Shown: piece after piece, positions 1 through 64,000 of the stretch
Layout of the letters: every line of letters begins with the position of its first letter
Position numbering within the stretch: position 1 is the stretch's first letter
Assembly: GCF_000367345.1 (NCBI RefSeq)
Contig: NZ_BARE01000007.1
Location: forward strand, 124,001 to 188,000
From: Sphingobium xenophagum NBRC 107872
GTDB taxonomy: Bacteria; Pseudomonadota; Alphaproteobacteria; Sphingomonadales; Sphingomonadaceae
Direction of reading: 5' to 3'
Length of the DNA stretch: 64,000 bases
The notes under the pieces: generated by a model
Database searches by the model: none
What the model was told of the DNA's origin: nothing
Seen by the model: the letters and a program-made list of their open reading frames with translations, nothing else
Made by a program: the position numbers and the translations under genes

Positions 1-54
1 AATGTCAATCGGAAGTTCGTAAAGCCAGCCCATATACCATATGGCAAGTCCGGG

Positions 55-582
55 TCAGCGCTCGGTCAGGCGGGGCATCAGTTCGACAAAGTTGCAGGGA
101 CGAAAGCGGCTGTCGAGTTGGGTTACCAATATGCCGTCCCATGCGTCGCGCACCGCGCCGGTCGAACCGGGGAGCGCGAAAATATAGGTGCCGCGCGCGA
201 CGCAGGCGGTGGCGCGGGACTGGATCGTGGAGGTGCCGATCGTCTGGTAGCTGAGCCAGCGGAACAGTTCGCCAAAGCCCGGAATTTCCTTGTCCTGCAC
301 CTGGGCCAGCGCTTCAGGGGTAACATCGCGCCCGGTGACGCCGGTGCCGCCGGTGGTCAGGATGACGTCTATGTCGGGATCATCGATCCAGGCGTGAAGT
401 CTGGCGACGATGGCGGACTTGTCGTCCCGCTCGATATAGCGGGCGGCCAAGACATGCCCCGCGCCTTCCAATCGTTCGACCAGCGTGTCGCCGGAGCGGT
501 CGTCCGCCGCGCTGCGGGTGTCGGATATGGTCAACACGGCAATGCGGACGGGGATGAAGTCCCGGCTTTCGTCAATCGGCAT
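55..582 (-). CDS. moaB: Molybdenum cofactor biosynthesis protein MoaB/MogA family
   Basis: Predicted 175-residue cytoplasmic protein of the MoaB/Mog fold, acting on molybdopterin in molybdenum cofactor assembly (adenylylation or binding step). The protein has the family core: an opening strand [11 protein letters not shown] near residue 13 and the nucleotide/pterin-binding loop [15 protein letters not shown] near the middle, followed by a typical C-terminal LPG-containing segment. The open frame extends upstream to 747, but those residues do not look like this family. The ATG at 582 overlaps the TGA of the upstream transglycosylase gene by one base (TGATG), which argues for this start and for translational coupling. 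MoaB and MogA cannot be separated from sequence alone here; no other moa gene is in the window. Confidence 0.9.
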
Positions 583-2375
583 CAGTCGGACCCGCCACCC
601 ATCGACGCAGCCGGACGGGCGCGGCCATCGGCATGGCTCAGGCGAACAAGTTTCACGCCCTTGGCGTTGGGGAAGGTCGGCCACATGCCCTGCGCCATCC
701 CGGTCAGGCAATCGGCGGTACCCTTGGCCTGAATCTGGTACATCCAATAGTTGCGCATGACGATGTTCACATAGGCGCGGGTTTCATAATAGGGCAGCGA
801 TTCCATGAACAGCAATGGATCGCCCTTGTCATTGACCTGCGAGTTCCAGCGCTCCACCGGCAGCGGCCCGGCATTATAGGCGGCCATGACCTTAGGCAGC
901 AGTCCGCCCGTGGCGCTCATGTCGCGCAATGCTTCCAGATAGCGCTGGCCAAATTCCATGTTGGTCGACGGGACGAACAGTTGCGCGGCGGAAGAAAGGC
1001 CCATGTCGCTGCCCGTGCCGGGGCGTACCTGCATGAGACCGCGCGCGCCAGCGCTGCTGACGACGTCGGACCGGAAGCCCGATTCCTGCAATGTGTGCGC
1101 GTAGATCAGCGAGGGATCGACGCGCCAGCCGCCATCGGGGCGCCAGTCGGGCGCGGGAAAACGGGCAAAGCTGGCCGGTTGCTTGCCCGCCGGGCCATTA
1201 TGGGCGAGCCACAATTGGGTCGCGGGCAGATTGAGCGCGTTGGCGAGGCGGAGCAGCGCATCATATTGGCCAGTGCCGCCAATCTTCGCCTGAAAACGCA
1301 GCAATTCGTCGGCGCGGGCGCTGTCGCCGATCGCGGCGAGCGCAATGGCCGCGCGGGCGTTGGGGCTGTCCTTCAGCGCCAGCCATTCGGCCTGACCGAA
1401 GCGGGTTGCGACTGGCGGGGCACCCAGCGGCATCCCCAATGATTCGCGCGCCAGCAGGCCGTAGAAGGTTTCATCCGACCGGGCGGCGAGTTTCAGATAG
1501 TTCGCGACCTTTTCCGCTTCGCCGCAGACCATATAGGCGCGCGACGCCCAATAGGCACCGGCCGCGCGCATATCGTCATTGGTTGCGAAGGCCGCGACAT
1601 TGGCAAAGGCCGGGGCAGCGGCGCGGCAATCATTCTGACGCCATGCGGCAAGGCCGGCGGTCCAGTGCGCCTGCACCGTCCAGTCGCCCCCAGTGCGGGT
1701 TTCGAGCGCGCGGGCGGCCATGCGCCGGGCATTGGCATCGTCATTTTCTATATAATAGGCCCAGGCGACGCGCTGGCGCACTTCCGTCAGCCCTTCCGGC
1801 GTCAGACCCGCTTCGCCGGTGGTCAGCAGCGCTTCGGCCCCGGCCGGATCGTCGACCTTGATGAAGGACTGTATCTGGCCGGAAAGCGCAACCGCCAGCG
1901 CATCCGTCTTGGTCGACACCACATATTCGCGGCGGGGCGCGGAACCCAGCCACACCATTTTCTGCACCTGTGGCAGGGTGGGCAGGATGGTTGCGCCGCG
2001 CTTTTCGGCGAGGCGGGAAAGCTGTTCGGCCTTGGGCAGCCAGGCCGCCTTGTTGATGAGGTCGAGCAGGTCGAACAGTTCGACCCGTGGCGATCCCTTC
2101 GCCAGATAGAGTTCGGACAGGGCGAGCGGGCGGACGGCGTCCTGCGCATCGAGCGCGTTGATCAGCGTCCGGGCTTCGCCCCACTGCTGCGCCTGCAACG
2201 CTGTAAAGATGGCGCGGTAGCTGGCTTTGGCGCCATCGCCAATCTGGAGCGGGGAGGCGGGCGTGACGGCGATCGCGGGCGAGATCGGGGCAGTTTCGGC
2301 GCGGGCGGGCAGCGTTGCAGCCAGGCCCAGCGCGATCAGGGCAAGGCTGGATATTTGGGTCGCGGCACGAATCAC
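582..2375 (-). CDS. slt: Soluble lytic murein transglycosylase (Slt70-like)
   Basis: Predicted 597-residue periplasmic lytic transglycosylase that cleaves the glycan strand of peptidoglycan with formation of 1,6-anhydromuramic acid. A signal peptide (hydrophobic run [17 protein letters not shown]) opens the protein. A long alpha-helical, TPR-like region follows, and the C-terminal SLT domain carries the catalytic glutamate in LQESGF (about residue 431) and the [10 protein letters not shown] motif. A longer frame starts at 2417, but the GTG at 2375 overlaps the TGA of the upstream gene as GTGA and places the signal peptide right at the N-terminus, so I chose it. It lies in a three-gene overlapping minus-strand unit with the glycosylase-like gene and moaB. 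Confidence 0.9.
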
Positions 2376-3151
2376 GGGTGAACTTCCTCGATCAGGCTTT
2401 GCAGGGCGCGCCAACATTGCGCTTTCGCCGCAGGCTGGGTCAGCAGCAGGCGGGGATGAAATGTGGCGATGGCAGGCACAATGCCGCCTTCATGGTTAAA
2501 GTCGCGTAAACCATCCGGGTCTGCGGCGGCATCCGTCGGAAGCAGCGCACGGATCGTCCGATCGCCCAGCAGCAACAGGCGGCGGGGCCGGGCGAGGGCA
2601 ACATGGGCACGCATCCGGTCGGCCACGGCGGCAAGATCGGCCGCCTCCACCATGCCGCCGGGCGGGCGGGCGGTGAAGAGCGAGGCAAGATGGATGGCGG
2701 AACGGTCCAGCCCGATCGCGCGCAGCATCGCGTCGAACAACATGCCCGCACGATCGGCCAGCAACTGACCCGCCGCCATGTCCGCCGGATCGGGCAAGTC
2801 GGTCACGACCATCAGCGGGGCGGCTTCGTTCCCCGTCGGCAAAATGGGCGCGCCGGGCCAGCGTCGTTCGGGCTGGGCCGGATCATTTGCCAGCCAATCA
2901 CGGAACGAATCGAGGTTTTGGGGTTTCTGTTCAGGAGGCGCAGACGCAGGAACCGCGCGAATCGCGCCCGTCGCATCGGGCGCGGTGACGGGACGCAGCC
3001 AGTTAACCGGCGATTCGCCGACTGCGCCATCCACGCCCGCGAGCGTCCACCACGCCATATAGGCGTTAGCTGCCACCGCTTCATCCTGCAATAAACCCCG
3101 CATCAAGAACATCTTGGGCCAGAGGTTGACGAGGGGGTCAAGATTCTTCAT
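2372..3151 (-). CDS. Uracil-DNA glycosylase-like protein, degenerate active site
   Basis: 259-residue protein resembling family 4 uracil-DNA glycosylases in its C-terminal two thirds. A glycosylase-like block (VVTDLPDPADMAAGQLLADR then AGMLFDAMLRAIGL) is followed by LASLFTARPPGG and a closing FHPRLLL..P..K...W..L segment. The usual GEAPG-type catalytic motif is replaced by TDLPDP, and only one cysteine is present (QCW near the end), so the [4Fe-4S] cluster of canonical family 4 enzymes cannot form. It may therefore bind DNA or uracil without normal catalysis, or belong to an uncharacterised subfamily. The N-terminal 100 residues show no domain I recognise. It is the first gene of the minus-strand unit and is divergent from the ETF-QO gene. 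Confidence 0.75.
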   Translation of the reverse strand: MKNLDPLVNLWPKMFLMRGLLQDEAVAANAYMAWWTLAGVDGAVGESPVNWLRPVTAPDATGAIRAVPASAPPEQKPQNLDSFRDWLANDPAQPERRWPGAPILPTGNEAAPLMVVTDLPDPADMAAGQLLADRAGMLFDAMLRAIGLDRSAIHLASLFTARPPGGMVEAADLAAVADRMRAHVALARPRRLLLLGDRTIRALLPTDAAADPDGLRDFNHEGGIVPAIATFHPRLLLTQPAAKAQCWRALQSLIEEVHP

Positions 3152-3232
3152 CGCCTTGGGTGGTAAAGTGTTGGAGTAATAAGGCGACCGGATGGACGGG
3201 GTGCAGCCCGCCGGTGGCTCAATGGAGGGTTT

Positions 3233-4885
3233 ATGAGCGAACGGGAATCGATGCCCTATGATGTGGTCATCGTCGGTGGGGGACCGGCGGGGCTATCAGC
3301 CGCGATCCGGCTGAAGCAACTGGCCAATGACGCGGGGCAGGAACTGGGCGTGTGCGTGCTGGAAAAGGGGTCGGAAATCGGCGCCCATATCCTGTCGGGC
3401 GCGGTAATCGACCCCAGGGCGCTGGACGAATTGCTGCCGCAATGGCGCGAGATGGGCTGTTCGCTCGCTGAAACGCCGGTCACCGACAATCAGCACTGGT
3501 TCCTGACCAAGACCGGCAAGATGGCGATGCCGCACATCATGACGCCGGGGTGGATGCACAACAAGGGCACCTATACCGGGTCGTTGGGCAATCTGTGCCG
3601 CTGGCTGGCGGAGCAGGCCGAAGGTCTGGGCGTCGAAATTTTCCCCGGCTTTGCCGCGGCCGAGATCCTCTACCATGAGGATGGCAGCGTAAAGGGCGTG
3701 GCCACAGGCGATATGGGTGTTGACCGGGAAGGCAATCATAAGGGCGACTATCAGCCCGGTCTGGAGCTGCACGCGAAATATACCTTCTTTGCCGAAGGCT
3801 CGCGCGGGCACCTGACCAAGATATTGAAGCGGCAATTCGCGCTGGACGCGGAATGCGAGCCGCAGGTCTATGGCATCGGCATGAAGGAATTGTGGGATAT
3901 TGATCCCGCCATGCATCAGCCGGGCCTGGTGATCCATTCGCAGGGCTGGCCGCTGACCGACGCCTATGGTGGTGGCTTCCTCTATCATCAGGCCAATGGC
4001 CAGGTGGCGTTGGGCTTCGTGGTCGGGCTGGGCTACCGCAACCCGCACCTCTACCCGTTCGAGGAGTTCCAGCGCTGGAAGCAGCACCCGGAAATCCGCA
4101 AATATCTGGAAGGCGGGCGGCGCGTCTCCTATGGCGCGCGGGCGATCAACGAAGGCGGCTGGCAGTCGGTCCCCAAGCTGGTATTCCCCGGCGGCGCGCT
4201 GATCGGCTGTTCGGCGGGCTTTGTGAACGTGCCGCGCATCAAGGGCACGCATACCGCCATGAAATCGGGCATGCTGGCGGCCGAGGCGGCCTTTGCCGCC
4301 GTGCAGAGCCAGCGCGGCAGCGACGTTCTGACCGATTATGAGGATGTGCTGCGCTCCAGCTGGATCGCGGACGAGCTGAAGCTGGTCAAGAATGCCGAAC
4401 CGCTGCTGAGCAAATTTGGCGGCACGATCGGTACGATGCTGGCGGGCATCGATATGTGGATGCGTACGCTCAAGATCGGCCTGCCCTTCACGATGAAGCA
4501 TAAGCCGGACAATGAGAAAATCTGGCCCAAGGATGCCTGCGCCAAGATCGATTATCCCAAGCCCGATGGCGTGATCAGCTTCGATCGCCTGTCTTCGGTG
4601 TTCCTGAGCAACACCAATCATGAAGAGGACCAGCCGGTTCATTTGCAGCTGAAGGACCCAGCGATCCCCATCAGTTACAATCTACCCCTTTATGACGAGC
4701 CGGCGCAGCGTTATTGTCCCGCAGGCGTATATGAAGTGGTTGGTGAGGAAGAGGGCAATCCCCGGTTCCAGATCAACGCGCAGAATTGCGTGCATTGCAA
4801 GACGTGCGACATCAAGGACCCGACCCAGAATATCAACTGGGTCGTCCCCGAAGGTGGTGGAGGACCAAACTATCCCAATATGTAA
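3233..4885 (+). CDS. Electron transfer flavoprotein-ubiquinone oxidoreductase
   Basis: 550-residue inner-membrane-associated flavoprotein that takes electrons from ETF (from fatty acid, amino acid and choline-type dehydrogenases) and passes them to ubiquinone. The N-terminal FAD site is VVIVGGGPAGLSAAIRL. The middle holds the FAD/quinone domains, and the C-terminus has a ferredoxin-like cluster motif beginning CVHCKTC, followed by DIKDPTQNINWVVPEGGGGP, which is diagnostic of ETF-QO. Length fits the family. The ATG is preceded by GGAGGG at a good distance. The ETF alpha and beta subunit genes are not in the window. The downstream TPR gene begins inside or right at its 3' end. Confidence 0.96.
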   Translation: MSERESMPYDVVIVGGGPAGLSAAIRLKQLANDAGQELGVCVLEKGSEIGAHILSGAVIDPRALDELLPQWREMGCSLAETPVTDNQHWFLTKTGKMAMPHIMTPGWMHNKGTYTGSLGNLCRWLAEQAEGLGVEIFPGFAAAEILYHEDGSVKGVATGDMGVDREGNHKGDYQPGLELHAKYTFFAEGSRGHLTKILKRQFALDAECEPQVYGIGMKELWDIDPAMHQPGLVIHSQGWPLTDAYGGGFLYHQANGQVALGFVVGLGYRNPHLYPFEEFQRWKQHPEIRKYLEGGRRVSYGARAINEGGWQSVPKLVFPGGALIGCSAGFVNVPRIKGTHTAMKSGMLAAEAAFAAVQSQRGSDVLTDYEDVLRSSWIADELKLVKNAEPLLSKFGGTIGTMLAGIDMWMRTLKIGLPFTMKHKPDNEKIWPKDACAKIDYPKPDGVISFDRLSSVFLSNTNHEEDQPVHLQLKDPAIPISYNLPLYDEPAQRYCPAGVYEVVGEEEGNPRFQINAQNCVHCKTCDIKDPTQNINWVVPEGGGGPNYPNM

Positions 4886-6524
4886 GCGCCTGATCCCGTT
4901 CCTGATGCTGACGATTCCGGTGGCTGCACCCGCCGGAGCCTCGGTTGATCCGCAAGCTGCGCTGCACGCCTATGCGCGCGCGCGGCTGGCGGACGGGGAT
5001 GGGGCGATGGCGCTGGCGGTGGACAATTACCGCACCGCCCTGACGCTCGACCCGGACAGCGTGGATGTGGCGCGCCGGTCCTATGTCCAGGCGCTGGAGA
5101 GCGGCGACCGGGCGCTGGCGCTGCGGTCCGCCGCGTTGCTGGAGGAGCAGGGTGCGCTGCCGCGTGACGGCACGCTGCTGCTGATCGGCGAGGCGCTGGG
5201 GCGCAAGGACTGGGCAGGCGCGCGCGCGCTGACGGCGCGGATGGTGGAGGAAGGCAATTTCTCCTTCCTTGCACCCATCATCACCAGCTGGATCACGCTG
5301 GGCGAGGGCCATTATGTCGCGCCGGTCGTCGCGGCTCAGGACCGTTTTGCGGCGCTGGCGCAGCGTTATGTCGATGAACATCTGGCCTTGCAGGCGCTGG
5401 ATCGCGGCGATGTAGCGGCGGCGGTGCCCGCGATCCGGCGCGCGATCGCGCTGCGTGGCGGCGAAAGCGCGGCGTTGCGCCTGACGCTGGCGGCGCAATT
5501 GGCGGCGCGCGGGGCGAAGGCGGAGGCGCTGATGCTGGTCCCGGCGGGCGAGGCGACGTTTGCGCGCGCGCGGGCCGATCTGACGCGCGGCAAGGTGAAG
5601 GCGGCGGCGGTCACGCCGGTTCAGGGTTATGCGCGTTTGCTGTCGCGGCTGGCATCCGACATCGCGTCGGACAATAGCGGCATGGCGCTGAGCGTCCGGC
5701 TGGCGCGGATCGCGACCTTTGCCGATCCGGGCGGGACGGAGGTGCAGCTGGTCGCCGCGCGCCTGCTGAGTGCGGGCGGGCTGGCGCAGGGCGGCGTGGC
5801 GGAGGCGCGCAAGATCCCGGTCGATGGCTGGTATGGCGCGCTGGGTCAGGCAGAGCTGGTCGATGCGCTGGCGGCGGCGGGCGACAGGCAGGCGGCGCTG
5901 GCACTGGCGCGATCGCTGGCTGCGGAACCGGGCGCGGGCAGCGAACGGCAGGTGCGGTTGGGCCGGTTGCTGGCCGACATGAATGATTTTGACGGTGCGG
6001 CCGCGGCGTTCCGGGCAGCGCAGGCAGACTATGGTGACGGCCAAGTGCCCTGGGCGCTGTTGCTCTTCGAAGGGAGCGCGCTGGAACAGGGCGAACGCTG
6101 GGATGAAGCGCGCGTCGTGCTGGAGCGGGCCATGGCGCTGGCCCCGAACGAACCTGTGGTGCTCAATTATCTGGGCTATGCGCAGATCGAGCGGCGGCAG
6201 AATGTTGCGGAGGCTCTGGACCTTATCAAGAAGGCGAGCGCGCTGAAGCCGCAGGATGCCTCTATTGCCGATTCGCTGGGCTGGGCGCGCTATGTGACAG
6301 GCGATGTTGCTGGCGCGGTTCCGGTGCTGGAGCGGGCGGCGGCGGGCGCGCCGGCGGATGCGACGATCAACGAGCATCTGGGCGATGCGCTGTGGAGTGC
6401 GGGACGGCGGTATGAGGCGCGCTATGCCTGGTCGGCGGCCTCCCTCTTTGCGCAAGGGGACGGCGCGGAGCGGATCGCGGCCAAGGTGGAGCAGGGATTG
6501 AAGCCAGAATATGCCGCACCCTGA
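4857..6524 (+). CDS. Tetratricopeptide-repeat protein with signal peptide
   Basis: About 555 residues, predicted exported (KRLIPFLMLTIPVAAPAGAS near the N-terminus) and rich in helical repeats. The C-terminal third has clear TPR units, such as LNYLGYAQIERRQNVAEAL and DSLGWARYVTGDVAGAVPVL, as in protein-interaction scaffolds of the envelope. No catalytic motif is seen. The start is uncertain: there is no ATG at the N-terminus. The candidates are GTG at 4854 or 4857, inside the end of the ETF-QO gene, and an internal ATG at 4905 that would cut into the signal peptide. The 3' end overlaps ispE by 14 bases if ispE starts at 6511. The family is usually found next to ispE in sphingomonads; this is from memory and not shown by the sequence. 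Confidence 0.8.
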   Translation: MEDQTIPICKRLIPFLMLTIPVAAPAGASVDPQAALHAYARARLADGDGAMALAVDNYRTALTLDPDSVDVARRSYVQALESGDRALALRSAALLEEQGALPRDGTLLLIGEALGRKDWAGARALTARMVEEGNFSFLAPIITSWITLGEGHYVAPVVAAQDRFAALAQRYVDEHLALQALDRGDVAAAVPAIRRAIALRGGESAALRLTLAAQLAARGAKAEALMLVPAGEATFARARADLTRGKVKAAAVTPVQGYARLLSRLASDIASDNSGMALSVRLARIATFADPGGTEVQLVAARLLSAGGLAQGGVAEARKIPVDGWYGALGQAELVDALAAAGDRQAALALARSLAAEPGAGSERQVRLGRLLADMNDFDGAAAAFRAAQADYGDGQVPWALLLFEGSALEQGERWDEARVVLERAMALAPNEPVVLNYLGYAQIERRQNVAEALDLIKKASALKPQDASIADSLGWARYVTGDVAGAVPVLERAAAGAPADATINEHLGDALWSAGRRYEARYAWSAASLFAQGDGAERIAAKVEQGLKPEYAAP

Positions 6525-7386
6525 TCTGGACGCGGGCCTGATGATCGAGACCGCCTATGCCAAGGTGAATGTCGCGCTGCATGTGCGGGCGCGGCGGGAC
6601 GATGGCTATCATGCGCTCGAAAGCCTGTTCGCCTTTGCCGAACATGGCGACCGGCTGAGCGCCGTGGCGACCGATGACGGGGCGATCGATCTGGTCATCG
6701 ACGGGCCGTTCGGCGGCGCGCTGGAGGAGGGGCCGGACAATCTGGTCATGAAGGCGGCGCGGGCGTTGCAGGCCTATCTGGGGACTCAGCGCGGCGCGGC
6801 GATCCGCCTGACCAAGATTTTGCCGGTAGCGTCAGGCATTGGCGGCGGTTCGGCGGATGCGGCGGCGACGCTGCGTCTGCTGGCGCGATTGTGGGACGTG
6901 CGTATTGAGGCTGAGGAGCTGGCGGGGCTGGCGCTCGATCTGGGATCGGACGTGCCCGCCTGCGTCGCCAGCGTGACGCAGATGGTGACAGGACGCGGCG
7001 AAAGGCTCCGGCCGCACCCTGTCGAGGGGCTGGACGGCATGGCGATGCTGCTCGTCAATCCGGGGGTCGGTGTATCGACGGCGCAGGTTTTCAACGGTTG
7101 GGACCGGGTGGATCGCGGGCCGCTGGACGCCACGAGCCTGGAAACATTGGTGGCGCATGGACGCAATGATCTGGAGGCGCCGGCGATTGCCGCTGCGCCT
7201 GTGATTGCGCAATTGCTCGGCGCGCTGGAGGGGCATGACGGGCTGGTGCTCGCACGCATGTCCGGGTCTGGCGCGACCTGCTTTGCGCTGTTCGACAGCG
7301 ATGGGGCGATGGCGGACGCGGCCATGGCGGTGCAGGCGGCGCACCGCGACTGGTGGATCATGGAAACGCGGATCAGAACGGCATGA
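6511..7386 (+). CDS. ispE: 4-diphosphocytidyl-2-C-methyl-D-erythritol kinase
   Basis: GHMP-superfamily kinase of the non-mevalonate (MEP) isoprenoid pathway; it phosphorylates the 2-hydroxyl of CDP-methylerythritol with ATP in the cytoplasm. The substrate strand AYAKVNVALHV and DDGYHALESLFAF open the protein. The ATP loop PVASGIGGGSADAAATLR lies in the middle, and a C-terminal GHMP loop RMSGSGATCFALF follows. Length (about 281-291 residues) fits IspE. Two starts are possible: ATG 6511, which overlaps the TPR gene, and ATG 6541, which gives the more usual short N-terminus (MIETAYAKVN). Neither has a strong ribosome binding site. Its stop overlaps the next start as ATGA. Confidence 0.95.
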   Translation: MPHPDLDAGLMIETAYAKVNVALHVRARRDDGYHALESLFAFAEHGDRLSAVATDDGAIDLVIDGPFGGALEEGPDNLVMKAARALQAYLGTQRGAAIRLTKILPVASGIGGGSADAAATLRLLARLWDVRIEAEELAGLALDLGSDVPACVASVTQMVTGRGERLRPHPVEGLDGMAMLLVNPGVGVSTAQVFNGWDRVDRGPLDATSLETLVAHGRNDLEAPAIAAAPVIAQLLGALEGHDGLVLARMSGSGATCFALFDSDGAMADAAMAVQAAHRDWWIMETRIRTA

Positions 7387-8099
7387 GCGAGGCATTCACG
7401 CAGATCGATGGCGGCGGGCTGGACGTTCTGATCATCGCCGATCATGCGTCGGCGCGGGTGCCCGATGACATCGACCTGGGCATCGATCCGGCGTTGCTGG
7501 ACAATCATATCGCGATCGACATCGGCGTGGCGGAGGTCAGCGCGCTGCTGGTGGCGCAACTGGGCTGCACCGCGATATTGGGCGGCGCGTCGCGGCTGGT
7601 GATCGACCTTAATCGCGAACCGGACGCGCCGGGCCTGTTGCCGGTGATGAGCGACGGCCATGCCATCCCCGGCAATCGCGACGCGGACCTGGCCCAGCGG
7701 ATGATGCGGTTCCACCATCCCTATCATCATCAGGTCGAACGGCTGCTGGAGGGGATGACCGCGCCGTTCATCCTGTCGTTGCACAGCTTCACGCCCAATC
7801 TGGCCAGCGATCCGGGGCAGAAGCGCCCGTGGGAGATTGGCATATTATATAATGCGGACGATCGCGCCGCGCGGATCGCAATCCCCATGCTGGAGGCGGC
7901 CGGGCTGATCGTTGGCGACCAGTTGCCCTATTCGGGCCAGCAATTGAACGCGACGATGAACCGCCATGCGGAGGCCAATGGCATTCCCTATCTGGGGATC
8001 GAGATGCGGCAGGATATGGTGCGTGACGCGGCGGGGCAGCGGCGTTTTGCCGATTTGATCGGCCCAGTGGTGCTGGCATGCAGGAGCGCACTGACATGA
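7383..8099 (+). CDS. N-formylglutamate amidohydrolase family protein
   Basis: 238-residue protein of the N-formylglutamate amidohydrolase (HutG/FGase) family, zinc-dependent hydrolases classically releasing glutamate from N-formylglutamate at the end of one histidine degradation route. Visible family blocks are IIADHASARVP near the N-terminus, RLVIDLNREPDAPG, HSFTPN and the C-terminal GIEMRQDMV. No other hut gene is nearby, so a histidine-specific role is not supported by context and the true substrate may be another N-acyl amino acid. The ATG at 7383 overlaps the ispE stop by four bases (ATGA). The gene overlaps the following lipoprotein gene in the same way. Confidence 0.85.
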   Translation: MSEAFTQIDGGGLDVLIIADHASARVPDDIDLGIDPALLDNHIAIDIGVAEVSALLVAQLGCTAILGGASRLVIDLNREPDAPGLLPVMSDGHAIPGNRDADLAQRMMRFHHPYHHQVERLLEGMTAPFILSLHSFTPNLASDPGQKRPWEIGILYNADDRAARIAIPMLEAAGLIVGDQLPYSGQQLNATMNRHAEANGIPYLGIEMRQDMVRDAAGQRRFADLIGPVVLACRSALT

Positions 8100-8467
8100 G
8101 GATTTTGATCGCCGGATGCTTGTTGCTGGCGGCCTGTGGCGGGGAGCCAGGCAAGCCGGGCAATGAGGCAGGGCCGCAGCAGGCGACGGCTACGCCGGTC
8201 GATGACGGCAAGGCCGATTGTGCGATCGGCGCGGACGCTGGCTGGGCACGCGATTGCCAGATCGAGCGGACAGGTGAGATATTGACGATCCGTCATCCCG
8301 ATGGCGGTTTCCGCCGCTTTCGGGTGCTGGCGGACGGTCGTGGGCTGGAAGCGGCGGATGGCGCGGAGATGGCGCGGTTGCAAATCGTCGATACCGGACT
8401 GGTCGAAATCCGTATCGGCGGCGACCGCTATCGCCTGCCGGTGAAGGTCGCCGGATCGGCGCCGTGA
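8096..8467 (+). CDS. Small putative lipoprotein
   Basis: 123-residue protein with an N-terminal lipoprotein signal: MRILIAGCLLLAAC, where the cysteine after LLAA fits a lipobox. The mature part has two more cysteines (ADCAIGADAGWARDC) that could form a disulfide, and ends in a beta-rich segment including GGDRYRLPVK. I recognise no named domain. The start ATG overlaps the upstream stop (ATGA), and its own stop overlaps the next gene's GTG (GTGA), so it is translated within the same chain from ispE to the methyltransferase gene. The location is likely the envelope; function unknown. Confidence 0.8.
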   Translation: MRILIAGCLLLAACGGEPGKPGNEAGPQQATATPVDDGKADCAIGADAGWARDCQIERTGEILTIRHPDGGFRRFRVLADGRGLEAADGAEMARLQIVDTGLVEIRIGGDRYRLPVKVAGSAP

Positions 8468-9849
8468 ACGCCGGAACGCCGATCCTGACCGCAGAGCAGA
8501 TGCGCAGCGCGGAACAGGCTTTGTTCGATGCTGGCGTCGATGATTATGGCTTGATGGAAGAGGTTGGCGCGGCGGCGGCGGCAATTATCTGGCGCGCGGG
8601 CGGACTGCGCGACACGCTGATCCTGTGCGGGCCGGGCAATAATGGCGGCGACGGCTTCGTCATCGCCCGGCTGCTGCGCGCGCGGGGCGTTGCGGTACGG
8701 GTCGCCGTGCTGGGGGAAAGCGGCACGCCATCGAGCCGCCGGGCGCAGGCGGGATGGGATGGGCCGGTCGAGCAACTCGCAACCGCTGCCCCGGCCACGC
8801 AACTGGTCGACGCGCTGTTCGGCACAGGGCTGTCGCGCGGGCTTGATCCGGCCGTGGCGGCGCGGCTGTGCGACCTTAGCGCGTCGGCCAGCCACAGCTA
8901 TGCCATCGACCTGCCCAGCGGCGTGGATAGCGACAGCGGCGCGCTGCTTTCCGCCGTGCCGCATTTCAGCATCTGTATCGCGCTAGGGGCATTGAAGCCC
9001 GCCCACCTGCTCTATCCGGCGGCGGGGCATGTCCGACGGCTGATCTGCGCCGACATCGGTATTCCGGCGTCGGACTTGGTGCATCGGCTGATGCCGCCAC
9101 GCCTGGCAGCGCCTGGCCCGGACGATCATAAATATCGGCGCGGCCTGGTGGCCGTCGTCGGCGGGACGATGGCAGGCGCTAGCATTCTGGCGGCGCAGGC
9201 AGCCGCGCGATCCGGTGCGGGCATGGTGCGACGGCTGGCAGCCGATGGCCTGCGCCACGGGGCCGACGCCATCGTCACGCAGGACGCGCAGACCGTCGAT
9301 GCGCTGCGCGAAGCGTTAGATGATGCCCGGTTGGCGGCCGTGCTGGTCGGGCCGGGCCTGGGGCGCGACGCCATGGCGCGGGCGCGGCTGGAGGCAGTGT
9401 TGACCCATGGTCATCCGCTGGTGCTGGACGCCGATGCGCTGACGCTGATCGACGTCGACCAGATACCCGATGGCGCGATCCTGACCCCGCATGAGGGCGA
9501 ATTCACGCGGCTGTTCGGCAATCTGCCGGGCAGCAAGATCGACCGGGCGCGGGCGGCGGCGGAGCGGAGCGGCGCGATCGTGATATATAAGGGCGCGGAC
9601 AGCGTGATCGCGGCCCCGGACGGGCGCGTTGCAGTGGCGTCGGGTTCGTCGCACTGGCTGTCCACCGCCGGAACGGGCGACGTTCTGGCAGGGCTGGTCG
9701 CCGGGCGGCTGGTGGTGACGCACGATGCTTTTCGTGCGGCGGGCGAGGCGGTGTGGCTGCATGGCGATGCTGCGCGACGGGCGGGCGCGGCTTTTATCGC
9801 CGATGATTTGCTTGCAGCGCTGCCAGCGGCTATCGCCGCGCGATTGTGA
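8464..9849 (+). CDS. nnrD: Bifunctional NAD(P)H-hydrate epimerase / ADP-dependent dehydratase
   Basis: 461-residue fusion of two NAD(P)H repair enzymes. The N-terminal YjeF-type epimerase half (about residues 1-205) has the dinucleotide loop CGPGNNGGDGFVIARLL and equilibrates R- and S-NAD(P)HX. The C-terminal ribokinase-like half dehydrates S-NAD(P)HX and shows YRRGLVAVVGG, VLVGPGLGRD, LTPHEGEFTRLF and the catalytic-end motif STAGTGDVLAGLVAG. This is the usual bacterial fusion and length (E. coli YjeF type). It starts at GTG 8464, overlapping the lipoprotein stop, and ends by overlapping the next gene's GTG. It is cytoplasmic and a housekeeping metabolite-repair function. Confidence 0.95.
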   Translation: MNAGTPILTAEQMRSAEQALFDAGVDDYGLMEEVGAAAAAIIWRAGGLRDTLILCGPGNNGGDGFVIARLLRARGVAVRVAVLGESGTPSSRRAQAGWDGPVEQLATAAPATQLVDALFGTGLSRGLDPAVAARLCDLSASASHSYAIDLPSGVDSDSGALLSAVPHFSICIALGALKPAHLLYPAAGHVRRLICADIGIPASDLVHRLMPPRLAAPGPDDHKYRRGLVAVVGGTMAGASILAAQAAARSGAGMVRRLAADGLRHGADAIVTQDAQTVDALREALDDARLAAVLVGPGLGRDAMARARLEAVLTHGHPLVLDADALTLIDVDQIPDGAILTPHEGEFTRLFGNLPGSKIDRARAAAERSGAIVIYKGADSVIAAPDGRVAVASGSSHWLSTAGTGDVLAGLVAGRLVVTHDAFRAAGEAVWLHGDAARRAGAAFIADDLLAALPAAIAARL

Positions 9850-11051
9850 CCGACACTGATCCAGACATCATCATCCGCATCGCTGCCAAGGGCGATGGCA
9901 TCACCGCCGATGGACGCCACGCCGCGCTGACGGCACCGGGCGACCGGCTGCTGACCGATGGCACGACCATCGCCGGGCCACATCGTGTGGAACCGCCCTG
10001 CGTCCATTTCCCGACCTGTGGCGGCTGCGAATTGCAGCATGTCGATGAAGCGAGCCTGGCGGACTTCGTGACCGGGCGTGTGGTCGGCGCGCTGGCGGGG
10101 CAGGGCATTGTCGCGCAAACGGTGCTGGCGCCGCATCTTTCGCCACCCATGACGCGGCGACGCGCCTCGCTGCGCGCGGTGCGGGCGAGCAAGACGGTGA
10201 CGATCGGTTTTGCCGAATCCGGTAGCCATAAGCTCATCGACCTGAGCATGTGCGCGGTGCTGGACCCGCGGCTGTTTGCGCTGCTGGCGCCGCTGCGCGA
10301 ACTGTTGCGGCTGATCCTGCCCGACAAGCGGGCGGCGCATGTCCGCATGTCGCTGATCGACCAGGGCGTCGACCTGTTGCTGGAAGGGGTGAAGGTCGAA
10401 GGGCTGGAGGCGGACGAGGGGCTGGGCGATTTTGCGCGGACGCAGGGTCTGGCGCGCCTGACGATCGATGAAGGCGATGGCCCGCAGACCCGCTGGGAAC
10501 CCGAAGCGGCCACGGTGACATTCGGTGGCGTGCCGGTGGCGTTTTCGCCCTTTTCCTTCCTGCAAGCGACGCCCGATGGCGAAGCGGCGCTGGTGGGCGC
10601 GGTACGTGAGGCCATGCCGGACACGGGCGCGGTGGCGGACCTGTTTTGCGGCCTTGGCACTTTCGCGCTGGCGCTGGGGGCTTCGCGCCCGGTCTATGCG
10701 GCGGAGGGCGCGCGCGATGTCGTGCTGGCGCTCAAACTGGCGGGGCAAAGGGCGCAGCGGCGGATGGTGGCGGACCATCGCGACCTGTTCCGCCGGCCAT
10801 TGACGCCAGAAGAACTGAACCGCTTTGCCGCCGTGGTCATCGACCCGCCACGCGCGGGTGCGCGGGAGCAGGTCATGCAACTGGCCGCGTCCAGTGTGCC
10901 GGTAATCGCCTATGTGTCCTGCAATCCGGCAAGCTTTGCGCGCGATGCCGTGCATCTGGTGGGCGGCGGATACCGGCTGGATCAGGTCCGCCCGGTCGGC
11001 CAGTTCCGCTGGTCCACCCATGTCGAGATGGTGGGGATATTCCGCCGATAA
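9846..11051 (+). CDS. Class I SAM-dependent RNA (uracil-5-)methyltransferase, TrmA/RumA family
   Basis: 401-residue RNA m5U-type methyltransferase. The N-terminal iron-sulfur motif CVHFPTCGGCELQHV plus a later cysteine (SMCAVLDP) fits the [4Fe-4S] site of RumA/RlmD. The C-terminal SAM domain has LFCGLGTFALALG, and the catalytic region VIDPPRAGA followed by VSCNPASFARDA carries the nucleophilic cysteine. The TRAM domain of classical RlmD appears shortened. The target could be 23S rRNA, as in RlmD/RlmC, but tRNA cannot be excluded. The GTG start overlaps the upstream stop. The gene ends the overlapping plus-strand chain, just before a strong hairpin shared with the convergent decarboxylase gene. 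Confidence 0.9.
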   Translation: MTDTDPDIIIRIAAKGDGITADGRHAALTAPGDRLLTDGTTIAGPHRVEPPCVHFPTCGGCELQHVDEASLADFVTGRVVGALAGQGIVAQTVLAPHLSPPMTRRRASLRAVRASKTVTIGFAESGSHKLIDLSMCAVLDPRLFALLAPLRELLRLILPDKRAAHVRMSLIDQGVDLLLEGVKVEGLEADEGLGDFARTQGLARLTIDEGDGPQTRWEPEAATVTFGGVPVAFSPFSFLQATPDGEAALVGAVREAMPDTGAVADLFCGLGTFALALGASRPVYAAEGARDVVLALKLAGQRAQRRMVADHRDLFRRPLTPEELNRFAAVVIDPPRAGAREQVMQLAASSVPVIAYVSCNPASFARDAVHLVGGGYRLDQVRPVGQFRWSTHVEMVGIFRR

Positions 11052-11054
11052 AAA

Positions 11055-11089
11055 CTGTCCCTCGCTGCGGTGGAAGCAGCGAGGGACAG
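11055..11089 (-). terminator. Strong hairpin between convergent genes
   Basis: Perfect 14-bp stem (CTGTCCCTCGCTGC and its complement) with a 7-base loop. On the minus strand the stem is followed by TTTT (11051-11054), so it can serve as an intrinsic terminator for the decarboxylase transcript. On the plus strand it directly follows the methyltransferase stop codon but lacks a T-run. Confidence 0.75.
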
Positions 11090-11119
11090 GCACCCTCTCC
11101 AAAGGGGAGCTTGAGCCTT

Positions 11120-12310
11120 TTAGCCCAGCTTGATGACAGTCGCGCGACGGCGGGCAGGGACCGGCTCGGCGTAGAGGCTGGCCATCGGCTCGTCCGCTAC
11201 TTCGACCACGGTTTCCGCCGTGAAGCCGTTGAAACCCGTACGCATGGCGCAACCATAGGCGCCCAGCATGCCGATTTCGATATAATCGCCAGCGGCGACA
11301 TCGTCGGGCAGCATGAACGGGCCGACCATATGGTCCATATCGTCGCAGGTCGGACCATAGAAGGAGAAGCCAGTCATCGCCGCGTCGCTTTCCTCGTCAC
11401 GCAGCAACGCGACGGGGAAACGCCAACCGATATGCGCGGCATCGAACAAGGCACCATAGGCACCGTCGTTGATGTAGAGTTCGGTGCCGCGACGGCGCTC
11501 TACCCGGACGATGATGGAGCTATATTCCGCCGACAGCGCGCGGCCAGGCTCGCACCACAGTTCCGACGAATAGCTGACCGGCAGGCTTTCGAAGCCACGG
11601 TGGATCGCGTCGAAATAATTTTCCAGCGCAACCGGCTCCATGCCCGGATAGACCGACGGGAAGCCGCCGCCGACATCGATGATGTCGACCGTGACTGCCG
11701 CGTCGACGATCGCCGCGCGGACGCGCTCGATCGCATCGCTATAGGCCTGCGGGCTCATCGCCTGGCTGCCGACATGGAAGCAGATGCCAAGCGCGTCGGC
11801 GGCCTGACGGGTGGCCATCAACAATTCGCGGGTTTCGCCGAGTTCCGCGCCGAATTTCGACGCCAGCGACAGCTCGCTATGTTCCGACGACACGCGCAGG
11901 CGGACGCACAATTCCAGATCCGTCGCGCCATTGGTCGCGCGCATGATCTTTTCCAGCTCGTCGATCGTGTCGAGCGAGAAGGTGCGTACGCCATGGACGG
12001 CATAGGCTTCGGCGATGGCTTCTTCAGCCTTGACCGGATGCATGAAGCACAGCTTCGCGTCCGGCAGCGTTTCCGCGACAAGGCGCACTTCCGCGATGGA
12101 AGCGACGTCAAAGTGCGAAATACCATTGTCCCACAACGTCCGAAGCAAATCGGGCGAGGGATTGGCCTTTACGGCATAGAGCGAGCGCCCCGGAAACTTC
12201 TCGACGAAGAATCGGGCGGCGCGGGCCGCAGCCTGCGGGCGAATCAGCGTTACCGGTGCTGCCGGTGTGAGGGTGGTCGCTACCCCCAGCGCGCTAGGAT
12301 GCTTGTGCAA
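11120..12310 (-). CDS. Ornithine decarboxylase (fold-type III PLP enzyme)
   Basis: 396-residue PLP-dependent decarboxylase of the alanine-racemase fold, eukaryotic-like ornithine decarboxylase group, producing putrescine from ornithine. The PLP lysine is in YAVKANPSPDLL. Other motifs are HVGSQ, the glycine loop VGGGFPSVYPG, EPGRALSAEY and the substrate/catalytic cysteine block YGPTCDDMDHM near the C-terminus. A bifunctional lysine/ornithine enzyme is possible. The start is TTG at 12310, supported by GGAGGT eight bases upstream; no ATG fits. It is the last gene of a minus-strand polyamine group with nspC and carboxynorspermidine dehydrogenase, so its putrescine would feed the carboxyspermidine route. 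Confidence 0.92.
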   Translation of the reverse strand: MHKHPSALGVATTLTPAAPVTLIRPQAAARAARFFVEKFPGRSLYAVKANPSPDLLRTLWDNGISHFDVASIAEVRLVAETLPDAKLCFMHPVKAEEAIAEAYAVHGVRTFSLDTIDELEKIMRATNGATDLELCVRLRVSSEHSELSLASKFGAELGETRELLMATRQAADALGICFHVGSQAMSPQAYSDAIERVRAAIVDAAVTVDIIDVGGGFPSVYPGMEPVALENYFDAIHRGFESLPVSYSSELWCEPGRALSAEYSSIIVRVERRRGTELYINDGAYGALFDAAHIGWRFPVALLRDEESDAAMTGFSFYGPTCDDMDHMVGPFMLPDDVAAGDYIEIGMLGAYGCAMRTGFNGFTAETVVEVADEPMASLYAEPVPARRRATVIKLG

Positions 12311-12460
12311 TTCAAGGGACCTCCAGTGTCGTTCGTGGGCATAAAAAGCTGCCTTGCGGTGGAAGTCCCATGGGGCAGCGGACGGTCGCTATATGCGTAG
12401 GGGGTCCCCCTGTAAAGCGTATGTGCAAATTTTGTTGCACGCGGCTCCACGAAGCGTGCC

Positions 12461-13633
12461 TCAGGAGAGGCGAGCCTTGAAATCCGAATAGGAAAAAGCG
12501 CGAATTTCCGTGAGTTTGTCGGTGGTTGAATCCCAGAGCCAGATGGCAGGCAGGGGAACGCCATTGAATGTATTGGTCTTGACCATGGAATAATGGGCCT
12601 GGTCGAGGAAGGCGATCCGCGCGCCCGGTTCCGCGCCGCCGGGGACTCGATAGTCGCCGATAATGTCGCCCGCCAGGCAGGATGGCCCGCCAAGGCGCGT
12701 GACGGGGCCGTCCGATGGCTCGTGCAGCATGGCGGGGCGATAGGGCGCCTCGATCACGTCGGGCATGTGGCAGGTGGCGCTAATGTCGGTGATGCCGACG
12801 GCCATGCCATTGTCGATGACGTCGAGGATTTCGCCCACCAGTATGCCCGCGTCGAGCGCCATCGCTTCGCCCGGTTCCAGATAGAGGGTGAGGCCGGTCT
12901 GCGCCTTGATCCGTTGCAGGAAGGCGACCAGATCGTCGCGCTGATAATCGGCGCGCGTGATATGGTGGCCTCCGCCGAAATTGAGCCATTTGAGGCTGGC
13001 GATGTGCGGCAGGATATGCGGTTCGACCGCCGCCCAGGTGCGCTCCAGCGGCGCCAGATCCTGTTCGCACAGATTATGGAAATGGATGCCGTCCACGCCA
13101 GCCAGATGATCGGGCGTCAACTGGCTGACGGGGAAGCCCAGACGGCTGTGCGGCTGCGAAGGGTCGTATTTTGCGACTTCGCCTTCCGGGTTTTGCGGAT
13201 TGATGCGCAGCCCGATGTCGAAACTGTGTCCGGCCGCGCGGGCGGCGTCGATCTGCGGCTTGAAGCGCGCAATCTGGCCGGGGCTGTTGAAGATCACATG
13301 GTCGGAAATCTTGAGGATTTCGGCCAGATCGGCAGGCTTATAGGCGGCGCAATAGGTCGCGACTTCGCCCTGATATTCCTCGCGGCCAAGGCGCGCTTCA
13401 TAGAGGCCGGACGCGCAGACGCCGTCGAGATATTCGCCCATGACGCTGCCGAGCGACCACATCGAAAACGCCTTGAGCGCGCCCAATATCTTGATGCCTG
13501 CGCGGTCGCGAACGTCGGCCAGGATGGCAAGGTTGCGCCGGATCGCGGCCTCGTCCACCACGAAGGCGGGCGAGGGGACGCGATACAGGTCGAAATGGGC
13601 GAAGGCGGCGGGATCGCCGGCTTTGGTTTCCAT
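12461..13633 (-). CDS. nspC: Carboxynorspermidine/carboxyspermidine decarboxylase
   Basis: 390-residue PLP enzyme of the NspC family (fold type III), which decarboxylates carboxyspermidine or carboxynorspermidine to the free polyamine. Visible features are VPSPAFVVDEAAIRRN at the N-terminus, the PLP-lysine segment ILGALKAFSMWS, FHNLCEQDL, WLNFGGGHHITR and YLEPGEAMALDAGILVG, all characteristic of this family. The ATG at 13633 is preceded by GGAG five bases upstream, and that ribosome binding site is the outer edge of a repeat element (13639-13740). The gene lies between the dehydrogenase that makes its substrate and ornithine decarboxylase, consistent with a spermidine pathway that does not use S-adenosylmethionine decarboxylase. 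Confidence 0.93.
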   Translation of the reverse strand: METKAGDPAAFAHFDLYRVPSPAFVVDEAAIRRNLAILADVRDRAGIKILGALKAFSMWSLGSVMGEYLDGVCASGLYEARLGREEYQGEVATYCAAYKPADLAEILKISDHVIFNSPGQIARFKPQIDAARAAGHSFDIGLRINPQNPEGEVAKYDPSQPHSRLGFPVSQLTPDHLAGVDGIHFHNLCEQDLAPLERTWAAVEPHILPHIASLKWLNFGGGHHITRADYQRDDLVAFLQRIKAQTGLTLYLEPGEAMALDAGILVGEILDVIDNGMAVGITDISATCHMPDVIEAPYRPAMLHEPSDGPVTRLGGPSCLAGDIIGDYRVPGGAEPGARIAFLDQAHYSMVKTNTFNGVPLPAIWLWDSTTDKLTEIRAFSYSDFKARLS

Positions 13634-13638
13634 AAACT

Positions 13639-13740
13639 CTCCGTTCGGGCTGAGCGAAGTCGAAGCCCTACATCGAACGCTAGTGAGATGCCTTCGCTTG
13701 CGCTCAGGCGAGCCCTTCGACTTCGCTCAGGGCGAACGGT
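13639..13740. repeat. Dispersed inverted-repeat element (type A) upstream of nspC
   Basis: About 102 bp filling the spacer between the dehydrogenase and nspC genes. The ends are complementary: one edge is CCGTTCGGGCTGAGCGAAGT and the other carries the related CTTCGCTCAGGGCGAACGG. Inside are further short inverted TTCG/CGAA stems. Essentially the same element is upstream of bioB (41560-41665), and shorter relatives occur at 33298-33388 and 42784-42841. The nspC-proximal edge contains GGAG (minus strand) at ribosome-binding distance. Confidence 0.8.
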
Positions 13741-14958
13741 TCAGAACGCCAGCGGCGCGTCCAGTTCCTTCACCTGCCAGGGCAGGCCATGCTTGTTGAG
13801 CATGTCCATGAACGGGTCGGGATCGAACTGTTCGATGTTGAACACGCCTTCGCCGCGCCATGCGCCGGTCAGCATCATCGCTGCGCCGATCATGGCGGGG
13901 ACGCCGGTGGTGTAGCTGACCGCCTGATTGCCGGTTTCGGCATAGGCATCCTCATGATCGCAGACGTTGAGGACATAGACGGTTTTCTGCACGCCATCCT
14001 TGGTGCCGGTGGCAATGTCGCCGATATTGGTCTTGCCCTTGGTCGTGGAACCCAGGCTGGACGGTTCGGGCAGCACGGCCTTGAGGAACTGGAGCGGGAT
14101 GATCTCCTTGCCCTCGTAGATCACCGGATCGATCCGGGTCATGCCGACATTCTGGAGCACTTCCAGATGCTTCAAATAGGCGTCGCCAAAGGTCATCCAG
14201 AAACGGATGCGTTTGATTTCGGGATAGAATTTGGCCAGGCTTTCCAGTTCCTCATGATACATGAGGTACATATTCTTGGGGCCGACCTGATCGAAATCGA
14301 ATGTCTGCTTGTGGCTGAGCGCCGGACCTTCGACCCACTGCCCGTTTTCCCAGTGACGCGACGGGGCGGTCACTTCGCGGATGTTGATTTCCGGATTGAA
14401 ATTGGTGGCGAAATGCTGGCCATGGTCGCCGCCATTGCAATCGAGAATGTCGAGCGTGTCGATCGTGTCGAGCAAATGCTTCTTGATGTAGCTGGCAAAT
14501 ACGCTGGTGACGCCGGGGTCGAAACCGGAGCCGAGCAGCGCCATGATGCCCGCTTCCTTGAAGCGTTCCTGATAGGCCCATTGCCAGCCATATTCGAATT
14601 TCGGCGTGTCGCGCGGTTCGTAATTGGCGGTGTCGAGATAATCCACCTTGGTCGCGAGGCACGCGTCCATGATGTTGAGATCCTGATAGGGCAGGGCCAG
14701 ATTGACGACCAGCCTGGGCTGTACCTTTTCGATCAGCGCGATGGTGGCGGCGACATCATCGGCATCCACCTGCGCCACGTCGATGGTGACGCCGGTGCGG
14801 GCCAGCACCGATTCGGCGACCTTCTCACAGCTGACGATGCGGCGGCTGGCGAGCGTGATGTGCGAGAATATATCGCTGTTCATCGCCATCTTGTGCACCG
14901 CGACCGACCCGACGCCGCCCGCGCCGATGACCAGAACCTTGCTCAATCTCGTCTCCAT
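13741..14958 (-). CDS. Carboxynorspermidine/carboxyspermidine dehydrogenase (saccharopine dehydrogenase family)
   Basis: 405-residue NAD(P)-dependent enzyme predicted to condense putrescine (or diaminopropane) with aspartate semialdehyde and reduce the product to carboxyspermidine (or carboxynorspermidine). The N-terminal Rossmann motif is KVLVIGAGGVGSVAVHKM. The family blocks NLALPYQDLNIMDACL, DYLDTANYEP and LLGSGFDPGVTSVFASY follow. Its place directly upstream of nspC supports this assignment over saccharopine dehydrogenase itself. The open frame reaches 15030, but the family begins near METRLSKVLV. ATG 14958 was chosen; TTG 14946 is an alternative with GGAGACGAGA just before it. Aspartate semialdehyde would come from Asd, also encoded in this window (58132). 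Confidence 0.9.
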   Translation of the reverse strand: METRLSKVLVIGAGGVGSVAVHKMAMNSDIFSHITLASRRIVSCEKVAESVLARTGVTIDVAQVDADDVAATIALIEKVQPRLVVNLALPYQDLNIMDACLATKVDYLDTANYEPRDTPKFEYGWQWAYQERFKEAGIMALLGSGFDPGVTSVFASYIKKHLLDTIDTLDILDCNGGDHGQHFATNFNPEINIREVTAPSRHWENGQWVEGPALSHKQTFDFDQVGPKNMYLMYHEELESLAKFYPEIKRIRFWMTFGDAYLKHLEVLQNVGMTRIDPVIYEGKEIIPLQFLKAVLPEPSSLGSTTKGKTNIGDIATGTKDGVQKTVYVLNVCDHEDAYAETGNQAVSYTTGVPAMIGAAMMLTGAWRGEGVFNIEQFDPDPFMDMLNKHGLPWQVKELDAPLAF

Positions 14959-15148
14959 ATGCTGTGCGCGGTCACCCCGCGAAAGCGCCCATATAGGGGC
15001 TTGGGATGACAGCGCAAAGACGCAGTGCAATTGCGCTGCCTGCCCTGATGTCCTTTAGGTCATGCCTTGCACCCATTCGCTGCTCTCAAACGTATCAACC
15101 GCGCATCCCGACACCTTTGGGATGCCAGGATAGCGGAAGGATGCCCCC

Positions 15149-15712
15149 ATGAAATTTTCACCCATGACGATCGCGCTTGCCAGCGTGATATTGACAGCCA
15201 GCGGCAGCGGGATCGCGCAGGCGCAAATGGCCAAGAACCCGATGGTCGGCGGCGCGGCGATGTATCCGACCAAGGATATTGTCGACAATGCAGTCAATTC
15301 AAAGGACCACACGACGCTAGTAGCCGCAGTGAAGGCCGCCGGTCTGGTCGACACGCTCAAGAGCGCCGGGCCGTTTACCGTGTTCGCGCCGACCAATGCC
15401 GCTTTCGCCAAATTGCCCGCAGGCACGGTCGATACGCTGCTGAAGCCGGAGAATAAGGCGAAGTTGACCGGCATACTGACCTATCATGTCGTGCCCGGCA
15501 AAATGAACGCGAAGGACATTGCGGCCAAGGCTGCGGCCAATGGCGGCAAGGCTGTGCTGACAACCGCCCAGGGCGAACCGCTGACCGTCTGGCAGAAGGG
15601 CAAGGACTGGTATGTCACCGACGCCAAGGGCGGATCGGCCAAGATCACCATTGCCGACGTCAATCAGTCGAACGGTGTCATCCACGTCATCGACACGGTT
15701 TTGATGCCTTGA
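15149..15712 (+). CDS. Fasciclin (FAS1) domain secreted protein
   Basis: 187-residue exported protein with a signal peptide ([20 protein letters not shown]...AQA) and one FAS1 domain. The FAS1 H1/H2-type boxes are visible: [17 protein letters not shown] and the C-terminal [13 protein letters not shown], with [10 protein letters not shown] between them. Bacterial single-FAS1 proteins are extracellular or periplasmic and linked to adhesion, but no specific partner can be deduced. It is a single-gene unit: the gene before it is divergent, and a strong terminator follows, shared with the convergent DNA ligase gene. Confidence 0.93.
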
Positions 15713-15738
15713 TCGCTGTAGAAATGATGTGATGGCCG

Positions 15739-15784
15739 ACGGGCCGATGGCTTCACCCCCTTGCCATCGGCCCGTTTGTTTTTG
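15739..15784 (+). terminator. Rho-independent terminator after the fasciclin gene
   Basis: Perfect 13-bp stem ACGGGCCGATGGC / GCCATCGGCCCGT with an 11-base loop, followed by TTGTTTTT. It sits 27 bases after the fasciclin stop codon and just before the stop of the convergent DNA ligase gene. Confidence 0.9.
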
Positions 15785-15786
15785 GG

Positions 15787-17382
15787 TCAGCGCACCAGTT
15801 TCTTCAGCCCCTCCACCGTATCCGCCTCCGCCGCTGGCTTGTCCCGCCTGATGCGAGCAATACGGGGGAAGCGCATGGCGAGGCCGGATTTGTGGCGTTT
15901 GCTGTCATGGATGCTGTCGAAGGCGACTTCCAGCACCAGCGTCTTTTCCACTTCGCGCACCGGGCCGAAGCGGGCGACGGTGTTCTGGCGGACGAAGCGG
16001 TCCAGCCATTTCAATTCCTCATCGGTGAAGCCGCTATAGGCCTTGCCCACCGGGTGCAGTTCTCCGTCCGGCGTCCAGCAGCCGAAGGTGTAATCGGAAT
16101 AGAAGGAGGAGCGTTTGCCATGGCCGCGCTGGGCGTACATCATGACGCAATCGGCAGTCAGCGGATCGCGTTTCCATTTATACCATAAAGCGGCCTTGCG
16201 CCCGGCGACATAAGGGCTGTCGCGGCGTTTGAGCATTACGCCTTCGATCGCGGCGTCGCGCGCGCCTGCCCGAATGTCGGCGAGCGCGTCGAAATCGGCA
16301 GCGTCGATCGTGGCGGACAGGTCGAACCGCGTCGCGTCGAGATGGGGCATATAGGCTTCGAGCCGGGCACGGCGCTGTTCCCAGGGCAGGGCGCGCAAAT
16401 CTTCGTCGCCCTCCAGCAGCAGGTCGTACAGGCGCACGAAAGCGGGATAGTCCGCCTGCATTTTGGCGCTGACGAGCTTGCGGCCAAGGCGCTGTTGCAG
16501 GGCGTTGAAGCTGGCCGCTTCGCCCCCCTGAAATTCACCTCGCACCAGCAATTCGCCATCCAGCACGGCATGGCCGGTGAAGGCGGCGGCTATTTCGGGG
16601 AAGCTCGCTGAAATGTCGTCGCCCGCGCGGCTGTAGAGGCGCGTTTGCCTGCCATGTTCCGGGCCCGTGCCGACGATCTGGATGCGGATGCCGTCCCATT
16701 TCCACTCGGCGGCATAGTCCGCCAAATCCACGCTGTCGGCTTCGAGCGGGTGGGCGAGCATGAAGGGGCGGAAGAAGGGCGTGCCCGCCGGGTCGGGGCG
16801 CGGCGCGCGGCCTTCGGCCCAGTCGAACAGGGCGGTGTAGGGGGGCGACAAGGCGTGCCAGACCTGCTCGACATCATCGACGTCGAGCCCGAATGCCTGC
16901 GCGAAGCCCGTCTTGGCAAGGCGGGCGGAAATGCCGACGCGCAGGCCGCCGGTGGCGAGTTTGAGCAGGGCGAAGCGGCCTGATGCGTCGAGATGGTCCA
17001 TCATCTGCGCCAGGGCGTCGGGCGCTGCGGCGCGGCTGGTGGCGTGGAGGCGATCGACCACGGCAGCAAGTGTCAGCGTGCCATCATCCAGGTCCGGCGG
17101 TTCGCCCGGCGGCGTCGGCCAGAGCAGGGCGACGGTTTCGGCCAGGTCGCCCACATAGTCGCGGCTCATTTCATACAGGACGGGATCGACGCGGGCGCGG
17201 ATCATTTCGCCAATGGCCGAGGATTTGACCGCCTTGAGATCGAGATTGCCGGTGAGGGCAGCCAGCGCCCAGCCGCGATCCGGGTCCGGCGCTGACCGCA
17301 GATAGGCAGCGATCAGCGCCAGCTTGCCATTGCGCGATCGGGTGTAGACGAGGGCGTCGAGCAGTTGGGAGAAGGGTCTCAC
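15787..17382 (-). CDS. ATP-dependent DNA ligase (ligase-associated repair module type)
   Basis: 531-residue ATP-dependent ligase of the bacterial LigB/C-like group (cisplatin-type, PP_1105-like). It has an N-terminal alpha-helical DNA-binding region, the nucleotidyltransferase motif I EWKWDGIRIQIV with the adenylated lysine near residue 228, then LDGELLVR, GVMLKRRDSPYVAGRKAALW and WYKWKRDP. The C-terminal OB domain includes SFYSDYTFGCW. It seals nicks in DNA repair rather than replication. The start is GTG 17382 with GGGAG seven bases upstream; that GGGAG is the edge of an inverted repeat. The exonuclease partner gene is immediately upstream, but the DEXH helicase and PdeM endonuclease usually linked to this module are absent from the window. 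Confidence 0.92.
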   Translation of the reverse strand: MRPFSQLLDALVYTRSRNGKLALIAAYLRSAPDPDRGWALAALTGNLDLKAVKSSAIGEMIRARVDPVLYEMSRDYVGDLAETVALLWPTPPGEPPDLDDGTLTLAAVVDRLHATSRAAAPDALAQMMDHLDASGRFALLKLATGGLRVGISARLAKTGFAQAFGLDVDDVEQVWHALSPPYTALFDWAEGRAPRPDPAGTPFFRPFMLAHPLEADSVDLADYAAEWKWDGIRIQIVGTGPEHGRQTRLYSRAGDDISASFPEIAAAFTGHAVLDGELLVRGEFQGGEAASFNALQQRLGRKLVSAKMQADYPAFVRLYDLLLEGDEDLRALPWEQRRARLEAYMPHLDATRFDLSATIDAADFDALADIRAGARDAAIEGVMLKRRDSPYVAGRKAALWYKWKRDPLTADCVMMYAQRGHGKRSSFYSDYTFGCWTPDGELHPVGKAYSGFTDEELKWLDRFVRQNTVARFGPVREVEKTLVLEVAFDSIHDSKRHKSGLAMRFPRIARIRRDKPAAEADTVEGLKKLVR

Positions 17383-17386
17383 TTAC

Positions 17387-17470
17387 GTGCTCCCGCGCAG
17401 GCGGGAGCCCAGTTCGGACATCGCTTACTGGCGCAACGGCAGGACTGGGCTCCCGCCTGCACGGGAGCAC
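17387..17470. repeat. Nested inverted repeat (type B) between exonuclease and ligase genes
   Basis: Outer arms GTGCTCCCGCGCAGGCGGGA and its near-complement GCTCCCGCCTGCACGGGAGCAC enclose about 40 bases; each arm is itself a small hairpin (CTCCCGC/GCGGGAG). This is an 84-bp element similar in layout to those at 29998-30073 and 38731-38818. Its minus-strand exit edge provides GGGAG as the ribosome binding site of the ligase gene. Confidence 0.75.
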
Positions 17471-17488
17471 ATGGATTGTTGCCGTGTA

Positions 17489-18484
17489 TCACCCTTCCTC
17501 CTCCTCATCGTCCCGCCCGACCAGCGCCAGCGCCCGCGCCCTGATCTGATGGGTCATGCACCAGTGGAGCAAAGCTTCCTCGCGCCCATGGGTGATCCAG
17601 GTTTCGGTCGGTGCAACCTCGCGGATCGTGTCGGTCAACTCGTCCCAGTCGGCATGGTCGGACAGGATCAGCGGCAGTTCGACATTCTTCTGCCGGGCGC
17701 GCTGGCGCACGCGCATCCAGCCGGATGCCATGGCGGTGATTGGGTCGGGCAGACGGCGGCTCCAGCGGTCATTGAGCGCAGATGGCGGCGCGACGATGAT
17801 CGCGCCGCGCATCTCCTTTGCCGCGACGTCGGTTGCCGGGCGCAGGTCGCCCATCTCGACACCGAGTTCGACATAGAGATTACACATGCGCTCCATTGCC
17901 CCGTGGAGGTAGATCGGGTCGTGATGGCCGCGCGCGCGCAATTCGCAGATGACCCGTTGCGCCTTGCCCAGCGCATAGGCGCCGACCAGCACGGAGCGAT
18001 CGGGGTTGGCGTGAAGCGCGGCGAGCAGCCGGTCGATTTCGCTGCCGGTATCGGGATGGCGGAACACGGGCAGGCCAAAGGTCGCTTCGGTCACGAAAAT
18101 GTCGCACGGCACCGGCTCGAACGGCGGGCATGTGGGGTCGGGCCGGCGCTTGTAATCGCCCGTGACGACGACCCGCTCGCCTGCATGGGTCAGGACGATC
18201 TGCGCCGATCCCAGGACATGGCCTGCGGGCACATAGCGGATGGTGACGCCGCCCAGCCGGATTTCCTCGCCATAGCCGACCGGCGTGCCCGATGCCGTGC
18301 CGTAGCGCAGGCCCATGATCGCCAGCGTTTCGCGCGTCGCCCAGACATGGCCATGGCCGCCGCGCGCATGATCGGCATGGCCGTGCGTCACCAATGCGCG
18401 CTCGCGCGGGACTGACGGGTCGATCCACGCATCGGCAGGGCGGACATAGATGCCGGTGGGGTGGGGTTCGATCCAATGGGCCAT
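17489..18484 (-). CDS. Ligase-associated DNA exonuclease, metallo-beta-lactamase fold
   Basis: 331-residue metallo-beta-lactamase/beta-CASP-type nuclease of the ligase-associated group. The zinc motif is THGHADHARGG near residue 33; GDYKRRPDP and SDHADWDEL later in the protein are the expected metal and beta-CASP motifs. ATG 18484 (MAHWIEPHPTG) was chosen over a longer frame to 18523, because this group begins near that point. It is followed 100 bases later by the ATP-dependent ligase, its usual partner in a double-strand or damage repair module. The spacer contains the type B repeat. Confidence 0.9.
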   Translation of the reverse strand: MAHWIEPHPTGIYVRPADAWIDPSVPRERALVTHGHADHARGGHGHVWATRETLAIMGLRYGTASGTPVGYGEEIRLGGVTIRYVPAGHVLGSAQIVLTHAGERVVVTGDYKRRPDPTCPPFEPVPCDIFVTEATFGLPVFRHPDTGSEIDRLLAALHANPDRSVLVGAYALGKAQRVICELRARGHHDPIYLHGAMERMCNLYVELGVEMGDLRPATDVAAKEMRGAIIVAPPSALNDRWSRRLPDPITAMASGWMRVRQRARQKNVELPLILSDHADWDELTDTIREVAPTETWITHGREEALLHWCMTHQIRARALALVGRDDEEEEG

Positions 18485-18524
18485 AGATGACCAGAAGATG
18501 TGAGCACGCCGCCGGTTCCGCAAG

Positions 18525-18550
18525 CTGGTAACAGGCCTGCTGGTAACAGG
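18525..18550. promoter_or_regulatory. 11-bp direct repeat upstream of btaA
   Basis: CTGGTAACAGG occurs twice (18525-18535 and 18540-18550), 15 bases apart start to start, about 85 bases before btaA and just upstream of the divergent exonuclease gene. Each copy has CTG/CAG dyad ends. It could be a regulator site. The 15-base period does not fit a classical PHO box (11-base period). Confidence 0.35.
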
Positions 18551-18633
18551 GACGTAACGCTATCGTCACGGTGCCGACGCGCAGTTGCCCTATGGGCCAC
18601 GCCACGACCCGATAGCGAGGAGGCTTGAACAGC

Positions 18634-19863
18634 ATGGCGGCACCGGCCCATAAAAAGATCACGCGCGCGGTGCATCGCCACCGGCATCTGTCCAAGCAGG
18701 GGCTGCTGGAGCGTGCCTTTACCTTCGCGTTCCGGGGGCTGGTCTATGCCCAGATCTGGGAAGATCCGGCGGTGGACATGGAGGCACTGGCGATCACGCC
18801 CGATTGCCATGTGGTGACGATCGCGTCGGGGGGCTGCAACGTCCTGTCCTACCTGACTGCCGATCCCGCGAAGATCACGGCCGTGGACCTGAACACCGCC
18901 CATATCGCGCTCAACCGGCTGAAGCTGATGGCGGCGCGGACCTTGCCGGACCACGCCGCCTTTCACCGGTTTTTCGCGCAGGCGGACAGCCGCGAGAATA
19001 TCGCGGCCTATCGGGAGATGGTCGCGCCGCATCTGGATGAAGCGACGCGGCGCTATTGGGAAGGGCGCGACCTGATCGGGCGGCGGCGGATCGGCGGCTT
19101 TGCGCGGGGCATCTACAAACATGGCCTGCTGGGGCGCTTCATCGGCGCGGCGCATCTGCTGGCGCGGTTGCATGGCGTCAATCCGCGGCGGATGCTGGAC
19201 GCCACGACGCTGGCGGAGCAGCGCGCGATTTTCGACGCGGAACTGGCCCCGATTTTCGACAAGGCGTTTGTGCGCTGGCTGACCAGCCAGCCTGCCTCAC
19301 TGTTCGGGCTGGGCATTCCGCCTGCGCAGTTCGAGGCGCTGGCCGGGGACGACCGGATGGACGCGGTGCTCAAAGCGCGGCTAAAGAAACTGGCCTGCGA
19401 CTTTGACATGAAGGATAATTATTTCGCGGTCCAGGCCTTCGGGCGCGGCTATGCCGCCAATGACCCGGCGGGCGCGGGGCCATTGCCGCCCTATTTGCAG
19501 GCGGCCAATCATGACGCGGTGCGGACGCGGGCGGACCGTGTCGATGTGCGCCATGTCAATTTCACCGATTTCCTGCGCGATCAGCCGGCCGCCTCGGCGG
19601 ATCGCTACATTTTGCTCGATGCGCAGGACTGGATGGATGACGATCAGTTGAACGTGCTGTGGGCGCAGATCACGCGGACGGCGAAGCCGGGCGCGCGGGT
19701 GCTGTTCCGCACGGCGGGCGAACCGAGCATCCTGCCCGGACGGGTTGTCGACGCGGTGATGGACCAGTGGGCGTATCAGGCGCAGGCGTCGCTTGATTAC
19801 ACGGCGCGCGACCGATCGGCCATCTATGGCGGGGTGCATCTCTATGTGCTGAAGGAGTCATGA
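18634..19863 (+). CDS. btaA: S-adenosylmethionine:diacylglycerol 3-amino-3-carboxypropyl transferase
   Basis: 409-residue BtaA (DUF3419) protein, which transfers the 3-amino-3-carboxypropyl group of S-adenosylmethionine to diacylglycerol, the first step of betaine lipid (diacylglyceryl-N,N,N-trimethylhomoserine, DGTS) synthesis. Diagnostic segments are GLVYAQIWEDPAVDMEAL, TIASGGCNVLSYL, AVDLNTAHIALNRLKL and the C-terminal YILLDAQDWMDDDQLNVLW. The ATG at 18634 follows AGGAGG by ten bases. The next gene, btaB, overlaps its stop codon, as expected for the two-step pathway. The product acts at the cytoplasmic membrane. DGTS commonly replaces phospholipids under phosphate limitation, so phosphate control is likely but not proven here. 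Confidence 0.95.
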   Translation: MAAPAHKKITRAVHRHRHLSKQGLLERAFTFAFRGLVYAQIWEDPAVDMEALAITPDCHVVTIASGGCNVLSYLTADPAKITAVDLNTAHIALNRLKLMAARTLPDHAAFHRFFAQADSRENIAAYREMVAPHLDEATRRYWEGRDLIGRRRIGGFARGIYKHGLLGRFIGAAHLLARLHGVNPRRMLDATTLAEQRAIFDAELAPIFDKAFVRWLTSQPASLFGLGIPPAQFEALAGDDRMDAVLKARLKKLACDFDMKDNYFAVQAFGRGYAANDPAGAGPLPPYLQAANHDAVRTRADRVDVRHVNFTDFLRDQPAASADRYILLDAQDWMDDDQLNVLWAQITRTAKPGARVLFRTAGEPSILPGRVVDAVMDQWAYQAQASLDYTARDRSAIYGGVHLYVLKES

Positions 19864-20513
19864 TGAGCGACCATGGACGGTTGATGGACGGCACCTATCG
19901 CTGGCAACGGCATATCTATGACATAACGCGCAAATATTATCTGCTGGGGCGCGATGGGCTGATCGCCGACCTTGCCCCGCCTTCGGGCGGCAGCGTGCTG
20001 GAAATCGGTTGTGGCACCGGACGCAATCTGATCGCGGTTGGCAAGGCATGGCCCCATGCGCGGCTCTATGGCGTCGATATTTCGCAGGCGATGCTGGACA
20101 CTGCGCAGATTTCGGTTGAGCGGGTGGGCATGGCCTGCCGCGTCAGACTGGCACGGGGGGATGCCGTGGATTTCGATCCGCAGGCTCTGTTCGGGCGGGC
20201 GACCTTCGATCGCGTGTTCATCAGTTATGCGCTGTCGATGATCCCCGACTGGGAAGCAGCGTTGCAACAGGCCGCGCTATGCGTCGCGCCGGGGGGCAGG
20301 CTGGAGGTTGTGGATTTCGGCCAGCAGGAAGGCTTGCCCGGAGCGTGGCGCGCGGTCCTGTTTGGATGGCTGGCGCGGTTCCACGTAACGCCGCGCCCGG
20401 GCCTGGCAGCTGCGGTCCAACGGCTGGCGCATTCAGTTGGTGGAGAACCGTCCTGTCATTCCATGTATCGGAGCTATGCGATTAGAGGAAGCATAGCCTG
20501 GACTGAACACTGA
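19860..20513 (+). CDS. btaB: Betaine lipid N-methyltransferase
   Basis: 217-residue class I SAM methyltransferase predicted to methylate diacylglycerylhomoserine three times to DGTS. The SAM loop is VLEIGCGTGRNLIAVG, followed by ARLYGVDISQAML and ISYALSMIPDWEAAL. The N-terminal segment MDGTYRWQRHIYDITRKYYLLGRD is typical of BtaB. It starts at ATG 19860 (or the next codon, also ATG), overlapping the btaA stop TGA, so the two are translationally coupled. It ends shortly before the convergent TM2-domain gene with no clear terminator between. Confidence 0.94.
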   Translation: MMSDHGRLMDGTYRWQRHIYDITRKYYLLGRDGLIADLAPPSGGSVLEIGCGTGRNLIAVGKAWPHARLYGVDISQAMLDTAQISVERVGMACRVRLARGDAVDFDPQALFGRATFDRVFISYALSMIPDWEAALQQAALCVAPGGRLEVVDFGQQEGLPGAWRAVLFGWLARFHVTPRPGLAAAVQRLAHSVGGEPSCHSMYRSYAIRGSIAWTEH

Positions 20514-20539
20514 CCTGCGCAGTAGATTTCGAGGCTTGA

Positions 20540-20830
20540 TCAGGCGGCTCCATGGGCCATCATGTCAGTCATGAGTCGCTGACGGATACCATCCTGCTTA
20601 TCCCGTACCATTCCCGGAATCAGAAATGCATCGATCAAGAGCCAGATGAAGCCGACCAAGATGAGAAACGATATTATCTGCAAAATTGCGCTGGCAGGTC
20701 GGCCTAGATAAAAACGGTGCCCGGATATGATACCAAGAAAAAACCAAAGCAAGTAAGCTACAGCCACGCTTGGTCCCTGATTGGTAATCCGCTGTTCGAT
20801 CAATGTCAGTTGAGCAGTGTTAAGTGCCAT
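20540..20830 (-). CDS. TM2-domain small membrane protein
   Basis: 96-residue protein with a TM2 domain: two transmembrane helices (AVAYLLWFFLGIISG and ILQIISFLILVGFIWLLIDAF) joined by the signature HRFYLGRPA, plus a charged C-terminal tail. The biological role of bacterial TM2 proteins is unknown. The frame extends to 20887, but ATG 20830 has AGGGGG in front and gives the usual N-terminus MALNTAQL. An independent promoter lies at 20879-20907. It lies between btaB (convergent) and hemA (same strand). Confidence 0.85.
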   Translation of the reverse strand: MALNTAQLTLIEQRITNQGPSVAVAYLLWFFLGIISGHRFYLGRPASAILQIISFLILVGFIWLLIDAFLIPGMVRDKQDGIRQRLMTDMMAHGAA

Positions 20831-20878
20831 TTTTGCCCCCTGTGAAACCCCATCATCATCTTTCTGCTGAAAAATGAT

Positions 20879-20907
20879 GTTACACAAGTAGGCAAATTAC
20901 GTTTCAA
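20879..20907 (-). promoter_or_regulatory. Probable sigma-70 promoter of the TM2 gene
   Basis: On the minus strand TTGAAA is followed after 17 bases by TGTAAC, about 50 bases upstream of the TM2 start codon, in a locally AT-rich stretch. Confidence 0.5.
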
Positions 20908-20965
20908 GACTGGCTATCTTACGTTTTCGGGTTCTATCAGAGTGCTGCTCTGCGCAAACCTGCCC

Positions 20966-22192
20966 TTACGCTGCCTTGCGTTCAAGCAACTCAAGATCCA
21001 GCCGGTCCCAGATTTCCACCAGCGCCGCGACCAGATCGCGCATCATCGCTTCGGTGTGGGCCGGGCCGGGGGTGAAGCGCAGGCGCTCGGTCCCGCGCGG
21101 GACGGTGGGATAGTTGATCGGCTGCACATAGGCGCCATATTCGGCGAGCAGAATGTCGCTGATCCGCTTGGCCTTGACCGGATCGCCCACCATCAGCGGC
21201 ACGATATGGGTGACCGTGTCCATGACGGGGAGGCCCGCATCAGCCATGAACTGCTTGAGCAGGGCGGCGGATGCCTGTTGCCCGTCCCGTTCCTCGCTGG
21301 AGCCTTTCAGATGGCGCACACTGGCCAGCACGCCCGCGACCAGCACGGGGGAGAGCGAAGTGGTGAAGATGAAGCCGGGTGCATAGCTGCGGATCACATC
21401 GACGATCATCTGGTCAGCCGCGATATAGCCGCCCATCACGCCGAACGCCTTGCCCAGCGTGCCTTCGATGATGGTCAGCCGGTCAGCGACGGAGTCGCGT
21501 TCCGAAATGCCGCCGCCACGCGCGCCGTACATGCCCACGGCATGAACTTCGTCCAGATAGGTCAGCGCGTTGAACTCGTCGGCCAGGTCGCAGATCGCGG
21601 CGATCGGCGCGACGTCGCCGTCCATCGAATAGACGCTTTCGAACGCGATAAGCTTGGGCGCTTCGGGATCTTCGGCCGCCAGCAATTCGCGCAGATGGTC
21701 GACGTCATTGTGGCGGAACACCCGCTTTTCGCAGCCCGAATTGCGGATGCCCGCGATCATGCTGGCATGGTTGAGTTCATCGGAAAAGACGATGCAGCCC
21801 GGCAGCAGCTTGGCCAGGGTAGAGAGCGTCGCTTCGTTCGAGACATAGCCCGACGTGAACAGCAGGGCCGCTTCCTTGCCATGCAGATCGGCCAGTTCGC
21901 CTTCCAGATCGACATGATAATGGGTGTTGCCGCCGATATTGCGGGTGCCGCCGGACCCGGCGCCGACATCGTGCAGCGCCTCTTCCATCGCGGCCACGAC
22001 CTTGGGATGCTGGCCCATGGCCAGATAGTCGTTGGAACACCAGACGGTGATGGGCTTGGGACCATTATGGCCGTGAAAGCAGCGCGCATTGGGGTAGGCG
22101 CCCCGGTTGCGCAGGATATCGATGAACACCCGATACCGGCCTTCTTCATGGAGACGATCGATCGCCTGCGCAAAGATATGCTTGTAGTTCAC
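20966..22192 (-). CDS. hemA: 5-aminolevulinate synthase
   Basis: 408-residue PLP enzyme condensing glycine and succinyl-CoA to 5-aminolevulinate, the C4 entry into heme synthesis used by alphaproteobacteria. Motifs seen are [48 protein letters not shown], the PLP lysine in [14 protein letters not shown], and the C-terminal [13 protein letters not shown]. Length matches the family. The start is GTG 22192 ([13 protein letters not shown]) with AGGG upstream. Succinyl-CoA, its substrate, is also the end product of the methylmalonyl-CoA pathway encoded further along. It is transcribed alone as far as can be seen. Confidence 0.97.
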
Positions 22193-22335
22193 GCTCGCCC
22201 TAACCCTAGACTGCCCACATTCTACTTATAGCGGGCGTTTACCGATTGATGCCGCGCTTTACCAGCGCTAACCGTTCGCAGACATAAGGGGAAATACCGA
22301 TCAATCATATCGGACCTTTTGTCCAAGAGACAGAA

Positions 22336-23139
22336 TCAGAGCTGTTCGATCCGGTCGAGGCCATAGCGGGCAAGCGCCGGGGCAAGCGCGCGGACATGGT
22401 CATCCACCCGCGTGAATACGGCGATGCCGTTAGCCGGAGCGTCCGGCCAGGGTTGGCCCTGCGTCAGAAACGCGATGCGCCGGGCGATCCCCTCGCCGCC
22501 ATGAACGAAGGTCAGCGGACGCGATGCAGCGGCGGCCAGTTCTTCCTCGACCAGCGGAAAATGGGTGCAGGCCAGCGCCACGGTATCCATGCGGTCCCCG
22601 CCCGGCTGGTCGGTCAGGCCCGCCAGTGCGGCGCGGGCGATCGCCGGGTCGAGCGGTTCGCCGCGCAGCTTCGCTTCGGCCAGTTGCACCAATGCCGCGC
22701 AGCCATGGCGCAGCATGATGCAGTCCGCGCCATGTTCGGCGGCCAGCCGGTCGACATAGGGCTGGCGCACGGTGGCGTCGGTGCCCAATACTCCGAACAC
22801 GCGGGTTTTAGAGGCAAGCGCGGCGGGTTTGATCGCAGGCACAGTGCCGACGACCGGAATGTCGAGCGCCGCGCGCACATGGCTCAATGCGATGGTCGAT
22901 GCCGTGTTGCAGGCGATGACGGCGAGGCGCGGGCGGTACCGCTCCACCAGCCGCCCCAGCAGCGCCGGAACGCGCGCGGCGATCTCCGTCTCGCTCTTGG
23001 TGCCATAGGGGAATCCGGCGCTGTCAGCGGCATAGACGACCGGCGCGGTCGGTATCAGTGCGCGGGCGGGGGCGAGGATGGACAGCCCGCCCACGCCGGA
23101 ATCGAAAAAGAGGATGGGAGCTTCTGGCGCGACCGTCAT
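22336..23139 (-). CDS. murI: Glutamate racemase
   Basis: 267-residue cytoplasmic racemase supplying D-glutamate for peptidoglycan. The first catalytic cysteine is in VIACNTASTIALSHV and the second in VALACTHFPLVEEEL; FFDSGVGGLSILAPA and FPYGTKSETEI are further family blocks. ATG 23139 (MTVAPEAPILFFDSG) was chosen; the frame is open to 23178, but the extra residues are not family-like. It follows the hypothetical gene at 23191-23640 on the same strand with a short spacer, and is probably cotranscribed with it. Confidence 0.96.
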   Translation of the reverse strand: MTVAPEAPILFFDSGVGGLSILAPARALIPTAPVVYAADSAGFPYGTKSETEIAARVPALLGRLVERYRPRLAVIACNTASTIALSHVRAALDIPVVGTVPAIKPAALASKTRVFGVLGTDATVRQPYVDRLAAEHGADCIMLRHGCAALVQLAEAKLRGEPLDPAIARAALAGLTDQPGGDRMDTVALACTHFPLVEEELAAAASRPLTFVHGGEGIARRIAFLTQGQPWPDAPANGIAVFTRVDDHVRALAPALARYGLDRIEQL

Positions 23140-23190
23140 TATGGAGGGACATGTCGCGGGAACAGGCGGGGGTGTCAACGCCCGTTCGGT

Positions 23191-23640
23191 TCAATCCCCT
23201 GTTTCGGGCAGTTCCGCCAGCAACTTGCGCAGGGCCGCGACGCTGGCATCATATTGGTCGGCCGGGCCGGCGGCGCGCAGCAGTTCCAGATCGCCGCGCA
23301 ACTGGTCAATCCGCCGCTGCGCCATGGCCAGCTTCACGCCGTCGACCCTGATCTTCAGGTCGATGGCGGCCTTTAGCGGCTCCGTGTCCGACCAGTCCGG
23401 CTGCCGCCTGGCGAGCGTATCGACCGCGTCGAGCAACTTGCCGATCTGCCGCCCATAGCTTTCCTGCGCGACGATCGCCTGTTCGGTCTGCGGCGCGCTC
23501 GAATTATTTTCGTTGACGATGATGTTGCCGAACGACCAGCCGCCGTTGATCGACTGCCACAATTTCTGCGGTGCCAGCGCCATCGTCGTCCAGTTGTGGA
23601 CGAGGCTGCTGAAGGGATCGAACGAGGCATTGTCGGTCAT
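23191..23640 (-). CDS. Conserved-looking hypothetical protein
   Basis: 149-residue soluble protein. I do not recognise a domain. The N-terminus (MTDNASFDPFSSLVHNWTTMALAPQKLWQSINGGW) is aromatic-rich. The C-terminal half is strongly charged and helical (DLKIRVDGVKLAMAQRRIDQLRGDLELL), consistent with a short coiled coil; no signal peptide or membrane segment is seen. It ends about 50 bases before murI on the same strand and is divergent from plsY. Codon usage and GC match the neighbours. Confidence 0.7.
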   Translation of the reverse strand: MTDNASFDPFSSLVHNWTTMALAPQKLWQSINGGWSFGNIIVNENNSSAPQTEQAIVAQESYGRQIGKLLDAVDTLARRQPDWSDTEPLKAAIDLKIRVDGVKLAMAQRRIDQLRGDLELLRAAGPADQYDASVAALRKLLAELPETGD

Positions 23641-23794
23641 GGCAAGTCCGTCGCTGGGAGGTCGCCAGATTGACGGGCGCGCAGGCATAAATCAAGCGAA
23701 GCCGATGAGAGGTTGCGGTTGACCATTGCCCGCGCCGCCCGTCACGCTATGGTCGCCTGACCATCCTGTCTGCCCCATCATCATCGGCGAGAAT

Positions 23795-24394
23795 ATGAAC
23801 TTTCCCTGGCTGCTTCCCCTGTGCGTTCTGCTGCTTGGCTATGGGCTGGGTTCCATCCCCTTTGGCCTGTTGCTGACCCGCCTTACCGGGGCGGGCGACC
23901 TGCGGCAGATCGGTTCCGGCAATATCGGCGCGACCAATGTGCTGCGCACGGGGCGCAAGGGGCTGGCGGCGGCGACGCTGCTGCTGGACCTGCTCAAGGG
24001 CGCGGCGGCGGTGCTGATCGGCGCGGCGTTGATCGACGGAGGAGGGCCGATGGCGGGGGCCGCGGCCTTTATCGGCCATTGCTATCCGGTCTGGCTGCGC
24101 TTTGCCGGGGGCAAGGGCGTGGCGACGATGATGGGCGTGGTGACGGCGCTGCACTGGCCCGCTGGCTGCATCTTCGCGGCAGTGTGGCTGGGGGCGCTGT
24201 TCGGGACCAAATGGTCGTCGGTCGGCGGCATGGCGGCGGCGGTTAGCGCGCCGATCGCGCTATGGTTCATGGGGCGGATCGAACTGGTGCCCGTGGCGCT
24301 GGCGATGGCGCTGATCCTGTTGTGGCGGCATCGCGCCAATATCGCGCGGCTGATGCAGGGGACGGAACCCAAGATCGGGTCCGGCAAAGGGTGA
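23795..24394 (+). CDS. plsY: Glycerol-3-phosphate acyltransferase PlsY
   Basis: 199-residue polytopic membrane acyltransferase that uses acyl-phosphate to acylate glycerol-3-phosphate, the first step of phospholipid synthesis. The three PlsY motifs are visible: GSIPFGLLLTRL followed by GSGNIGATNVLRTGRKG, then FIGHCYPVWLRFAGGKGVAT, and GGMAAAVSAP. Several hydrophobic helices alternate with these loops. ATG 23795 (MNFPWLLPL) gives the normal N-terminus. Its TGA overlaps the GTG of dprA (GTGA), a common plsY-dprA pairing. Confidence 0.95.
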   Translation: MNFPWLLPLCVLLLGYGLGSIPFGLLLTRLTGAGDLRQIGSGNIGATNVLRTGRKGLAAATLLLDLLKGAAAVLIGAALIDGGGPMAGAAAFIGHCYPVWLRFAGGKGVATMMGVVTALHWPAGCIFAAVWLGALFGTKWSSVGGMAAAVSAPIALWFMGRIELVPVALAMALILLWRHRANIARLMQGTEPKIGSGKG

Positions 24395-25473
24395 GCGAGC
24401 AGGAACGGTTCGACCGGCTGCGGCTCATCCGCTCACCCCGGATCGGCCCGGTCAGCTATCGGCAATTGTTGGCGCGCTTCGGCACGGCGGGGGCTGCATT
24501 GCGCGCCATTCCCGATCTGGCGGCACGCGGCGGCGGCAAGGCAAGCGTTGCCGATGCAGGCGCGGTCGAGCGGGAGATTGCCGCATCACGGGCCTTGGGC
24601 GCGCGTTACCTGTTGATGGGGGACGCAGACTATCCCGCGCTGCTCGACCAGTTTGAGGGCGCGCCGCCCGCGCTGATCGTGCGCGGGGACGCGGCGCTGG
24701 CAGCGGGCCATTGCATCGCCATGGTCGGCGCGCGCAATGCATCGGCTGCGGCAATACGCTTCGCGCGGACGCTGGCGCAGGATCTGGGGCAGCGCGGCTC
24801 GGTGGTCGTATCGGGGCTGGCACGGGGGATCGACACGGCGGCGCATCAGGGATCGGTGGGCAGCGGGACGATCGGCGTCATCGCCTGCGGGCTGGACGTG
24901 GTGTTTCCGCCGGAAAATCGCGATTTGCAGGCGCAGATCGCCGATGTCGGCCTGTTGGTGACCGAACATCCGCCCGGCGTGCAGCCGCTGGCGCGCCATT
25001 TTCCCGCGCGCAACCGGATCATCGCGGGTTTGGCGGTGGGGACGGTTGTGGTCGAAGCCGCGCCCAAATCGGGTTCGCTCATCACCGCGCGGCTGGCGGG
25101 CGAGGCGGGGCGGGAGGTGATGGCGGTGCCCGGATCGCCGCTCGATCCGCGCGCGCAAGGCTGCAACCAGCTGATCCGCGAGGGCGCGACCCTGATCCAG
25201 AATGCCGACGATGTGCTGGAGGCGGTGGGCAGCATCGACATTCGCATGGTGCGGCAGGGCAGTTTCGATTTCGCCGGTGAGCCGGTATCGAGCGATGTCG
25301 CGGCGGGCGAACGCAGCGCCGTCATCGCGCTGCTGGGCCATGCGCCGGTGCCGGTGGACGAACTGATCCGGCTGAGCGGGCTTAGCCCGGCGGTGGTGCA
25401 GACCGTGCTGCTGGAACTGGAACTGGCCGAGCGGCTGGACCGGCTGGCGGGGGGACGGGTGCGTTTGCGGTGA
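24391..25473 (+). CDS. dprA: DNA-processing protein DprA
   Basis: 360-residue DprA/Smf protein. It loads RecA on incoming single-stranded DNA during natural transformation and may have other roles in non-competent hosts. The central Rossmann-like DprA domain shows MVGARNASAAAIRFA, VSGLARGIDTAAHQGS, GVIACGLDVVFPPENRDL and ARNRIIAGLA. An N-terminal SAM-like region (LRLIRSPRIGPVSY) and a C-terminal winged-helix-like segment flank it. The GTG at 24391 overlaps the plsY stop; the longer frame is antisense-like noise. No com genes are in the window, so competence is not shown. Confidence 0.95.
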   Translation: MSEQERFDRLRLIRSPRIGPVSYRQLLARFGTAGAALRAIPDLAARGGGKASVADAGAVEREIAASRALGARYLLMGDADYPALLDQFEGAPPALIVRGDAALAAGHCIAMVGARNASAAAIRFARTLAQDLGQRGSVVVSGLARGIDTAAHQGSVGSGTIGVIACGLDVVFPPENRDLQAQIADVGLLVTEHPPGVQPLARHFPARNRIIAGLAVGTVVVEAAPKSGSLITARLAGEAGREVMAVPGSPLDPRAQGCNQLIREGATLIQNADDVLEAVGSIDIRMVRQGSFDFAGEPVSSDVAAGERSAVIALLGHAPVPVDELIRLSGLSPAVVQTVLLELELAERLDRLAGGRVRLR

Positions 25474-25681
25474 GGAATGACGCCCAGTCGAAACGAACGG
25501 AGCCAATAGTTCCCCCAACTCTTTTATCACCAGAGATGCCGACCTTCGCTGGCATGACGGCAGAGCCAAGGGGCTAGCGCTCCCCCGCCTTCTCCCCTAA
25601 TCACACGCACCGCTTGACGCCCGCCGTCATCGCCTTCCAGACTCGCGCGTACGTGTGAGGCATCAAATTCCGGGGCCGTAA

Positions 25682-28255
25682 ATGCAGCTTGTCATCGTCG
25701 AATCGCCTGCCAAGGCCAAGACTATCGAGAAATATCTGGGCGGGGATTTTCATGTTCTGGCCAGTTACGGTCACATCCGCGATCTGCCCGCCAAGGACGG
25801 GTCGGTGGACCCGGATGACGGCTTTGCGATGCAGTGGGAAAATTATGGCGACAAGGGCAAGCAGCTCAAGGCCATAAGCGACGCAGCCAAGGGCGCGTCA
25901 CGATTGATCCTGGCGACTGACCCTGATCGCGAGGGGGAAGCGATCAGCTGGCATGTGCAGGAGGTGCTGCGTGCCAAGAAGGCGCTGCCGGCGCAAGTGG
26001 ACCGTGTGACCTTCAACGCGATCACGAAGGCCGCCGTGCTGGACGCGATGGCCAAGCCACGCGCGCTGGACGAGGATCTGATCGACGCCTATCGCGCGCG
26101 CCGGGCGCTCGATTATCTGGTCGGCTTCACCCTCTCGCCCGTGCTGTGGCGCAAGCTGCCCGGCGCCAAGTCGGCGGGCCGGGTGCAATCGGTCGCGCTG
26201 CGGCTGGTGGTCGAGCGGGAGCGCGAGATCGAATCCTTCACCCCGCAGGAATATTGGTCGGTCGCAGCGGAGATGGAACAGGACGGCACCGCCTTTACCG
26301 CGCGCCTCGTCCGCTGGAAGGGCGAGAAGATCGAGCGGCTGACGATCGGTCGCGAGGGCGACGCGATGGCGGCCAAATCCGATGTCGAGGCCGGGCGCTT
26401 CACGGTGGAGAAGGTCGAGACCAAGCCGCTCACCCGCAATCCCCCGCCGCCCTTCACGACGTCGACCCTGCAACAGGAGGCCGCCCGCAAGCTGGGCTTT
26501 TCCGCCAGCCACACGATGCGGATCGCGCAGCAACTCTATGAGGATGGCGCGATCACCTATATGCGGACCGACGGCGTGCAGATGGACGGCAGCGCCATTT
26601 CCGCCGCCCGCGCCGCGATCGCGCAGCGCTATGATGGCGGCTATGTGCCGGACAAGCCGCGCATCTACCAGACCAAGGCGAAAAATGCGCAGGAAGCGCA
26701 TGAAGCCATCCGTCCGACCGATTTTTCGCGCGACAAGGTGGGCAGCGGCGATCATGCGCGCCTCTATGACCTGGTGTTCAAGCGGGCGCTGGCCAGCCAG
26801 ATGGCGTCGGCGCGGCTGGAGCGCACCACGATCGACATGAGCGACGCCACCGGATCGCATACGCTGCGCGCGACGGGACAGGTGGTCATCTTTCCCGGCT
26901 TCCTGGCCCTGTATGAGGAAGGCCGCGACGATAGCGACGATGAAGATGGCAAGCTGCTGCCGCGCATGAGCGAGGGCGATGCGCCCGCCAAGAAGAAGGT
27001 GAGCGCCGAGCAGCATTTCACGCAGCCGCCGCCGCGTTATTCCGAAGCCAGCCTGGTCAAGCGGCTGGAGGAATTGGGGATCGGGCGGCCGTCCACCTAT
27101 GCATCGACGTTGCAGGTGCTGAAAGACCGCGACTATGTGCGGGTCGAAAAGAACCGCTTTTTCGCCGAGGAGAGCGGGCGGCTGGTGACGGCCTTTCTGG
27201 AGCGCTTTTTCGAGCGTTATGTCTCCTATGATTTCACCGCAGGCCTTGAGGACGAGCTGGACGATATTTCCGGCGGCCGGGCGCAGTGGCAGGCGGTGCT
27301 GGAAGCCTTCTGGAAGGATTTCAAGCCCAAGACCGCCGAGGTGATGGAACAGAAGCCGAGCGACATCACCGCCGCGCTGGACAAGTTTCTGGAGCCGATG
27401 CTGTTCCCGCCCAAAGCGGACGGCAGCAATCCGCGCGCCTGCCCGCTGTGCGCTGACGGACAGTTGTCGCTGCGCGGCGGCCGCTTTGGCGCATTCATTG
27501 CCTGTTCCAACTATCCCGAATGCAAATATACCCGCAAATTCGGCCAGCCCGGCGGCAAGGATGGCGAGGATACTGGCCCGGAAATATTGGGCAAGCACCC
27601 GGAGACCGGGCAGGACATCGTCAAGAAGTCCGGCCGCTTTGGCCCCTATATCGAAATGGGCGAAGGCAAGGAGGCCAAGCGCGGGTCGATCCCAAGAGAC
27701 TTGCCCGATGGCGAGTTGACGCTCGACTGGGCGGTCAGGCTGCTGAGCCTGCCGCGCGAGATTGGCCTGCATCCCGAAACCGGCAAGCCGATCGTGGCCA
27801 ATATCGGGCGTTTTGGTCCATATCTGCTGCATGACGGCAAATATGGGCGGCTGGCATCGACGTCGGAGATTTTCGAGGTCGGGATGAACAGCGCGGTGGT
27901 CAAGCTCGCCGAAGCCGCCAATCGCGGCCCGCGCAGCGCCGGGCGGGAGCCTTTGAAGATATTGGGCGCGCATCCGCGCACGGAAGCTGAAATCAAGCTG
28001 ATGGAAGGACGCTACGGCGTCTATGTCACTGACGGCACGACCAATGCGACCCTGCCCAAGACAGTGGACAAGGATCAGTTGACGCTGGAGGAAGCGGCCC
28101 AGTTGATCGACGCGCGGGCTGCTGCCGCTCCGGCCAAGAAGGGCGGAAAAAAGAAAGCCGCGCCCAAGAAGGCGGTGGCCAAGAAGGAGGGCGCGGCGAA
28201 GAAACCCGCTGCAAAGAAAGCCCCTGCCAAGAAGAAGGCGGCGGCGGCGGAATGA
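25682..28255 (+). CDS. topA: DNA topoisomerase I (type IA)
   Basis: 857-residue type IA topoisomerase relaxing negative supercoils. The N-terminal Toprim domain has VIVESPAKAKTIEKYLG and ATDPDREGEAISWHV. The active-site tyrosine is in AITYMRTDGVQM (about residue 293), and KRLEELGIGRPSTYA follows. The C-terminus has one four-cysteine zinc ribbon (CPLCADGQLS...CSNYPEC), then cluster-less repeats such as KSGRFGPYIEMGEG and NIGRFGPYLLHDG, and ends in a lysine/alanine-rich tail (AKKGGKKKAAPKK...), a common DNA-binding extension in this group. The start is ATG 25682; the preceding 208 bp have no obvious gene. It is convergent with the diguanylate cyclase gene, three bases apart. Confidence 0.97.
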   Translation: MQLVIVESPAKAKTIEKYLGGDFHVLASYGHIRDLPAKDGSVDPDDGFAMQWENYGDKGKQLKAISDAAKGASRLILATDPDREGEAISWHVQEVLRAKKALPAQVDRVTFNAITKAAVLDAMAKPRALDEDLIDAYRARRALDYLVGFTLSPVLWRKLPGAKSAGRVQSVALRLVVEREREIESFTPQEYWSVAAEMEQDGTAFTARLVRWKGEKIERLTIGREGDAMAAKSDVEAGRFTVEKVETKPLTRNPPPPFTTSTLQQEAARKLGFSASHTMRIAQQLYEDGAITYMRTDGVQMDGSAISAARAAIAQRYDGGYVPDKPRIYQTKAKNAQEAHEAIRPTDFSRDKVGSGDHARLYDLVFKRALASQMASARLERTTIDMSDATGSHTLRATGQVVIFPGFLALYEEGRDDSDDEDGKLLPRMSEGDAPAKKKVSAEQHFTQPPPRYSEASLVKRLEELGIGRPSTYASTLQVLKDRDYVRVEKNRFFAEESGRLVTAFLERFFERYVSYDFTAGLEDELDDISGGRAQWQAVLEAFWKDFKPKTAEVMEQKPSDITAALDKFLEPMLFPPKADGSNPRACPLCADGQLSLRGGRFGAFIACSNYPECKYTRKFGQPGGKDGEDTGPEILGKHPETGQDIVKKSGRFGPYIEMGEGKEAKRGSIPRDLPDGELTLDWAVRLLSLPREIGLHPETGKPIVANIGRFGPYLLHDGKYGRLASTSEIFEVGMNSAVVKLAEAANRGPRSAGREPLKILGAHPRTEAEIKLMEGRYGVYVTDGTTNATLPKTVDKDQLTLEEAAQLIDARAAAAPAKKGGKKKAAPKKAVAKKEGAAKKPAAKKAPAKKKAAAAE

Positions 28256-28258
28256 TGG

Positions 28259-29017
28259 TCAGGCCGCGAGCCTGACCTGATTGCGGCCATTCGCCTTTGC
28301 GGCGTACATGGCCATGTCCGCGCGCTGGAGCAGTTGATCGGCACTCGCACCGGCACCGGCACTGGCACTGGCGCTGGGACCGGCACTGGCGCTGCCATCC
28401 GCATGTGCAGCGCCGACGCTGATCGTCGGGCGAATATGGGTGCCGTCCGCCGCTGCTATGTCCAGCATTTCGATCGCCTGGCGGACGCGCTCCGCCATGG
28501 CGGTCGCCTGGGTCGATGGCATGTTGCGCAGATAGATGGCGAATTCCTCGCCACCCAACCGCCCGCACAGATCATCGCTGCGAATGGTGGCGCGCAGGCT
28601 GTCGGCGATTGCCTTGAGCACGCGATCGCCCATGGCATGGCCATAGCCGTCATTGATCGCCTTGAAATGATCGACATCGATCAGCAGGCAGGTGCCGGGC
28701 TGGCGGTCCTGCTCCTCCTGCAGGCGGCGCAGAAAGGTCGCCCGGTTGAGCAGGCCGGTCATCTGGTCCACTTCCGCCAGTTGCTGCAATTCCACCAGCG
28801 CCGCCCGCAGCTTGTCATTGAGACGGCGCTTCTGCTCCGCCTGCCTGTTCATGATGATACAGACGGGCGTGGAAATGCATAGCGGCGTGCAGAAGCCGAA
28901 AATCCAGTAGGGAAAGGGGATTTCCATGCCCGGAAAGCGCGAGGCGACGACCATCGCGGCCATGGTCGTGCTGACCGAAAAGCTTATGCCCGCCAGGATC
29001 CTGTGCATGCCCCGCAT
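28259..29017 (-). CDS. Diguanylate cyclase (GGDEF) membrane protein with expanded Ala/Ser/Gly tract
   Basis: 252-residue protein. Two N-terminal hydrophobic segments (residues about 5-25 and 35-55) are followed by a short linker (RQAEQKRRLNDKLRAAL) and a GGDEF domain with DQMTGLLNRATFL, LIDVDHFKAINDGYGHAMGD and the active-site GGEEF (in LGGEEFAIYLR), so c-di-GMP synthesis is expected. Between the strand ISVGAA and the last helix (DQLLQRADMAMYAAK) lies a low-complexity insert of about 20 residues made of Ala-Ser/Ala-Gly pairs, encoded by a 6-bp tandem repeat (28340-28396). No I-site RxxD is obvious just before GGEEF. Confidence 0.92.
   Translation of the reverse strand: MRGMHRILAGISFSVSTTMAAMVVASRFPGMEIPFPYWIFGFCTPLCISTPVCIIMNRQAEQKRRLNDKLRAALVELQQLAEVDQMTGLLNRATFLRRLQEEQDRQPGTCLLIDVDHFKAINDGYGHAMGDRVLKAIADSLRATIRSDDLCGRLGGEEFAIYLRNMPSTQATAMAERVRQAIEMLDIAAADGTHIRPTISVGAAHADGSASAGPSASASAGAGASADQLLQRADMAMYAAKANGRNQVRLAA
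28340..28396. repeat. 6-bp tandem repeat inside the GGDEF gene
   Basis: About nine imperfect copies of GGCACT/GGCACC/GGCGCT in a row, a multiple of three, encoding Ala-Ser and Ala-Gly pairs on the minus strand. Changes in copy number would keep the frame and lengthen or shorten a surface loop of the cyclase domain. Confidence 0.85.
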
Positions 29018-29060
29018 CGCCTTTGGGTAGCACAGGATAGTAAATAATGGATTTCAGCGG

Positions 29061-29969
29061 CTACTCGACCCAGTCCAGCCCGATGTCGCGATATATGCCG
29101 CGGTCATTTTCCCAGTCTTCCTTGACCTTGACGTGCAGATAGAGGTGTACCTTCACCCCCAGCAGCCTGGCCAGTTCCTCGCGCGCCTTTGACCCGATTT
29201 CCTTCAACCGCTGCCCGCCCTTGCCCAGCACGATGGCGCGCTGCGTCGGGCGTGCGACCAGGATTTGCTGGTGGATTTCGACCGATCCGTCCTGCCGTTC
29301 CTTATATTGTTCGGTATCGACAGCGGCGGCATAGGGCAGTTCGGCATGGAGCTGGTGATAGAGCTGCTCGCGGGTGATTTCCGCCGCCAGCATCCGGTCG
29401 GTGGCGTCCGACACCTGATCTTCGGGGAAATGCCATGGTCCTTGCGGCATGGCGGCGGCAAAGGCGGCCTTGAGTTCGGGCAGGCCATCGCCGGTTGCGG
29501 CGGATACGAAGAAGATTTCGTCGAAACCCAGCGTGTCGTTCAGCACCTGCGTATGGGTCAGCAGCTTTTCCTTGATGGCGATGTCCACCTTGTTGAGGAT
29601 CAGCCATTTGCGTTCGGTGCGATGCTTGAGCGCTTCGATGATGGGTTCAAGCTTCGGGCCACGCCCCGCCTTGCCGTCCACCACCATCGCGATCAGATCC
29701 GCGCCCTGCGCGCCGCCCCAGGCCGCCTGAACCATGGCGCGGTCCAGCCGCCGCCTGGGCGCGAAAATGCCGGGCGTGTCCACCAGCACCAGCTGCGCAT
29801 CGCCCTCGATCGCGACGCCCATGACACGGGTGCGCGTCGTCTGCGCCTTGGCGCTGGTGATCGCCACCTTCTGCCCCACCAGCGCGTTGACCAGCGTGGA
29901 CTTGCCCGCATTGGGCGCGCCGACAATGGCAATGACGCCGCAGCGCTGATTGGTTTCTGAAACTTCCAA
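29061..29969 (-). CDS. era: GTPase Era
   Basis: 302-residue ribosome-assembly GTPase that binds 16S rRNA near its 3' end. The G1 loop is IVGAPNAGKSTLVNALVG, G3 DTPGIFAPRR, G4 LNKVDI and G5 SAATGD. The C-terminal KH domain shows RAIVLGKGGQRLKEIGSKAREEL. Length fits Era. The start is TTG 29969 with GGAG six bases upstream; the RBS lies in GGGCGAACGGAG, which resembles the edge of the type A repeats. It is downstream of rnc and lepB on the same strand, a common lepB-rnc-era order, here split by a type B repeat. Confidence 0.96.
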   Translation of the reverse strand: MEVSETNQRCGVIAIVGAPNAGKSTLVNALVGQKVAITSAKAQTTRTRVMGVAIEGDAQLVLVDTPGIFAPRRRLDRAMVQAAWGGAQGADLIAMVVDGKAGRGPKLEPIIEALKHRTERKWLILNKVDIAIKEKLLTHTQVLNDTLGFDEIFFVSAATGDGLPELKAAFAAAMPQGPWHFPEDQVSDATDRMLAAEITREQLYHQLHAELPYAAAVDTEQYKERQDGSVEIHQQILVARPTQRAIVLGKGGQRLKEIGSKAREELARLLGVKVHLYLHVKVKEDWENDRGIYRDIGLDWVE

Positions 29970-29997
29970 AATATACTCCGTTCGCCCTAAACAAGCC

Positions 29998-30073
29998 GTG
30001 CTCCTGCGAAGGCAGGAGCCCAGGGCGTTAGCACGCGCCAGTGCGCCCTGGACTCCTGCCTTCGCAGGAGCAC
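29998..30073. repeat. Nested inverted repeat (type B) between rnc and era
   Basis: Arms GTGCTCCTGCGAAGGCAGGA and TCCTGCCTTCGCAGGAGCAC are near-perfect complements, each also a small hairpin (CTCCTGC/GCAGGAG), with inner arms CCAGGGCG / CGCCCTGG. It lies inside the lepB-rnc-era unit and could form a large stem in the mRNA. Confidence 0.8.
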
Positions 30074-30094
30074 ATCATAACATATAAATTCGGT

Positions 30095-30778
30095 TTAGCC
30101 CGTCAGCTTCTCCAGCAAAGCCGCTGCCGCCGCTGTTTCGGCCTCCTGCTTCGATCCGCCGGTCGCGCTTGCCTCGCCTGCGCCCTTGATCGTCACCGAG
30201 ACGACGAAGCGCAGGGCATGTTGCGGGCCGGATCGGTCCTTGATCTCATATTCGGGCGGCTTGCGCTTGTTGGCGGCGGCCCATTCCTGAAGCGCGGATT
30301 TGGGGTGGCGCGGCGCGGCGGTCTGGGTATCGACGCGGTCGGCCCAGAGGCGGCGCACCAGCGTGCGGGCTTCGTCCAGCCCCGCCTCCAGATAGAGCGC
30401 GCCGATCAGCGCCTCCATCACGTCGCCAAGCACATTGTCGCTATTGGCCGCGCCATCGTCGCGCGCCTGCTTGCCCAGTATCAGATGAGCCGGCACGCCC
30501 GCGTCGCGCGCCACCTCGGCGCAGGTTTCGCCCGACACCAGCGCGTTGAAGCGGCGCGACAATTTGCCTTCCGGTTCACCGGCAAAGCGATCAAACACCC
30601 ATTCGGATACCAGCAGCCCCAAGACCCGGTCGCCCAGAAATTCCAGCCGCTCATAATTGACCGGGTTGGCGCTGCCATGGGTGAGCGCCTGGCTGAACCG
30701 CGCAGGGTCGCGCGGGGGGCGCCCGATCAGCGCCGCCAGCCAGCCCGCCGTGTCAGGTTGGGGCGCCTTATGGTTCAA
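30095..30778 (-). CDS. rnc: Ribonuclease III
   Basis: 227-residue double-strand-specific endoribonuclease for rRNA and mRNA processing. The RNase III signature NYERLEFLGDRVLGLLVSEW carries the acidic residues, with GDVMEALIGALYLEAG as the second metal-binding block; the C-terminal dsRBD includes PKSALQEWAAANKRKPPEY and GSKQEAETAAAAALL. An upstream extension to 30820 is out of family. TTG 30778 overlaps the lepB stop (TTGA), giving MNHKAPQPDTAGW and coupling to lepB. Middle gene of a lepB-rnc-era unit. Confidence 0.95.
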   Translation of the reverse strand: MNHKAPQPDTAGWLAALIGRPPRDPARFSQALTHGSANPVNYERLEFLGDRVLGLLVSEWVFDRFAGEPEGKLSRRFNALVSGETCAEVARDAGVPAHLILGKQARDDGAANSDNVLGDVMEALIGALYLEAGLDEARTLVRRLWADRVDTQTAAPRHPKSALQEWAAANKRKPPEYEIKDRSGPQHALRFVVSVTIKGAGEASATGGSKQEAETAAAAALLEKLTG

Positions 30779-31614
30779 AAACCTTCCCCGATGCGGTTCC
30801 ACCGCGCAGCCGACACCCAAGTCCAGGGCAGCAGCCAGTTGGCGCTGCCATCGGTCGAAAATACCGAAATCATGGCTTTGCCGACCAGATTTTCTTCAGG
30901 GACCAGCCCGATGCCGCCGCCTTCCACCGCCGGGAAGCGGCTGTCGGCGCTGCGGTCGCGATTGTCGCCCATCATGAACAAATGGCCCTGCGGCACCAGC
31001 ACCGTGTCGCGATCATCCGCCGCACCGTCCGGCACCAGGTCCAGCACATTATAGCTTTTCGCCGGCGTATCCTTGGTCGCCGGCAGCGTCTCGCGATATT
31101 GCGGATAGCGGCACTGCTTGCCACCGCCGGGGGCGGCTTCCTCGAAATCGGGGCGATAGCAGGGGGATTCCGCGCCCTCTTTGGCTGCGGCCTGCGTCAT
31201 GTTGGGGGTGACGGGAATGACGAGGTCGGCGACCTTCTGTTTGGGGATGGCAGCGCCGTTGAGGTAAACGGTGCCACCACGCACGGCGATCATGTCGCCG
31301 GGCAGGCCGATTACCCGCTTGATATAGTCATTCTTCTGGTTTGGCGGTGCCTTGAACACCACCACGTCGCCGCGATGCGGGGTGGACGGGAAGATGCGGC
31401 CGGGGATCAGCGGGATGCTGAAGGGCAGCGAATAGCGCGAATAGCCATAGGGCCATTTGGCGACCAGCAGATAATCGCCGATCAGCAGGCGCGGCTGCAT
31501 GGATTCCGACGGGATATTGAACGGCGAGATAATGAAACTGCGCAGGACAAAGACGAACAGGCCCAGCTTGGCGAGGAACCAGAGAAAGTCCCGCGTTTCC
31601 GATTTTGCAGTCAT
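30775..31614 (-). CDS. lepB: Signal peptidase I
   Basis: 279-residue membrane serine peptidase that removes signal peptides. One N-terminal transmembrane segment (LWFLAKLGLFVFVLRSFII) precedes the catalytic serine in FNIPSESMQPRLLIGDYLLV. The lysine lies in the block GDVVVFKAPP...DYIKRVIGLPGD, and the box E region is GHLFMMGDNRDRSADSRF. ATG 31614 (MTAKSETRDF) was chosen over the longer frame to 31692. First gene of the lepB-rnc-era unit and divergent from pgi, with 178 bp between them in which I see no further gene. Confidence 0.96.
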   Translation of the reverse strand: MTAKSETRDFLWFLAKLGLFVFVLRSFIISPFNIPSESMQPRLLIGDYLLVAKWPYGYSRYSLPFSIPLIPGRIFPSTPHRGDVVVFKAPPNQKNDYIKRVIGLPGDMIAVRGGTVYLNGAAIPKQKVADLVIPVTPNMTQAAAKEGAESPCYRPDFEEAAPGGGKQCRYPQYRETLPATKDTPAKSYNVLDLVPDGAADDRDTVLVPQGHLFMMGDNRDRSADSRFPAVEGGGIGLVPEENLVGKAMISVFSTDGSANWLLPWTWVSAARWNRIGEGF

Positions 31615-31792
31615 GGGTGGTCGTTCAATCCCTGTGAAACAGCCGATAAAGCGGCCGTTGGGGCTTTTGAGGCTTGCGGCCTGACACGTCAAGCGCGTCC
31701 TGACCTATGCAATTGGTCGAAACATTGGCTAAAGAAGGCCGGGAATCGGCATGTGCAGCGCCGGTTTCGGTTTCATCGAAGAGGATATTTTC

Positions 31793-33298
31793 ATGCCGAC
31801 TCCTGCACTGGCGGCCATCGCCGCCCTGCCGCAAGCCGACCTCAAGTCGATTTTCACGACCGATCCCGACCGCTTGTCCAAACTGGTGCATCAACTGGGG
31901 CCGATCCGCTTCGACTGGTCCAAGACCCATCTGACCGATGACCTTGTCGCCGGATTTCTGGCGCTGGCGGACGATCAGGGTTTTGCCCGGCGGCGCGATG
32001 CGCTGTTTGCCGGAGAGGCGGTGAACAATACCGAAGGCCGGGCGGCCGAGCATCCCGCCGAACGGGGCGAGGGCCATCCCGACAGCGTCGCCAGCGCCAA
32101 GGCGCTGCATAACCGCATGCGCGCGCTGGTCGATGCGATCGAGGCGGGCGCGCTGGGCGACATCCGCCACATCCTGCATATCGGCATTGGCGGGTCCGCG
32201 CTTGGCCCCGACCTGATCGTCGATGCGCTGGACGGCGACGGCGTGCGGTATGACGTGGCGATCGTGTCCAATGTCGACGGCACCGCGCTGGAGCGCGCGA
32301 TCGAGGGGTTCGATCCGCATGCGACGCTGATCGCGATCGCCTCCAAGACCTTCACCACCAGCGAAACCATGCTGAACGCCGCCAGCGCGATCAACTGGAT
32401 GATCGAAGGCGGCGTGGAAGACCCCTATGGCCGCGTCGTCGCGCTGACCGCCGCGCCCGAACGGGCGATGGAATGGGGCGTCGATGAAACCCGCATCCTG
32501 CCCTTCGCCGAATCCGTGGGCGGGCGCTATTCACTCTGGTCCTCGATCGGCTTTCCCGCCGCGCTGGCGCTTGGCTGGGATGCGTTTGAAAGCCTGCTGG
32601 AGGGGGCGGCCGAAATGGACCGCCATTTCCGCCTGTCCGATCCGGCGCAGAATATCCCGCTGATCGCGGCCTTTGCCGACCAATATTATACGCGGGTGTT
32701 GGGGTGCCAGACCCGCGCCGTGTTCGCCTATGACGAGCGGCTGGCGCTGCTGCCATCCTATCTCCAGCAGCTGGAGATGGAGAGCAATGGCAAGGCGGTA
32801 AAGCTGGACGGATCGCCGGTGGACGGCCCGACCGCGCCGATCACCTGGGGCGGGGTAGGGACGGACGCGCAACATGCCGTGTTCCAGCTGTTGCATCAGG
32901 GCACGATCATCACGCCGGTCGAATTCATCGCCGCGATCGAGCCGGGCCATGCGCTCGACCCGGCGCATCACCGCGCATTGCTGGTCAACTGCTTCGCGCA
33001 GGGGGCGGCGCTGATGCGCGGCAAGGATAATGCCGCCGACCCGGCACGCGCCTATCCCGGCAACCGACCGTCCACCACCATCCTGATGGACGATGTGACG
33101 CCGCATGCGCTGGGCGCGCTGATCGCCTTTTATGAGCATCGCACCTTTGCCAATGCGGTGCTGATGGGCATCAACCCGTTCGACCAGTTCGGCGTCGAAC
33201 TGGGCAAGGAAATCGCCAAATCGATCGAGGCGGACGGGGCCACAGGTTTTGATCCGTCGACCATGGCGCTGATCGAGATTGCGCTGGGGGCGGAGTAA
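31793..33298 (+). CDS. pgi: Glucose-6-phosphate isomerase
   Basis: 501-residue isomerase interconverting glucose-6-phosphate and fructose-6-phosphate. The phosphate-binding and catalytic blocks are visible: HIGIGGSALGPDLIVDAL, ASKTFTTSETMLNA, GGRYSLWSSIGFPAAL, QQLEMESNGKAVKLDG with the catalytic glutamate, and GALIAFYEHRTFANAVLMGINPFDQFGVELGK at the C-terminus. ATG 31793 (MPTPALAAIAAL) was chosen; GAGGATA lies in front. It is a single-gene unit followed by a type A repeat and gor. In sphingomonads this step links the pentose/Entner-Doudoroff and gluconeogenic pools. Confidence 0.96.
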   Translation: MPTPALAAIAALPQADLKSIFTTDPDRLSKLVHQLGPIRFDWSKTHLTDDLVAGFLALADDQGFARRRDALFAGEAVNNTEGRAAEHPAERGEGHPDSVASAKALHNRMRALVDAIEAGALGDIRHILHIGIGGSALGPDLIVDALDGDGVRYDVAIVSNVDGTALERAIEGFDPHATLIAIASKTFTTSETMLNAASAINWMIEGGVEDPYGRVVALTAAPERAMEWGVDETRILPFAESVGGRYSLWSSIGFPAALALGWDAFESLLEGAAEMDRHFRLSDPAQNIPLIAAFADQYYTRVLGCQTRAVFAYDERLALLPSYLQQLEMESNGKAVKLDGSPVDGPTAPITWGGVGTDAQHAVFQLLHQGTIITPVEFIAAIEPGHALDPAHHRALLVNCFAQGAALMRGKDNAADPARAYPGNRPSTTILMDDVTPHALGALIAFYEHRTFANAVLMGINPFDQFGVELGKEIAKSIEADGATGFDPSTMALIEIALGAE

Positions 33299-33388
33299 AC
33301 CACCTCCGTTCGTTTCGAGCGAAGTCGAGAAACGCGGAAGCGGCGCTGCACGCTTCTCGACACGCTCGAAGCGAACGGAGGTGGTTTG
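33298..33388. repeat. Inverted repeat (type A relative) between pgi and gor
   Basis: Symmetric element opening AACCACCTCCGTTCG and closing CGAACGGAGGTGGTT, with inner TTTCGAGCGAAGTCGAGAA / TTCTCGACACGCTCGAA arms. It begins in the last base of the pgi stop codon. The outgoing GGAGG edge is 78 bases before gor, too far to act as its ribosome binding site. Confidence 0.8.
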
Positions 33389-33465
33389 GCTACCAGCAAC
33401 AAGATTCCCGTTTGTAACTCCCGCCCTCAACCGCCATATCCCCCGCACCCAATCGGAGGCCAGGC

Positions 33466-34812
33466 ATGAGCGAGTTTGATTTCGACCTTTTCGTCATCGG
33501 TGCAGGATCGGGCGGCGTGCGCGCGTCGCGTGTCGCCGCAGCGCATGGGGCGAAGGTCGCGGTGGCCGAGGAGTTTCGCGTCGGCGGCACCTGCGTCATT
33601 CGCGGCTGCGTGCCCAAGAAGCTGCTAATCTATGGCGCGCATTTCGCCGAGGATCTGAAGGATGCGCGCCGCTTTGGCTGGAACGTCCCCGACTGCGGCT
33701 TTGAATGGACGACGCTGCGCGACAATGTGCTGGGCGAAGTCGACCGGCTGGAGGGGCTCTACCGGAATACGCTCAACAGCCACAAGGTGGAGATGATCCC
33801 CGAACGTGCGGTCGTGACCGGCCCGCACAGCGTGAAGCTGGCCAGCGGGCGCGAAGTGACGGCGAAATATATATTGGTCGCGACTGGCGCCTGGCCAGTC
33901 ATGCCCGACATCGAAGGCGCGGAACATGGCATCACCTCGAACGAGGTGTTTCATCTCGACCAATGCCCAAAGCGGATCGTCATCGTCGGCGCTGGCTATA
34001 TCGCCAATGAATTTGCCGGCATCTTTCACCAGTTCGGCAGCCATGTGACGATCGTCAATCGCTCCTCCACCCTGCTGCGCGGCTATGACGAACAGATACG
34101 CGACCGGCTGCTTCAGATTTCGATGACGAAGGGCATCAATTTCCGTTTCAACGCGCATATGGAACGGATCGAAAAGACGGATGACGGTGCGCTGTGCGTC
34201 CACTTCAAGGATGGCGATCCGGTATCCGCCGATGTCGTCCTGTTCGCGACCGGGCGAAAGCCCAATGTCGACGGGCTGGGGCTGGACAGTGCTGGCGTCG
34301 AACTGGACGACAAGGGCGCGATCAAGGTCGACGACTATAGCCGGACCAGCTGCGAGAGCATCTATGCCGTGGGCGACGTGACCGACCGTCTGCAACTGAC
34401 GCCGGTGGCGATCCGCGAGGGGCATGCCTTTGCCGACACGGTCTTTGGCGGCAATCCGCGCACGGTCGATTATGACTGCGTGCCATCCGCCGTGTTCAGT
34501 CACCCCCCGCTGGCCGGTGTCGGCATGACCGAAGCGCAGGCGAAGAACAAGCTGGGAACGGTGAAGGTCTATACGTCCGACTTCCGCCCGATGAAATATG
34601 TGCTGGCCGGGCGCGACGAGCGGGCGCTCTACAAGATGATCGTGGACGCCACGACCGAGCGGGTGGTGGGGCTGCACATGATCGGTCCCGACGCGCCGGA
34701 AATCTTGCAGGCCGCCGCCATTGCGGTGAAGGCCGGGCTGACCAAGCAGGATTTTGACGACACGGTCGCGCTGCACCCCAGCATGGCGGAAGAACTGGTG
34801 CTGCTGAAATGA
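33466..34812 (+). CDS. gor: Glutathione-disulfide reductase
   Basis: 448-residue FAD/NADPH enzyme reducing oxidised glutathione. The FAD site is FVIGAGSGGVRASRVAA and the redox disulfide GGTCVIRGCVPKKLLIYG. The NADPH site is IVIVGAGYIANEFAGIFH, and the second FAD block is YAVGDVTDRLQLTPVAI. The C-terminal dimer/catalytic histidine is in VALHPSMAEELVLLK. Length and motifs favour glutathione reductase over other disulfide reductases. It is convergent with the dioxygenase gene; a small hairpin (34822-34841) separates the two. Confidence 0.95.
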   Translation: MSEFDFDLFVIGAGSGGVRASRVAAAHGAKVAVAEEFRVGGTCVIRGCVPKKLLIYGAHFAEDLKDARRFGWNVPDCGFEWTTLRDNVLGEVDRLEGLYRNTLNSHKVEMIPERAVVTGPHSVKLASGREVTAKYILVATGAWPVMPDIEGAEHGITSNEVFHLDQCPKRIVIVGAGYIANEFAGIFHQFGSHVTIVNRSSTLLRGYDEQIRDRLLQISMTKGINFRFNAHMERIEKTDDGALCVHFKDGDPVSADVVLFATGRKPNVDGLGLDSAGVELDDKGAIKVDDYSRTSCESIYAVGDVTDRLQLTPVAIREGHAFADTVFGGNPRTVDYDCVPSAVFSHPPLAGVGMTEAQAKNKLGTVKVYTSDFRPMKYVLAGRDERALYKMIVDATTERVVGLHMIGPDAPEILQAAAIAVKAGLTKQDFDDTVALHPSMAEELVLLK

Positions 34813-34821
34813 AACAGGAGC

Positions 34822-34841
34822 GTTCCCGCCTATGCGGGAAC
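34822..34841. repeat. Small hairpin between convergent gor and dioxygenase genes
   Basis: Perfect 8-bp stem GTTCCCGC / GCGGGAAC with a 4-base loop, related to the half-arms of the type B elements. No T-run on either side, so terminator activity is uncertain. Confidence 0.6.
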
Positions 34842-34843
34842 AT

Positions 34844-35563
34844 TCAGGCCTGGACGAACGTCACCACCAGCGCGTCACGCCAGGCCGGTTGGCTGTCATC
34901 GACCGCATGGATTTCCGTAACGCCATGCAATATCCGCCGGTCGTCGATCAGCATGGCGTCGCCCGCATCGGCCAGCATGAACTCGCCCAGCGGCGTGCCG
35001 TCTGGCGCGCCGATCCGGGTCACGCCTTCCCGCACGTTGCGCCGTTCGACCAGCATCACCAAGACATGATCCACCCCGTCGCGATGCAATCCTTCGGGCG
35101 TGGGGCGGCCGACTTCGCCGGGCCGTGCCTCGATACGGAACTGGTGCATTTCGACATGGGCGGTGCCGTTCATCGGAAACTGCGCCGCGCAGAAGGCGAA
35201 GATAGCGCGGCAGACCGGATTGTCGATCGTGGCCTGTTCGACCGGATCGAACCAGCGCTGCACATCGCCATTGAGCGGATTATAGTCCCGGCTCTGATAA
35301 TGGGGCTGGTGCGGCTGGCGGATGAAATCGCCCGCTGCGTAGCGGAAGGTCGCGTGGCGACGGCGGCGGTAGCGCCCGCCATCTGCCATATAGAGATCCG
35401 GCCCCAGATCGTTCCAGCTGTCGGCAAACGCATGCCATTCGGCCGCATCGACGCCCAGTTGCGCGAGGGTTTCGGCCCCCGACAGGCGCGCATAGCCCTG
35501 GCTCGCCATCATGGTCTGAATGGCGTTGGTCGCCGGGTCGATCAGTGCGCCTTGGGTCATCAT
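34844..35563 (-). CDS. 2OG-Fe(II) dioxygenase family protein (PF10014-like)
   Basis: 239-residue 2-oxoglutarate/Fe(II) oxygenase-like protein of the family that includes bacterial L-isoleucine-4-hydroxylase. The metal-binding HxD-like block is PEGLHRDGVDHVLVMLVERRN, and a distal histidine with arginine-rich surroundings is in LIDDRRILHGVTEI. The substrate is unknown; free amino acid hydroxylation is a family-based guess. Two adjacent ATGs (35563 and 35560) open the protein. It lies downstream of the short-chain fatty acyl regulator on the same strand, 55 bases apart, and may be cotranscribed with it. Confidence 0.82.
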   Translation of the reverse strand: MMTQGALIDPATNAIQTMMASQGYARLSGAETLAQLGVDAAEWHAFADSWNDLGPDLYMADGGRYRRRRHATFRYAAGDFIRQPHQPHYQSRDYNPLNGDVQRWFDPVEQATIDNPVCRAIFAFCAAQFPMNGTAHVEMHQFRIEARPGEVGRPTPEGLHRDGVDHVLVMLVERRNVREGVTRIGAPDGTPLGEFMLADAGDAMLIDDRRILHGVTEIHAVDDSQPAWRDALVVTFVQA

Positions 35564-35618
35564 GCCTCTCTAATGCCTTGCCCAGACGATCGACAGGGCC
35601 GCTTTCCGCAGGCTGGCT

Positions 35619-37034
35619 TCACCCGATCCAATAGGGGACGATCTGGCGATTGTCCGGGTCGACATGGATCGGCCGGTCGGCGGGCGGAAAGGCGCGCTGG
35701 TCGCAACTCTGGCGCGAACAGAGACGGCAGGTGATGCCGATGGGCGTCGCCGCGCCCTCATCCTCCAGTCGCAGTCCGTCGGCATAGACGAAATTCGCGG
35801 CATGGGCGGTCTCGCACCCCAGCACCACGGCAAAGCGGCGCGGCGTGCGGCTGTAGCTGCCCGATGGCTTTACCAGTCCCTTCGCCATCGACACATAGCG
35901 CACGCCATCAGGCGTTTCGCCCAGTTGCACGTTGATCCGGTCGGGGATGGCGACGGCTTCATGCACGTTCCACAACGGACAGGCGCCGCCGAAACGGGCG
36001 AATTGCAGCCGGGTGGCGCTGTGGCGCTTGGTGATGTTGCCGGCCATGTCGACGCGGCAGAAAAAGAAGGGGATGCCGCGAAGGCCGGGGCGTTGCAGCG
36101 TGGACAGGCGGTGGCACGCCTGCTCGAAACTCACGCCAAAGGTGCGGGCTAGACGGTCGATGTCGTGGCGCATCACCCGCGCCGCCTCCCGAAACGGCGC
36201 ATAGGGCAACAGCAGCGCGCCAGCGGCATAATTGCCAAGGCCGATCGCCAGCAACCGATCAGCCCCGGCCACCGGCAGCGCGGCCTTGGCCACGACATCG
36301 GCGATGACGGCCTGCCCCTCCAGCATCATCAACTGGTGCGCGAGCATGAATTTGCGGCTCTCGGTCGGCAGCGCCGCGTTGATGAACAGGCGTCGGTCCG
36401 GCGCGCTATAGGATCGCAGCGCGCTGTCGGGCGTATCGGCGATCAGCGTTTCGATACCGTGCCGCCGAGCCAGCGCTTCGACCAGCATGCCCTCGTCCAG
36501 CGCCTGCCCGGCGGTAAAGCTGGCGGCCATATCCTCGGCCAGACAGTCGAGAGAGTGGACATAATTGCCCGCCTCATGAAACCAGTCGCGCGCCGCCTCC
36601 CATGGCAGGCGCGCCTGCACCGTGCTGTCGTTCGCGATCGCCTCCTCGATCATGTTGATGCGTTCATTGGCGCGGATATGGGCGTTGTAGAGATCGAGGT
36701 AACGCGCTGCGAATTCAGGAAATTGCAGGTGCAGTTTCTCGATCCGCTCCGGCTCCAGCGCGACGCCGGGCAGTTCGGGATGGCTGAGCGCGAAGGTGAA
36801 CGCGCCCAGCATCTGCTCATCCTCGCGCGCATCGAAACTCGCCCAGTCGGTCGGGAAGGCATTGGCGAGCGCCGCCTTGACCTTGGCGGTCAGTGGGCGA
36901 TCGTCATTTTCCATCTGGGACAGATAGGACACGGATATGCCCAACGCCTGCGCCATCGTCGCCTGGTCCATGCGGTGGTCAAGGCGCAACTGGCGCAGCC
37001 TTGGTCCTGCAAAGATACGGTTGCCGCGTGCCAC
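35619..37034 (-). CDS. Short-chain fatty acyl transcriptional regulator (ScfR/RamB/PrpR-like XRE family)
   Basis: 471-residue regulator with an N-terminal XRE helix-turn-helix (about residues 10-65: QATMAQALGISVSYLSQMEN), a central IrrE/ImmA-like region and a C-terminal cysteine-containing domain (CPLWNVHEAV, CRLCSRQSCDQRAF). In the metalloprotease-like region the usual HExxH is replaced by HQLMM (KFMLAHQLMMLEGQ), so zinc peptidase activity is unlikely. Relatives control acetate, propionate or glyoxylate pathways in response to acyl-CoA. It is divergent from pccB and should control the methylmalonyl-CoA operon. GTG 37034 has AGGGGG at optimal distance; upstream in-frame codons do not. Confidence 0.9.
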   Translation of the reverse strand: MARGNRIFAGPRLRQLRLDHRMDQATMAQALGISVSYLSQMENDDRPLTAKVKAALANAFPTDWASFDAREDEQMLGAFTFALSHPELPGVALEPERIEKLHLQFPEFAARYLDLYNAHIRANERINMIEEAIANDSTVQARLPWEAARDWFHEAGNYVHSLDCLAEDMAASFTAGQALDEGMLVEALARRHGIETLIADTPDSALRSYSAPDRRLFINAALPTESRKFMLAHQLMMLEGQAVIADVVAKAALPVAGADRLLAIGLGNYAAGALLLPYAPFREAARVMRHDIDRLARTFGVSFEQACHRLSTLQRPGLRGIPFFFCRVDMAGNITKRHSATRLQFARFGGACPLWNVHEAVAIPDRINVQLGETPDGVRYVSMAKGLVKPSGSYSRTPRRFAVVLGCETAHAANFVYADGLRLEDEGAATPIGITCRLCSRQSCDQRAFPPADRPIHVDPDNRQIVPYWIG

Positions 37035-37080
37035 TATACACCCCCTGCACAAACCCATAGACTGGATTTGCCCATCCCTA

Positions 37081-37136
37081 ATTTGCGAAGTCGTGATTTG
37101 CAAATTAGCAAATTTACATTTGCGAAAAATCGCAAT
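37081..37136. promoter_or_regulatory. Putative operator cluster of the ScfR/RamB-like regulator
   Basis: In the 149-bp divergent spacer, TTTGCGAA (37082-37089), TTTGCAAA (37097-37104), TTAGCAAA (37105-37112) and TTTGCGAAA (37119-37127) lie close together in an AT-rich patch. RamB-type regulators bind AACTTTGCAAA-like sequences, so these boxes are strong candidates for autoregulation and control of pccB. Confidence 0.6.
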
Positions 37137-37183
37137 CGCGGGAAAAGGGCGTCACAACAGGTCCGCACCCTGACCGGAGAGAT

Positions 37184-38722
37184 ATGCCTATGTCGAAGCT
37201 CGCCATTATCGAACAGCTTGAAGCCAAGCGCGAAGGCGCGCGCATGGGCGGCGGCCAGCGCCGCATCGACGCGCAGCATGGCAAGGGCAAGCTGACGGCG
37301 CGCGAGCGGATTGAGGTGTTGCTGGACGAAGGCAGCTTTGAAGAGCTCGACATGTATGTCGAACATAATTGCACCGATTTCGGCATGAATGAGGCGCATA
37401 TCCCCGGCGACGGCGTGGTCACCGGGTCTGGCACCATCAATGGCCGTCTGGTGTTCCTGTTCAGCCAGGATTTCACGGTTTACGGCGGCGCGGTGTCCGA
37501 ACGGCACGCGATGAAGATCTGCAAGATCATGGACATGGCGCTGAAGGTCGGCGCGCCGGTCATTGGCCTCAATGACAGCGGCGGTGCGCGGATTCAGGAA
37601 GGCGTGGCGTCGCTGGCGGGCTATGCGGAGATTTTCCAGCGCAATGTGCTGGCGTCGGGCGTGGTGCCGCAGATCAGCGTCATCATGGGGCCATGCGCGG
37701 GCGGGGCGGTCTATTCGCCTGCCATGACCGACTTCATCTTCATGGTGAAGGATTCAAGCTTCATGTTCGTAACCGGCCCCGACGTGGTCAAGACGGTGAC
37801 GAACGAGGTCGTGACGCAGGAAGAACTGGGCGGCGCGGTGACGCACACGACCAAGTCGGGCGTTGCGGACGTGGCGTTTGAAAATGACCTCGAAGCGCTG
37901 CTGGCGGTGCGCGATTTCGTGGACTTCCTGCCCGCGTCGAACAAGGAGCCGGTGCCGGAGCGTCCGAGCGCGGACCCGTGGGACCGGATCGAACCGAGCC
38001 TCGACACGCTGATCCCCGCCAATGCGAATCAGCCCTATGACATGCACGAACTCATCCGCAAGATCGTGGATGAAGGCGACTTCTTCGAAGTGCAACCGGC
38101 GCACGCAGGCAATATCATCTGCGGCTTTGGTCGTGTCGAAGGACGCACGATCGGCATCGTCGCCAACCAGCCCTTCGTGCTGGCGGGCGTGCTGGACATC
38201 AATTCGTCGAAGAAGGCGGGGCGCTTCGTGCGCTTCTGCGATGCGTTCGACATTCCGATCGTGACTTTGGTGGACGTGCCAGGCTTCCTGCCGGGCACGG
38301 CGCAGGAACATAATGGCATCATCAAGCATGGCGCCAAACTGCTGTTTGCCTATGCCGAAGCGACGGTGCCCAAGATCACCATCATCACCCGCAAGGCCTA
38401 TGGCGGCGCTTACGACGTCATGGCGTCCAAGCATCTGCGCGGCGACCTGAACTATGCCTGGCCGACCGCCGAAATCGCGGTGATGGGGGCCAAGGGCGCG
38501 GTCGAGATCATCTTCCGCGGCAAGACAGCGGACGAGATCGCCGAGCGCACCGCGGAATATGAAGCGCGCTTCGCCAACCCGTTCGTGGCCGCATCAAAGG
38601 GCTTCATCGACGAGGTGATCCAGCCACACTCGACCCGCAAGCGGATCGCGCTGGGCCTGCGGAAACTGCGCAACAAGGCGCTGGAAAATCCGTGGAAGAA
38701 GCATGACAATATTCCGCTTTAA
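37184..38722 (+). CDS. pccB: Propionyl-CoA carboxylase beta chain (carboxyltransferase)
   Basis: About 510-residue carboxyltransferase subunit transferring CO2 from carboxybiotin to propionyl-CoA. Family blocks are [72 protein letters not shown] and [16 protein letters not shown]. Two close ATGs (37184 and 37190) follow GGAGAGA, and the second may be the true start. First gene of the operon pccB-mce-mutase-bioB-pccA, divergent from its presumed regulator. Substrate choice of propionyl-CoA over acetyl-CoA is inferred from the methylmalonyl-CoA genes that follow. Confidence 0.95.
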
Positions 38723-38730
38723 CTGACACC

Positions 38731-38818
38731 GTCATTCCCGCGCAGGCGGGAACCCATCTCCCACCCCATCGTCAGGCGCGCGGGCCGGAGATGGATACCC
38801 GCCTTCGCGGGGATGACG
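38731..38818. repeat. Nested inverted repeat (type B) between pccB and mce
   Basis: Outer arms GTCATTCCCGCGCAGGCGGG and its near-complement ending GCGGGGATGAC, inner arms CCATCTCC / GGAGATGG. It lies inside the operon, 19 bases before the mce start codon. Confidence 0.8.
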
Positions 38819-38837
38819 AAGTTGAGGATTGTAAGAC

Positions 38838-39275
38838 ATGAAACTCGGCCGTCTCAACCATATCGGCGTCGCCACGCCCAGCCTGGAAAAGAGCATCGCT
38901 TATTATCGCGATGTGATGGGCGCGACTAAGATCCATGAACCGTTCGACCTGCCTGCGCAGGGGGTGAAGGTGTGTTTTGTCGATACGCCGGGCGAAAATG
39001 GGACGGCGGGGACGCAGATCGAGTTGATCGAGCCGTTCGATGAAAGCTCGCCGATCACCGCCTTCATCGCCAAGAACCCGGCCGGGGGGCAGCATCATAT
39101 GTGCTACGAAGTGCCCGACATTCTCGAAGCGAAGGCCTGGTTCGAGGCGAAGGGTGCGCGGGTGCTGGGCGAACCGCGCATCGGGGCGCATGGCACGCTG
39201 ATCTTCTTCGTGCATCCCAAGGATATGAACGGCGTTCTGACCGAGATCATGGAGACGCCGAAAGAAGCGCATTGA
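38838..39275 (+). CDS. mce: Methylmalonyl-CoA epimerase
   Basis: 145-residue glyoxalase-fold metalloenzyme converting (S)- to (R)-methylmalonyl-CoA. It has the opening block LNHIGVATPSLEKSIAYYRD with the first metal histidine, then GGQHHMCYEVPDI, GARVLGEPRIGAHGTLIFFVHPKD and the final glutamate region GVLTEIME. Length fits the family. The upstream spacer is a type B repeat and the downstream spacer holds two hairpins before the mutase gene. Second step of the propionyl-CoA route. Confidence 0.95.
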   Translation: MKLGRLNHIGVATPSLEKSIAYYRDVMGATKIHEPFDLPAQGVKVCFVDTPGENGTAGTQIELIEPFDESSPITAFIAKNPAGGQHHMCYEVPDILEAKAWFEAKGARVLGEPRIGAHGTLIFFVHPKDMNGVLTEIMETPKEAH

Positions 39276-39279
39276 TATG

Positions 39280-39372
39280 GTGAGGGCCAGCGACGCGCAA
39301 GGCCCTCACCACTGCGACTAAGGCCCGCTGTGCGGACCTAAGTCTCGTTGCCTCTCCCGCTTGCGGGAGAGG
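39280..39372. repeat. Two perfect hairpins between mce and the mutase gene
   Basis: GTGAGGGCC (39280-39288) pairs with GGCCCTCAC (39301-39309), and CCTCTCCCGC (39351-39360) pairs with GCGGGAGAGG (39363-39372) across a 2-base loop. Neither has a T-run, so they may stabilise or process the mRNA rather than terminate it. Confidence 0.7.
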
Positions 39373-39391
39373 GGTAGAGTAAGGGTAGAAG

Positions 39392-41545
<2,154 letters not shown>

Positions 41546-41559
41546 TGATGACAATAGAT

Positions 41560-41665
41560 CCGTTCGCCCTGAGCCTTTCGAAGGGCATGCCTGAGCTTGT
41601 CGAAGGCAAATCGCTTCGCTCCGCTCAGCAGATGGCTTCGACTTCGCTCAGCCCGAACGGAGGTG
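41560..41665. repeat. Dispersed inverted-repeat element (type A) upstream of bioB
   Basis: About 106 bp from CCGTTCGCCCTGAGC to CTCAGCCCGAACGGAGGT, with inner stems such as TTTCGAAGG / TGTCGAAGG and TCGCTTCGCTCCGCTCAGC. It is the same element as at 13639-13740. Its exit edge contains GGAGG (41659-41663), six bases before the bioB ATG at 41670. Confidence 0.85.
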
Positions 41666-41669
41666 GGAA

Positions 41670-42677
41670 ATGAACGTCATGACCACCGCCCGCACCGACT
41701 GGACCCGCGCCGAAATCGCCGCGCTGTTCGATCTGCCCTTTAACGACCTGATGTTCGAGGCGCAGTCGGTCCATCGCGCGAATTTCCCGCGCAACGAAGT
41801 GCAGCTTTCCACCCTGCTGTCGATCAAGACCGGCGGCTGCCCGGAAGATTGCGGCTATTGCAACCAGTCGGCGTCGGCGGAGAGCGGCCTCAAGGCCGAG
41901 AAGCTGATGAGCGTGCAGGCGGTCATGCAGGCCGCGGCGCAGGCGAAGGATGCGGGCAGTTCCCGCTTCTGCATGGGCGCGGCGTGGCGCAACCCCAAGG
42001 AGCGGGACATGCCCGCCATCGTCGAGATGGTGAAGGGCGTGCGCCAGATGGGCATGGAAACCTGCATGACGCTGGGCATGCTGAGCGAAAGCCAGGCCAA
42101 GGTGCTGGCCGACGCTGGCCTCGATTATTATAACCATAATATCGACACCTCACCCGAACATTATGAGAAGGTGATTACCACCCGGACCTTCGACGACCGG
42201 CTCGAAACGCTCGAAAATGTGCGCAATTCGGGGATCAACGTCTGTTCCGGCGGGATCGTGGGCATGGGCGAGACGCGCGAGGACCGCGTCGGCTTCCTCC
42301 ACGCCCTGGCCGTGCTGCCGGTTCACCCGCAGAGCGTACCGATCAACGCGCTGGTGCCGGTCAAGGGCACCGTGCTGGGCAATATGCTGGCCGACACCCC
42401 GCTCGCCAAGATCGACGAGATCGAGTTTGTGCGGACGGTTGCCGTCGCGCGGATCGTGATGCCGGAAAGCATGGTGCGCCTGTCGGCGGGGCGCGAGAGC
42501 ATGTCGGATGCATGTCAGGCGCTCTGCTTCATGGCGGGTGCCAACAGCATCTTCACTGGCGACAAGCTGCTGACCACCGCCAATGCGGGCGACAACGCTG
42601 ATGCGGCGCTGTTCGCGAAGCTGGGCGTCGTGCCGATGCAGGCCGAGGTAAAGGTTGAGCTGGAGGCGGCTGAATAG
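41670..42677 (+). CDS. bioB: Biotin synthase
   Basis: 335-residue radical SAM enzyme that inserts sulfur into dethiobiotin. The radical SAM cluster motif is in [15 protein letters not shown]. Further blocks are [32 protein letters not shown] and the [2Fe-2S]-site arginine region RLSAGRESM. Placement inside the propionyl-CoA carboxylase operon makes sense because the carboxylase needs biotin; the rest of the bio operon is not here. Its ribosome binding site GGAGG is supplied by the end of the preceding repeat element. Confidence 0.97.
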
Positions 42678-42679
42678 GC

Positions 42680-42778
42680 GTGATCCGCTATTTGGGATGC
42701 TTGGCGGTCGCCATCGCAGTTCTGGCAGCGGTTTTTTGGATGATGGTCGATCTGGGCATGTTCATGCACGGAGACTGA
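42680..42778 (+). CDS. Putative 32-residue single-span membrane protein
   Basis: A small frame starting at GTG, reading MIRYLGCLAVAIAVLAAVFW and then MMVDLGMFMHGD to a TGA. One strongly hydrophobic helix (about residues 4-23) makes it a plausible inner-membrane mini-protein. It begins two bases after the bioB stop and precedes the pccA repeat, so it would be cotranscribed. A GGAGG lies 13 bases upstream, rather far. No homology can be claimed; the gene could be spurious. Confidence 0.4.
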   Translation: MIRYLGCLAVAIAVLAAVFWMMVDLGMFMHGD

Positions 42779-42783
42779 AATCA

Positions 42784-42841
42784 TCCGTTCGGTTCGAGCG
42801 AGGTCGGGAAGCGGTTCTCGACACGCTCGAACCGAACGGAG
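42784..42841. repeat. Short inverted repeat (type A relative) upstream of pccA
   Basis: Arms TCCGTTCGGTTCGAGCGAGG and its complement ACACGCTCGAACCGAACGGA form a long stem with a short centre. The element ends 30 bases before the pccA ATG; pccA's own RBS (ACAGGAAAT) lies outside it. Confidence 0.8.
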
Positions 42842-42871
42842 TTTAGAGCAAGGACTGGGACAGGAAATAGA

Positions 42872-44872
42872 ATGGCAATCACCAAGATCCTGATCGCGAA
42901 CCGTGGCGAAATTGCGTGTCGTGTTATGCGTACGGCCAAGAAAATGGGCATCAAGACCGTCGCGGTCTATTCCGATGCCGACGCGCGCGCGCCGCATGTG
43001 CTGATGGCGGACGAGGCCGTACATATCGGCCCGTCGCCCGCCGCCCAATCCTATCTGATCGCCGACAAGATCATCGCGGCCTGCAAGCAGACGGGCGCCG
43101 ACGCGGTCCATCCCGGCTACGGCTTCCTGTCCGAACGCGAAAGCTTCCGCAACGCGCTGGACGCGGAGGGCATCATCTTCGTTGGCCCGCCCGCCAATGC
43201 CATCGCGGCGATGGGCGACAAGATCGAGTCCAAGAAGCTGGCGCTGGAAGCGGGCGTCAATGTCGTGCCCGGCTTCGTCGGCGTCATCGACGATACCGAA
43301 CATGCCGTCAAAATCTCCAATGAGATCGGCTATCCGGTGATGATGAAGGCGTCGGCTGGCGGCGGCGGCAAGGGGATGCGCCTCGCTTATTCCGAACAGG
43401 ATGTTCGCGAAGGCTTTGAAGCGACCAAGCGCGAAGGGCTTGCCAGCTTCGGCGACGATCGCGTGTTCATCGAAAAGTTCATCGAAAGCCCGCGCCATAT
43501 CGAAATTCAGGTGCTGGGCGACCAGCATGGCAACATCGTTTATTTGAACGAACGCGAATGTTCGATCCAGCGCCGCCACCAGAAGGTGGTCGAGGAAGCG
43601 CCGTCGCCCTTCGTCAGCCCCGAAATGCGCCGCAAGATGGGCGAGCAGTGCGTCGCTCTGGCCCGCGCAGTCGGCTATTTCAGCGCAGGCACGGTCGAAC
43701 TGATCGTGTCGGGCGAGGACAAGACCGGGGACGGTTTCTACTTCCTGGAAATGAACACCCGGCTTCAGGTCGAGCATCCGGTGACGGAGGAAATCACCGG
43801 CGTCGATCTGGTCGAACAGATGATCCGCGTCGCCAATGGCGAGAAGCTGGCCTTCACGCAGGACGATGTGAAGATCAACGGCTGGGCGGTCGAAAACCGC
43901 GTCTATGCCGAAGATCCCTATCGTGGCTTCCTGCCGTCCACGGGTCGCCTGATCCGCTACAATCCGCCCGAAACCGGCGCGGATGAAAGCGGCGCGCTGA
44001 TCCGCGTCGATGACGGCGTGGAGGAGGGGGGCGAGGTCTCCATGTTCTACGATCCGATGATCGCCAAGCTGATCACCTGGGCGCCCACGCGCCTGGAAGC
44101 GATCGACAAGCAGATCGAGGCGCTCGACAAGTTCGAGATTGAGGGGCCGGGGCATAATATCGATTTCGTGTCCGCGCTGATGCAGCATGAACGGTTCCGG
44201 TCGGGCAACATCACCACCGGCTTCATTGCGGAGGAATATCCTGACGGGTTCCAGGGCGCGCCCGCCTCGCCCGAACTGCTGGTGCGCCTGTCCGCCATCG
44301 GTGCCTTCGCGGCGATGGCGCAGGCCGACCGGGCGCGTCGGATCGACGGCCAGCTGGGCAAGCGCCTCAGCCCCCCGACCGGCTGGCAGGTCAAGATCGG
44401 CGACGCGACCCATGACGTCGAAATTGACGGCGACGAAGTGACCGTGGATGGCGTCAGCATCGACATGGCGCTGGAATATACGCCGGGCGATCGCCTGATC
44501 GAGGCGGAGTTTGGCGACGAGCAACTGGCCGTCCGCATTGCGCCCGTCCGCTCCGGCTTCGTGCTGACATGCCACGGGGCCAGCCACAAGCTGCGCATCC
44601 TGCCCGCCCATGCTGCACGCTATGCTGCGCACATGATCGAGAAGATCCCGCCGGATCTCTCGCGTTACCTGATCTGCCCGATGCCCGGCCTGCTGGTCGC
44701 ACTGCATGTCGGCGAAGGCGACAAGGTCGAGGCAGGGCAGCCGCTGGCCGTGATCGAGGCGATGAAGATGGAAAATATCCTGCGCGCGCAGAAAGCGGGC
44801 GTGGTCAAGAGCGTGTCGGCGGCGCAGGGCGACAGCCTGGCCGTCGATGCCATCATCCTCGAAATGGAATAG
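42872..44872 (+). CDS. pccA: Propionyl-CoA (acetyl-CoA) carboxylase alpha chain, biotin carboxylase with BCCP
   Basis: 666-residue subunit combining an ATP-dependent biotin carboxylase and the biotin carrier domain. It has KILIANRGEIACRVMRTAKK at the N-terminus, the ATP-grasp loop KASAGGGGKGMRLAYSE, IQRRHQKVVEEAPSPF, EMNTRLQVEHPVTEEITG and the biotin-accepting lysine in VIEAMKMENILRAQ near the C-terminus. A middle linker of about 150 residues (the BT-like domain) fits propionyl-CoA carboxylases. Last gene of the methylmalonyl-CoA operon; a clear terminator follows. Confidence 0.96.
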   Translation: MAITKILIANRGEIACRVMRTAKKMGIKTVAVYSDADARAPHVLMADEAVHIGPSPAAQSYLIADKIIAACKQTGADAVHPGYGFLSERESFRNALDAEGIIFVGPPANAIAAMGDKIESKKLALEAGVNVVPGFVGVIDDTEHAVKISNEIGYPVMMKASAGGGGKGMRLAYSEQDVREGFEATKREGLASFGDDRVFIEKFIESPRHIEIQVLGDQHGNIVYLNERECSIQRRHQKVVEEAPSPFVSPEMRRKMGEQCVALARAVGYFSAGTVELIVSGEDKTGDGFYFLEMNTRLQVEHPVTEEITGVDLVEQMIRVANGEKLAFTQDDVKINGWAVENRVYAEDPYRGFLPSTGRLIRYNPPETGADESGALIRVDDGVEEGGEVSMFYDPMIAKLITWAPTRLEAIDKQIEALDKFEIEGPGHNIDFVSALMQHERFRSGNITTGFIAEEYPDGFQGAPASPELLVRLSAIGAFAAMAQADRARRIDGQLGKRLSPPTGWQVKIGDATHDVEIDGDEVTVDGVSIDMALEYTPGDRLIEAEFGDEQLAVRIAPVRSGFVLTCHGASHKLRILPAHAARYAAHMIEKIPPDLSRYLICPMPGLLVALHVGEGDKVEAGQPLAVIEAMKMENILRAQKAGVVKSVSAAQGDSLAVDAIILEME

Positions 44873-44896
44873 GCGCACGCCGTATTGCTGCAATAG

Positions 44897-44928
44897 AGGG
44901 CCGCTCCGCTCAAGTGGGGCGGCCCTTT
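44897..44928 (+). terminator. Rho-independent terminator of the pcc operon
   Basis: Stem AGGGCCGCTCC / GGGGCGGCCCT around an 8-base loop, followed by TTTGT, 24 bases after the pccA stop codon. Confidence 0.85.
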
Positions 44929-45022
44929 GTCATAGTTTGCAAACCGGAATTGGCGTGTTGAGCAAGGTTCCTCGTTCCCCGCGGGGTAGGGCTATCGCAG
45001 ATAAAACGCGCCTCATTTTCCT

Positions 45023-45113
45023 CGTCATGCTGAACTTGTTTCAGCATCCATTTCTCGTCACGAGCAGCAGCTTTTTGGGGCGCGATGGATCCTGAAACAA
45101 GTTCAGGATGACG
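45023..45113. repeat. Nested inverted repeat (CGTCATGCTGAA family) upstream of the DUF2490 gene
   Basis: Left arm CGTCATGCTGAACTTGTTTC plus AGCATCCAT and right arm ATGGATCC plus TGAAACAAGTTCAGGATGAC are near-complements enclosing about 33 bases. Same architecture as the type B elements but a different sequence; this sequence type is familiar from sphingomonad intergenic regions. Confidence 0.75.
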
Positions 45114-45273
45114 TTGTAGGGATGGCGAAAGCTCATATGCGATTCCTCTGCCGTTGCGGGGGCAGGATTTTGGCACCGGGCTTGCAAAGACCATGATCGC
45201 CCTTTGTTATTTTATGTTTCGCTGGGCTGTCGCGCCTTGCCCCGGCCCCGATCCTTCGCCTAGCAGCCGCCGG

Positions 45274-45963
45274 ATGAGCAGCCTGCGACAGACGATCTTC
45301 GGCCTTTTCGCCCTCTGCACTGCCATGGCTGTGTTCCCGGCCCACGCCGCCGAGGATGAGCAAGCCTGGCTCCAGGCTATCGCGCAGGAGCCAATTTTGG
45401 GTGACATCGTTTATTTCGCCGAGATCCAGTCCCGCTTTGGCAGGGATATGGGCGGGCTGGACCAGATGCTGCTGCGCCCGGCTATCGGCGTCAAATTGTC
45501 CGATCGTCTGACCGTCTTTCAGGGCTATGCCTATGTCCGCACGCCGCAATCGGGTGGCGGCGAAACGCGCGAGCATCGCAGCTTTCAGCAGATCAACTGG
45601 TCGCTTGGCAAGGTTGCGCGCGGGCCGCTCTCTTCCCGCACGCGGCTGGAACAGCGCTGGGTGTCGAGTGGCGACGATATGGGGTGGAGGCTGCGGCAGA
45701 TGATCCGGCTGGCAGTGCCGTTGACGGAGAGGTCGGGGGGCGTGTCGGCGCTGGCCTATGCGGAAGGATTCGTTGCCCTTAACGATACCGATTGGGGCGC
45801 GCGCGATGGCTTTGACCGGCTGCGCAGCTTTGCCGGGCTGGAACTGCCGCTGGCGGGCAAGTCGACGATGGAGGTCGGCTATCTCAATCAATATGTCAAA
45901 AATCGCGGTCGCGCAGACGATGTCGACCATGTCCTGCTGGTGACGCTGCAACTGCGACGCTGA
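45274..45963 (+). CDS. DUF2490 domain-containing envelope protein
   Basis: 229-residue protein with a clear signal peptide (MSSLRQTIFGLFALCTAMAV...AHA). The rest is beta-rich, with alternating strands such as LTVFQGYAYVRTPQSGG, SRTRLEQRWVSS, RLRQMIRLAVPL and MEVGYLNQYVKNRGRADDV, matching DUF2490, presumed outer-membrane beta-barrel proteins of unknown role. The ending VLLVTLQLRR resembles a terminal barrel strand. The frame is open to 45154, but the start at 45274 fits the signal peptide. Alone between the pcc operon and the transporter gene. Confidence 0.82.
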   Translation: MSSLRQTIFGLFALCTAMAVFPAHAAEDEQAWLQAIAQEPILGDIVYFAEIQSRFGRDMGGLDQMLLRPAIGVKLSDRLTVFQGYAYVRTPQSGGGETREHRSFQQINWSLGKVARGPLSSRTRLEQRWVSSGDDMGWRLRQMIRLAVPLTERSGGVSALAYAEGFVALNDTDWGARDGFDRLRSFAGLELPLAGKSTMEVGYLNQYVKNRGRADDVDHVLLVTLQLRR

Positions 45964-46130
45964 CACAGGTTTTTGCCTGTCCTATTGCCCCTGCTTCATG
46001 CCATATCGGCCCTGTGTTGCGCAGGGTCGATGCAGACGGTCGCGTCGCGCGATGTTGGAAATTTAGTTGCCGGATCGGGTAATTGAATATCACGATTGCC
46101 GGGAAAAGTGCGAAGTTAAGGGGGCAGGGG

Positions 46131-47720
46131 ATGAACGGAGCGGTCGGCAGCGACTATGTGATGGACGTCAGGCGCGACCGGCTGGTCATCACCGCCTCGG
46201 CGCTCGGCACCGTGTTCGAATGGTATGATTTCTACATCTATGGCGTCCTTGCGCCGATCATCGGGCGCACCTTCTTTCCCACCGACAATCCCACCGTCGA
46301 ACTGCTCTATACGCTGGCGGGCTTTGCGATCGGCTTCGCCTTCCGTCCGATCGGCGCGGCATTGTTCGGCTATCTGGGTGACAGGCTTGGTCGCAAATAT
46401 ACGTTCCTTGCCACGATCATCCTGATGGGCGTCGCGACCGCCGGGGTCGGCCTGACGCCGTCAGCCGCCAGCATCGGCATCGCCGCGCCCATCATCCTGA
46501 TAGTGCTGCGTATCGCCCAGGGACTGGCGCTTGGCGGCGAATATGGCGGGGCGGCCATCTATGTCGCTGAACATGCGCCGCCCGGCCGACGCGGCTTTTA
46601 CACCAGCTTCATTCAGGCGGGAGTGATCGGCGGCTTCATCCTGTCGCTGATCGTCGTGGTCGGTACGCAGGCAATCGTCGGGCCGGACATCTGGGCGGAC
46701 TGGGGCTGGCGATTGCCCTTCATCTTCTCGCTCGCCCTGCTCGGCATATCACTGTGGATGCGGCTGATGCTGCGCGAAAGCCCGGTATTTACGGCCATGA
46801 AGAAGGCAGGCGCCCAATCGAAAAACCCGATCAAGGAGGCTTTCACCTATCCGGGCAACCGAAAGCGGATGCTGGTCGCGATGATCGGCATCGCGGCTGG
46901 CTTCACCGTCATTGCCTATACGGTGATGTTCCAGGCGCTCTATTTCCTGCAAAATGGCCTGCATGTCTCCCCCGGCATCGCGCAATTGCTGGTGGGGGGC
47001 AGCGCCTTTGCGGGCATGGCGGCCTTCGTCTATTTCGGCCATCTGTCCGACCGGGTGGGGCGCAAGAAGCCGATCGTCATCGGCTATGCGCTGGTGTTGC
47101 TGCTGTTGATGCCGCTCTATCAATTCCTGGGCGCGACCGCGAACCCCGCGCTGGTGGAGGCAGGCGCGCGCTCGCCTGTCGTGGTGCGCGGCCCGGATTG
47201 CGTGTTCGATCCCTTCGCCAAGGTACAGCCGACCGCCTGCGGCAAATTGCTCGACCATTTTTCCAAGCGCGGCATCCCCTATGACAAGCTGGCCGCGCCC
47301 GCGCCTGCGGTGCAGATCGGCGATTTGCAGGTCACGGACCTTAGTAGCGACGGCCTCGATGCGGCGTTGAAAGCAGGGGGCTACCCCAGCGGCGCCGTAA
47401 CCCCGGACTGGCCGCGCGCGATGATGCTGTTCGGCGCACTGCTGCTGCTCTGGACGCTATCAGGTGCGACCTATGGGCCGGTCGCGGCGCTCTTGTCGGA
47501 ATATTTTCCGGCGCGCATCCGCTATTCGTCGCTGTCGATCCCCTATCATATCGGGACTGGCTATTTCGGCGGTTTCCTGCCGCTCGTCAGCCAATATATC
47601 GTGGCGCGCACGGGTGATCCCTATGCCGGGCTTTGGTACACATTGGCTGTCGTGGCGCTGGCGCTTATCACCTGTCTCGTCGCGCTGCCGGAAACGAAGG
47701 ACCGCCCGCTCGACGCCTGA
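46131..47720 (+). CDS. MFS transporter, metabolite:H+ symporter (MHS) family
   Basis: 529-residue transporter with 12 or more predicted membrane helices. MHS signatures are LGTVFEWYDFYIYGVLAP at the start, LGDRLGRKYTFLATI between helices 2 and 3, and RIAQGLALGGEYGGAAIY. A hydrophilic insert of about 90 residues (including GPDCVFDPFAKVQPTACGK) interrupts the C-terminal half, as in a subset of the family. MHS members carry organic acids or osmolytes such as proline, citrate or shikimate; the substrate is not deducible. ATG 46131 is preceded by AGGGGGCAGGGG, much better than the upstream ATG at 46083. Confidence 0.92.
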   Translation: MNGAVGSDYVMDVRRDRLVITASALGTVFEWYDFYIYGVLAPIIGRTFFPTDNPTVELLYTLAGFAIGFAFRPIGAALFGYLGDRLGRKYTFLATIILMGVATAGVGLTPSAASIGIAAPIILIVLRIAQGLALGGEYGGAAIYVAEHAPPGRRGFYTSFIQAGVIGGFILSLIVVVGTQAIVGPDIWADWGWRLPFIFSLALLGISLWMRLMLRESPVFTAMKKAGAQSKNPIKEAFTYPGNRKRMLVAMIGIAAGFTVIAYTVMFQALYFLQNGLHVSPGIAQLLVGGSAFAGMAAFVYFGHLSDRVGRKKPIVIGYALVLLLLMPLYQFLGATANPALVEAGARSPVVVRGPDCVFDPFAKVQPTACGKLLDHFSKRGIPYDKLAAPAPAVQIGDLQVTDLSSDGLDAALKAGGYPSGAVTPDWPRAMMLFGALLLLWTLSGATYGPVAALLSEYFPARIRYSSLSIPYHIGTGYFGGFLPLVSQYIVARTGDPYAGLWYTLAVVALALITCLVALPETKDRPLDA

Positions 47721-47738
47721 AACAGCCGGGGATTGCCG

Positions 47739-47888
47739 ATGCCACGCGGCGTAGCGAAGCGCGATCTGCCGACCAAGACCTGCCCGGTCTGCCAGCGCCC
47801 CTTTGCCTGGCGCAAGAAGTGGGCTCGGGACTGGGACAATGTCGTCTATTGTTCCGACCGCTGCCGCAACGCGCCGCGCAAAGCCTGA
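47739..47888 (+). CDS. DUF2256 domain-containing small zinc-finger-like protein
   Basis: 49-residue protein. Two CxxC-type pairs ([16 protein letters not shown] and [15 protein letters not shown]) predict one zinc site, and the basic, tryptophan-containing middle is typical of DUF2256. Function unknown; nucleic-acid binding is possible because of the charge. It begins 18 bases after the transporter stop and is followed by a strong terminator shared with phaA. Confidence 0.88.
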
Positions 47889-47892
47889 CACG

Positions 47893-47933
47893 AAAAAGGC
47901 CGCCGCTCCCTTTGCTGGAGCGACGGCCTTTTT
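47893..47933. terminator. Bidirectional terminator between the DUF2256 gene and phaA
   Basis: Stem AAAAAGGCCGCCGCTCC / GGAGCGACGGCCTTTTT (one mismatch) with a 7-base loop and T-runs on both strands, placed between two convergent stop codons. Confidence 0.9.
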
Positions 47934-47948
47934 CAATGTCTCAGGCGA

Positions 47949-49121
47949 TCAGCGTTCGATGCACATCGCCACGCCCATGCCGCCGCCGATGCACAGCGTC
48001 GCGAGACCCTTCTTCGCGTCGCGCTTGGCCATTTCATACAACAGGGTGGTCAGCACCCGGGCGCCCGACGCACCGATCGGATGGCCGATGGCGATCGCGC
48101 CGCCGTTGACGTTCACCTTGGACGCATCCCAGCCCAGTTCCTGCCCGACCGACAGCGCCTGCGCCGCAAAGGCTTCATTGGCTTCGATCAGGTCGACATC
48201 GGCCAGCGCCCAGCCCGCCTTTTCCAGCGCCTTGCGGCTGGCAGGGGCGGGGCCGATGCCCATGATCGAGGGGTCGACGCCGCAGGTCGCAAAACCCGCG
48301 ATCCGGCCCAGGATCGTCGCGCCGCGCTTGGCGGCGGCATCGGCGGTCATCAGCACCAGCGCGGCGGCACCGTCATTCAGGCCGCTGGCGTTGGCGGCAG
48401 TGACGCTGCCGTCCTTCTTGAATGCAGGCTTCAGCTTTTCCATCGCTTCGATGGTCGCGCCAGCGCGGATATACTCGTCCTGATCGACAATCGTGTCGCC
48501 CTTGCGACCCTTGATCGTGACAGGCACGATCTCGTCGGCAAAGCGCCCCGCTGCGCGCGCGGCTTCGGCCTTGTTCTGGCTGGCCACCGCGAAAGCGTCC
48601 TGCGCTTCACGGCTAATCTGATATTTCTCGGCCAGATTTTCCGCGGTGATGCCCATATGATAATTGTTGAAGGCGTCGGTCAGGCCGTCATGGATCATCG
48701 TGTCGACCAGGCTGACATTGCCCATCTTGCTGCCCGCGCGCAGATATTGCGCATGGGGGGCCAGCGACATGCTTTCCTGCCCGCCGGCCACCATGATGCT
48801 GGCATCGCCCGCACGGATCGCCTGCGCCGCCAGTGCGACGGCGCGCAGGCCCGATCCGCAGAGCTGGTTGATGCCAATCGCCGTGCGCTCGACCGGGATG
48901 CCGGCATTGACGGCGGCCTGACGCGCCGGATTCTGCCCCTGACCGGCGCTCAGCACCTGGCCCAATATCACTTCGTCCACTTCGTCGGGCGCGACCCCGG
49001 CCTGCGCCAGCGCGGCGATGATTGCCTGACGGCCCAGTTCATGCGCCGGAGTCGATCCGAACGCGCCCATGAAGCTGCCGACGGCCGTGCGCTTGGCGGC
49101 GGTAATGACGATATCTGACAA
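47949..49121 (-). CDS. phaA: Acetyl-CoA acetyltransferase (beta-ketothiolase)
   Basis: 390-residue thiolase condensing two acetyl-CoA to acetoacetyl-CoA for polyhydroxybutyrate synthesis, or the reverse in degradation. The acyl-enzyme cysteine is in [35 protein letters not shown] carries the catalytic histidine, and [16 protein letters not shown] the second cysteine. It starts with TTG at 49121 preceded by GAGGAT; no ATG fits. The PhaC-like gene lies 49 bases upstream on the same strand, supporting a polyester role. Confidence 0.94.
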
Positions 49122-49170
49122 AGGCTCGATCCTCTATTATTGGGGTCTCTTTTCGCAGGCGCACATAGCA

Positions 49171-50259
49171 TCATCCGCCATGGCTGGAAAGCCATTGGGA
49201 CAGGGGAAGCCACAGAGTTTCGCGCGCCTGCCCACCCACGACCATGCCGACATGCCCCAGTTTCAATTGCCAGTCTGTAGCCAATTCGGCCGAGGCGGCG
49301 GCGGGGACGATCCGGTCGGTCGTGGAACGGATCGACAAGGTGGGGCAGGTCAGCGCCTGCGGATCGACCGTCTGTCCGCCAACGGTCCAGCGTCCTTGTC
49401 CGCTGGCGTTACCGGCATAGAGATCGTCGAACAGGTCGCGCCCCGCAGCAAAGGTCAGGGGGGGGCCACCATTGGCCCAATCCTCCACCGCCATGAACGC
49501 CCGCTCCCCGTCGGAACCCGGCGCGGCATCGGCAAAGACGGCGAATTTGCGGATCGTGCGCGCCGGGTCCATCGCCCAGAAGCCCGATTGCAGCACCTCC
49601 ATCGGAACATAGCCCAGTCGATCGCACATCGGTTTCGCGCCGCGCCACAAAGCATTGATCTCCTGCCGGTCGGCATCGGCAAAGCCATCGAAACGCCAGG
49701 GCGAGGCAATGGTTGCGACTGCCTGAACAGGGCGCAGCATCGCCGCACCCATCGCCAGCGTTCCTCCCAGGCAATAGCCCACGATGATGGGCGGTCGCGG
49801 CAGCGCCGCGATCAGCGGCAAGAGCCGGTCGATGACATGCCCTTCAAGCCCCATCGCCCTGTCGTCGGCCAACGGAGCGCCCCAGTCGACCAGCCATGCA
49901 TCATGTCCTGCTGCGGCCATATGGCGCAGCAAAGATCGGCGTTCCGACAGGTCCAGCACTTGCGGAGGATTGATGAGCGAGGGCACGAAAACCACCGGAG
50001 CGCGGCCATTTTCAACGCCATAACGCAGCAACCGGGCACTGCCGACCTGCACCATGCTGGCCGGGGCAGTCGGCGGGGCGGGGCGCTTTGCCTGCTGATA
50101 GCGGCGCAAACCGACGAACGCGCGCTTGCGCAGTTCGGGATCGCCCTCTGTTTCGCGCCATAAAATGTTGAGAAAAAGGGGTAAAGGCCTCGGGCCATGT
50201 TGCGGTGCGGCAACGCCCTGTGCTAATAAGGATTGTGCAGGTGCGGGAGAGGTGTCCAT
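49171..50259 (-). CDS. PhaC-like poly(3-hydroxyalkanoate) synthase / alpha-beta hydrolase
   Basis: About 362 residues. The nucleophile elbow is GYCLGGTLAMGAAML with cysteine instead of serine, as in PHA synthases, and the usual WLVDWGAP (PhaC-type) block precedes it; an aspartate/histidine pair is in STTDRIVPAA and LGHVGMVVG. The protein is shorter than class I PhaC (about 560-600 residues) and resembles class III-type or depolymerase-like PhaC relatives. The N-terminal block GPRPLPLFLNILWRE indicates the frame is real well upstream. The start is uncertain: ATG 50259 shares bases with the phaR ATG, and TTG 50304 is the alternative. Confidence 0.85.
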   Translation of the reverse strand: MDTSPAPAQSLLAQGVAAPQHGPRPLPLFLNILWRETEGDPELRKRAFVGLRRYQQAKRPAPPTAPASMVQVGSARLLRYGVENGRAPVVFVPSLINPPQVLDLSERRSLLRHMAAAGHDAWLVDWGAPLADDRAMGLEGHVIDRLLPLIAALPRPPIIVGYCLGGTLAMGAAMLRPVQAVATIASPWRFDGFADADRQEINALWRGAKPMCDRLGYVPMEVLQSGFWAMDPARTIRKFAVFADAAPGSDGERAFMAVEDWANGGPPLTFAAGRDLFDDLYAGNASGQGRWTVGGQTVDPQALTCPTLSIRSTTDRIVPAAASAELATDWQLKLGHVGMVVGGQARETLWLPLSQWLSSHGG

Positions 50260-50836
50260 GGCCAAATCTAAAGCGGCTAATGAATCAGAGCCGGTCGTTA
50301 TCAAGAAATACGCTAACCGGCGGCTTTATAACACCGAAACCTCCAGTTACATCACCCTTGATCTCCTGTCGCAAATGACGCGCGAGGGCCGCGAGTTCGT
50401 GGTCGTCGATGCCAAGAGCGGCGAGGACATCACGCACAATGTCCTGACGCAGATCATCATGGAAGAAGAACAGCGCGGCGAAAATATGCTTCCCGTCAAC
50501 TTCCTGCGCCAGTTGATCTCCATGTATGGCGATTCGATGCAGTCGATGGTGCCGCAATATCTCGAAGCGTCGATGGATGCCTTCCGCAAGAACCAGTTGC
50601 AGTTTCAGGAAGCGATGCAGGGTGCGTTCGGCGGCGGTCCGCTGGCCGAGATCGCCAAGCGCAACATGCAGATGTTCGAGGCCGCGACCAGCGCCTTCAA
50701 GGGGGCAGGCGGGCTGATGCCGGGTGTTCCGGGCGTTCCGGGCACGACGCCCGCGGAAGCCGACAAGGATGACGAGATCGCCGAGTTGAAGGCGCAACTC
50801 GCCGCGCTCAACGCGAAGATCGACAAGCTGGGCTGA
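50258..50836 (+). CDS. phaR: Polyhydroxyalkanoate synthesis regulator PhaR
   Basis: 192-residue regulator that binds PHA granules and DNA and represses phasin or PHA genes. The PHB accumulation-regulator domain is unmistakable: VVIKKYANRRLYNTETSSYI, LLSQMTREGREFVVVDA and DITHNVLTQIIMEEEQRG, followed by a helical segment and a coiled-coil end (DEIAELKAQLAALNAKIDKLG). ATG 50258 has GGAGAGG five bases upstream. Divergent from the PhaC-like gene with shared start-codon bases, and followed by a small hypothetical gene and proS. Confidence 0.94.
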   Translation: MAKSKAANESEPVVIKKYANRRLYNTETSSYITLDLLSQMTREGREFVVVDAKSGEDITHNVLTQIIMEEEQRGENMLPVNFLRQLISMYGDSMQSMVPQYLEASMDAFRKNQLQFQEAMQGAFGGGPLAEIAKRNMQMFEAATSAFKGAGGLMPGVPGVPGTTPAEADKDDEIAELKAQLAALNAKIDKLG

Positions 50837-50842
50837 TACCCC

Positions 50843-51187
50843 ATGGCGAAGGCTGACCGGCTCGAACGGCTGGACGTAAGGCGGGCCGAGCTGGAAGCCG
50901 ACTATGAAGCCGCGTTGATCGCAGCGCTTCAAACGGCCGCTGGCGGGGTTTGGGGCCTGTTCGACCATAAGCCTGACCGACAGGCCCGCGCCAGAACTGC
51001 GCCTGTCATCGCGGCGCTGGATGAACTTGCCGCCGACATCGACGCCCTGCGCGATCAGTTGGGGCTGGAGCCATTTGCGCTGCACCAGTCCTTTCTTGCC
51101 GCCCGCGGCCCGGTGGCATCGGATGCGCCGGGCGAGCCCAAGCAAGCCCGCGCATGGCTCGAAAAACTGGGCGTGACCATCGGCTGA
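50843..51187 (+). CDS. Hypothetical protein downstream of phaR
   Basis: 114-residue acidic/basic helical protein with no domain I recognise. It begins MAKADRLERLDVRRAELEAD, a probable coiled coil, followed by AALIAALQTAAGGVWGLF and a variable C-terminus ending WLEKLGVTIG. No signal peptide or membrane segment. It starts six bases after the phaR stop, so it is very likely cotranscribed with it, and precedes proS by 87 bases. Confidence 0.75.
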   Translation: MAKADRLERLDVRRAELEADYEAALIAALQTAAGGVWGLFDHKPDRQARARTAPVIAALDELAADIDALRDQLGLEPFALHQSFLAARGPVASDAPGEPKQARAWLEKLGVTIG

Positions 51188-51274
51188 ACATCTATGCGCG
51201 TCGGGGCTGGACGGGAATAGCGCGCATGGCCTATTGCGCGCCGATCCATTCCCTACAGCAGGCAAGCCATCTCT

Positions 51275-52801
51275 GTGAAACACGCCCTTTCCGTCACCCG
51301 CGAACAGGATTTCTCCGCCTGGTATCAGGCCGTCATTACCGAAGCGGACCTTGCCGAAGAAAGCGGCGTGCGCGGCTGCATGGTCATCCGGCCATGGGGC
51401 TATGGCATCTGGGAACGCATCCAGACATTGCTTGACGCGCAGATCAAGGCGACGGGCCATGAGAACTGCTATTTCCCGCTGTTCATCCCCTTGAGCTATT
51501 TCGGAAAGGAAGCCGAGCATGTCGACGGCTTCGCCAAGGAAATGGCGGTCGTCACCCATCACCGGCTGATCCAGAAGGACGGCAAGCTGGTTCCCGATCC
51601 GCAAGCCAAGCTGGAGGAGCCGCTGGTCGTGCGCCCGACGTCGGAAACGGTGATCGGCGCGGCGTTCAGCCGTTGGGTCCAATCCTGGCGTGACCTGCCC
51701 GTCTTGATCAACCAGTGGGCCAATGTCGTCCGCTGGGAAATGCGCACCCGCATGTTCCTGCGCACCACGGAATTTCTCTGGCAGGAAGGCCATACCGCCC
51801 ACGCCACCGTCGAAGAGGCGATGGAAGAGACGATGAAGATGCTGGAAGTCTATCGCAGCTTTGCGGAAGACTGCGTCGCCATGCCCGTCGTGGCGGGCGA
51901 AAAGCCGGAGAATGAACGCTTCCCCGGCGCGGTCGCGACATATTCGATCGAAGCGATCATGCAGGACGGCAAGGCGTTGCAGGCCGGCACCTCGCACTTC
52001 CTGGGCACCACCTTCAGCCAGGCGCAGAATATCAAGTTCCAGAATGCCGAAGGGCAGCAGGAACTGGCGCAGACGACCAGCTGGGGCATGTCCACCCGGA
52101 TGATCGGCGGGCTGATCATGGTCCATGGTGACGATGACGGACTGCGCGTGCCGCCGCGCGTTGCGCCCTATCAGGTCGTCGTGGTGCCGATGCTGCGCGA
52201 CACGGACGAGGATGCCGCGATCGTCGATTATTGCGCCGATCTGGTCAGTCAGCTCAATGCGCTGGACGTATTCCGCGAACCCGTGCGCGCGCTGCTTGAC
52301 CGTCGCGCGGCCAAGGCAGCGACCAAGCGCTGGGGCTGGGTCAAGAAGGGCGCGCCCATCGTGATCGAAGTCGGTGGCCGCGACGTGGCGGGCGGTAATG
52401 TGTCGGTGATCCGGCGCGACCGGCTTTATCGCGCCGACGGCAAGCTCGACAGCCAGATTGTGGCCAGGGACGATTTCGTCGCCGGCGCCACCGCCATGCT
52501 GACCGAAATTCAGGCGTCCTTGTTCGCGGATGCCAAGTCCAGGCTGGATGGCAGCATCGACCGGTCGATCACCGACATTGAAGCGCTCAAGGCCTATTTC
52601 GCCGCCAGCGCCAAGCCCGGCTGGGCGCTGGTTCAATGGGCCAAGCCGACCGGCGAGGCGCTGGAGAAGGTGGTGCAGTGGCTCAAGGGCGAGAAGCTGA
52701 CGCTGCGCAATGTGCCCAATGATGCCGACCCCGCGGACGGGACATGCATATTCACCGGCGAGAAGGCGGTCGAGCGCGTGCTGGTCGGGCGGAGTTATTG
52801 A
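51275..52801 (+). CDS. proS: Prolyl-tRNA synthetase (eukaryote/archaeon-like type)
   Basis: 508-residue class II aminoacyl-tRNA synthetase. Motif blocks are RGCMVIRPWGYGIWE, EEPLVVRPTSETVIGAAFSRW, RWEMRTRMFLRTTEFLWQEGHTAHA (motif 2) and TSWGMSTRMIGGLIMVHGDD (motif 3). The layout is the short archaeal/eukaryotic form without the INS editing domain, and the C-terminal part (LTLRNVPNDADPADGTCIFTG) is a reduced zinc-binding-like end lacking most cysteines. The start is GTG 51275. Convergent with hslU. Confidence 0.94.
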   Translation: MKHALSVTREQDFSAWYQAVITEADLAEESGVRGCMVIRPWGYGIWERIQTLLDAQIKATGHENCYFPLFIPLSYFGKEAEHVDGFAKEMAVVTHHRLIQKDGKLVPDPQAKLEEPLVVRPTSETVIGAAFSRWVQSWRDLPVLINQWANVVRWEMRTRMFLRTTEFLWQEGHTAHATVEEAMEETMKMLEVYRSFAEDCVAMPVVAGEKPENERFPGAVATYSIEAIMQDGKALQAGTSHFLGTTFSQAQNIKFQNAEGQQELAQTTSWGMSTRMIGGLIMVHGDDDGLRVPPRVAPYQVVVVPMLRDTDEDAAIVDYCADLVSQLNALDVFREPVRALLDRRAAKAATKRWGWVKKGAPIVIEVGGRDVAGGNVSVIRRDRLYRADGKLDSQIVARDDFVAGATAMLTEIQASLFADAKSRLDGSIDRSITDIEALKAYFAASAKPGWALVQWAKPTGEALEKVVQWLKGEKLTLRNVPNDADPADGTCIFTGEKAVERVLVGRSY

Positions 52802-52813
52802 TTTGAACAAAAT

Positions 52814-52938
52814 CCCCTCCCGCAGGCGGGAGGGGCAGCAAGACTTTATGAGCCGAAGGCGAATTTAGTCGCAGCGGGGTGGGCATGTGCGAGGTTGCGC
52901 ACGCCCACCCCCTAGCCCACTCCCGCAGGCGAGAGGGG
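52814..52938. repeat. Group of hairpins between convergent proS and hslU
   Basis: CCCCTCCCGC / GCGGGAGGGG (10-bp perfect stem at 52814-52835), then GTGGGC-type arms with an inner GTGCG / CGCAC around 52880-52910, then CTCCCGCAGGCGAGAGGGGG. No T-run adjoining the first stem; one of these may stop transcription of both genes. Confidence 0.65.
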
Positions 52939-52948
52939 GAACTGGAAA

Positions 52949-54250
52949 TTACAGCACATATTTGCTCAGATCCGTGTCGTGCGCGATCGCATTGAGCTGC
53001 TTTTCGACATAGGCGGCGTCGATCACCAGCGTTTCGCCGCGACGATCCTCCGCCTCGAAACTGACATCCTCCAGCAGCTTTTCCATCACGGTCTGAAGGC
53101 GGCGGGCGCCGATATTTTCGACCTCGCTATTTACTTCGGCAGCGATGCGCGCAACGGCGTGGATGCCTTCGGGCGTCAGGTCGATTGTCACCTCCTCCGT
53201 CGCCAACAGTGCGCGATATTGCGCCACCAGGCTCGCCTTGGTGTCCGACAGGATCGCCACGAAATCCTCCTCGGTCAGCGCCTTGAGTTCGACGCGGATC
53301 GGCAGGCGGCCTTGAAGTTCGGGGAGCAGGTCGCTGGGCTTGGCGACGTGGAAGGCGCCGGACGCGATGAACAGGATATGGTCGGTCTTGAGCGGACCAT
53401 ATTTGGTCGAAACGGTCGTCCCTTCGATCAGCGGGAGCAGGTCGCGCTGCACGCCCTCGCGACTGACCGAGCCGCCGCGCACGTCGCTGACCGCAATCTT
53501 GTCGATCTCGTCAAGGAACACGATGCCATTCTGTTCGGCGCTGGTGATGGCAACGCGGGCGACATCATCCTGATCCAGGCGCTTGTCCTGCTCTTCCTCG
53601 ACCAGCTTGTCCCACGCATCGGCGACCCGCATCTTGCGGCGCTTCTTCTGCTGCTGGCCAAAGGCTTTGGACATCATGTCGGACAGGTTGATCATGCCGA
53701 CCTGACCACCCATGCCGGGAATTTCCATCGGCATGGACGGGCTATCGGCGACTTCCACCTCGACCTCGACATCGTTCATCTGATGCTGTTCGATCTTCTG
53801 GCGGAAGGACAGGCGCGTAGCCTCGCTGGCTTCCTTGCCCGTCAGTGCGTCGAGCAGGCGGCCCATCGCGGCTTCCGACGCGGCGTCGCGCACGGCCTCG
53901 CGACGCCGGTCCTTTTCCAGGCGCACCGCTTCCTCGACAAGATCGCGGACGATCTGTTCGACATCGCGGCCAACATAGCCGACTTCGGTGAATTTGGTGG
54001 CCTCTACCTTGACGAAGGGCGCATCCGCCAGTTTGGCAAGGCGACGGCTGATCTCCGTCTTGCCGCAGCCGGTCGGCCCGATCATCAGGATATTCTTGGG
54101 CGTTACCTCGTCGCGCAGGTCGTCGGGCAGATGTTGCCGCCGCCAGCGGTTGCGCAGGGCAACGGCAACGGCGCGCTTGGCGTCATGCTGGCCGATGATA
54201 TGCGCGTCGAGCGCGGCGACGATGGCTTTAGGGGTCAGATTGTCGTTCAT
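52949..54250 (-). CDS. hslU: ATP-dependent protease ATPase subunit HslU
   Basis: 433-residue AAA+ unfoldase partner of HslV. Walker A is [20 protein letters not shown] and Walker [14 protein letters not shown]. The substrate-loop region near [19 protein letters not shown] and the C-terminal DTDLSKYVL (inserts into HslV) are typical. The ATG is preceded by AAGGACTGAA. It follows hslV on the same strand; a repeat-containing spacer of about 104 bp separates them. Confidence 0.97.
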
Positions 54251-54263
54251 TTCAGTCCTTTTA

Positions 54264-54354
54264 CCCGCCCTTCAGGGAGGGGTTAGGGGAGGGCATGTCG
54301 GGGATGTCTGATTACGCGCCCTCCCCAAAATTCCTCCCGCAAACGGGAGGGAGG
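54264..54354. repeat. Inverted repeats between hslV and hslU
   Basis: GGGGAGGGC (54286-54294) pairs with GCCCTCCCC (54318-54326), and CCTCCCGC / ACGGGAGG forms a second stem beside the hslV stop codon. Could attenuate or process the hslVU transcript. Confidence 0.65.
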
Positions 54355-54921
54355 TTAAGCGGCGCTGTCCAGCGTCTCGATTGTGAGCTGATCGTTGGTA
54401 TAGACGCAAATGTCGGCCGCCACGGCCATGGCCTTGCGCGCCAGCGTTTCCGCATCTGCCTCATAATCGACCAGCGCGCGGGCGGCGGCGAGGGCGAAGT
54501 TGCCGCCGGAGCCGATCGCGGCCACGCCATTCACGGGTTCCAGCACGTCGCCATTGCCGGTCAGGATCAGCGTCACATCCTTGTCCGCGACGATCATCAT
54601 CGCTTCCAGATTGCGCAGATATTTGTCAGTGCGCCAATCCTTGGCCAGTTCGACCGCCGATCGCATCAATTGGCCGTTATGGCGCTCCAGCTTCGCTTCC
54701 AGCCGCTCGAACAGCGTGAAGGCGTCGGCGGTGGCGCCGGCAAAGCCGCCAATGACGCTGCCGTCATGCAGTCGGCGAACCTTGCGGGCATTGGGTTTCA
54801 TCACCGTCTGGCCCATCGAAACCTGACCGTCGCCAGCGACGACGACCTTCCCATTCTTGCGGACCGACATGATGGTGGTGCCATGCCAGACCGGCATGCT
54901 GCTGCTGTTATGGTCATTCAT
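54355..54921 (-). CDS. hslV: ATP-dependent protease peptidase subunit HslV
   Basis: 188-residue threonine protease forming the double-ring core of HslUV, a heat-shock degradation system. The catalytic N-terminal threonine after processing is in [15 protein letters not shown], with [18 protein letters not shown] and [15 protein letters not shown] following. The open frame begins at 54957. Two plausible starts are ATG 54921 (MNDHNSSS) and ATG 54897 (MPVWHGTTI), giving propeptides of 14 or 6 residues. A promoter-like heat-shock element is just upstream and would suit the internal ATG or a near-leaderless message. Confidence 0.95.
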
Positions 54922-54929
54922 GAAGCGGC

Positions 54930-54958
54930 ATATGGGACGCTGTGCTTTGCGGTGCAAG
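54930..54958 (-). promoter_or_regulatory. Possible RpoH (heat-shock) promoter of hslVU
   Basis: On the minus strand CTTG is followed 18 bases later by CCCATAT, close to the RpoH consensus (CTTG, then CCCAT/CCTAT). It ends nine bases before ATG 54921. Confidence 0.4.
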
Positions 54959-55037
54959 TCGCCTGAACAGCGACGACGAAGCGTGGCATTTTGGCGACAA
55001 TATTCTTACAAACCGTTCAGGAACAAATGTCGATCAA

Positions 55038-55066
55038 TTGACATTGTGCATCGCACCATCAATTAT
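55038..55066 (+). promoter_or_regulatory. Possible sigma-70 promoter of the small Cys-rich gene
   Basis: TTGACA followed after 17 bases by AATTAT, about 30 bases upstream of the ATG at 55095, in an AT-rich stretch. Confidence 0.45.
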
Positions 55067-55094
55067 TGGCGTCCGCATTCATGGGAGAACGCGC

Positions 55095-55283
55095 ATGACT
55101 CTCAAGGCCAGAGCTCAGGAAAAGGTCGAGCGCGCGGGCATTTCCAATTATAGTTTCGATCACGACATTTTGGTCATGTGTGGCGTGCGCTACACGATCG
55201 AAGCATGCAACTGTGGCGAACCGGGATGTGATGGTGTCCGGCTGCGCAAAAACGCAACAGCCATCGGCCGCGTCCTGCAATAA
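55095..55283 (+). CDS. Small cysteine-containing hypothetical protein
   Basis: 62-residue protein. A C-x8-C-x-C-x4-C pattern (from VMCGVRYTIEACNCGEPGC) suggests a metal or disulfide site; the N-terminus (MTLKARAQEKVERAGI) and C-terminus (RLRKNATAIG) are basic. No domain recognised. GGGAG is seven bases before the ATG. The gene stands alone between hslV (divergent) and the convergent entericidin gene. Real expression is likely from the good RBS and promoter, but its function is unknown. Confidence 0.7.
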   Translation: MTLKARAQEKVERAGISNYSFDHDILVMCGVRYTIEACNCGEPGCDGVRLRKNATAIGRVLQ

Positions 55284-55298
55284 TATACTGTCGATCGG

Positions 55299-55415
55299 TC
55301 AGTGCATCACTTCTTTGCCGGCCCGACCAACAGATTCAATATCGCGTCCTACGCCCTGCACCGTGTTGCAGGCGGCCAGCGTAGCCAGAATGGCCAGAAA
55401 CAGCGCCTTACGCAT
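55299..55415 (-). CDS. Entericidin A/B family lipoprotein
   Basis: 38-residue small lipoprotein: MRKALFLAILATLAAC gives the signal and lipobox, followed by NTVQGVGRDIESVGRAGKEV, which matches the entericidin (EcnA/EcnB) family. These are envelope-stress-linked lipoproteins, in enterics a toxin/antidote pair. Only one gene is present here, so a toxin-antidote arrangement is not supported. GGAG stands 10 bases before the ATG, and a good promoter lies upstream. Confidence 0.9.
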   Translation of the reverse strand: MRKALFLAILATLAACNTVQGVGRDIESVGRAGKEVMH

Positions 55416-55446
55416 TAAGTCGTCACTCCATATTTGCGGCATAATC

Positions 55447-55475
55447 ATTTTAAGCGCTTGGGCGACGCCGTGCAA
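55447..55475 (-). promoter_or_regulatory. Probable sigma-70 promoter of the entericidin gene
   Basis: On the minus strand TTGCAC, a 17-base spacer and TAAAAT (5 of 6 matches to the -10 consensus), about 32 bases from the start codon. Confidence 0.6.
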
Positions 55476-55555
55476 AGGCGCAATTTGTACGCGCCCATGC
55501 CGCCACGCTTGACAGGGCGCGCCAGCGATGCCAATGGCCGCCTCCTCCCGAAAGG

Positions 55556-55630
55556 GGGCGCGTAGCTCAGTGGTAGAGCACACCCTTCACACGGGTGGGG
55601 TCGTAGGTTCAATCCCTACCGCGCCCACCA
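55556..55630 (+). tRNA. tRNA-Val (anticodon CAC)
   Basis: A 75-base cloverleaf can be drawn: acceptor GGGCGCG with CGCGCCC, D arm GCTCAGTGGTAGAGC, anticodon stem CACCC/GGGTG around TTCACAC (anticodon CAC), T arm GTAGGTTCAATCCCTAC, and encoded CCA. It decodes GTG. Confidence 0.95.
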
Positions 55631-55749
55631 TGGCTTGGCTGCCATGGACGGGACAGATTATTTCCCTGCATTGATCTTTTCAGTCTCATGGGGCTAATCA
55701 TTGCCCTTGATCCGGTGGCCTGTACGGCCGCCGACGTGAAAGGATGTCG

Positions 55750-57978
55750 ATGCCGCCCTATCTGAAATCCGGCGCAGCCCTTGGCGTGCTGCTGATGCTG
55801 TCCACCGCGCCTGTCATCGCGCAGGAAAAGCTGACGCTCGAGAGAGTTTTTGCCAGCCCCGACCTGGCAGGACCGCAGCCGCGGGCGCTAAAATTGTCGC
55901 CGGACGGTACGCTCGTCACCCTGCTCAAACCGCGCGCCGACGAAAAGGAGCGGCTGGACCTGTGGGCGATCGACACGCGCACCGGCAAGCAGCGGATGCT
56001 GGTCGATTCGCGCAAGACCGGCAGCGGCGCGGCGCTATCCGAAGCGGAAAAGATGCAGCGCGAACGCGACCGCTCCGTCGCGGGGAGCACCGGCATAACC
56101 AGCTATGACTGGTCGCCGGATGGCAAGAGCATCCTGGTGCCGGTCGATGGCGACCTTTATCTTGCGGCGCTGGATGGCAAGGTGCAGCGCCTGACCGATA
56201 CGCCCGACGGCGAATTGAATGGCGTTGTCAGCCCCAAGGGCGGTTTCGTGTCCTTCGTGCGCGGCGGCAACCTGTTCGTACAGCCGATCGGCGGTGCGGA
56301 ACGGCAGGTAACGCAAGGGGCCAGCGATACGGTCAGTTGGGGCGTTGCCGAATTTGTCGCGCAGGAGGAGATGGACCGGCGCACCGGCTATTGGTGGTCG
56401 CCCGACGACAGCCTGATTGCGGTTGCACGGGTCGATGAAAGCCCGGTCGGCATCGTCACCCGTACTGCAATTGGCGGGGAGGGCACGACAGTCTATCAGC
56501 AGCGTTACCCGGCCGCCGGGACGCCCAATGCGATCGTCGACCTCTATGTCATGAAGCCGGACGGGTCGGGCCAGGTGAAGGTCGATCTGGGATCGGATCG
56601 GGACATTTATCTGGCGCGGGTCGACTGGGCGAAGGATGGCCGCACGCTCTATGTCCAGCGCGAAGCGCGCGACCAGAAGCGGCTCGACCTGCTGGCAGTC
56701 GATCCGGCGACCGGCAAGGCCAAGGTCATTCTGAGCGAAACGGCCAAAAGCTGGATCAACCTGAGCGACAATTTCCATCCCCTGTCGGGCGGCGATTTCC
56801 TGTGGTGGTCCGAAAAGAGCGGCCATGGCCATCTCTACCGCGTCCATGACGGCAAATGGACGGCGCTGACCAGTGGCGACTGGGAGGTCAAGACGCTGGT
56901 GGCGGTCGACGAAAAAGCGGGGCTGGCCTATTTCACCGGCAATCGCGAAACACCGCTGGAACAGCAGCTTTACAGCGCCCCCATCACGCGACCGGCCGCC
57001 GCGCGCCAGATTACGGCCAGCGGCTGGTGGAATGACGCGGTGATGGACGCCGCCGCCAGCCGCGCCGTCATCACGCGCCAGAATAGCGATCAGCCCAAGC
57101 AGGTCTATCTGGTCGACAATAGCGGCAAGCAATTGCAGTGGCTGTCCGAAAATGCGCTGAAGGGCGATCATCCCTATGCACCCTATCTGGCGAGCCATGT
57201 CAAAACCCGGTTCGGCACGATCAAGGCGGCGGACGGAACGACGCTCTATACCAAGATCATGACCCCGCCGATCGAGCCGGGAAAGCGCTATCCGGTGTTC
57301 ATGATCCATTATGGCGGGCCGGGCGGCGGGCGGCAGGTGACGAACACATGGTCCGGCGCGCTGAACCAGTATCTGGTCGACCGCGGCTGGATCGTCTTTG
57401 CTGTCGACAATCGTGGCACGCCCGATCGCGGCAAGGCGTTCGAGGATCATCTCTATCGCGCGATGGGAACAGTCGAGGTGACGGATCAACTGGCGGGCGT
57501 GGATTGGCTGAAGGCCCAGCCTTTCGTCGATCCCAAGCGGATCGCGACCTATGGCTGGTCCTATGGCGGCTATATGTCGTTGAAGCTGCTGGAAAAGGCA
57601 CCGGGCGTTTTCGCGGCGGCCGTGGCGGGTGCGCCGGTCACGAAGTGGGAGTTGTACGACACCCATTACACCGAACGCTATCTGGGGATGCCACAGGACA
57701 AGCCCAGCGCCTATCCGGCATCAGGCGCGATCGACGAGGCGGTGAAGATCAGTGATCCGTTGATGCTGATCCACGGCATGTCGGACGACAATGTGGTGTT
57801 CGACAATGCCACTGCCCTGATGGCCAAGATGCAGGGCGCGGCGGTGCCGTTCGAGATGATGGCCTATCCCGGCCAGACCCACCGCGTCGGCGGGCCGGGG
57901 ATCAGCGTACACCTGTGGCGCACGATCGAGGATTTTCTGGCCCGGCGCGGGATAGCGCCCGACGCCGCCAAACCATAG
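55750..57978 (+). CDS. S9 family dipeptidyl peptidase IV-like enzyme
   Basis: About 742-residue exported serine peptidase. A signal peptide (KSGAALGVLLMLSTAPVIAQ) precedes a beta-propeller domain (WWSPDDSLIAVARVDES, WSEKSGHGHLYRV) and the C-terminal alpha/beta hydrolase with the serine in GWSYGGYMSLKLL, the aspartate in GMSDDNVVF and the histidine in YPGQTHRVGG. The EE pair in VAQEEMDRRTGYWW fits DPP IV specificity for penultimate Pro/Ala. ATG 55750 follows AAAGGA with good spacing; ATG 55744 is two codons upstream. Confidence 0.94.
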   Translation: MPPYLKSGAALGVLLMLSTAPVIAQEKLTLERVFASPDLAGPQPRALKLSPDGTLVTLLKPRADEKERLDLWAIDTRTGKQRMLVDSRKTGSGAALSEAEKMQRERDRSVAGSTGITSYDWSPDGKSILVPVDGDLYLAALDGKVQRLTDTPDGELNGVVSPKGGFVSFVRGGNLFVQPIGGAERQVTQGASDTVSWGVAEFVAQEEMDRRTGYWWSPDDSLIAVARVDESPVGIVTRTAIGGEGTTVYQQRYPAAGTPNAIVDLYVMKPDGSGQVKVDLGSDRDIYLARVDWAKDGRTLYVQREARDQKRLDLLAVDPATGKAKVILSETAKSWINLSDNFHPLSGGDFLWWSEKSGHGHLYRVHDGKWTALTSGDWEVKTLVAVDEKAGLAYFTGNRETPLEQQLYSAPITRPAAARQITASGWWNDAVMDAAASRAVITRQNSDQPKQVYLVDNSGKQLQWLSENALKGDHPYAPYLASHVKTRFGTIKAADGTTLYTKIMTPPIEPGKRYPVFMIHYGGPGGGRQVTNTWSGALNQYLVDRGWIVFAVDNRGTPDRGKAFEDHLYRAMGTVEVTDQLAGVDWLKAQPFVDPKRIATYGWSYGGYMSLKLLEKAPGVFAAAVAGAPVTKWELYDTHYTERYLGMPQDKPSAYPASGAIDEAVKISDPLMLIHGMSDDNVVFDNATALMAKMQGAAVPFEMMAYPGQTHRVGGPGISVHLWRTIEDFLARRGIAPDAAKP

Positions 57979-58092
57979 GAGACAGGCGGCAAAGGGCGTT
58001 GCGGCATCGCGGCAACGTCCAGCGGGAAAAGCTGACCTTTCGCGCAACAAAGGGCTTGCCACTGGACAAATGACGCAACGCCGCTATGCCGC

Positions 58093-58120
58093 CCACTCCG
58101 CAATATCTGCATCGGAGTGG
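58093..58120 (+). promoter_or_regulatory. Hairpin overlapping the asd ribosome binding site region
   Basis: CCACTCCG pairs with CGGAGTGG (8-bp perfect stem). The 3' arm contains a GGAG and abuts a second GGAG just before the asd ATG at 58132. Confidence 0.4.
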
Positions 58121-58131
58121 AGTGTTCAGTC

Positions 58132-59157
<1,026 letters not shown>

Positions 59158-59164
59158 CGACTCC

Positions 59165-59836
59165 ATGATCTCCGGCGCTGTCGCTCTCTGGAACGCTGTT
59201 CCTGTTGCGCAGCGCCGGATGATCCTCTCGCTGATCATGGCGATCGGCCTCGCCAACATCGCCCAGCCCTATCCTGAACTTGCGCCACTACAACATGGGC
59301 CAACCATAGCGCTGATCGCTGCCGCGCCCTGGCTGCTTCGACGCTGGCCGTTGTCCAACGGCGCTGTTGCGTGCATCTGGCTCTTTCTCCTGCTCCATAC
59401 ACTCGGCGCGCGCTGGATTTATTCCTATGTGCCCTATGATGATTGGGCGCGGGCGTTGGCAGGGCATGACCTGTCATCCTTGTTCGGAACGTCGCGCAAT
59501 GGCTATGACAGGTTGGTTCATTTTGCGTTCGGCATGCTGCTGACAATGCCTCTGGCGCAAAGCGCGCATCGCTTCGGTGGCTTGCGCCACGGATGGAGCC
59601 TGACCTTCGCCTTCGCCGCCATCGGTTTGAGCAGCGCGCTTTACGAAATATTCGAATGGCTGCTTACGGTGATCGCGGCTGGCGAGACGGCTGACTATTA
59701 TAATGGCCAGCAAGGCGATGTCTGGGACGCGCAGAAAGATATGGCGGCGGCCCAACTGGGCAGTGCGCTGACGCTGATCGCGCTCTTGCGCCCCCGCGCC
59801 GGACGCCATATCGGCAAGCCGCCCACCGCTGCGTAA
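59165..59836 (+). CDS. DUF2238/YjdF-like membrane protein
   Basis: 223-residue polytopic membrane protein with about five to six hydrophobic helices. The family's conserved polar blocks are present: NGYDRLVHFAFGMLL, LSSALYEIFEWLL and QQGDVWDAQKDMAAAQLGSAL. Function is unknown. It begins seven bases after asd and ends ten bases before the hydrolase gene, so it is probably part of one transcript with both. Confidence 0.88.
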   Translation: MISGAVALWNAVPVAQRRMILSLIMAIGLANIAQPYPELAPLQHGPTIALIAAAPWLLRRWPLSNGAVACIWLFLLLHTLGARWIYSYVPYDDWARALAGHDLSSLFGTSRNGYDRLVHFAFGMLLTMPLAQSAHRFGGLRHGWSLTFAFAAIGLSSALYEIFEWLLTVIAAGETADYYNGQQGDVWDAQKDMAAAQLGSALTLIALLRPRAGRHIGKPPTAA

Positions 59837-59846
59837 GGATTACTCC

Positions 59847-60608
59847 ATGACCGACCTGACCATCGAACGCCATGACATCAAGGGCTTTGATGGCCTGCCG
59901 ATCGCCGTGCATGTGGCGGGGGAGGGCCGGGATCTGGTGCTGATCCATGGCTATTTTTCCAACGCCTTCACCAACTGGATTCGCTACGGTCATGCCGCGA
60001 AACTGGTTGAGGCGGGCTTCCGCCTGATCATGCCCGACCTGCGCGGCCATGGAGAGAGCGGGAAGCCGCATGATATTGCCGCCTATCCGCCCGACGCCCT
60101 GACCGAAGACGGGCTGGCACTGGTCGAGCAACTGGGGCTGACCGACTATGATCTGGGCGGCTATTCGCTGGGCGCGCGCACGACCGTGCGGATGCTGGCG
60201 CGCGGAGCGACGCCGCGGCGGGTGATCCTGGCGGGGATGGGCCTGCGCGGACTGGTCCAGACGCTCGACAATGGCGGCTATTACAGGAATGTCCTGACGA
60301 ACCTTGGCACGTTCGAGCGCGGCACGTCGGAATGGATGACGGAAGCCTTCCTCAAGACCACCAAGGGTGATCCGGTGGCGATGCTCCATATCCTGAACAC
60401 CTTTGTCGATACGCCGCGCGAGACAATCGCTGCCATTCAGCAGCCGACCGAAATCATCTGCGGCGCGGACGACCGCGATAATGGCGTGGCGCAGGAACTG
60501 GCGGATGTGCTGCCCGATGGGCGCTATGTCGAAATACCGGGCAATCACATGAACGCCGTCACCCGCAAGGAGATGGGGCAGGCAATGGCCGATTTCCTGA
60601 CCGCTTGA
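59847..60608 (+). CDS. Alpha/beta hydrolase
   Basis: 253-residue alpha/beta hydrolase with the oxyanion-region HGYFSNAFTNWIRYG, LIMPDLRGHGESGKPHD, the nucleophile elbow GGYSLGARTTVRML, an acid in CGADDRDNGVAQELA and the histidine in PGNHMNAVTRKEMGQ. Substrate unknown; this layout is common to esterases and C-C hydrolases. AAGGATTACTCC precedes the ATG. Third gene of the asd transcript. Confidence 0.9.
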   Translation: MTDLTIERHDIKGFDGLPIAVHVAGEGRDLVLIHGYFSNAFTNWIRYGHAAKLVEAGFRLIMPDLRGHGESGKPHDIAAYPPDALTEDGLALVEQLGLTDYDLGGYSLGARTTVRMLARGATPRRVILAGMGLRGLVQTLDNGGYYRNVLTNLGTFERGTSEWMTEAFLKTTKGDPVAMLHILNTFVDTPRETIAAIQQPTEIICGADDRDNGVAQELADVLPDGRYVEIPGNHMNAVTRKEMGQAMADFLTA

Positions 60609-60663
60609 CTGTATCGTCCGGGCAAGTCACCTTCCCCTTCATAAGCCTATGAGGGGAACTCCC

Positions 60664-62541
60664 GTGAAAATCGCCATCTCGCTTGCCGCGCTTGCGGCCG
60701 CGCTTACTGTATCGCCCGTCCTTGCCCAGCAGACGCCCGCACCGACGGCTGCCGAGGCCGAAGCTTTCCTTGCGAAGGCGGAAAAGGCGATGTTCGAACA
60801 TTCGCTGATCTCCAACCGTGCCGACTGGGTCAATTCCACCTATCTGAATGACGACAGCGACGCCGTGGCCGCCTATTTCGGCGCCATCCGCACGTCCATG
60901 AATGTCGATTATGCGCTTGAGGCGGCGAAATATGCCGCAGCGCCTGGCCTGTCGGCCGAAACGAAGCGCCGCCTGGACCTGCTGCGCACCGCGCTGACCC
61001 TGCCTGCGCCGACCACGCCGGGCGCGGCGCAGGAACTCAATGATCTCGCGACACGGCTCCAGTCCACCTATGGCAAGGGGAAGGGAACGCTCAAGGGCCA
61101 GCCGATCAATGGCAGCGACATTGAGGAGCAGATGGGGAACAACCGCAACCCCGAAGAACTGAAGGAAATGTGGGTCAGTTGGCACGACAATGTTGGCGCG
61201 CCGATGCGAGACGATTACGCCAAGCTGGTCGATATCGCCAATGCGGGCGCCAGGGAATTGGGCTTTGCCGATACGGGGGCGATGTGGCGGTCCAAATATG
61301 ACATGCCCGCCGATGATTTCGCCAAGCTGACCGACAAGATCTGGGCGGAGGTGAAGCCGCTCTATGACCAGCTGCATTGCTATACCCGCACCAAGCTCAA
61401 CGAGAAATATGGCGATGCGGTGCAGCCGGCGACGGGACCAATCCGTGCCGACTTGCTGGGCAATATGTGGGCGCAATCCTGGGGCAATATCTATGATGTC
61501 GTCGCGCCCAAGGGCGCAGGCGACCTGGGCTATGACGTCGGGGAGCTGTTGAAGGCCAAGGGTTATGTCGAAACCCGCCCCGGTCAGGTCGATACCCCTG
61601 ACACGCCGGAAAAGCAGCAGCGCGGCTATTGGGAAAAGCAGATGTTCAAAATCGGCGAGGGCTTTTATTCCTCGCTGGGCTTTGCGCCGCTGCCGGAGAC
61701 GTTTTGGGAACGCACCCAGTTCATCAAGCCGCTGGACCGCGAAGTCGTCTGCCACGCATCCGCATGGGATATCGACAACAAGGACGACATACGCGTCAAG
61801 ATGTGCACGAAGGTCAACAGCGACGACTTCGTGACCATCCATCATGAGCTGGGCCACAATTATTACCAGCGCGCCTATCAGAATCAGAAGCCGCTTTATC
61901 TGGATGGGGCGAATGACGGCTTCCACGAAGCGATCGGCGATTTCGTCGCTTTGTCGATCACGCCCGACTATCTGGTGAAGATCGGCCTGCTGGACGCGGG
62001 CAAGGTGCCCGGACCGGACAAGGATATTGGCCTGTTGCTGCGTCAGGCGATGGACAAGGTTGCATTTCTGCCCTTTGGTTTGCTGGTCGACAAATGGCGC
62101 TGGGGCGTATTCAGCGGCGCGATACCGCAGAGCCAGTATGAAAAGGGCTGGACGGACCTCCGCCGCCAATATCAGGGTATCGTCCCGCCCGTGACCCGCG
62201 ATGAAACCAAGTTCGACGCGGGTGCGAAATTCCATATTCCGGGGAATACCCCCTACACCCGCTATTTCCTGGCGGGGATTTTGCAGCAGCAATTTTACGA
62301 AGCGGCCTGCAAACAGGCGGGCTGGAAGGGGCCGCTCCATCGCTGTTCCTTCTACGGAGACAAAGCTGTTGGAGCCAAGCTGAACGCGATGCTGGAAATG
62401 GGCGCGTCCAAGCCATGGCCCGATGCGTTGCAGGCCTTCACTGGAACGCGCGAGATTTCGGGCAAGGCGATGACCGCTTATTTCGCACCGTTGCAAAAAT
62501 GGCTCGTCCAGCAGAACAAAGGCAAGTCTTGCGGCTGGTAA
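60664..62541 (+). CDS. M2 family peptidyl-dipeptidase (ACE-like)
   Basis: 625-residue exported zinc peptidase of the angiotensin-converting-enzyme family that removes C-terminal dipeptides. A signal peptide (KIAISLAALAAALTVSPVLAQ) starts the protein; the zinc site is TIHHELGHNYYQRAYQ with the third ligand glutamate in NDGFHEAIGDFVALS. The C-terminal portion has the expected RYFLAGILQQQFYEAACK and HRCSFYGDKAVG. GTG 60664 follows AGGGGAACTCCC and is preferred; ATG 60649 adds five residues. Likely cooperates with the S9 peptidase in periplasmic peptide use. Confidence 0.94.
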   Translation: MKIAISLAALAAALTVSPVLAQQTPAPTAAEAEAFLAKAEKAMFEHSLISNRADWVNSTYLNDDSDAVAAYFGAIRTSMNVDYALEAAKYAAAPGLSAETKRRLDLLRTALTLPAPTTPGAAQELNDLATRLQSTYGKGKGTLKGQPINGSDIEEQMGNNRNPEELKEMWVSWHDNVGAPMRDDYAKLVDIANAGARELGFADTGAMWRSKYDMPADDFAKLTDKIWAEVKPLYDQLHCYTRTKLNEKYGDAVQPATGPIRADLLGNMWAQSWGNIYDVVAPKGAGDLGYDVGELLKAKGYVETRPGQVDTPDTPEKQQRGYWEKQMFKIGEGFYSSLGFAPLPETFWERTQFIKPLDREVVCHASAWDIDNKDDIRVKMCTKVNSDDFVTIHHELGHNYYQRAYQNQKPLYLDGANDGFHEAIGDFVALSITPDYLVKIGLLDAGKVPGPDKDIGLLLRQAMDKVAFLPFGLLVDKWRWGVFSGAIPQSQYEKGWTDLRRQYQGIVPPVTRDETKFDAGAKFHIPGNTPYTRYFLAGILQQQFYEAACKQAGWKGPLHRCSFYGDKAVGAKLNAMLEMGASKPWPDALQAFTGTREISGKAMTAYFAPLQKWLVQQNKGKSCGW

Positions 62542-62572
62542 TCGCCAAGTAAAGCCAGTAAAGGCCAGGCCC

Positions 62573-63724
62573 GTGGACCCGGCGATCATCATCATTGCTT
62601 TGCTCTTCTTCACCAGCGTCGTCATGGCGCTGGCGATGGGGGTGGCGTGGTTACATTTTGGACGCCAGGTCCATGTGTTGAGCTGGACGCTGTCCTATAG
62701 CGCCGCAATGGTCCAGTGGATCGCCAATGCGGCGGGCATCATGTTGAAGAGCGGCCCGCTGATGGCGCTGGCGGCATGCTGCATCGTCGTCAGCGGTACG
62801 CTGGTGGTGGCGGGCGTGCGCCAGCGGTCGGGACAGCCTGTACCCTGGCGATTGATGCTGGGCGCGGGATCAGTCGTGGCGGTCGGTGGCATCTATGCGG
62901 CGATGATCCATGATCGCGCGCTTCAGGGCATGATCGTGCCGGGCTATGTCGGCATATTGATGCTGTGTTCGGCTGCCTCCCTCTGGCCCCGCGACCGGCG
63001 GTTCAATGCACCGGAAATCGCCTTTTTCACCATGTTTCTGCTGTTCGCGCTGTTTCAGACGGCCCTGGCCGTCAGCGCCGCCGCTAATCTCGGCAAGGCG
63101 CCGGGCGCGGGCTTGGTCACCTATCGCGCGATATTGGGCCTTGGCCTGCCGTCCATCTATGTCGGCACGGGCGTGGCCGCCGTCATGGTGGTCGCAGGCG
63201 ATCTGGCGCACCAGTTGCGGAGGCAGATGCGGCATGATCCGCTGACGGACGTGCTCAACCGTCGCGGGTTGGATGAGGCCGCCGTGCGCGCCATCGCCAA
63301 TGCCCGGCGTTATGGCCGCCCGCTGGCGCTGGTCGTGTGTGATCTTGACGGGTTCAAGGCTTTGAATGACGGGCATGGCCATATCGCCGGGGACGCCGCC
63401 CTGCGCGGTTTTGCCCAGTTGCTGGGCAGCGCCGTCCGCCGCGGCGATATCGTCGCGCGGATGGGCGGCGATGAATTCGGGCTGCTGCTGGTGGAGACGG
63501 ACGCCGCCGCAGCTGCCGACGTCATGGAGCGGGTGCGCGCGGAGATTGGTTGCCTGATCCTGCCCAACGCCCCGCACGCCCGGCTGCGCGCCAGCTTTGG
63601 CGTTGCGCAATTGCAGGCGGGCGACCAGCAACTGGACGACATGGTCGCCCGTGCTGACGCCGCCCTTTACGACGCCAAGCGTGACGGCAAGGACCGCGTC
63701 GCCATCTGGCGCGCGGCTGCCTGA
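62573..63724 (+). CDS. Diguanylate cyclase (GGDEF) membrane protein
   Basis: 383-residue protein with about six N-terminal hydrophobic helices (residues 1-200) and a C-terminal GGDEF domain: DPLTDVLNRRGLDEAAV, LVVCDLDGFKALNDGHGHIAGD, the active-site RMGGDEFGLLL and RADAALYDAKRDGKDRV. It should make c-di-GMP at the inner membrane, with the helical part as a sensor of unknown input. The start is GTG 62573 after AAAGGCC. An inhibitory RxxD I-site is not obvious. Convergent with amn. Confidence 0.92.
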   Translation: MDPAIIIIALLFFTSVVMALAMGVAWLHFGRQVHVLSWTLSYSAAMVQWIANAAGIMLKSGPLMALAACCIVVSGTLVVAGVRQRSGQPVPWRLMLGAGSVVAVGGIYAAMIHDRALQGMIVPGYVGILMLCSAASLWPRDRRFNAPEIAFFTMFLLFALFQTALAVSAAANLGKAPGAGLVTYRAILGLGLPSIYVGTGVAAVMVVAGDLAHQLRRQMRHDPLTDVLNRRGLDEAAVRAIANARRYGRPLALVVCDLDGFKALNDGHGHIAGDAALRGFAQLLGSAVRRGDIVARMGGDEFGLLLVETDAAAAADVMERVRAEIGCLILPNAPHARLRASFGVAQLQAGDQQLDDMVARADAALYDAKRDGKDRVAIWRAAA

Positions 63725-63732
63725 TCAACGCC

Positions 63733-64000
63733 TTATCTGAATGGCGGCTCGTTGAAGGCGCGTAGCTTGCGGCTGTGCAGCTTTGCGCCCCCTTCTCGCA
63801 GCAGTTCGCAGGTCATTAGCCCCACGCGCAAATGGCTGGCGATCGCTTCCTCATAGAAGCGATTGGCCTGGCCCGGCAGTTTGAGTTCGCCATGGATCGG
63901 CTTGTCGGAAACGCATAGCAACGTGCCATAGGGCACCCTGAAGCGGTAGCCCTGTGCCGCGATGGTGGCGGATTCCATGTCGATGCCGACCGCACGCGAC
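63733..64000 (-). CDS. amn: AMP nucleosidase, C-terminal part (runs off the window)
   Basis: The last 89 or so residues of AMP nucleosidase, which splits AMP to adenine and ribose-5-phosphate. The visible end carries MESATIAAQGYRFRVPYG, CVSDKPIHGELKLPG, QANRFYEEAIASHLRVG and LHSRKLRAFNEPPFR, which match the C-terminus of bacterial Amn closely. The frame is open to position 64000, so the gene begins beyond the window; the N-terminal domain and start cannot be assessed. Confidence 0.93.
   Translation of the reverse strand, partial: SRAVGIDMESATIAAQGYRFRVPYGTLLCVSDKPIHGELKLPGQANRFYEEAIASHLRVGLMTCELLREGGAKLHSRKLRAFNEPPFR

Follow-up and report, generated by a model that had tools for sequence, protein, structure and literature searches.

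The spacer between pccR and pccB in the window, the 64-kb stretch of Sphingobium xenophagum DNA that was analysed here, carries a cluster of four related 8-bp boxes which is genuine and not a product of chance. We consider it probable that this cluster is the operator of PccR and that PccR activates the pccB operon and, in Sphingobium, sucC, while limiting its own synthesis. This reading draws on what was observed of the boxes (their sequence, conservation, spacing and rarity in the genome) and of the regulator (the family it belongs to and the conservation of its pocket and iron-sulphur cluster residues). PccR control of pccB is already known from R. sphaeroides; new are the three-box model for the whole order, the lower standing of the fourth box and the sucC site.

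Allowing at most one mismatch from TTTGCAAA, we found four 8-mers in the spacer, starting at positions 37082, 37097, 37105 and 37119. On the forward strand, box 1 (37082 to 37089) and box 4 (37119 to 37126) both read TTTGCGAA, box 2 (37097 to 37104) reads TTTGCAAA and box 3 (37105 to 37112), which abuts box 2, reads TTAGCAAA. Boxes 3 and 4 are joined by a link (37113 to 37118, forward strand) that reads TTTACA in the window and most commonly TTCACA among relatives, and a weak and unconserved fifth word, AATCGCAA, follows on the same strand at 37128 to 37135. The 64-kb window holds 13 such 8-mers in total, and outside the cluster no two of them lie within 56 bp. GC content is 0.35 at 37080 to 37139 compared with 0.43 to 0.58 in adjoining and overlapping 60-bp segments. 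When the 149-bp spacer was shuffled with its dinucleotides kept, three or more boxes within 56 bp were reached in 0 of 20,000 shuffles. The four-box cluster in the AT-rich patch of the spacer, as described in the original prediction, is confirmed. An AT-rich patch in a GC-rich spacer does raise the rate of chance matches, and the words might on that account be accidental, or else sites of a general DNA-bending protein. We regard this as extremely unlikely: shuffling the 65-bp patch alone, again with dinucleotides kept, yielded three boxes in 12 of 20,000 cases and four in none, and both the letters and the spacing of the boxes are conserved across the order.

This conservation was determined by footprinting. 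Screening of 80 relative loci and 32 further genomes of the family, the latter chosen by a PccR match of E 1e-120 or lower, provided 107 spacers, window included; some genomes are counted twice in this number because the two sets share contigs. Of the 107 spacers, 103 match 17 or more of the 24 letters of boxes 1 to 3 at starts 0/15/23. This conservation is partly by choice, since the best score on these three boxes decided where the block was placed; box 4 and the link played no part in placement. None of 2,140 shuffles, which preserved composition and not dinucleotides, reached 17 of 24 (best 16). One of the four low-scoring spacers, L107, is cut off, and its twin G130 scores 20. The original prediction had staked itself on conservation of the boxes in relatives where the divergent gene pair is retained, and it withstood this test at fixed spacing.

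For comparison by rows, identical rows were merged, the four rows below 17 of 24 were omitted and G028 was unused, leaving 97 rows. These were divided into a near group of 49 rows (the window and 49 of the loci L031 to L083, with titles that are mostly, though not all, Sphingobium) and 48 other rows. The block reads TTTGCgAA-N7-TTTGCAAA-TT.GCAAA-TTt.CA-TTTGCGaA in the near group and TTTGCAAA-N7-TTcGCAA.-TtcGCAA.-TTcACA-TTtGc in the others. Box 1 keeps at least six of the eight letters of TTTGCAAA in 49/49 near-group and 47/48 other rows, box 2 is kept in 49/49 and 44/48, and box 3 in 46/49 and 37/48. Box 4 is far less general within the order, occurring as TTTGCRAA in 35/49 near-group rows and in 0/48 others (43/49 and 14/48 at the laxer threshold of six of eight letters), where its place is taken by TTTGC (29 rows) or TTGGAC (15 rows); the view of four equal boxes is therefore not supported. 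The link is TTCACA in 36 and TTTACA in 14 of the 97 rows, its terminal CA being among the best-kept columns. At six of eight letters, the fifth word AATCGCAA is kept in 5/49 near-group rows and 1/48 others, and the 17-bp two-word form of PrpR/MccR at 37119 to 37135, of which it is the second word, is thus not a conserved feature of the spacer. Near-invariant columns coincide with the boxes and the link and the remaining spacer is variable. The footprint does not support an operator common to the whole order that includes words four and five. Box 4 may have been gained near Sphingobium or else lost in other lineages; three loci outside the order (L282, L283 and L287) have a TTTGCG word past their boxes.

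The regulator gene itself, pccR (35619 to 37034, reverse strand; GTG start taken from alignment with relatives), encodes an ScfR-family protein with HTH (PF01381/PF13560), IrrE-like M78 (PF06114) and ScfR C-terminal (PF09856) domains, all scoring over their cut-offs. The ScfR-type regulator that had been placed beside the boxes is therefore there with all three domains of its family, and it is the best candidate to bind them. Its nearest named relatives belong to Sphingobium sp. nzgw535 and AS12 (both 99%). The RamB-type label that it had been given was rejected, as its product reaches 403.9 bits with the RamB model (NF038139, an NCBIfam equivalog) against a curated cut-off of 700. Aligned to M. 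tuberculosis PrpR structures, the protein has W145 at the place of PrpR Phe155. A tryptophan at this place and four iron-sulphur cysteines aligned to PrpR (C-X2-C-X4-C and a further Cys, [4Fe4S]) are found in 80 of 80 relative loci. The available text of PMC6765138 states that R. sphaeroides PccR carries Trp at this place and that PrpR with Trp or Tyr at Phe155 retains its propionate response. As expected for PccR, the gene lies beside and divergent from pccB, both in the window and in 74 of 80 relative loci. Considering the ScfR domains, the Trp and Cys residues, the RamB score below cut-off and the pcc genes that follow pccB, the regulator is best read as PccR and not RamB. We further observed a 2OG-Fe dioxygenase gene (PF10014; 34844 to 35563, reverse strand) directly behind pccR, which is near pccR in 24 of 80 relative loci.

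Carter and Alber reportedly described in 2015 that PccR regulates propionyl-CoA carboxylase in Rhodobacter (Cereibacter) sphaeroides, where the pccB operator motif is said to be TTTGCAAA-X4-TTTGCAAA. The core word of this layout is present in the window, whereas the spacing is not: instead of two boxes with N4 we found three boxes at 0/15/23, that is, N7 and abutting, which counts against a PccR operator. Outside the family, 14 of 190 genomes of the class gave a match at E 1e-95 or better (16 with the window's own genome and G174), and three loci outside the order, L282, L283 and L289, have a divergent pccB in the sequence covered. Box spacings vary among them. L282 has boxes 12 bp apart, equivalent to N4, while L283 (box starts 0/8/22) and L289 (weak words only) show neither spacing; in L287, with no pccB in the sequence covered, box starts are 0/15/30. 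The core word thus persists outside the order at other spacings, and the N4 layout belongs to R. sphaeroides and is not taken as defining the PccR family.

The R. sphaeroides PccR work is cited in the available text of PMC12632250, PMC10370305, PMC9195938 and PMC6895838. Shared with that system are an ScfR regulator at pccB, the core word TTTGCAAA and, going by the accessible part of PMC6765138, Trp in the acyl-CoA pocket; differences are the presence of bioB in the operon and a likely second target, sucC, in Sphingobium. Similarities to M. tuberculosis PrpR include the family, the [4Fe4S] cysteines, acyl-CoA sensing and the words TTTGCAAA and TTTGCGAA, whereas PrpR is described as acting on methylcitrate-cycle genes, with a 17-bp site suggested to consist of two words separated by 1 bp, and with Phe in place of Trp (available part of PMC6765138). 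RamB of Paracoccus denitrificans (class 2) is likewise an ScfR-family activator with paired binding boxes. It differs in that it is linked to the glyoxylate-cycle operon, uses two boxes with an 18-bp spacer and senses intermediates of the ethylmalonyl-CoA pathway, as given in the accessible text of PMC10370305.

On the forward strand, pccB, the propionyl-CoA carboxylase carboxyltransferase subunit gene (37184 to 38722, with an alternative in-frame ATG at 37190), is followed by genes for methylmalonyl-CoA epimerase (38838 to 39275; TIGR03081 over cut-off) and methylmalonyl-CoA mutase (39392 to 41545; NF006944 over cut-off), by the biotin synthase gene bioB (41670 to 42677; TIGR00433 over cut-off) and by pccA for the biotin carboxylase/carrier subunit (42872 to 44872; PCC_BT and biotin carboxylase domains). 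Intergenic gaps from pccB to pccA measure 115 to 194 bp in the window, so that a single transcript is likely. By eye, the gaps at 38723 to 38837 and 39276 to 39391 contain short GC-rich inverted repeats resembling dispersed repeats. Among the 58 relative loci in which pccA was found, bioB is part of the run in 50 and absent from it in 8, the latter being a point against the proposed reading. According to the available part of PMC6895838, Novosphingobium tardaugens grown on testosterone upregulates its pcc genes together with the cluster's biotin synthase. The pcc region of Rhizorhabdus wittichii MPO218, from the same bacterial family, has the gene set pccB, epimerase, mutase and pccA; the accessible text of PMC9195938 names the biotin gene bioC, treats pccR as hypothetical, leaves the operator undescribed and does not contain the word TTTGC. 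Control of pccR itself and of the whole operon by one regulator, as originally proposed, would fit both the geometry of the locus and published PccR work.

In the proposed mechanism, PccR would be an acyl-CoA-sensing ScfR (IsaR) regulator whose HTH domains contact boxes 1 to 3 (37082 to 37112), with the protein probably binding as a tetramer, as known for M. tuberculosis PrpR. Standing immediately upstream of the pccB promoter, propionyl-CoA-bound PccR would activate pccB, the epimerase and mutase genes, bioB and pccA. As the boxes would also cover the candidate -35 element and spacer of the pccR promoter, its own synthesis would be limited at the same time. Binding, ligand, activation and autorepression are what we infer for PccR from these features. 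On the reverse strand, TAGGGA at 37075 to 37080, adjoining box 1, is a candidate -10 of pccR, and TTGCAA inside box 2 (37098 to 37103), 17 bp from it, a candidate -35. The distance from box 1 to the pccR start codon is 13 or 14 bp in 37 of 75 rows, and in these nTA adjoins the box. Together with the TTGCAA of box 2, at a distance of 17 bp, a -10 of the form TAnnnn would make up the core promoter of pccR, with the transcript beginning at or beside the start codon. In the window (47 bp) and in L031, L032 and L079 (121 bp), additional DNA separates box 1 from the start codon; in 17 of 75 rows the codon at the place of the first pccR codon of the window is none of ATG, GTG, TTG and CTG, so that the pccR start is tentative there. 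Should the core-promoter reading hold, PccR bound to boxes 1 and 2 would cover its own promoter and sit just upstream of that of pccB. The place of box 4 may also, or instead, be the -35 of pccB, since TTGGAC resembles a -35 hexamer. Consensus promoter and terminator scans of the pccR-pccB spacer returned nothing, and a likely pccB -10 could not be named, which counts against the proposed mechanism.

There is a different account, in which boxes 1 and 2 serve pccR autorepression, the remainder is the pccB promoter and the pcc operon merely shares the spacer without being activated. The overlap of boxes 1 and 2 with the candidate pccR core promoter and the -35-like TTGGAC at the box 4 place in 15 of 48 rows would agree with it. 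We nevertheless find this account quite improbable. Box 3 is kept in most rows of both groups, sucC keeps the same box plan without a divergent regulator gene, and published PccR work describes activation of pccB (as cited in the available text of PMC10370305 and PMC12632250). In favour of the proposed mechanism, the accessible part of PMC10370305 reports that deletion of pccR in R. capsulatus impairs growth on propionate. Of the six loci where no divergent pccB was found, L076, L077, L102 and L103 have little or no upstream sequence left, while in L080 and L082 a form of the box block still precedes pccR, which fits autoregulation. The gene that takes the place of pccB before pccR in L080 and L082 has thiolase-like first residues, as judged by eye.

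We searched the whole genome (4,486,420 bases, 138 contigs) for a TTTGCRAA-N0-25-TTTGCRAA pair and found two places, compared with 0 in the reversed control. The second, which the original prediction had not foreseen, is at positions 29144 to 29183 of contig C102 (L118:9145-9184), between 77 and 116 bp upstream of the first codon of sucC, the succinate-CoA ligase beta subunit gene, which in this genome is followed by two electron-transfer-flavoprotein-like genes. An abutting pair without mismatch is found in the genome at the pcc spacer and the sucC site only. The sucC layout is TTTGCAAT-TTTGCAAA-N5-TTTGCGAA, an abutting pair and a single box, with the single box on the side of the gene. Of the 37 genus genomes, 35 carry this triple box (30 loci and G006, G007, G017, G021 and G032); G028 and G034 are without it, and G034 is also without any ScfR match. 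G020 seemed to carry both sites and no PccR, which is put down to an assembly gap because its contig ends about 41 bp past the block. In an alignment of 34 distinct rows, conservation is much higher in the boxes than in the flanking DNA, and in most rows they are directly followed by a promoter-like pair (about TCTGGC, 17 bp, GCTTTA/GCTTAG; by eye), an arrangement that would suit an activator.

Outside the genus, the sucC site was found in 1 of 31 PccR-bearing and 0 of 28 PccR-negative genomes examined, the latter being the best sucC matches downward among 74 PccR-negative genomes with sucC; G118 was left out of this set as its contig starts at sucC. With 1 of 31 PccR-bearing genomes of other genera, the idea that sucC boxes track PccR across the family was rejected, and the simplest reading of this distribution is that the site was gained within Sphingobium. 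Abutting pairs with up to two mismatches gave 33 matches in the genome and 19 in the reversed control. Besides pcc and sucC, all four one-mismatch places lie inside open reading frames, and no third target is claimed. Among the matches listed in the literature searched on PccR, Sphingobium and the pathway, there was no report of a link between PccR and sucC. In Sphingobium, PccR at the triple-box operator would probably raise sucC expression and thus succinyl-CoA ligase, draining the product of the pathway. We lean towards the reading that the Sphingobium PccR regulon grew from the pcc operon to sucC via a near-invariant triple-box operator, such that one propionyl-CoA sensor tunes the route from propionyl-CoA to succinate.

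The main binder at pcc or sucC might instead be another ScfR paralogue (linked to acnA, to isocitrate lyase, or near a GGDEF gene), with PccR in a secondary role. There are four ScfR genes in this genome, and their HTH domains and recognition helices are related. One of them (L115:8447-9964, contig C123), RamB-like at 610 bits against the cut-off of 700, lies directly downstream of acnA, and the spacer before it contains TTCGCAAA and TTTGCGAA; it may share the boxes, given these words. M. tuberculosis PrpR and RamB offer a precedent, as they share TTTGC(A/G)AA and cross-regulate icl1 (available part of PMC6765138). We still judge a paralogue unlikely to be the main binder. Matches that rank with the acnA-linked regulator were seen in 2 of 37 genus genomes, too few to explain a sucC site present in 35 of 37. 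No TTTGC(A/G)AA or TTYGCAAA word was found in the 18 kb surrounding the GGDEF-linked gene, and the 19 kb surrounding the isocitrate-lyase-linked gene contain a single one, at a distance of about 3 kb. The block adjoins pccR even where pccB was not found. PccR is thus inferred to be the best candidate for acting at sucC. An argument from PccR as the sole ScfR in G017 and G032 was dropped once a search for the family had revealed a further ScfR in both. Separately, we noted that the ScfR gene divergent from an isocitrate-lyase-family gene is itself preceded by different repeats, TTTACAA and TTGTAAAG (L117:8600-8680, contig C108), as though every ScfR used a separate operator word. In G029, one of the two genus genomes with an acnA-linked ScfR, TTTGCAAACTTTGCGAA at positions 119964 to 119980 of contig C24, the contig that also carries this gene, has the 17-bp form suggested for PrpR of M. 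tuberculosis.

In conclusion, the label of the regulator is corrected from RamB to PccR, and the order-wide operator model TTTGCAAA-N7-TTYGCAAN-TTNGCAAN-TTCACATT is usable for finding PccR sites. If the proposed extension to sucC is true, a TCA-cycle enzyme, succinyl-CoA ligase, would be under predicted propionyl-CoA control in Sphingobium, and tuning by PccR would reach a step of the TCA cycle in a genus that degrades many compounds.
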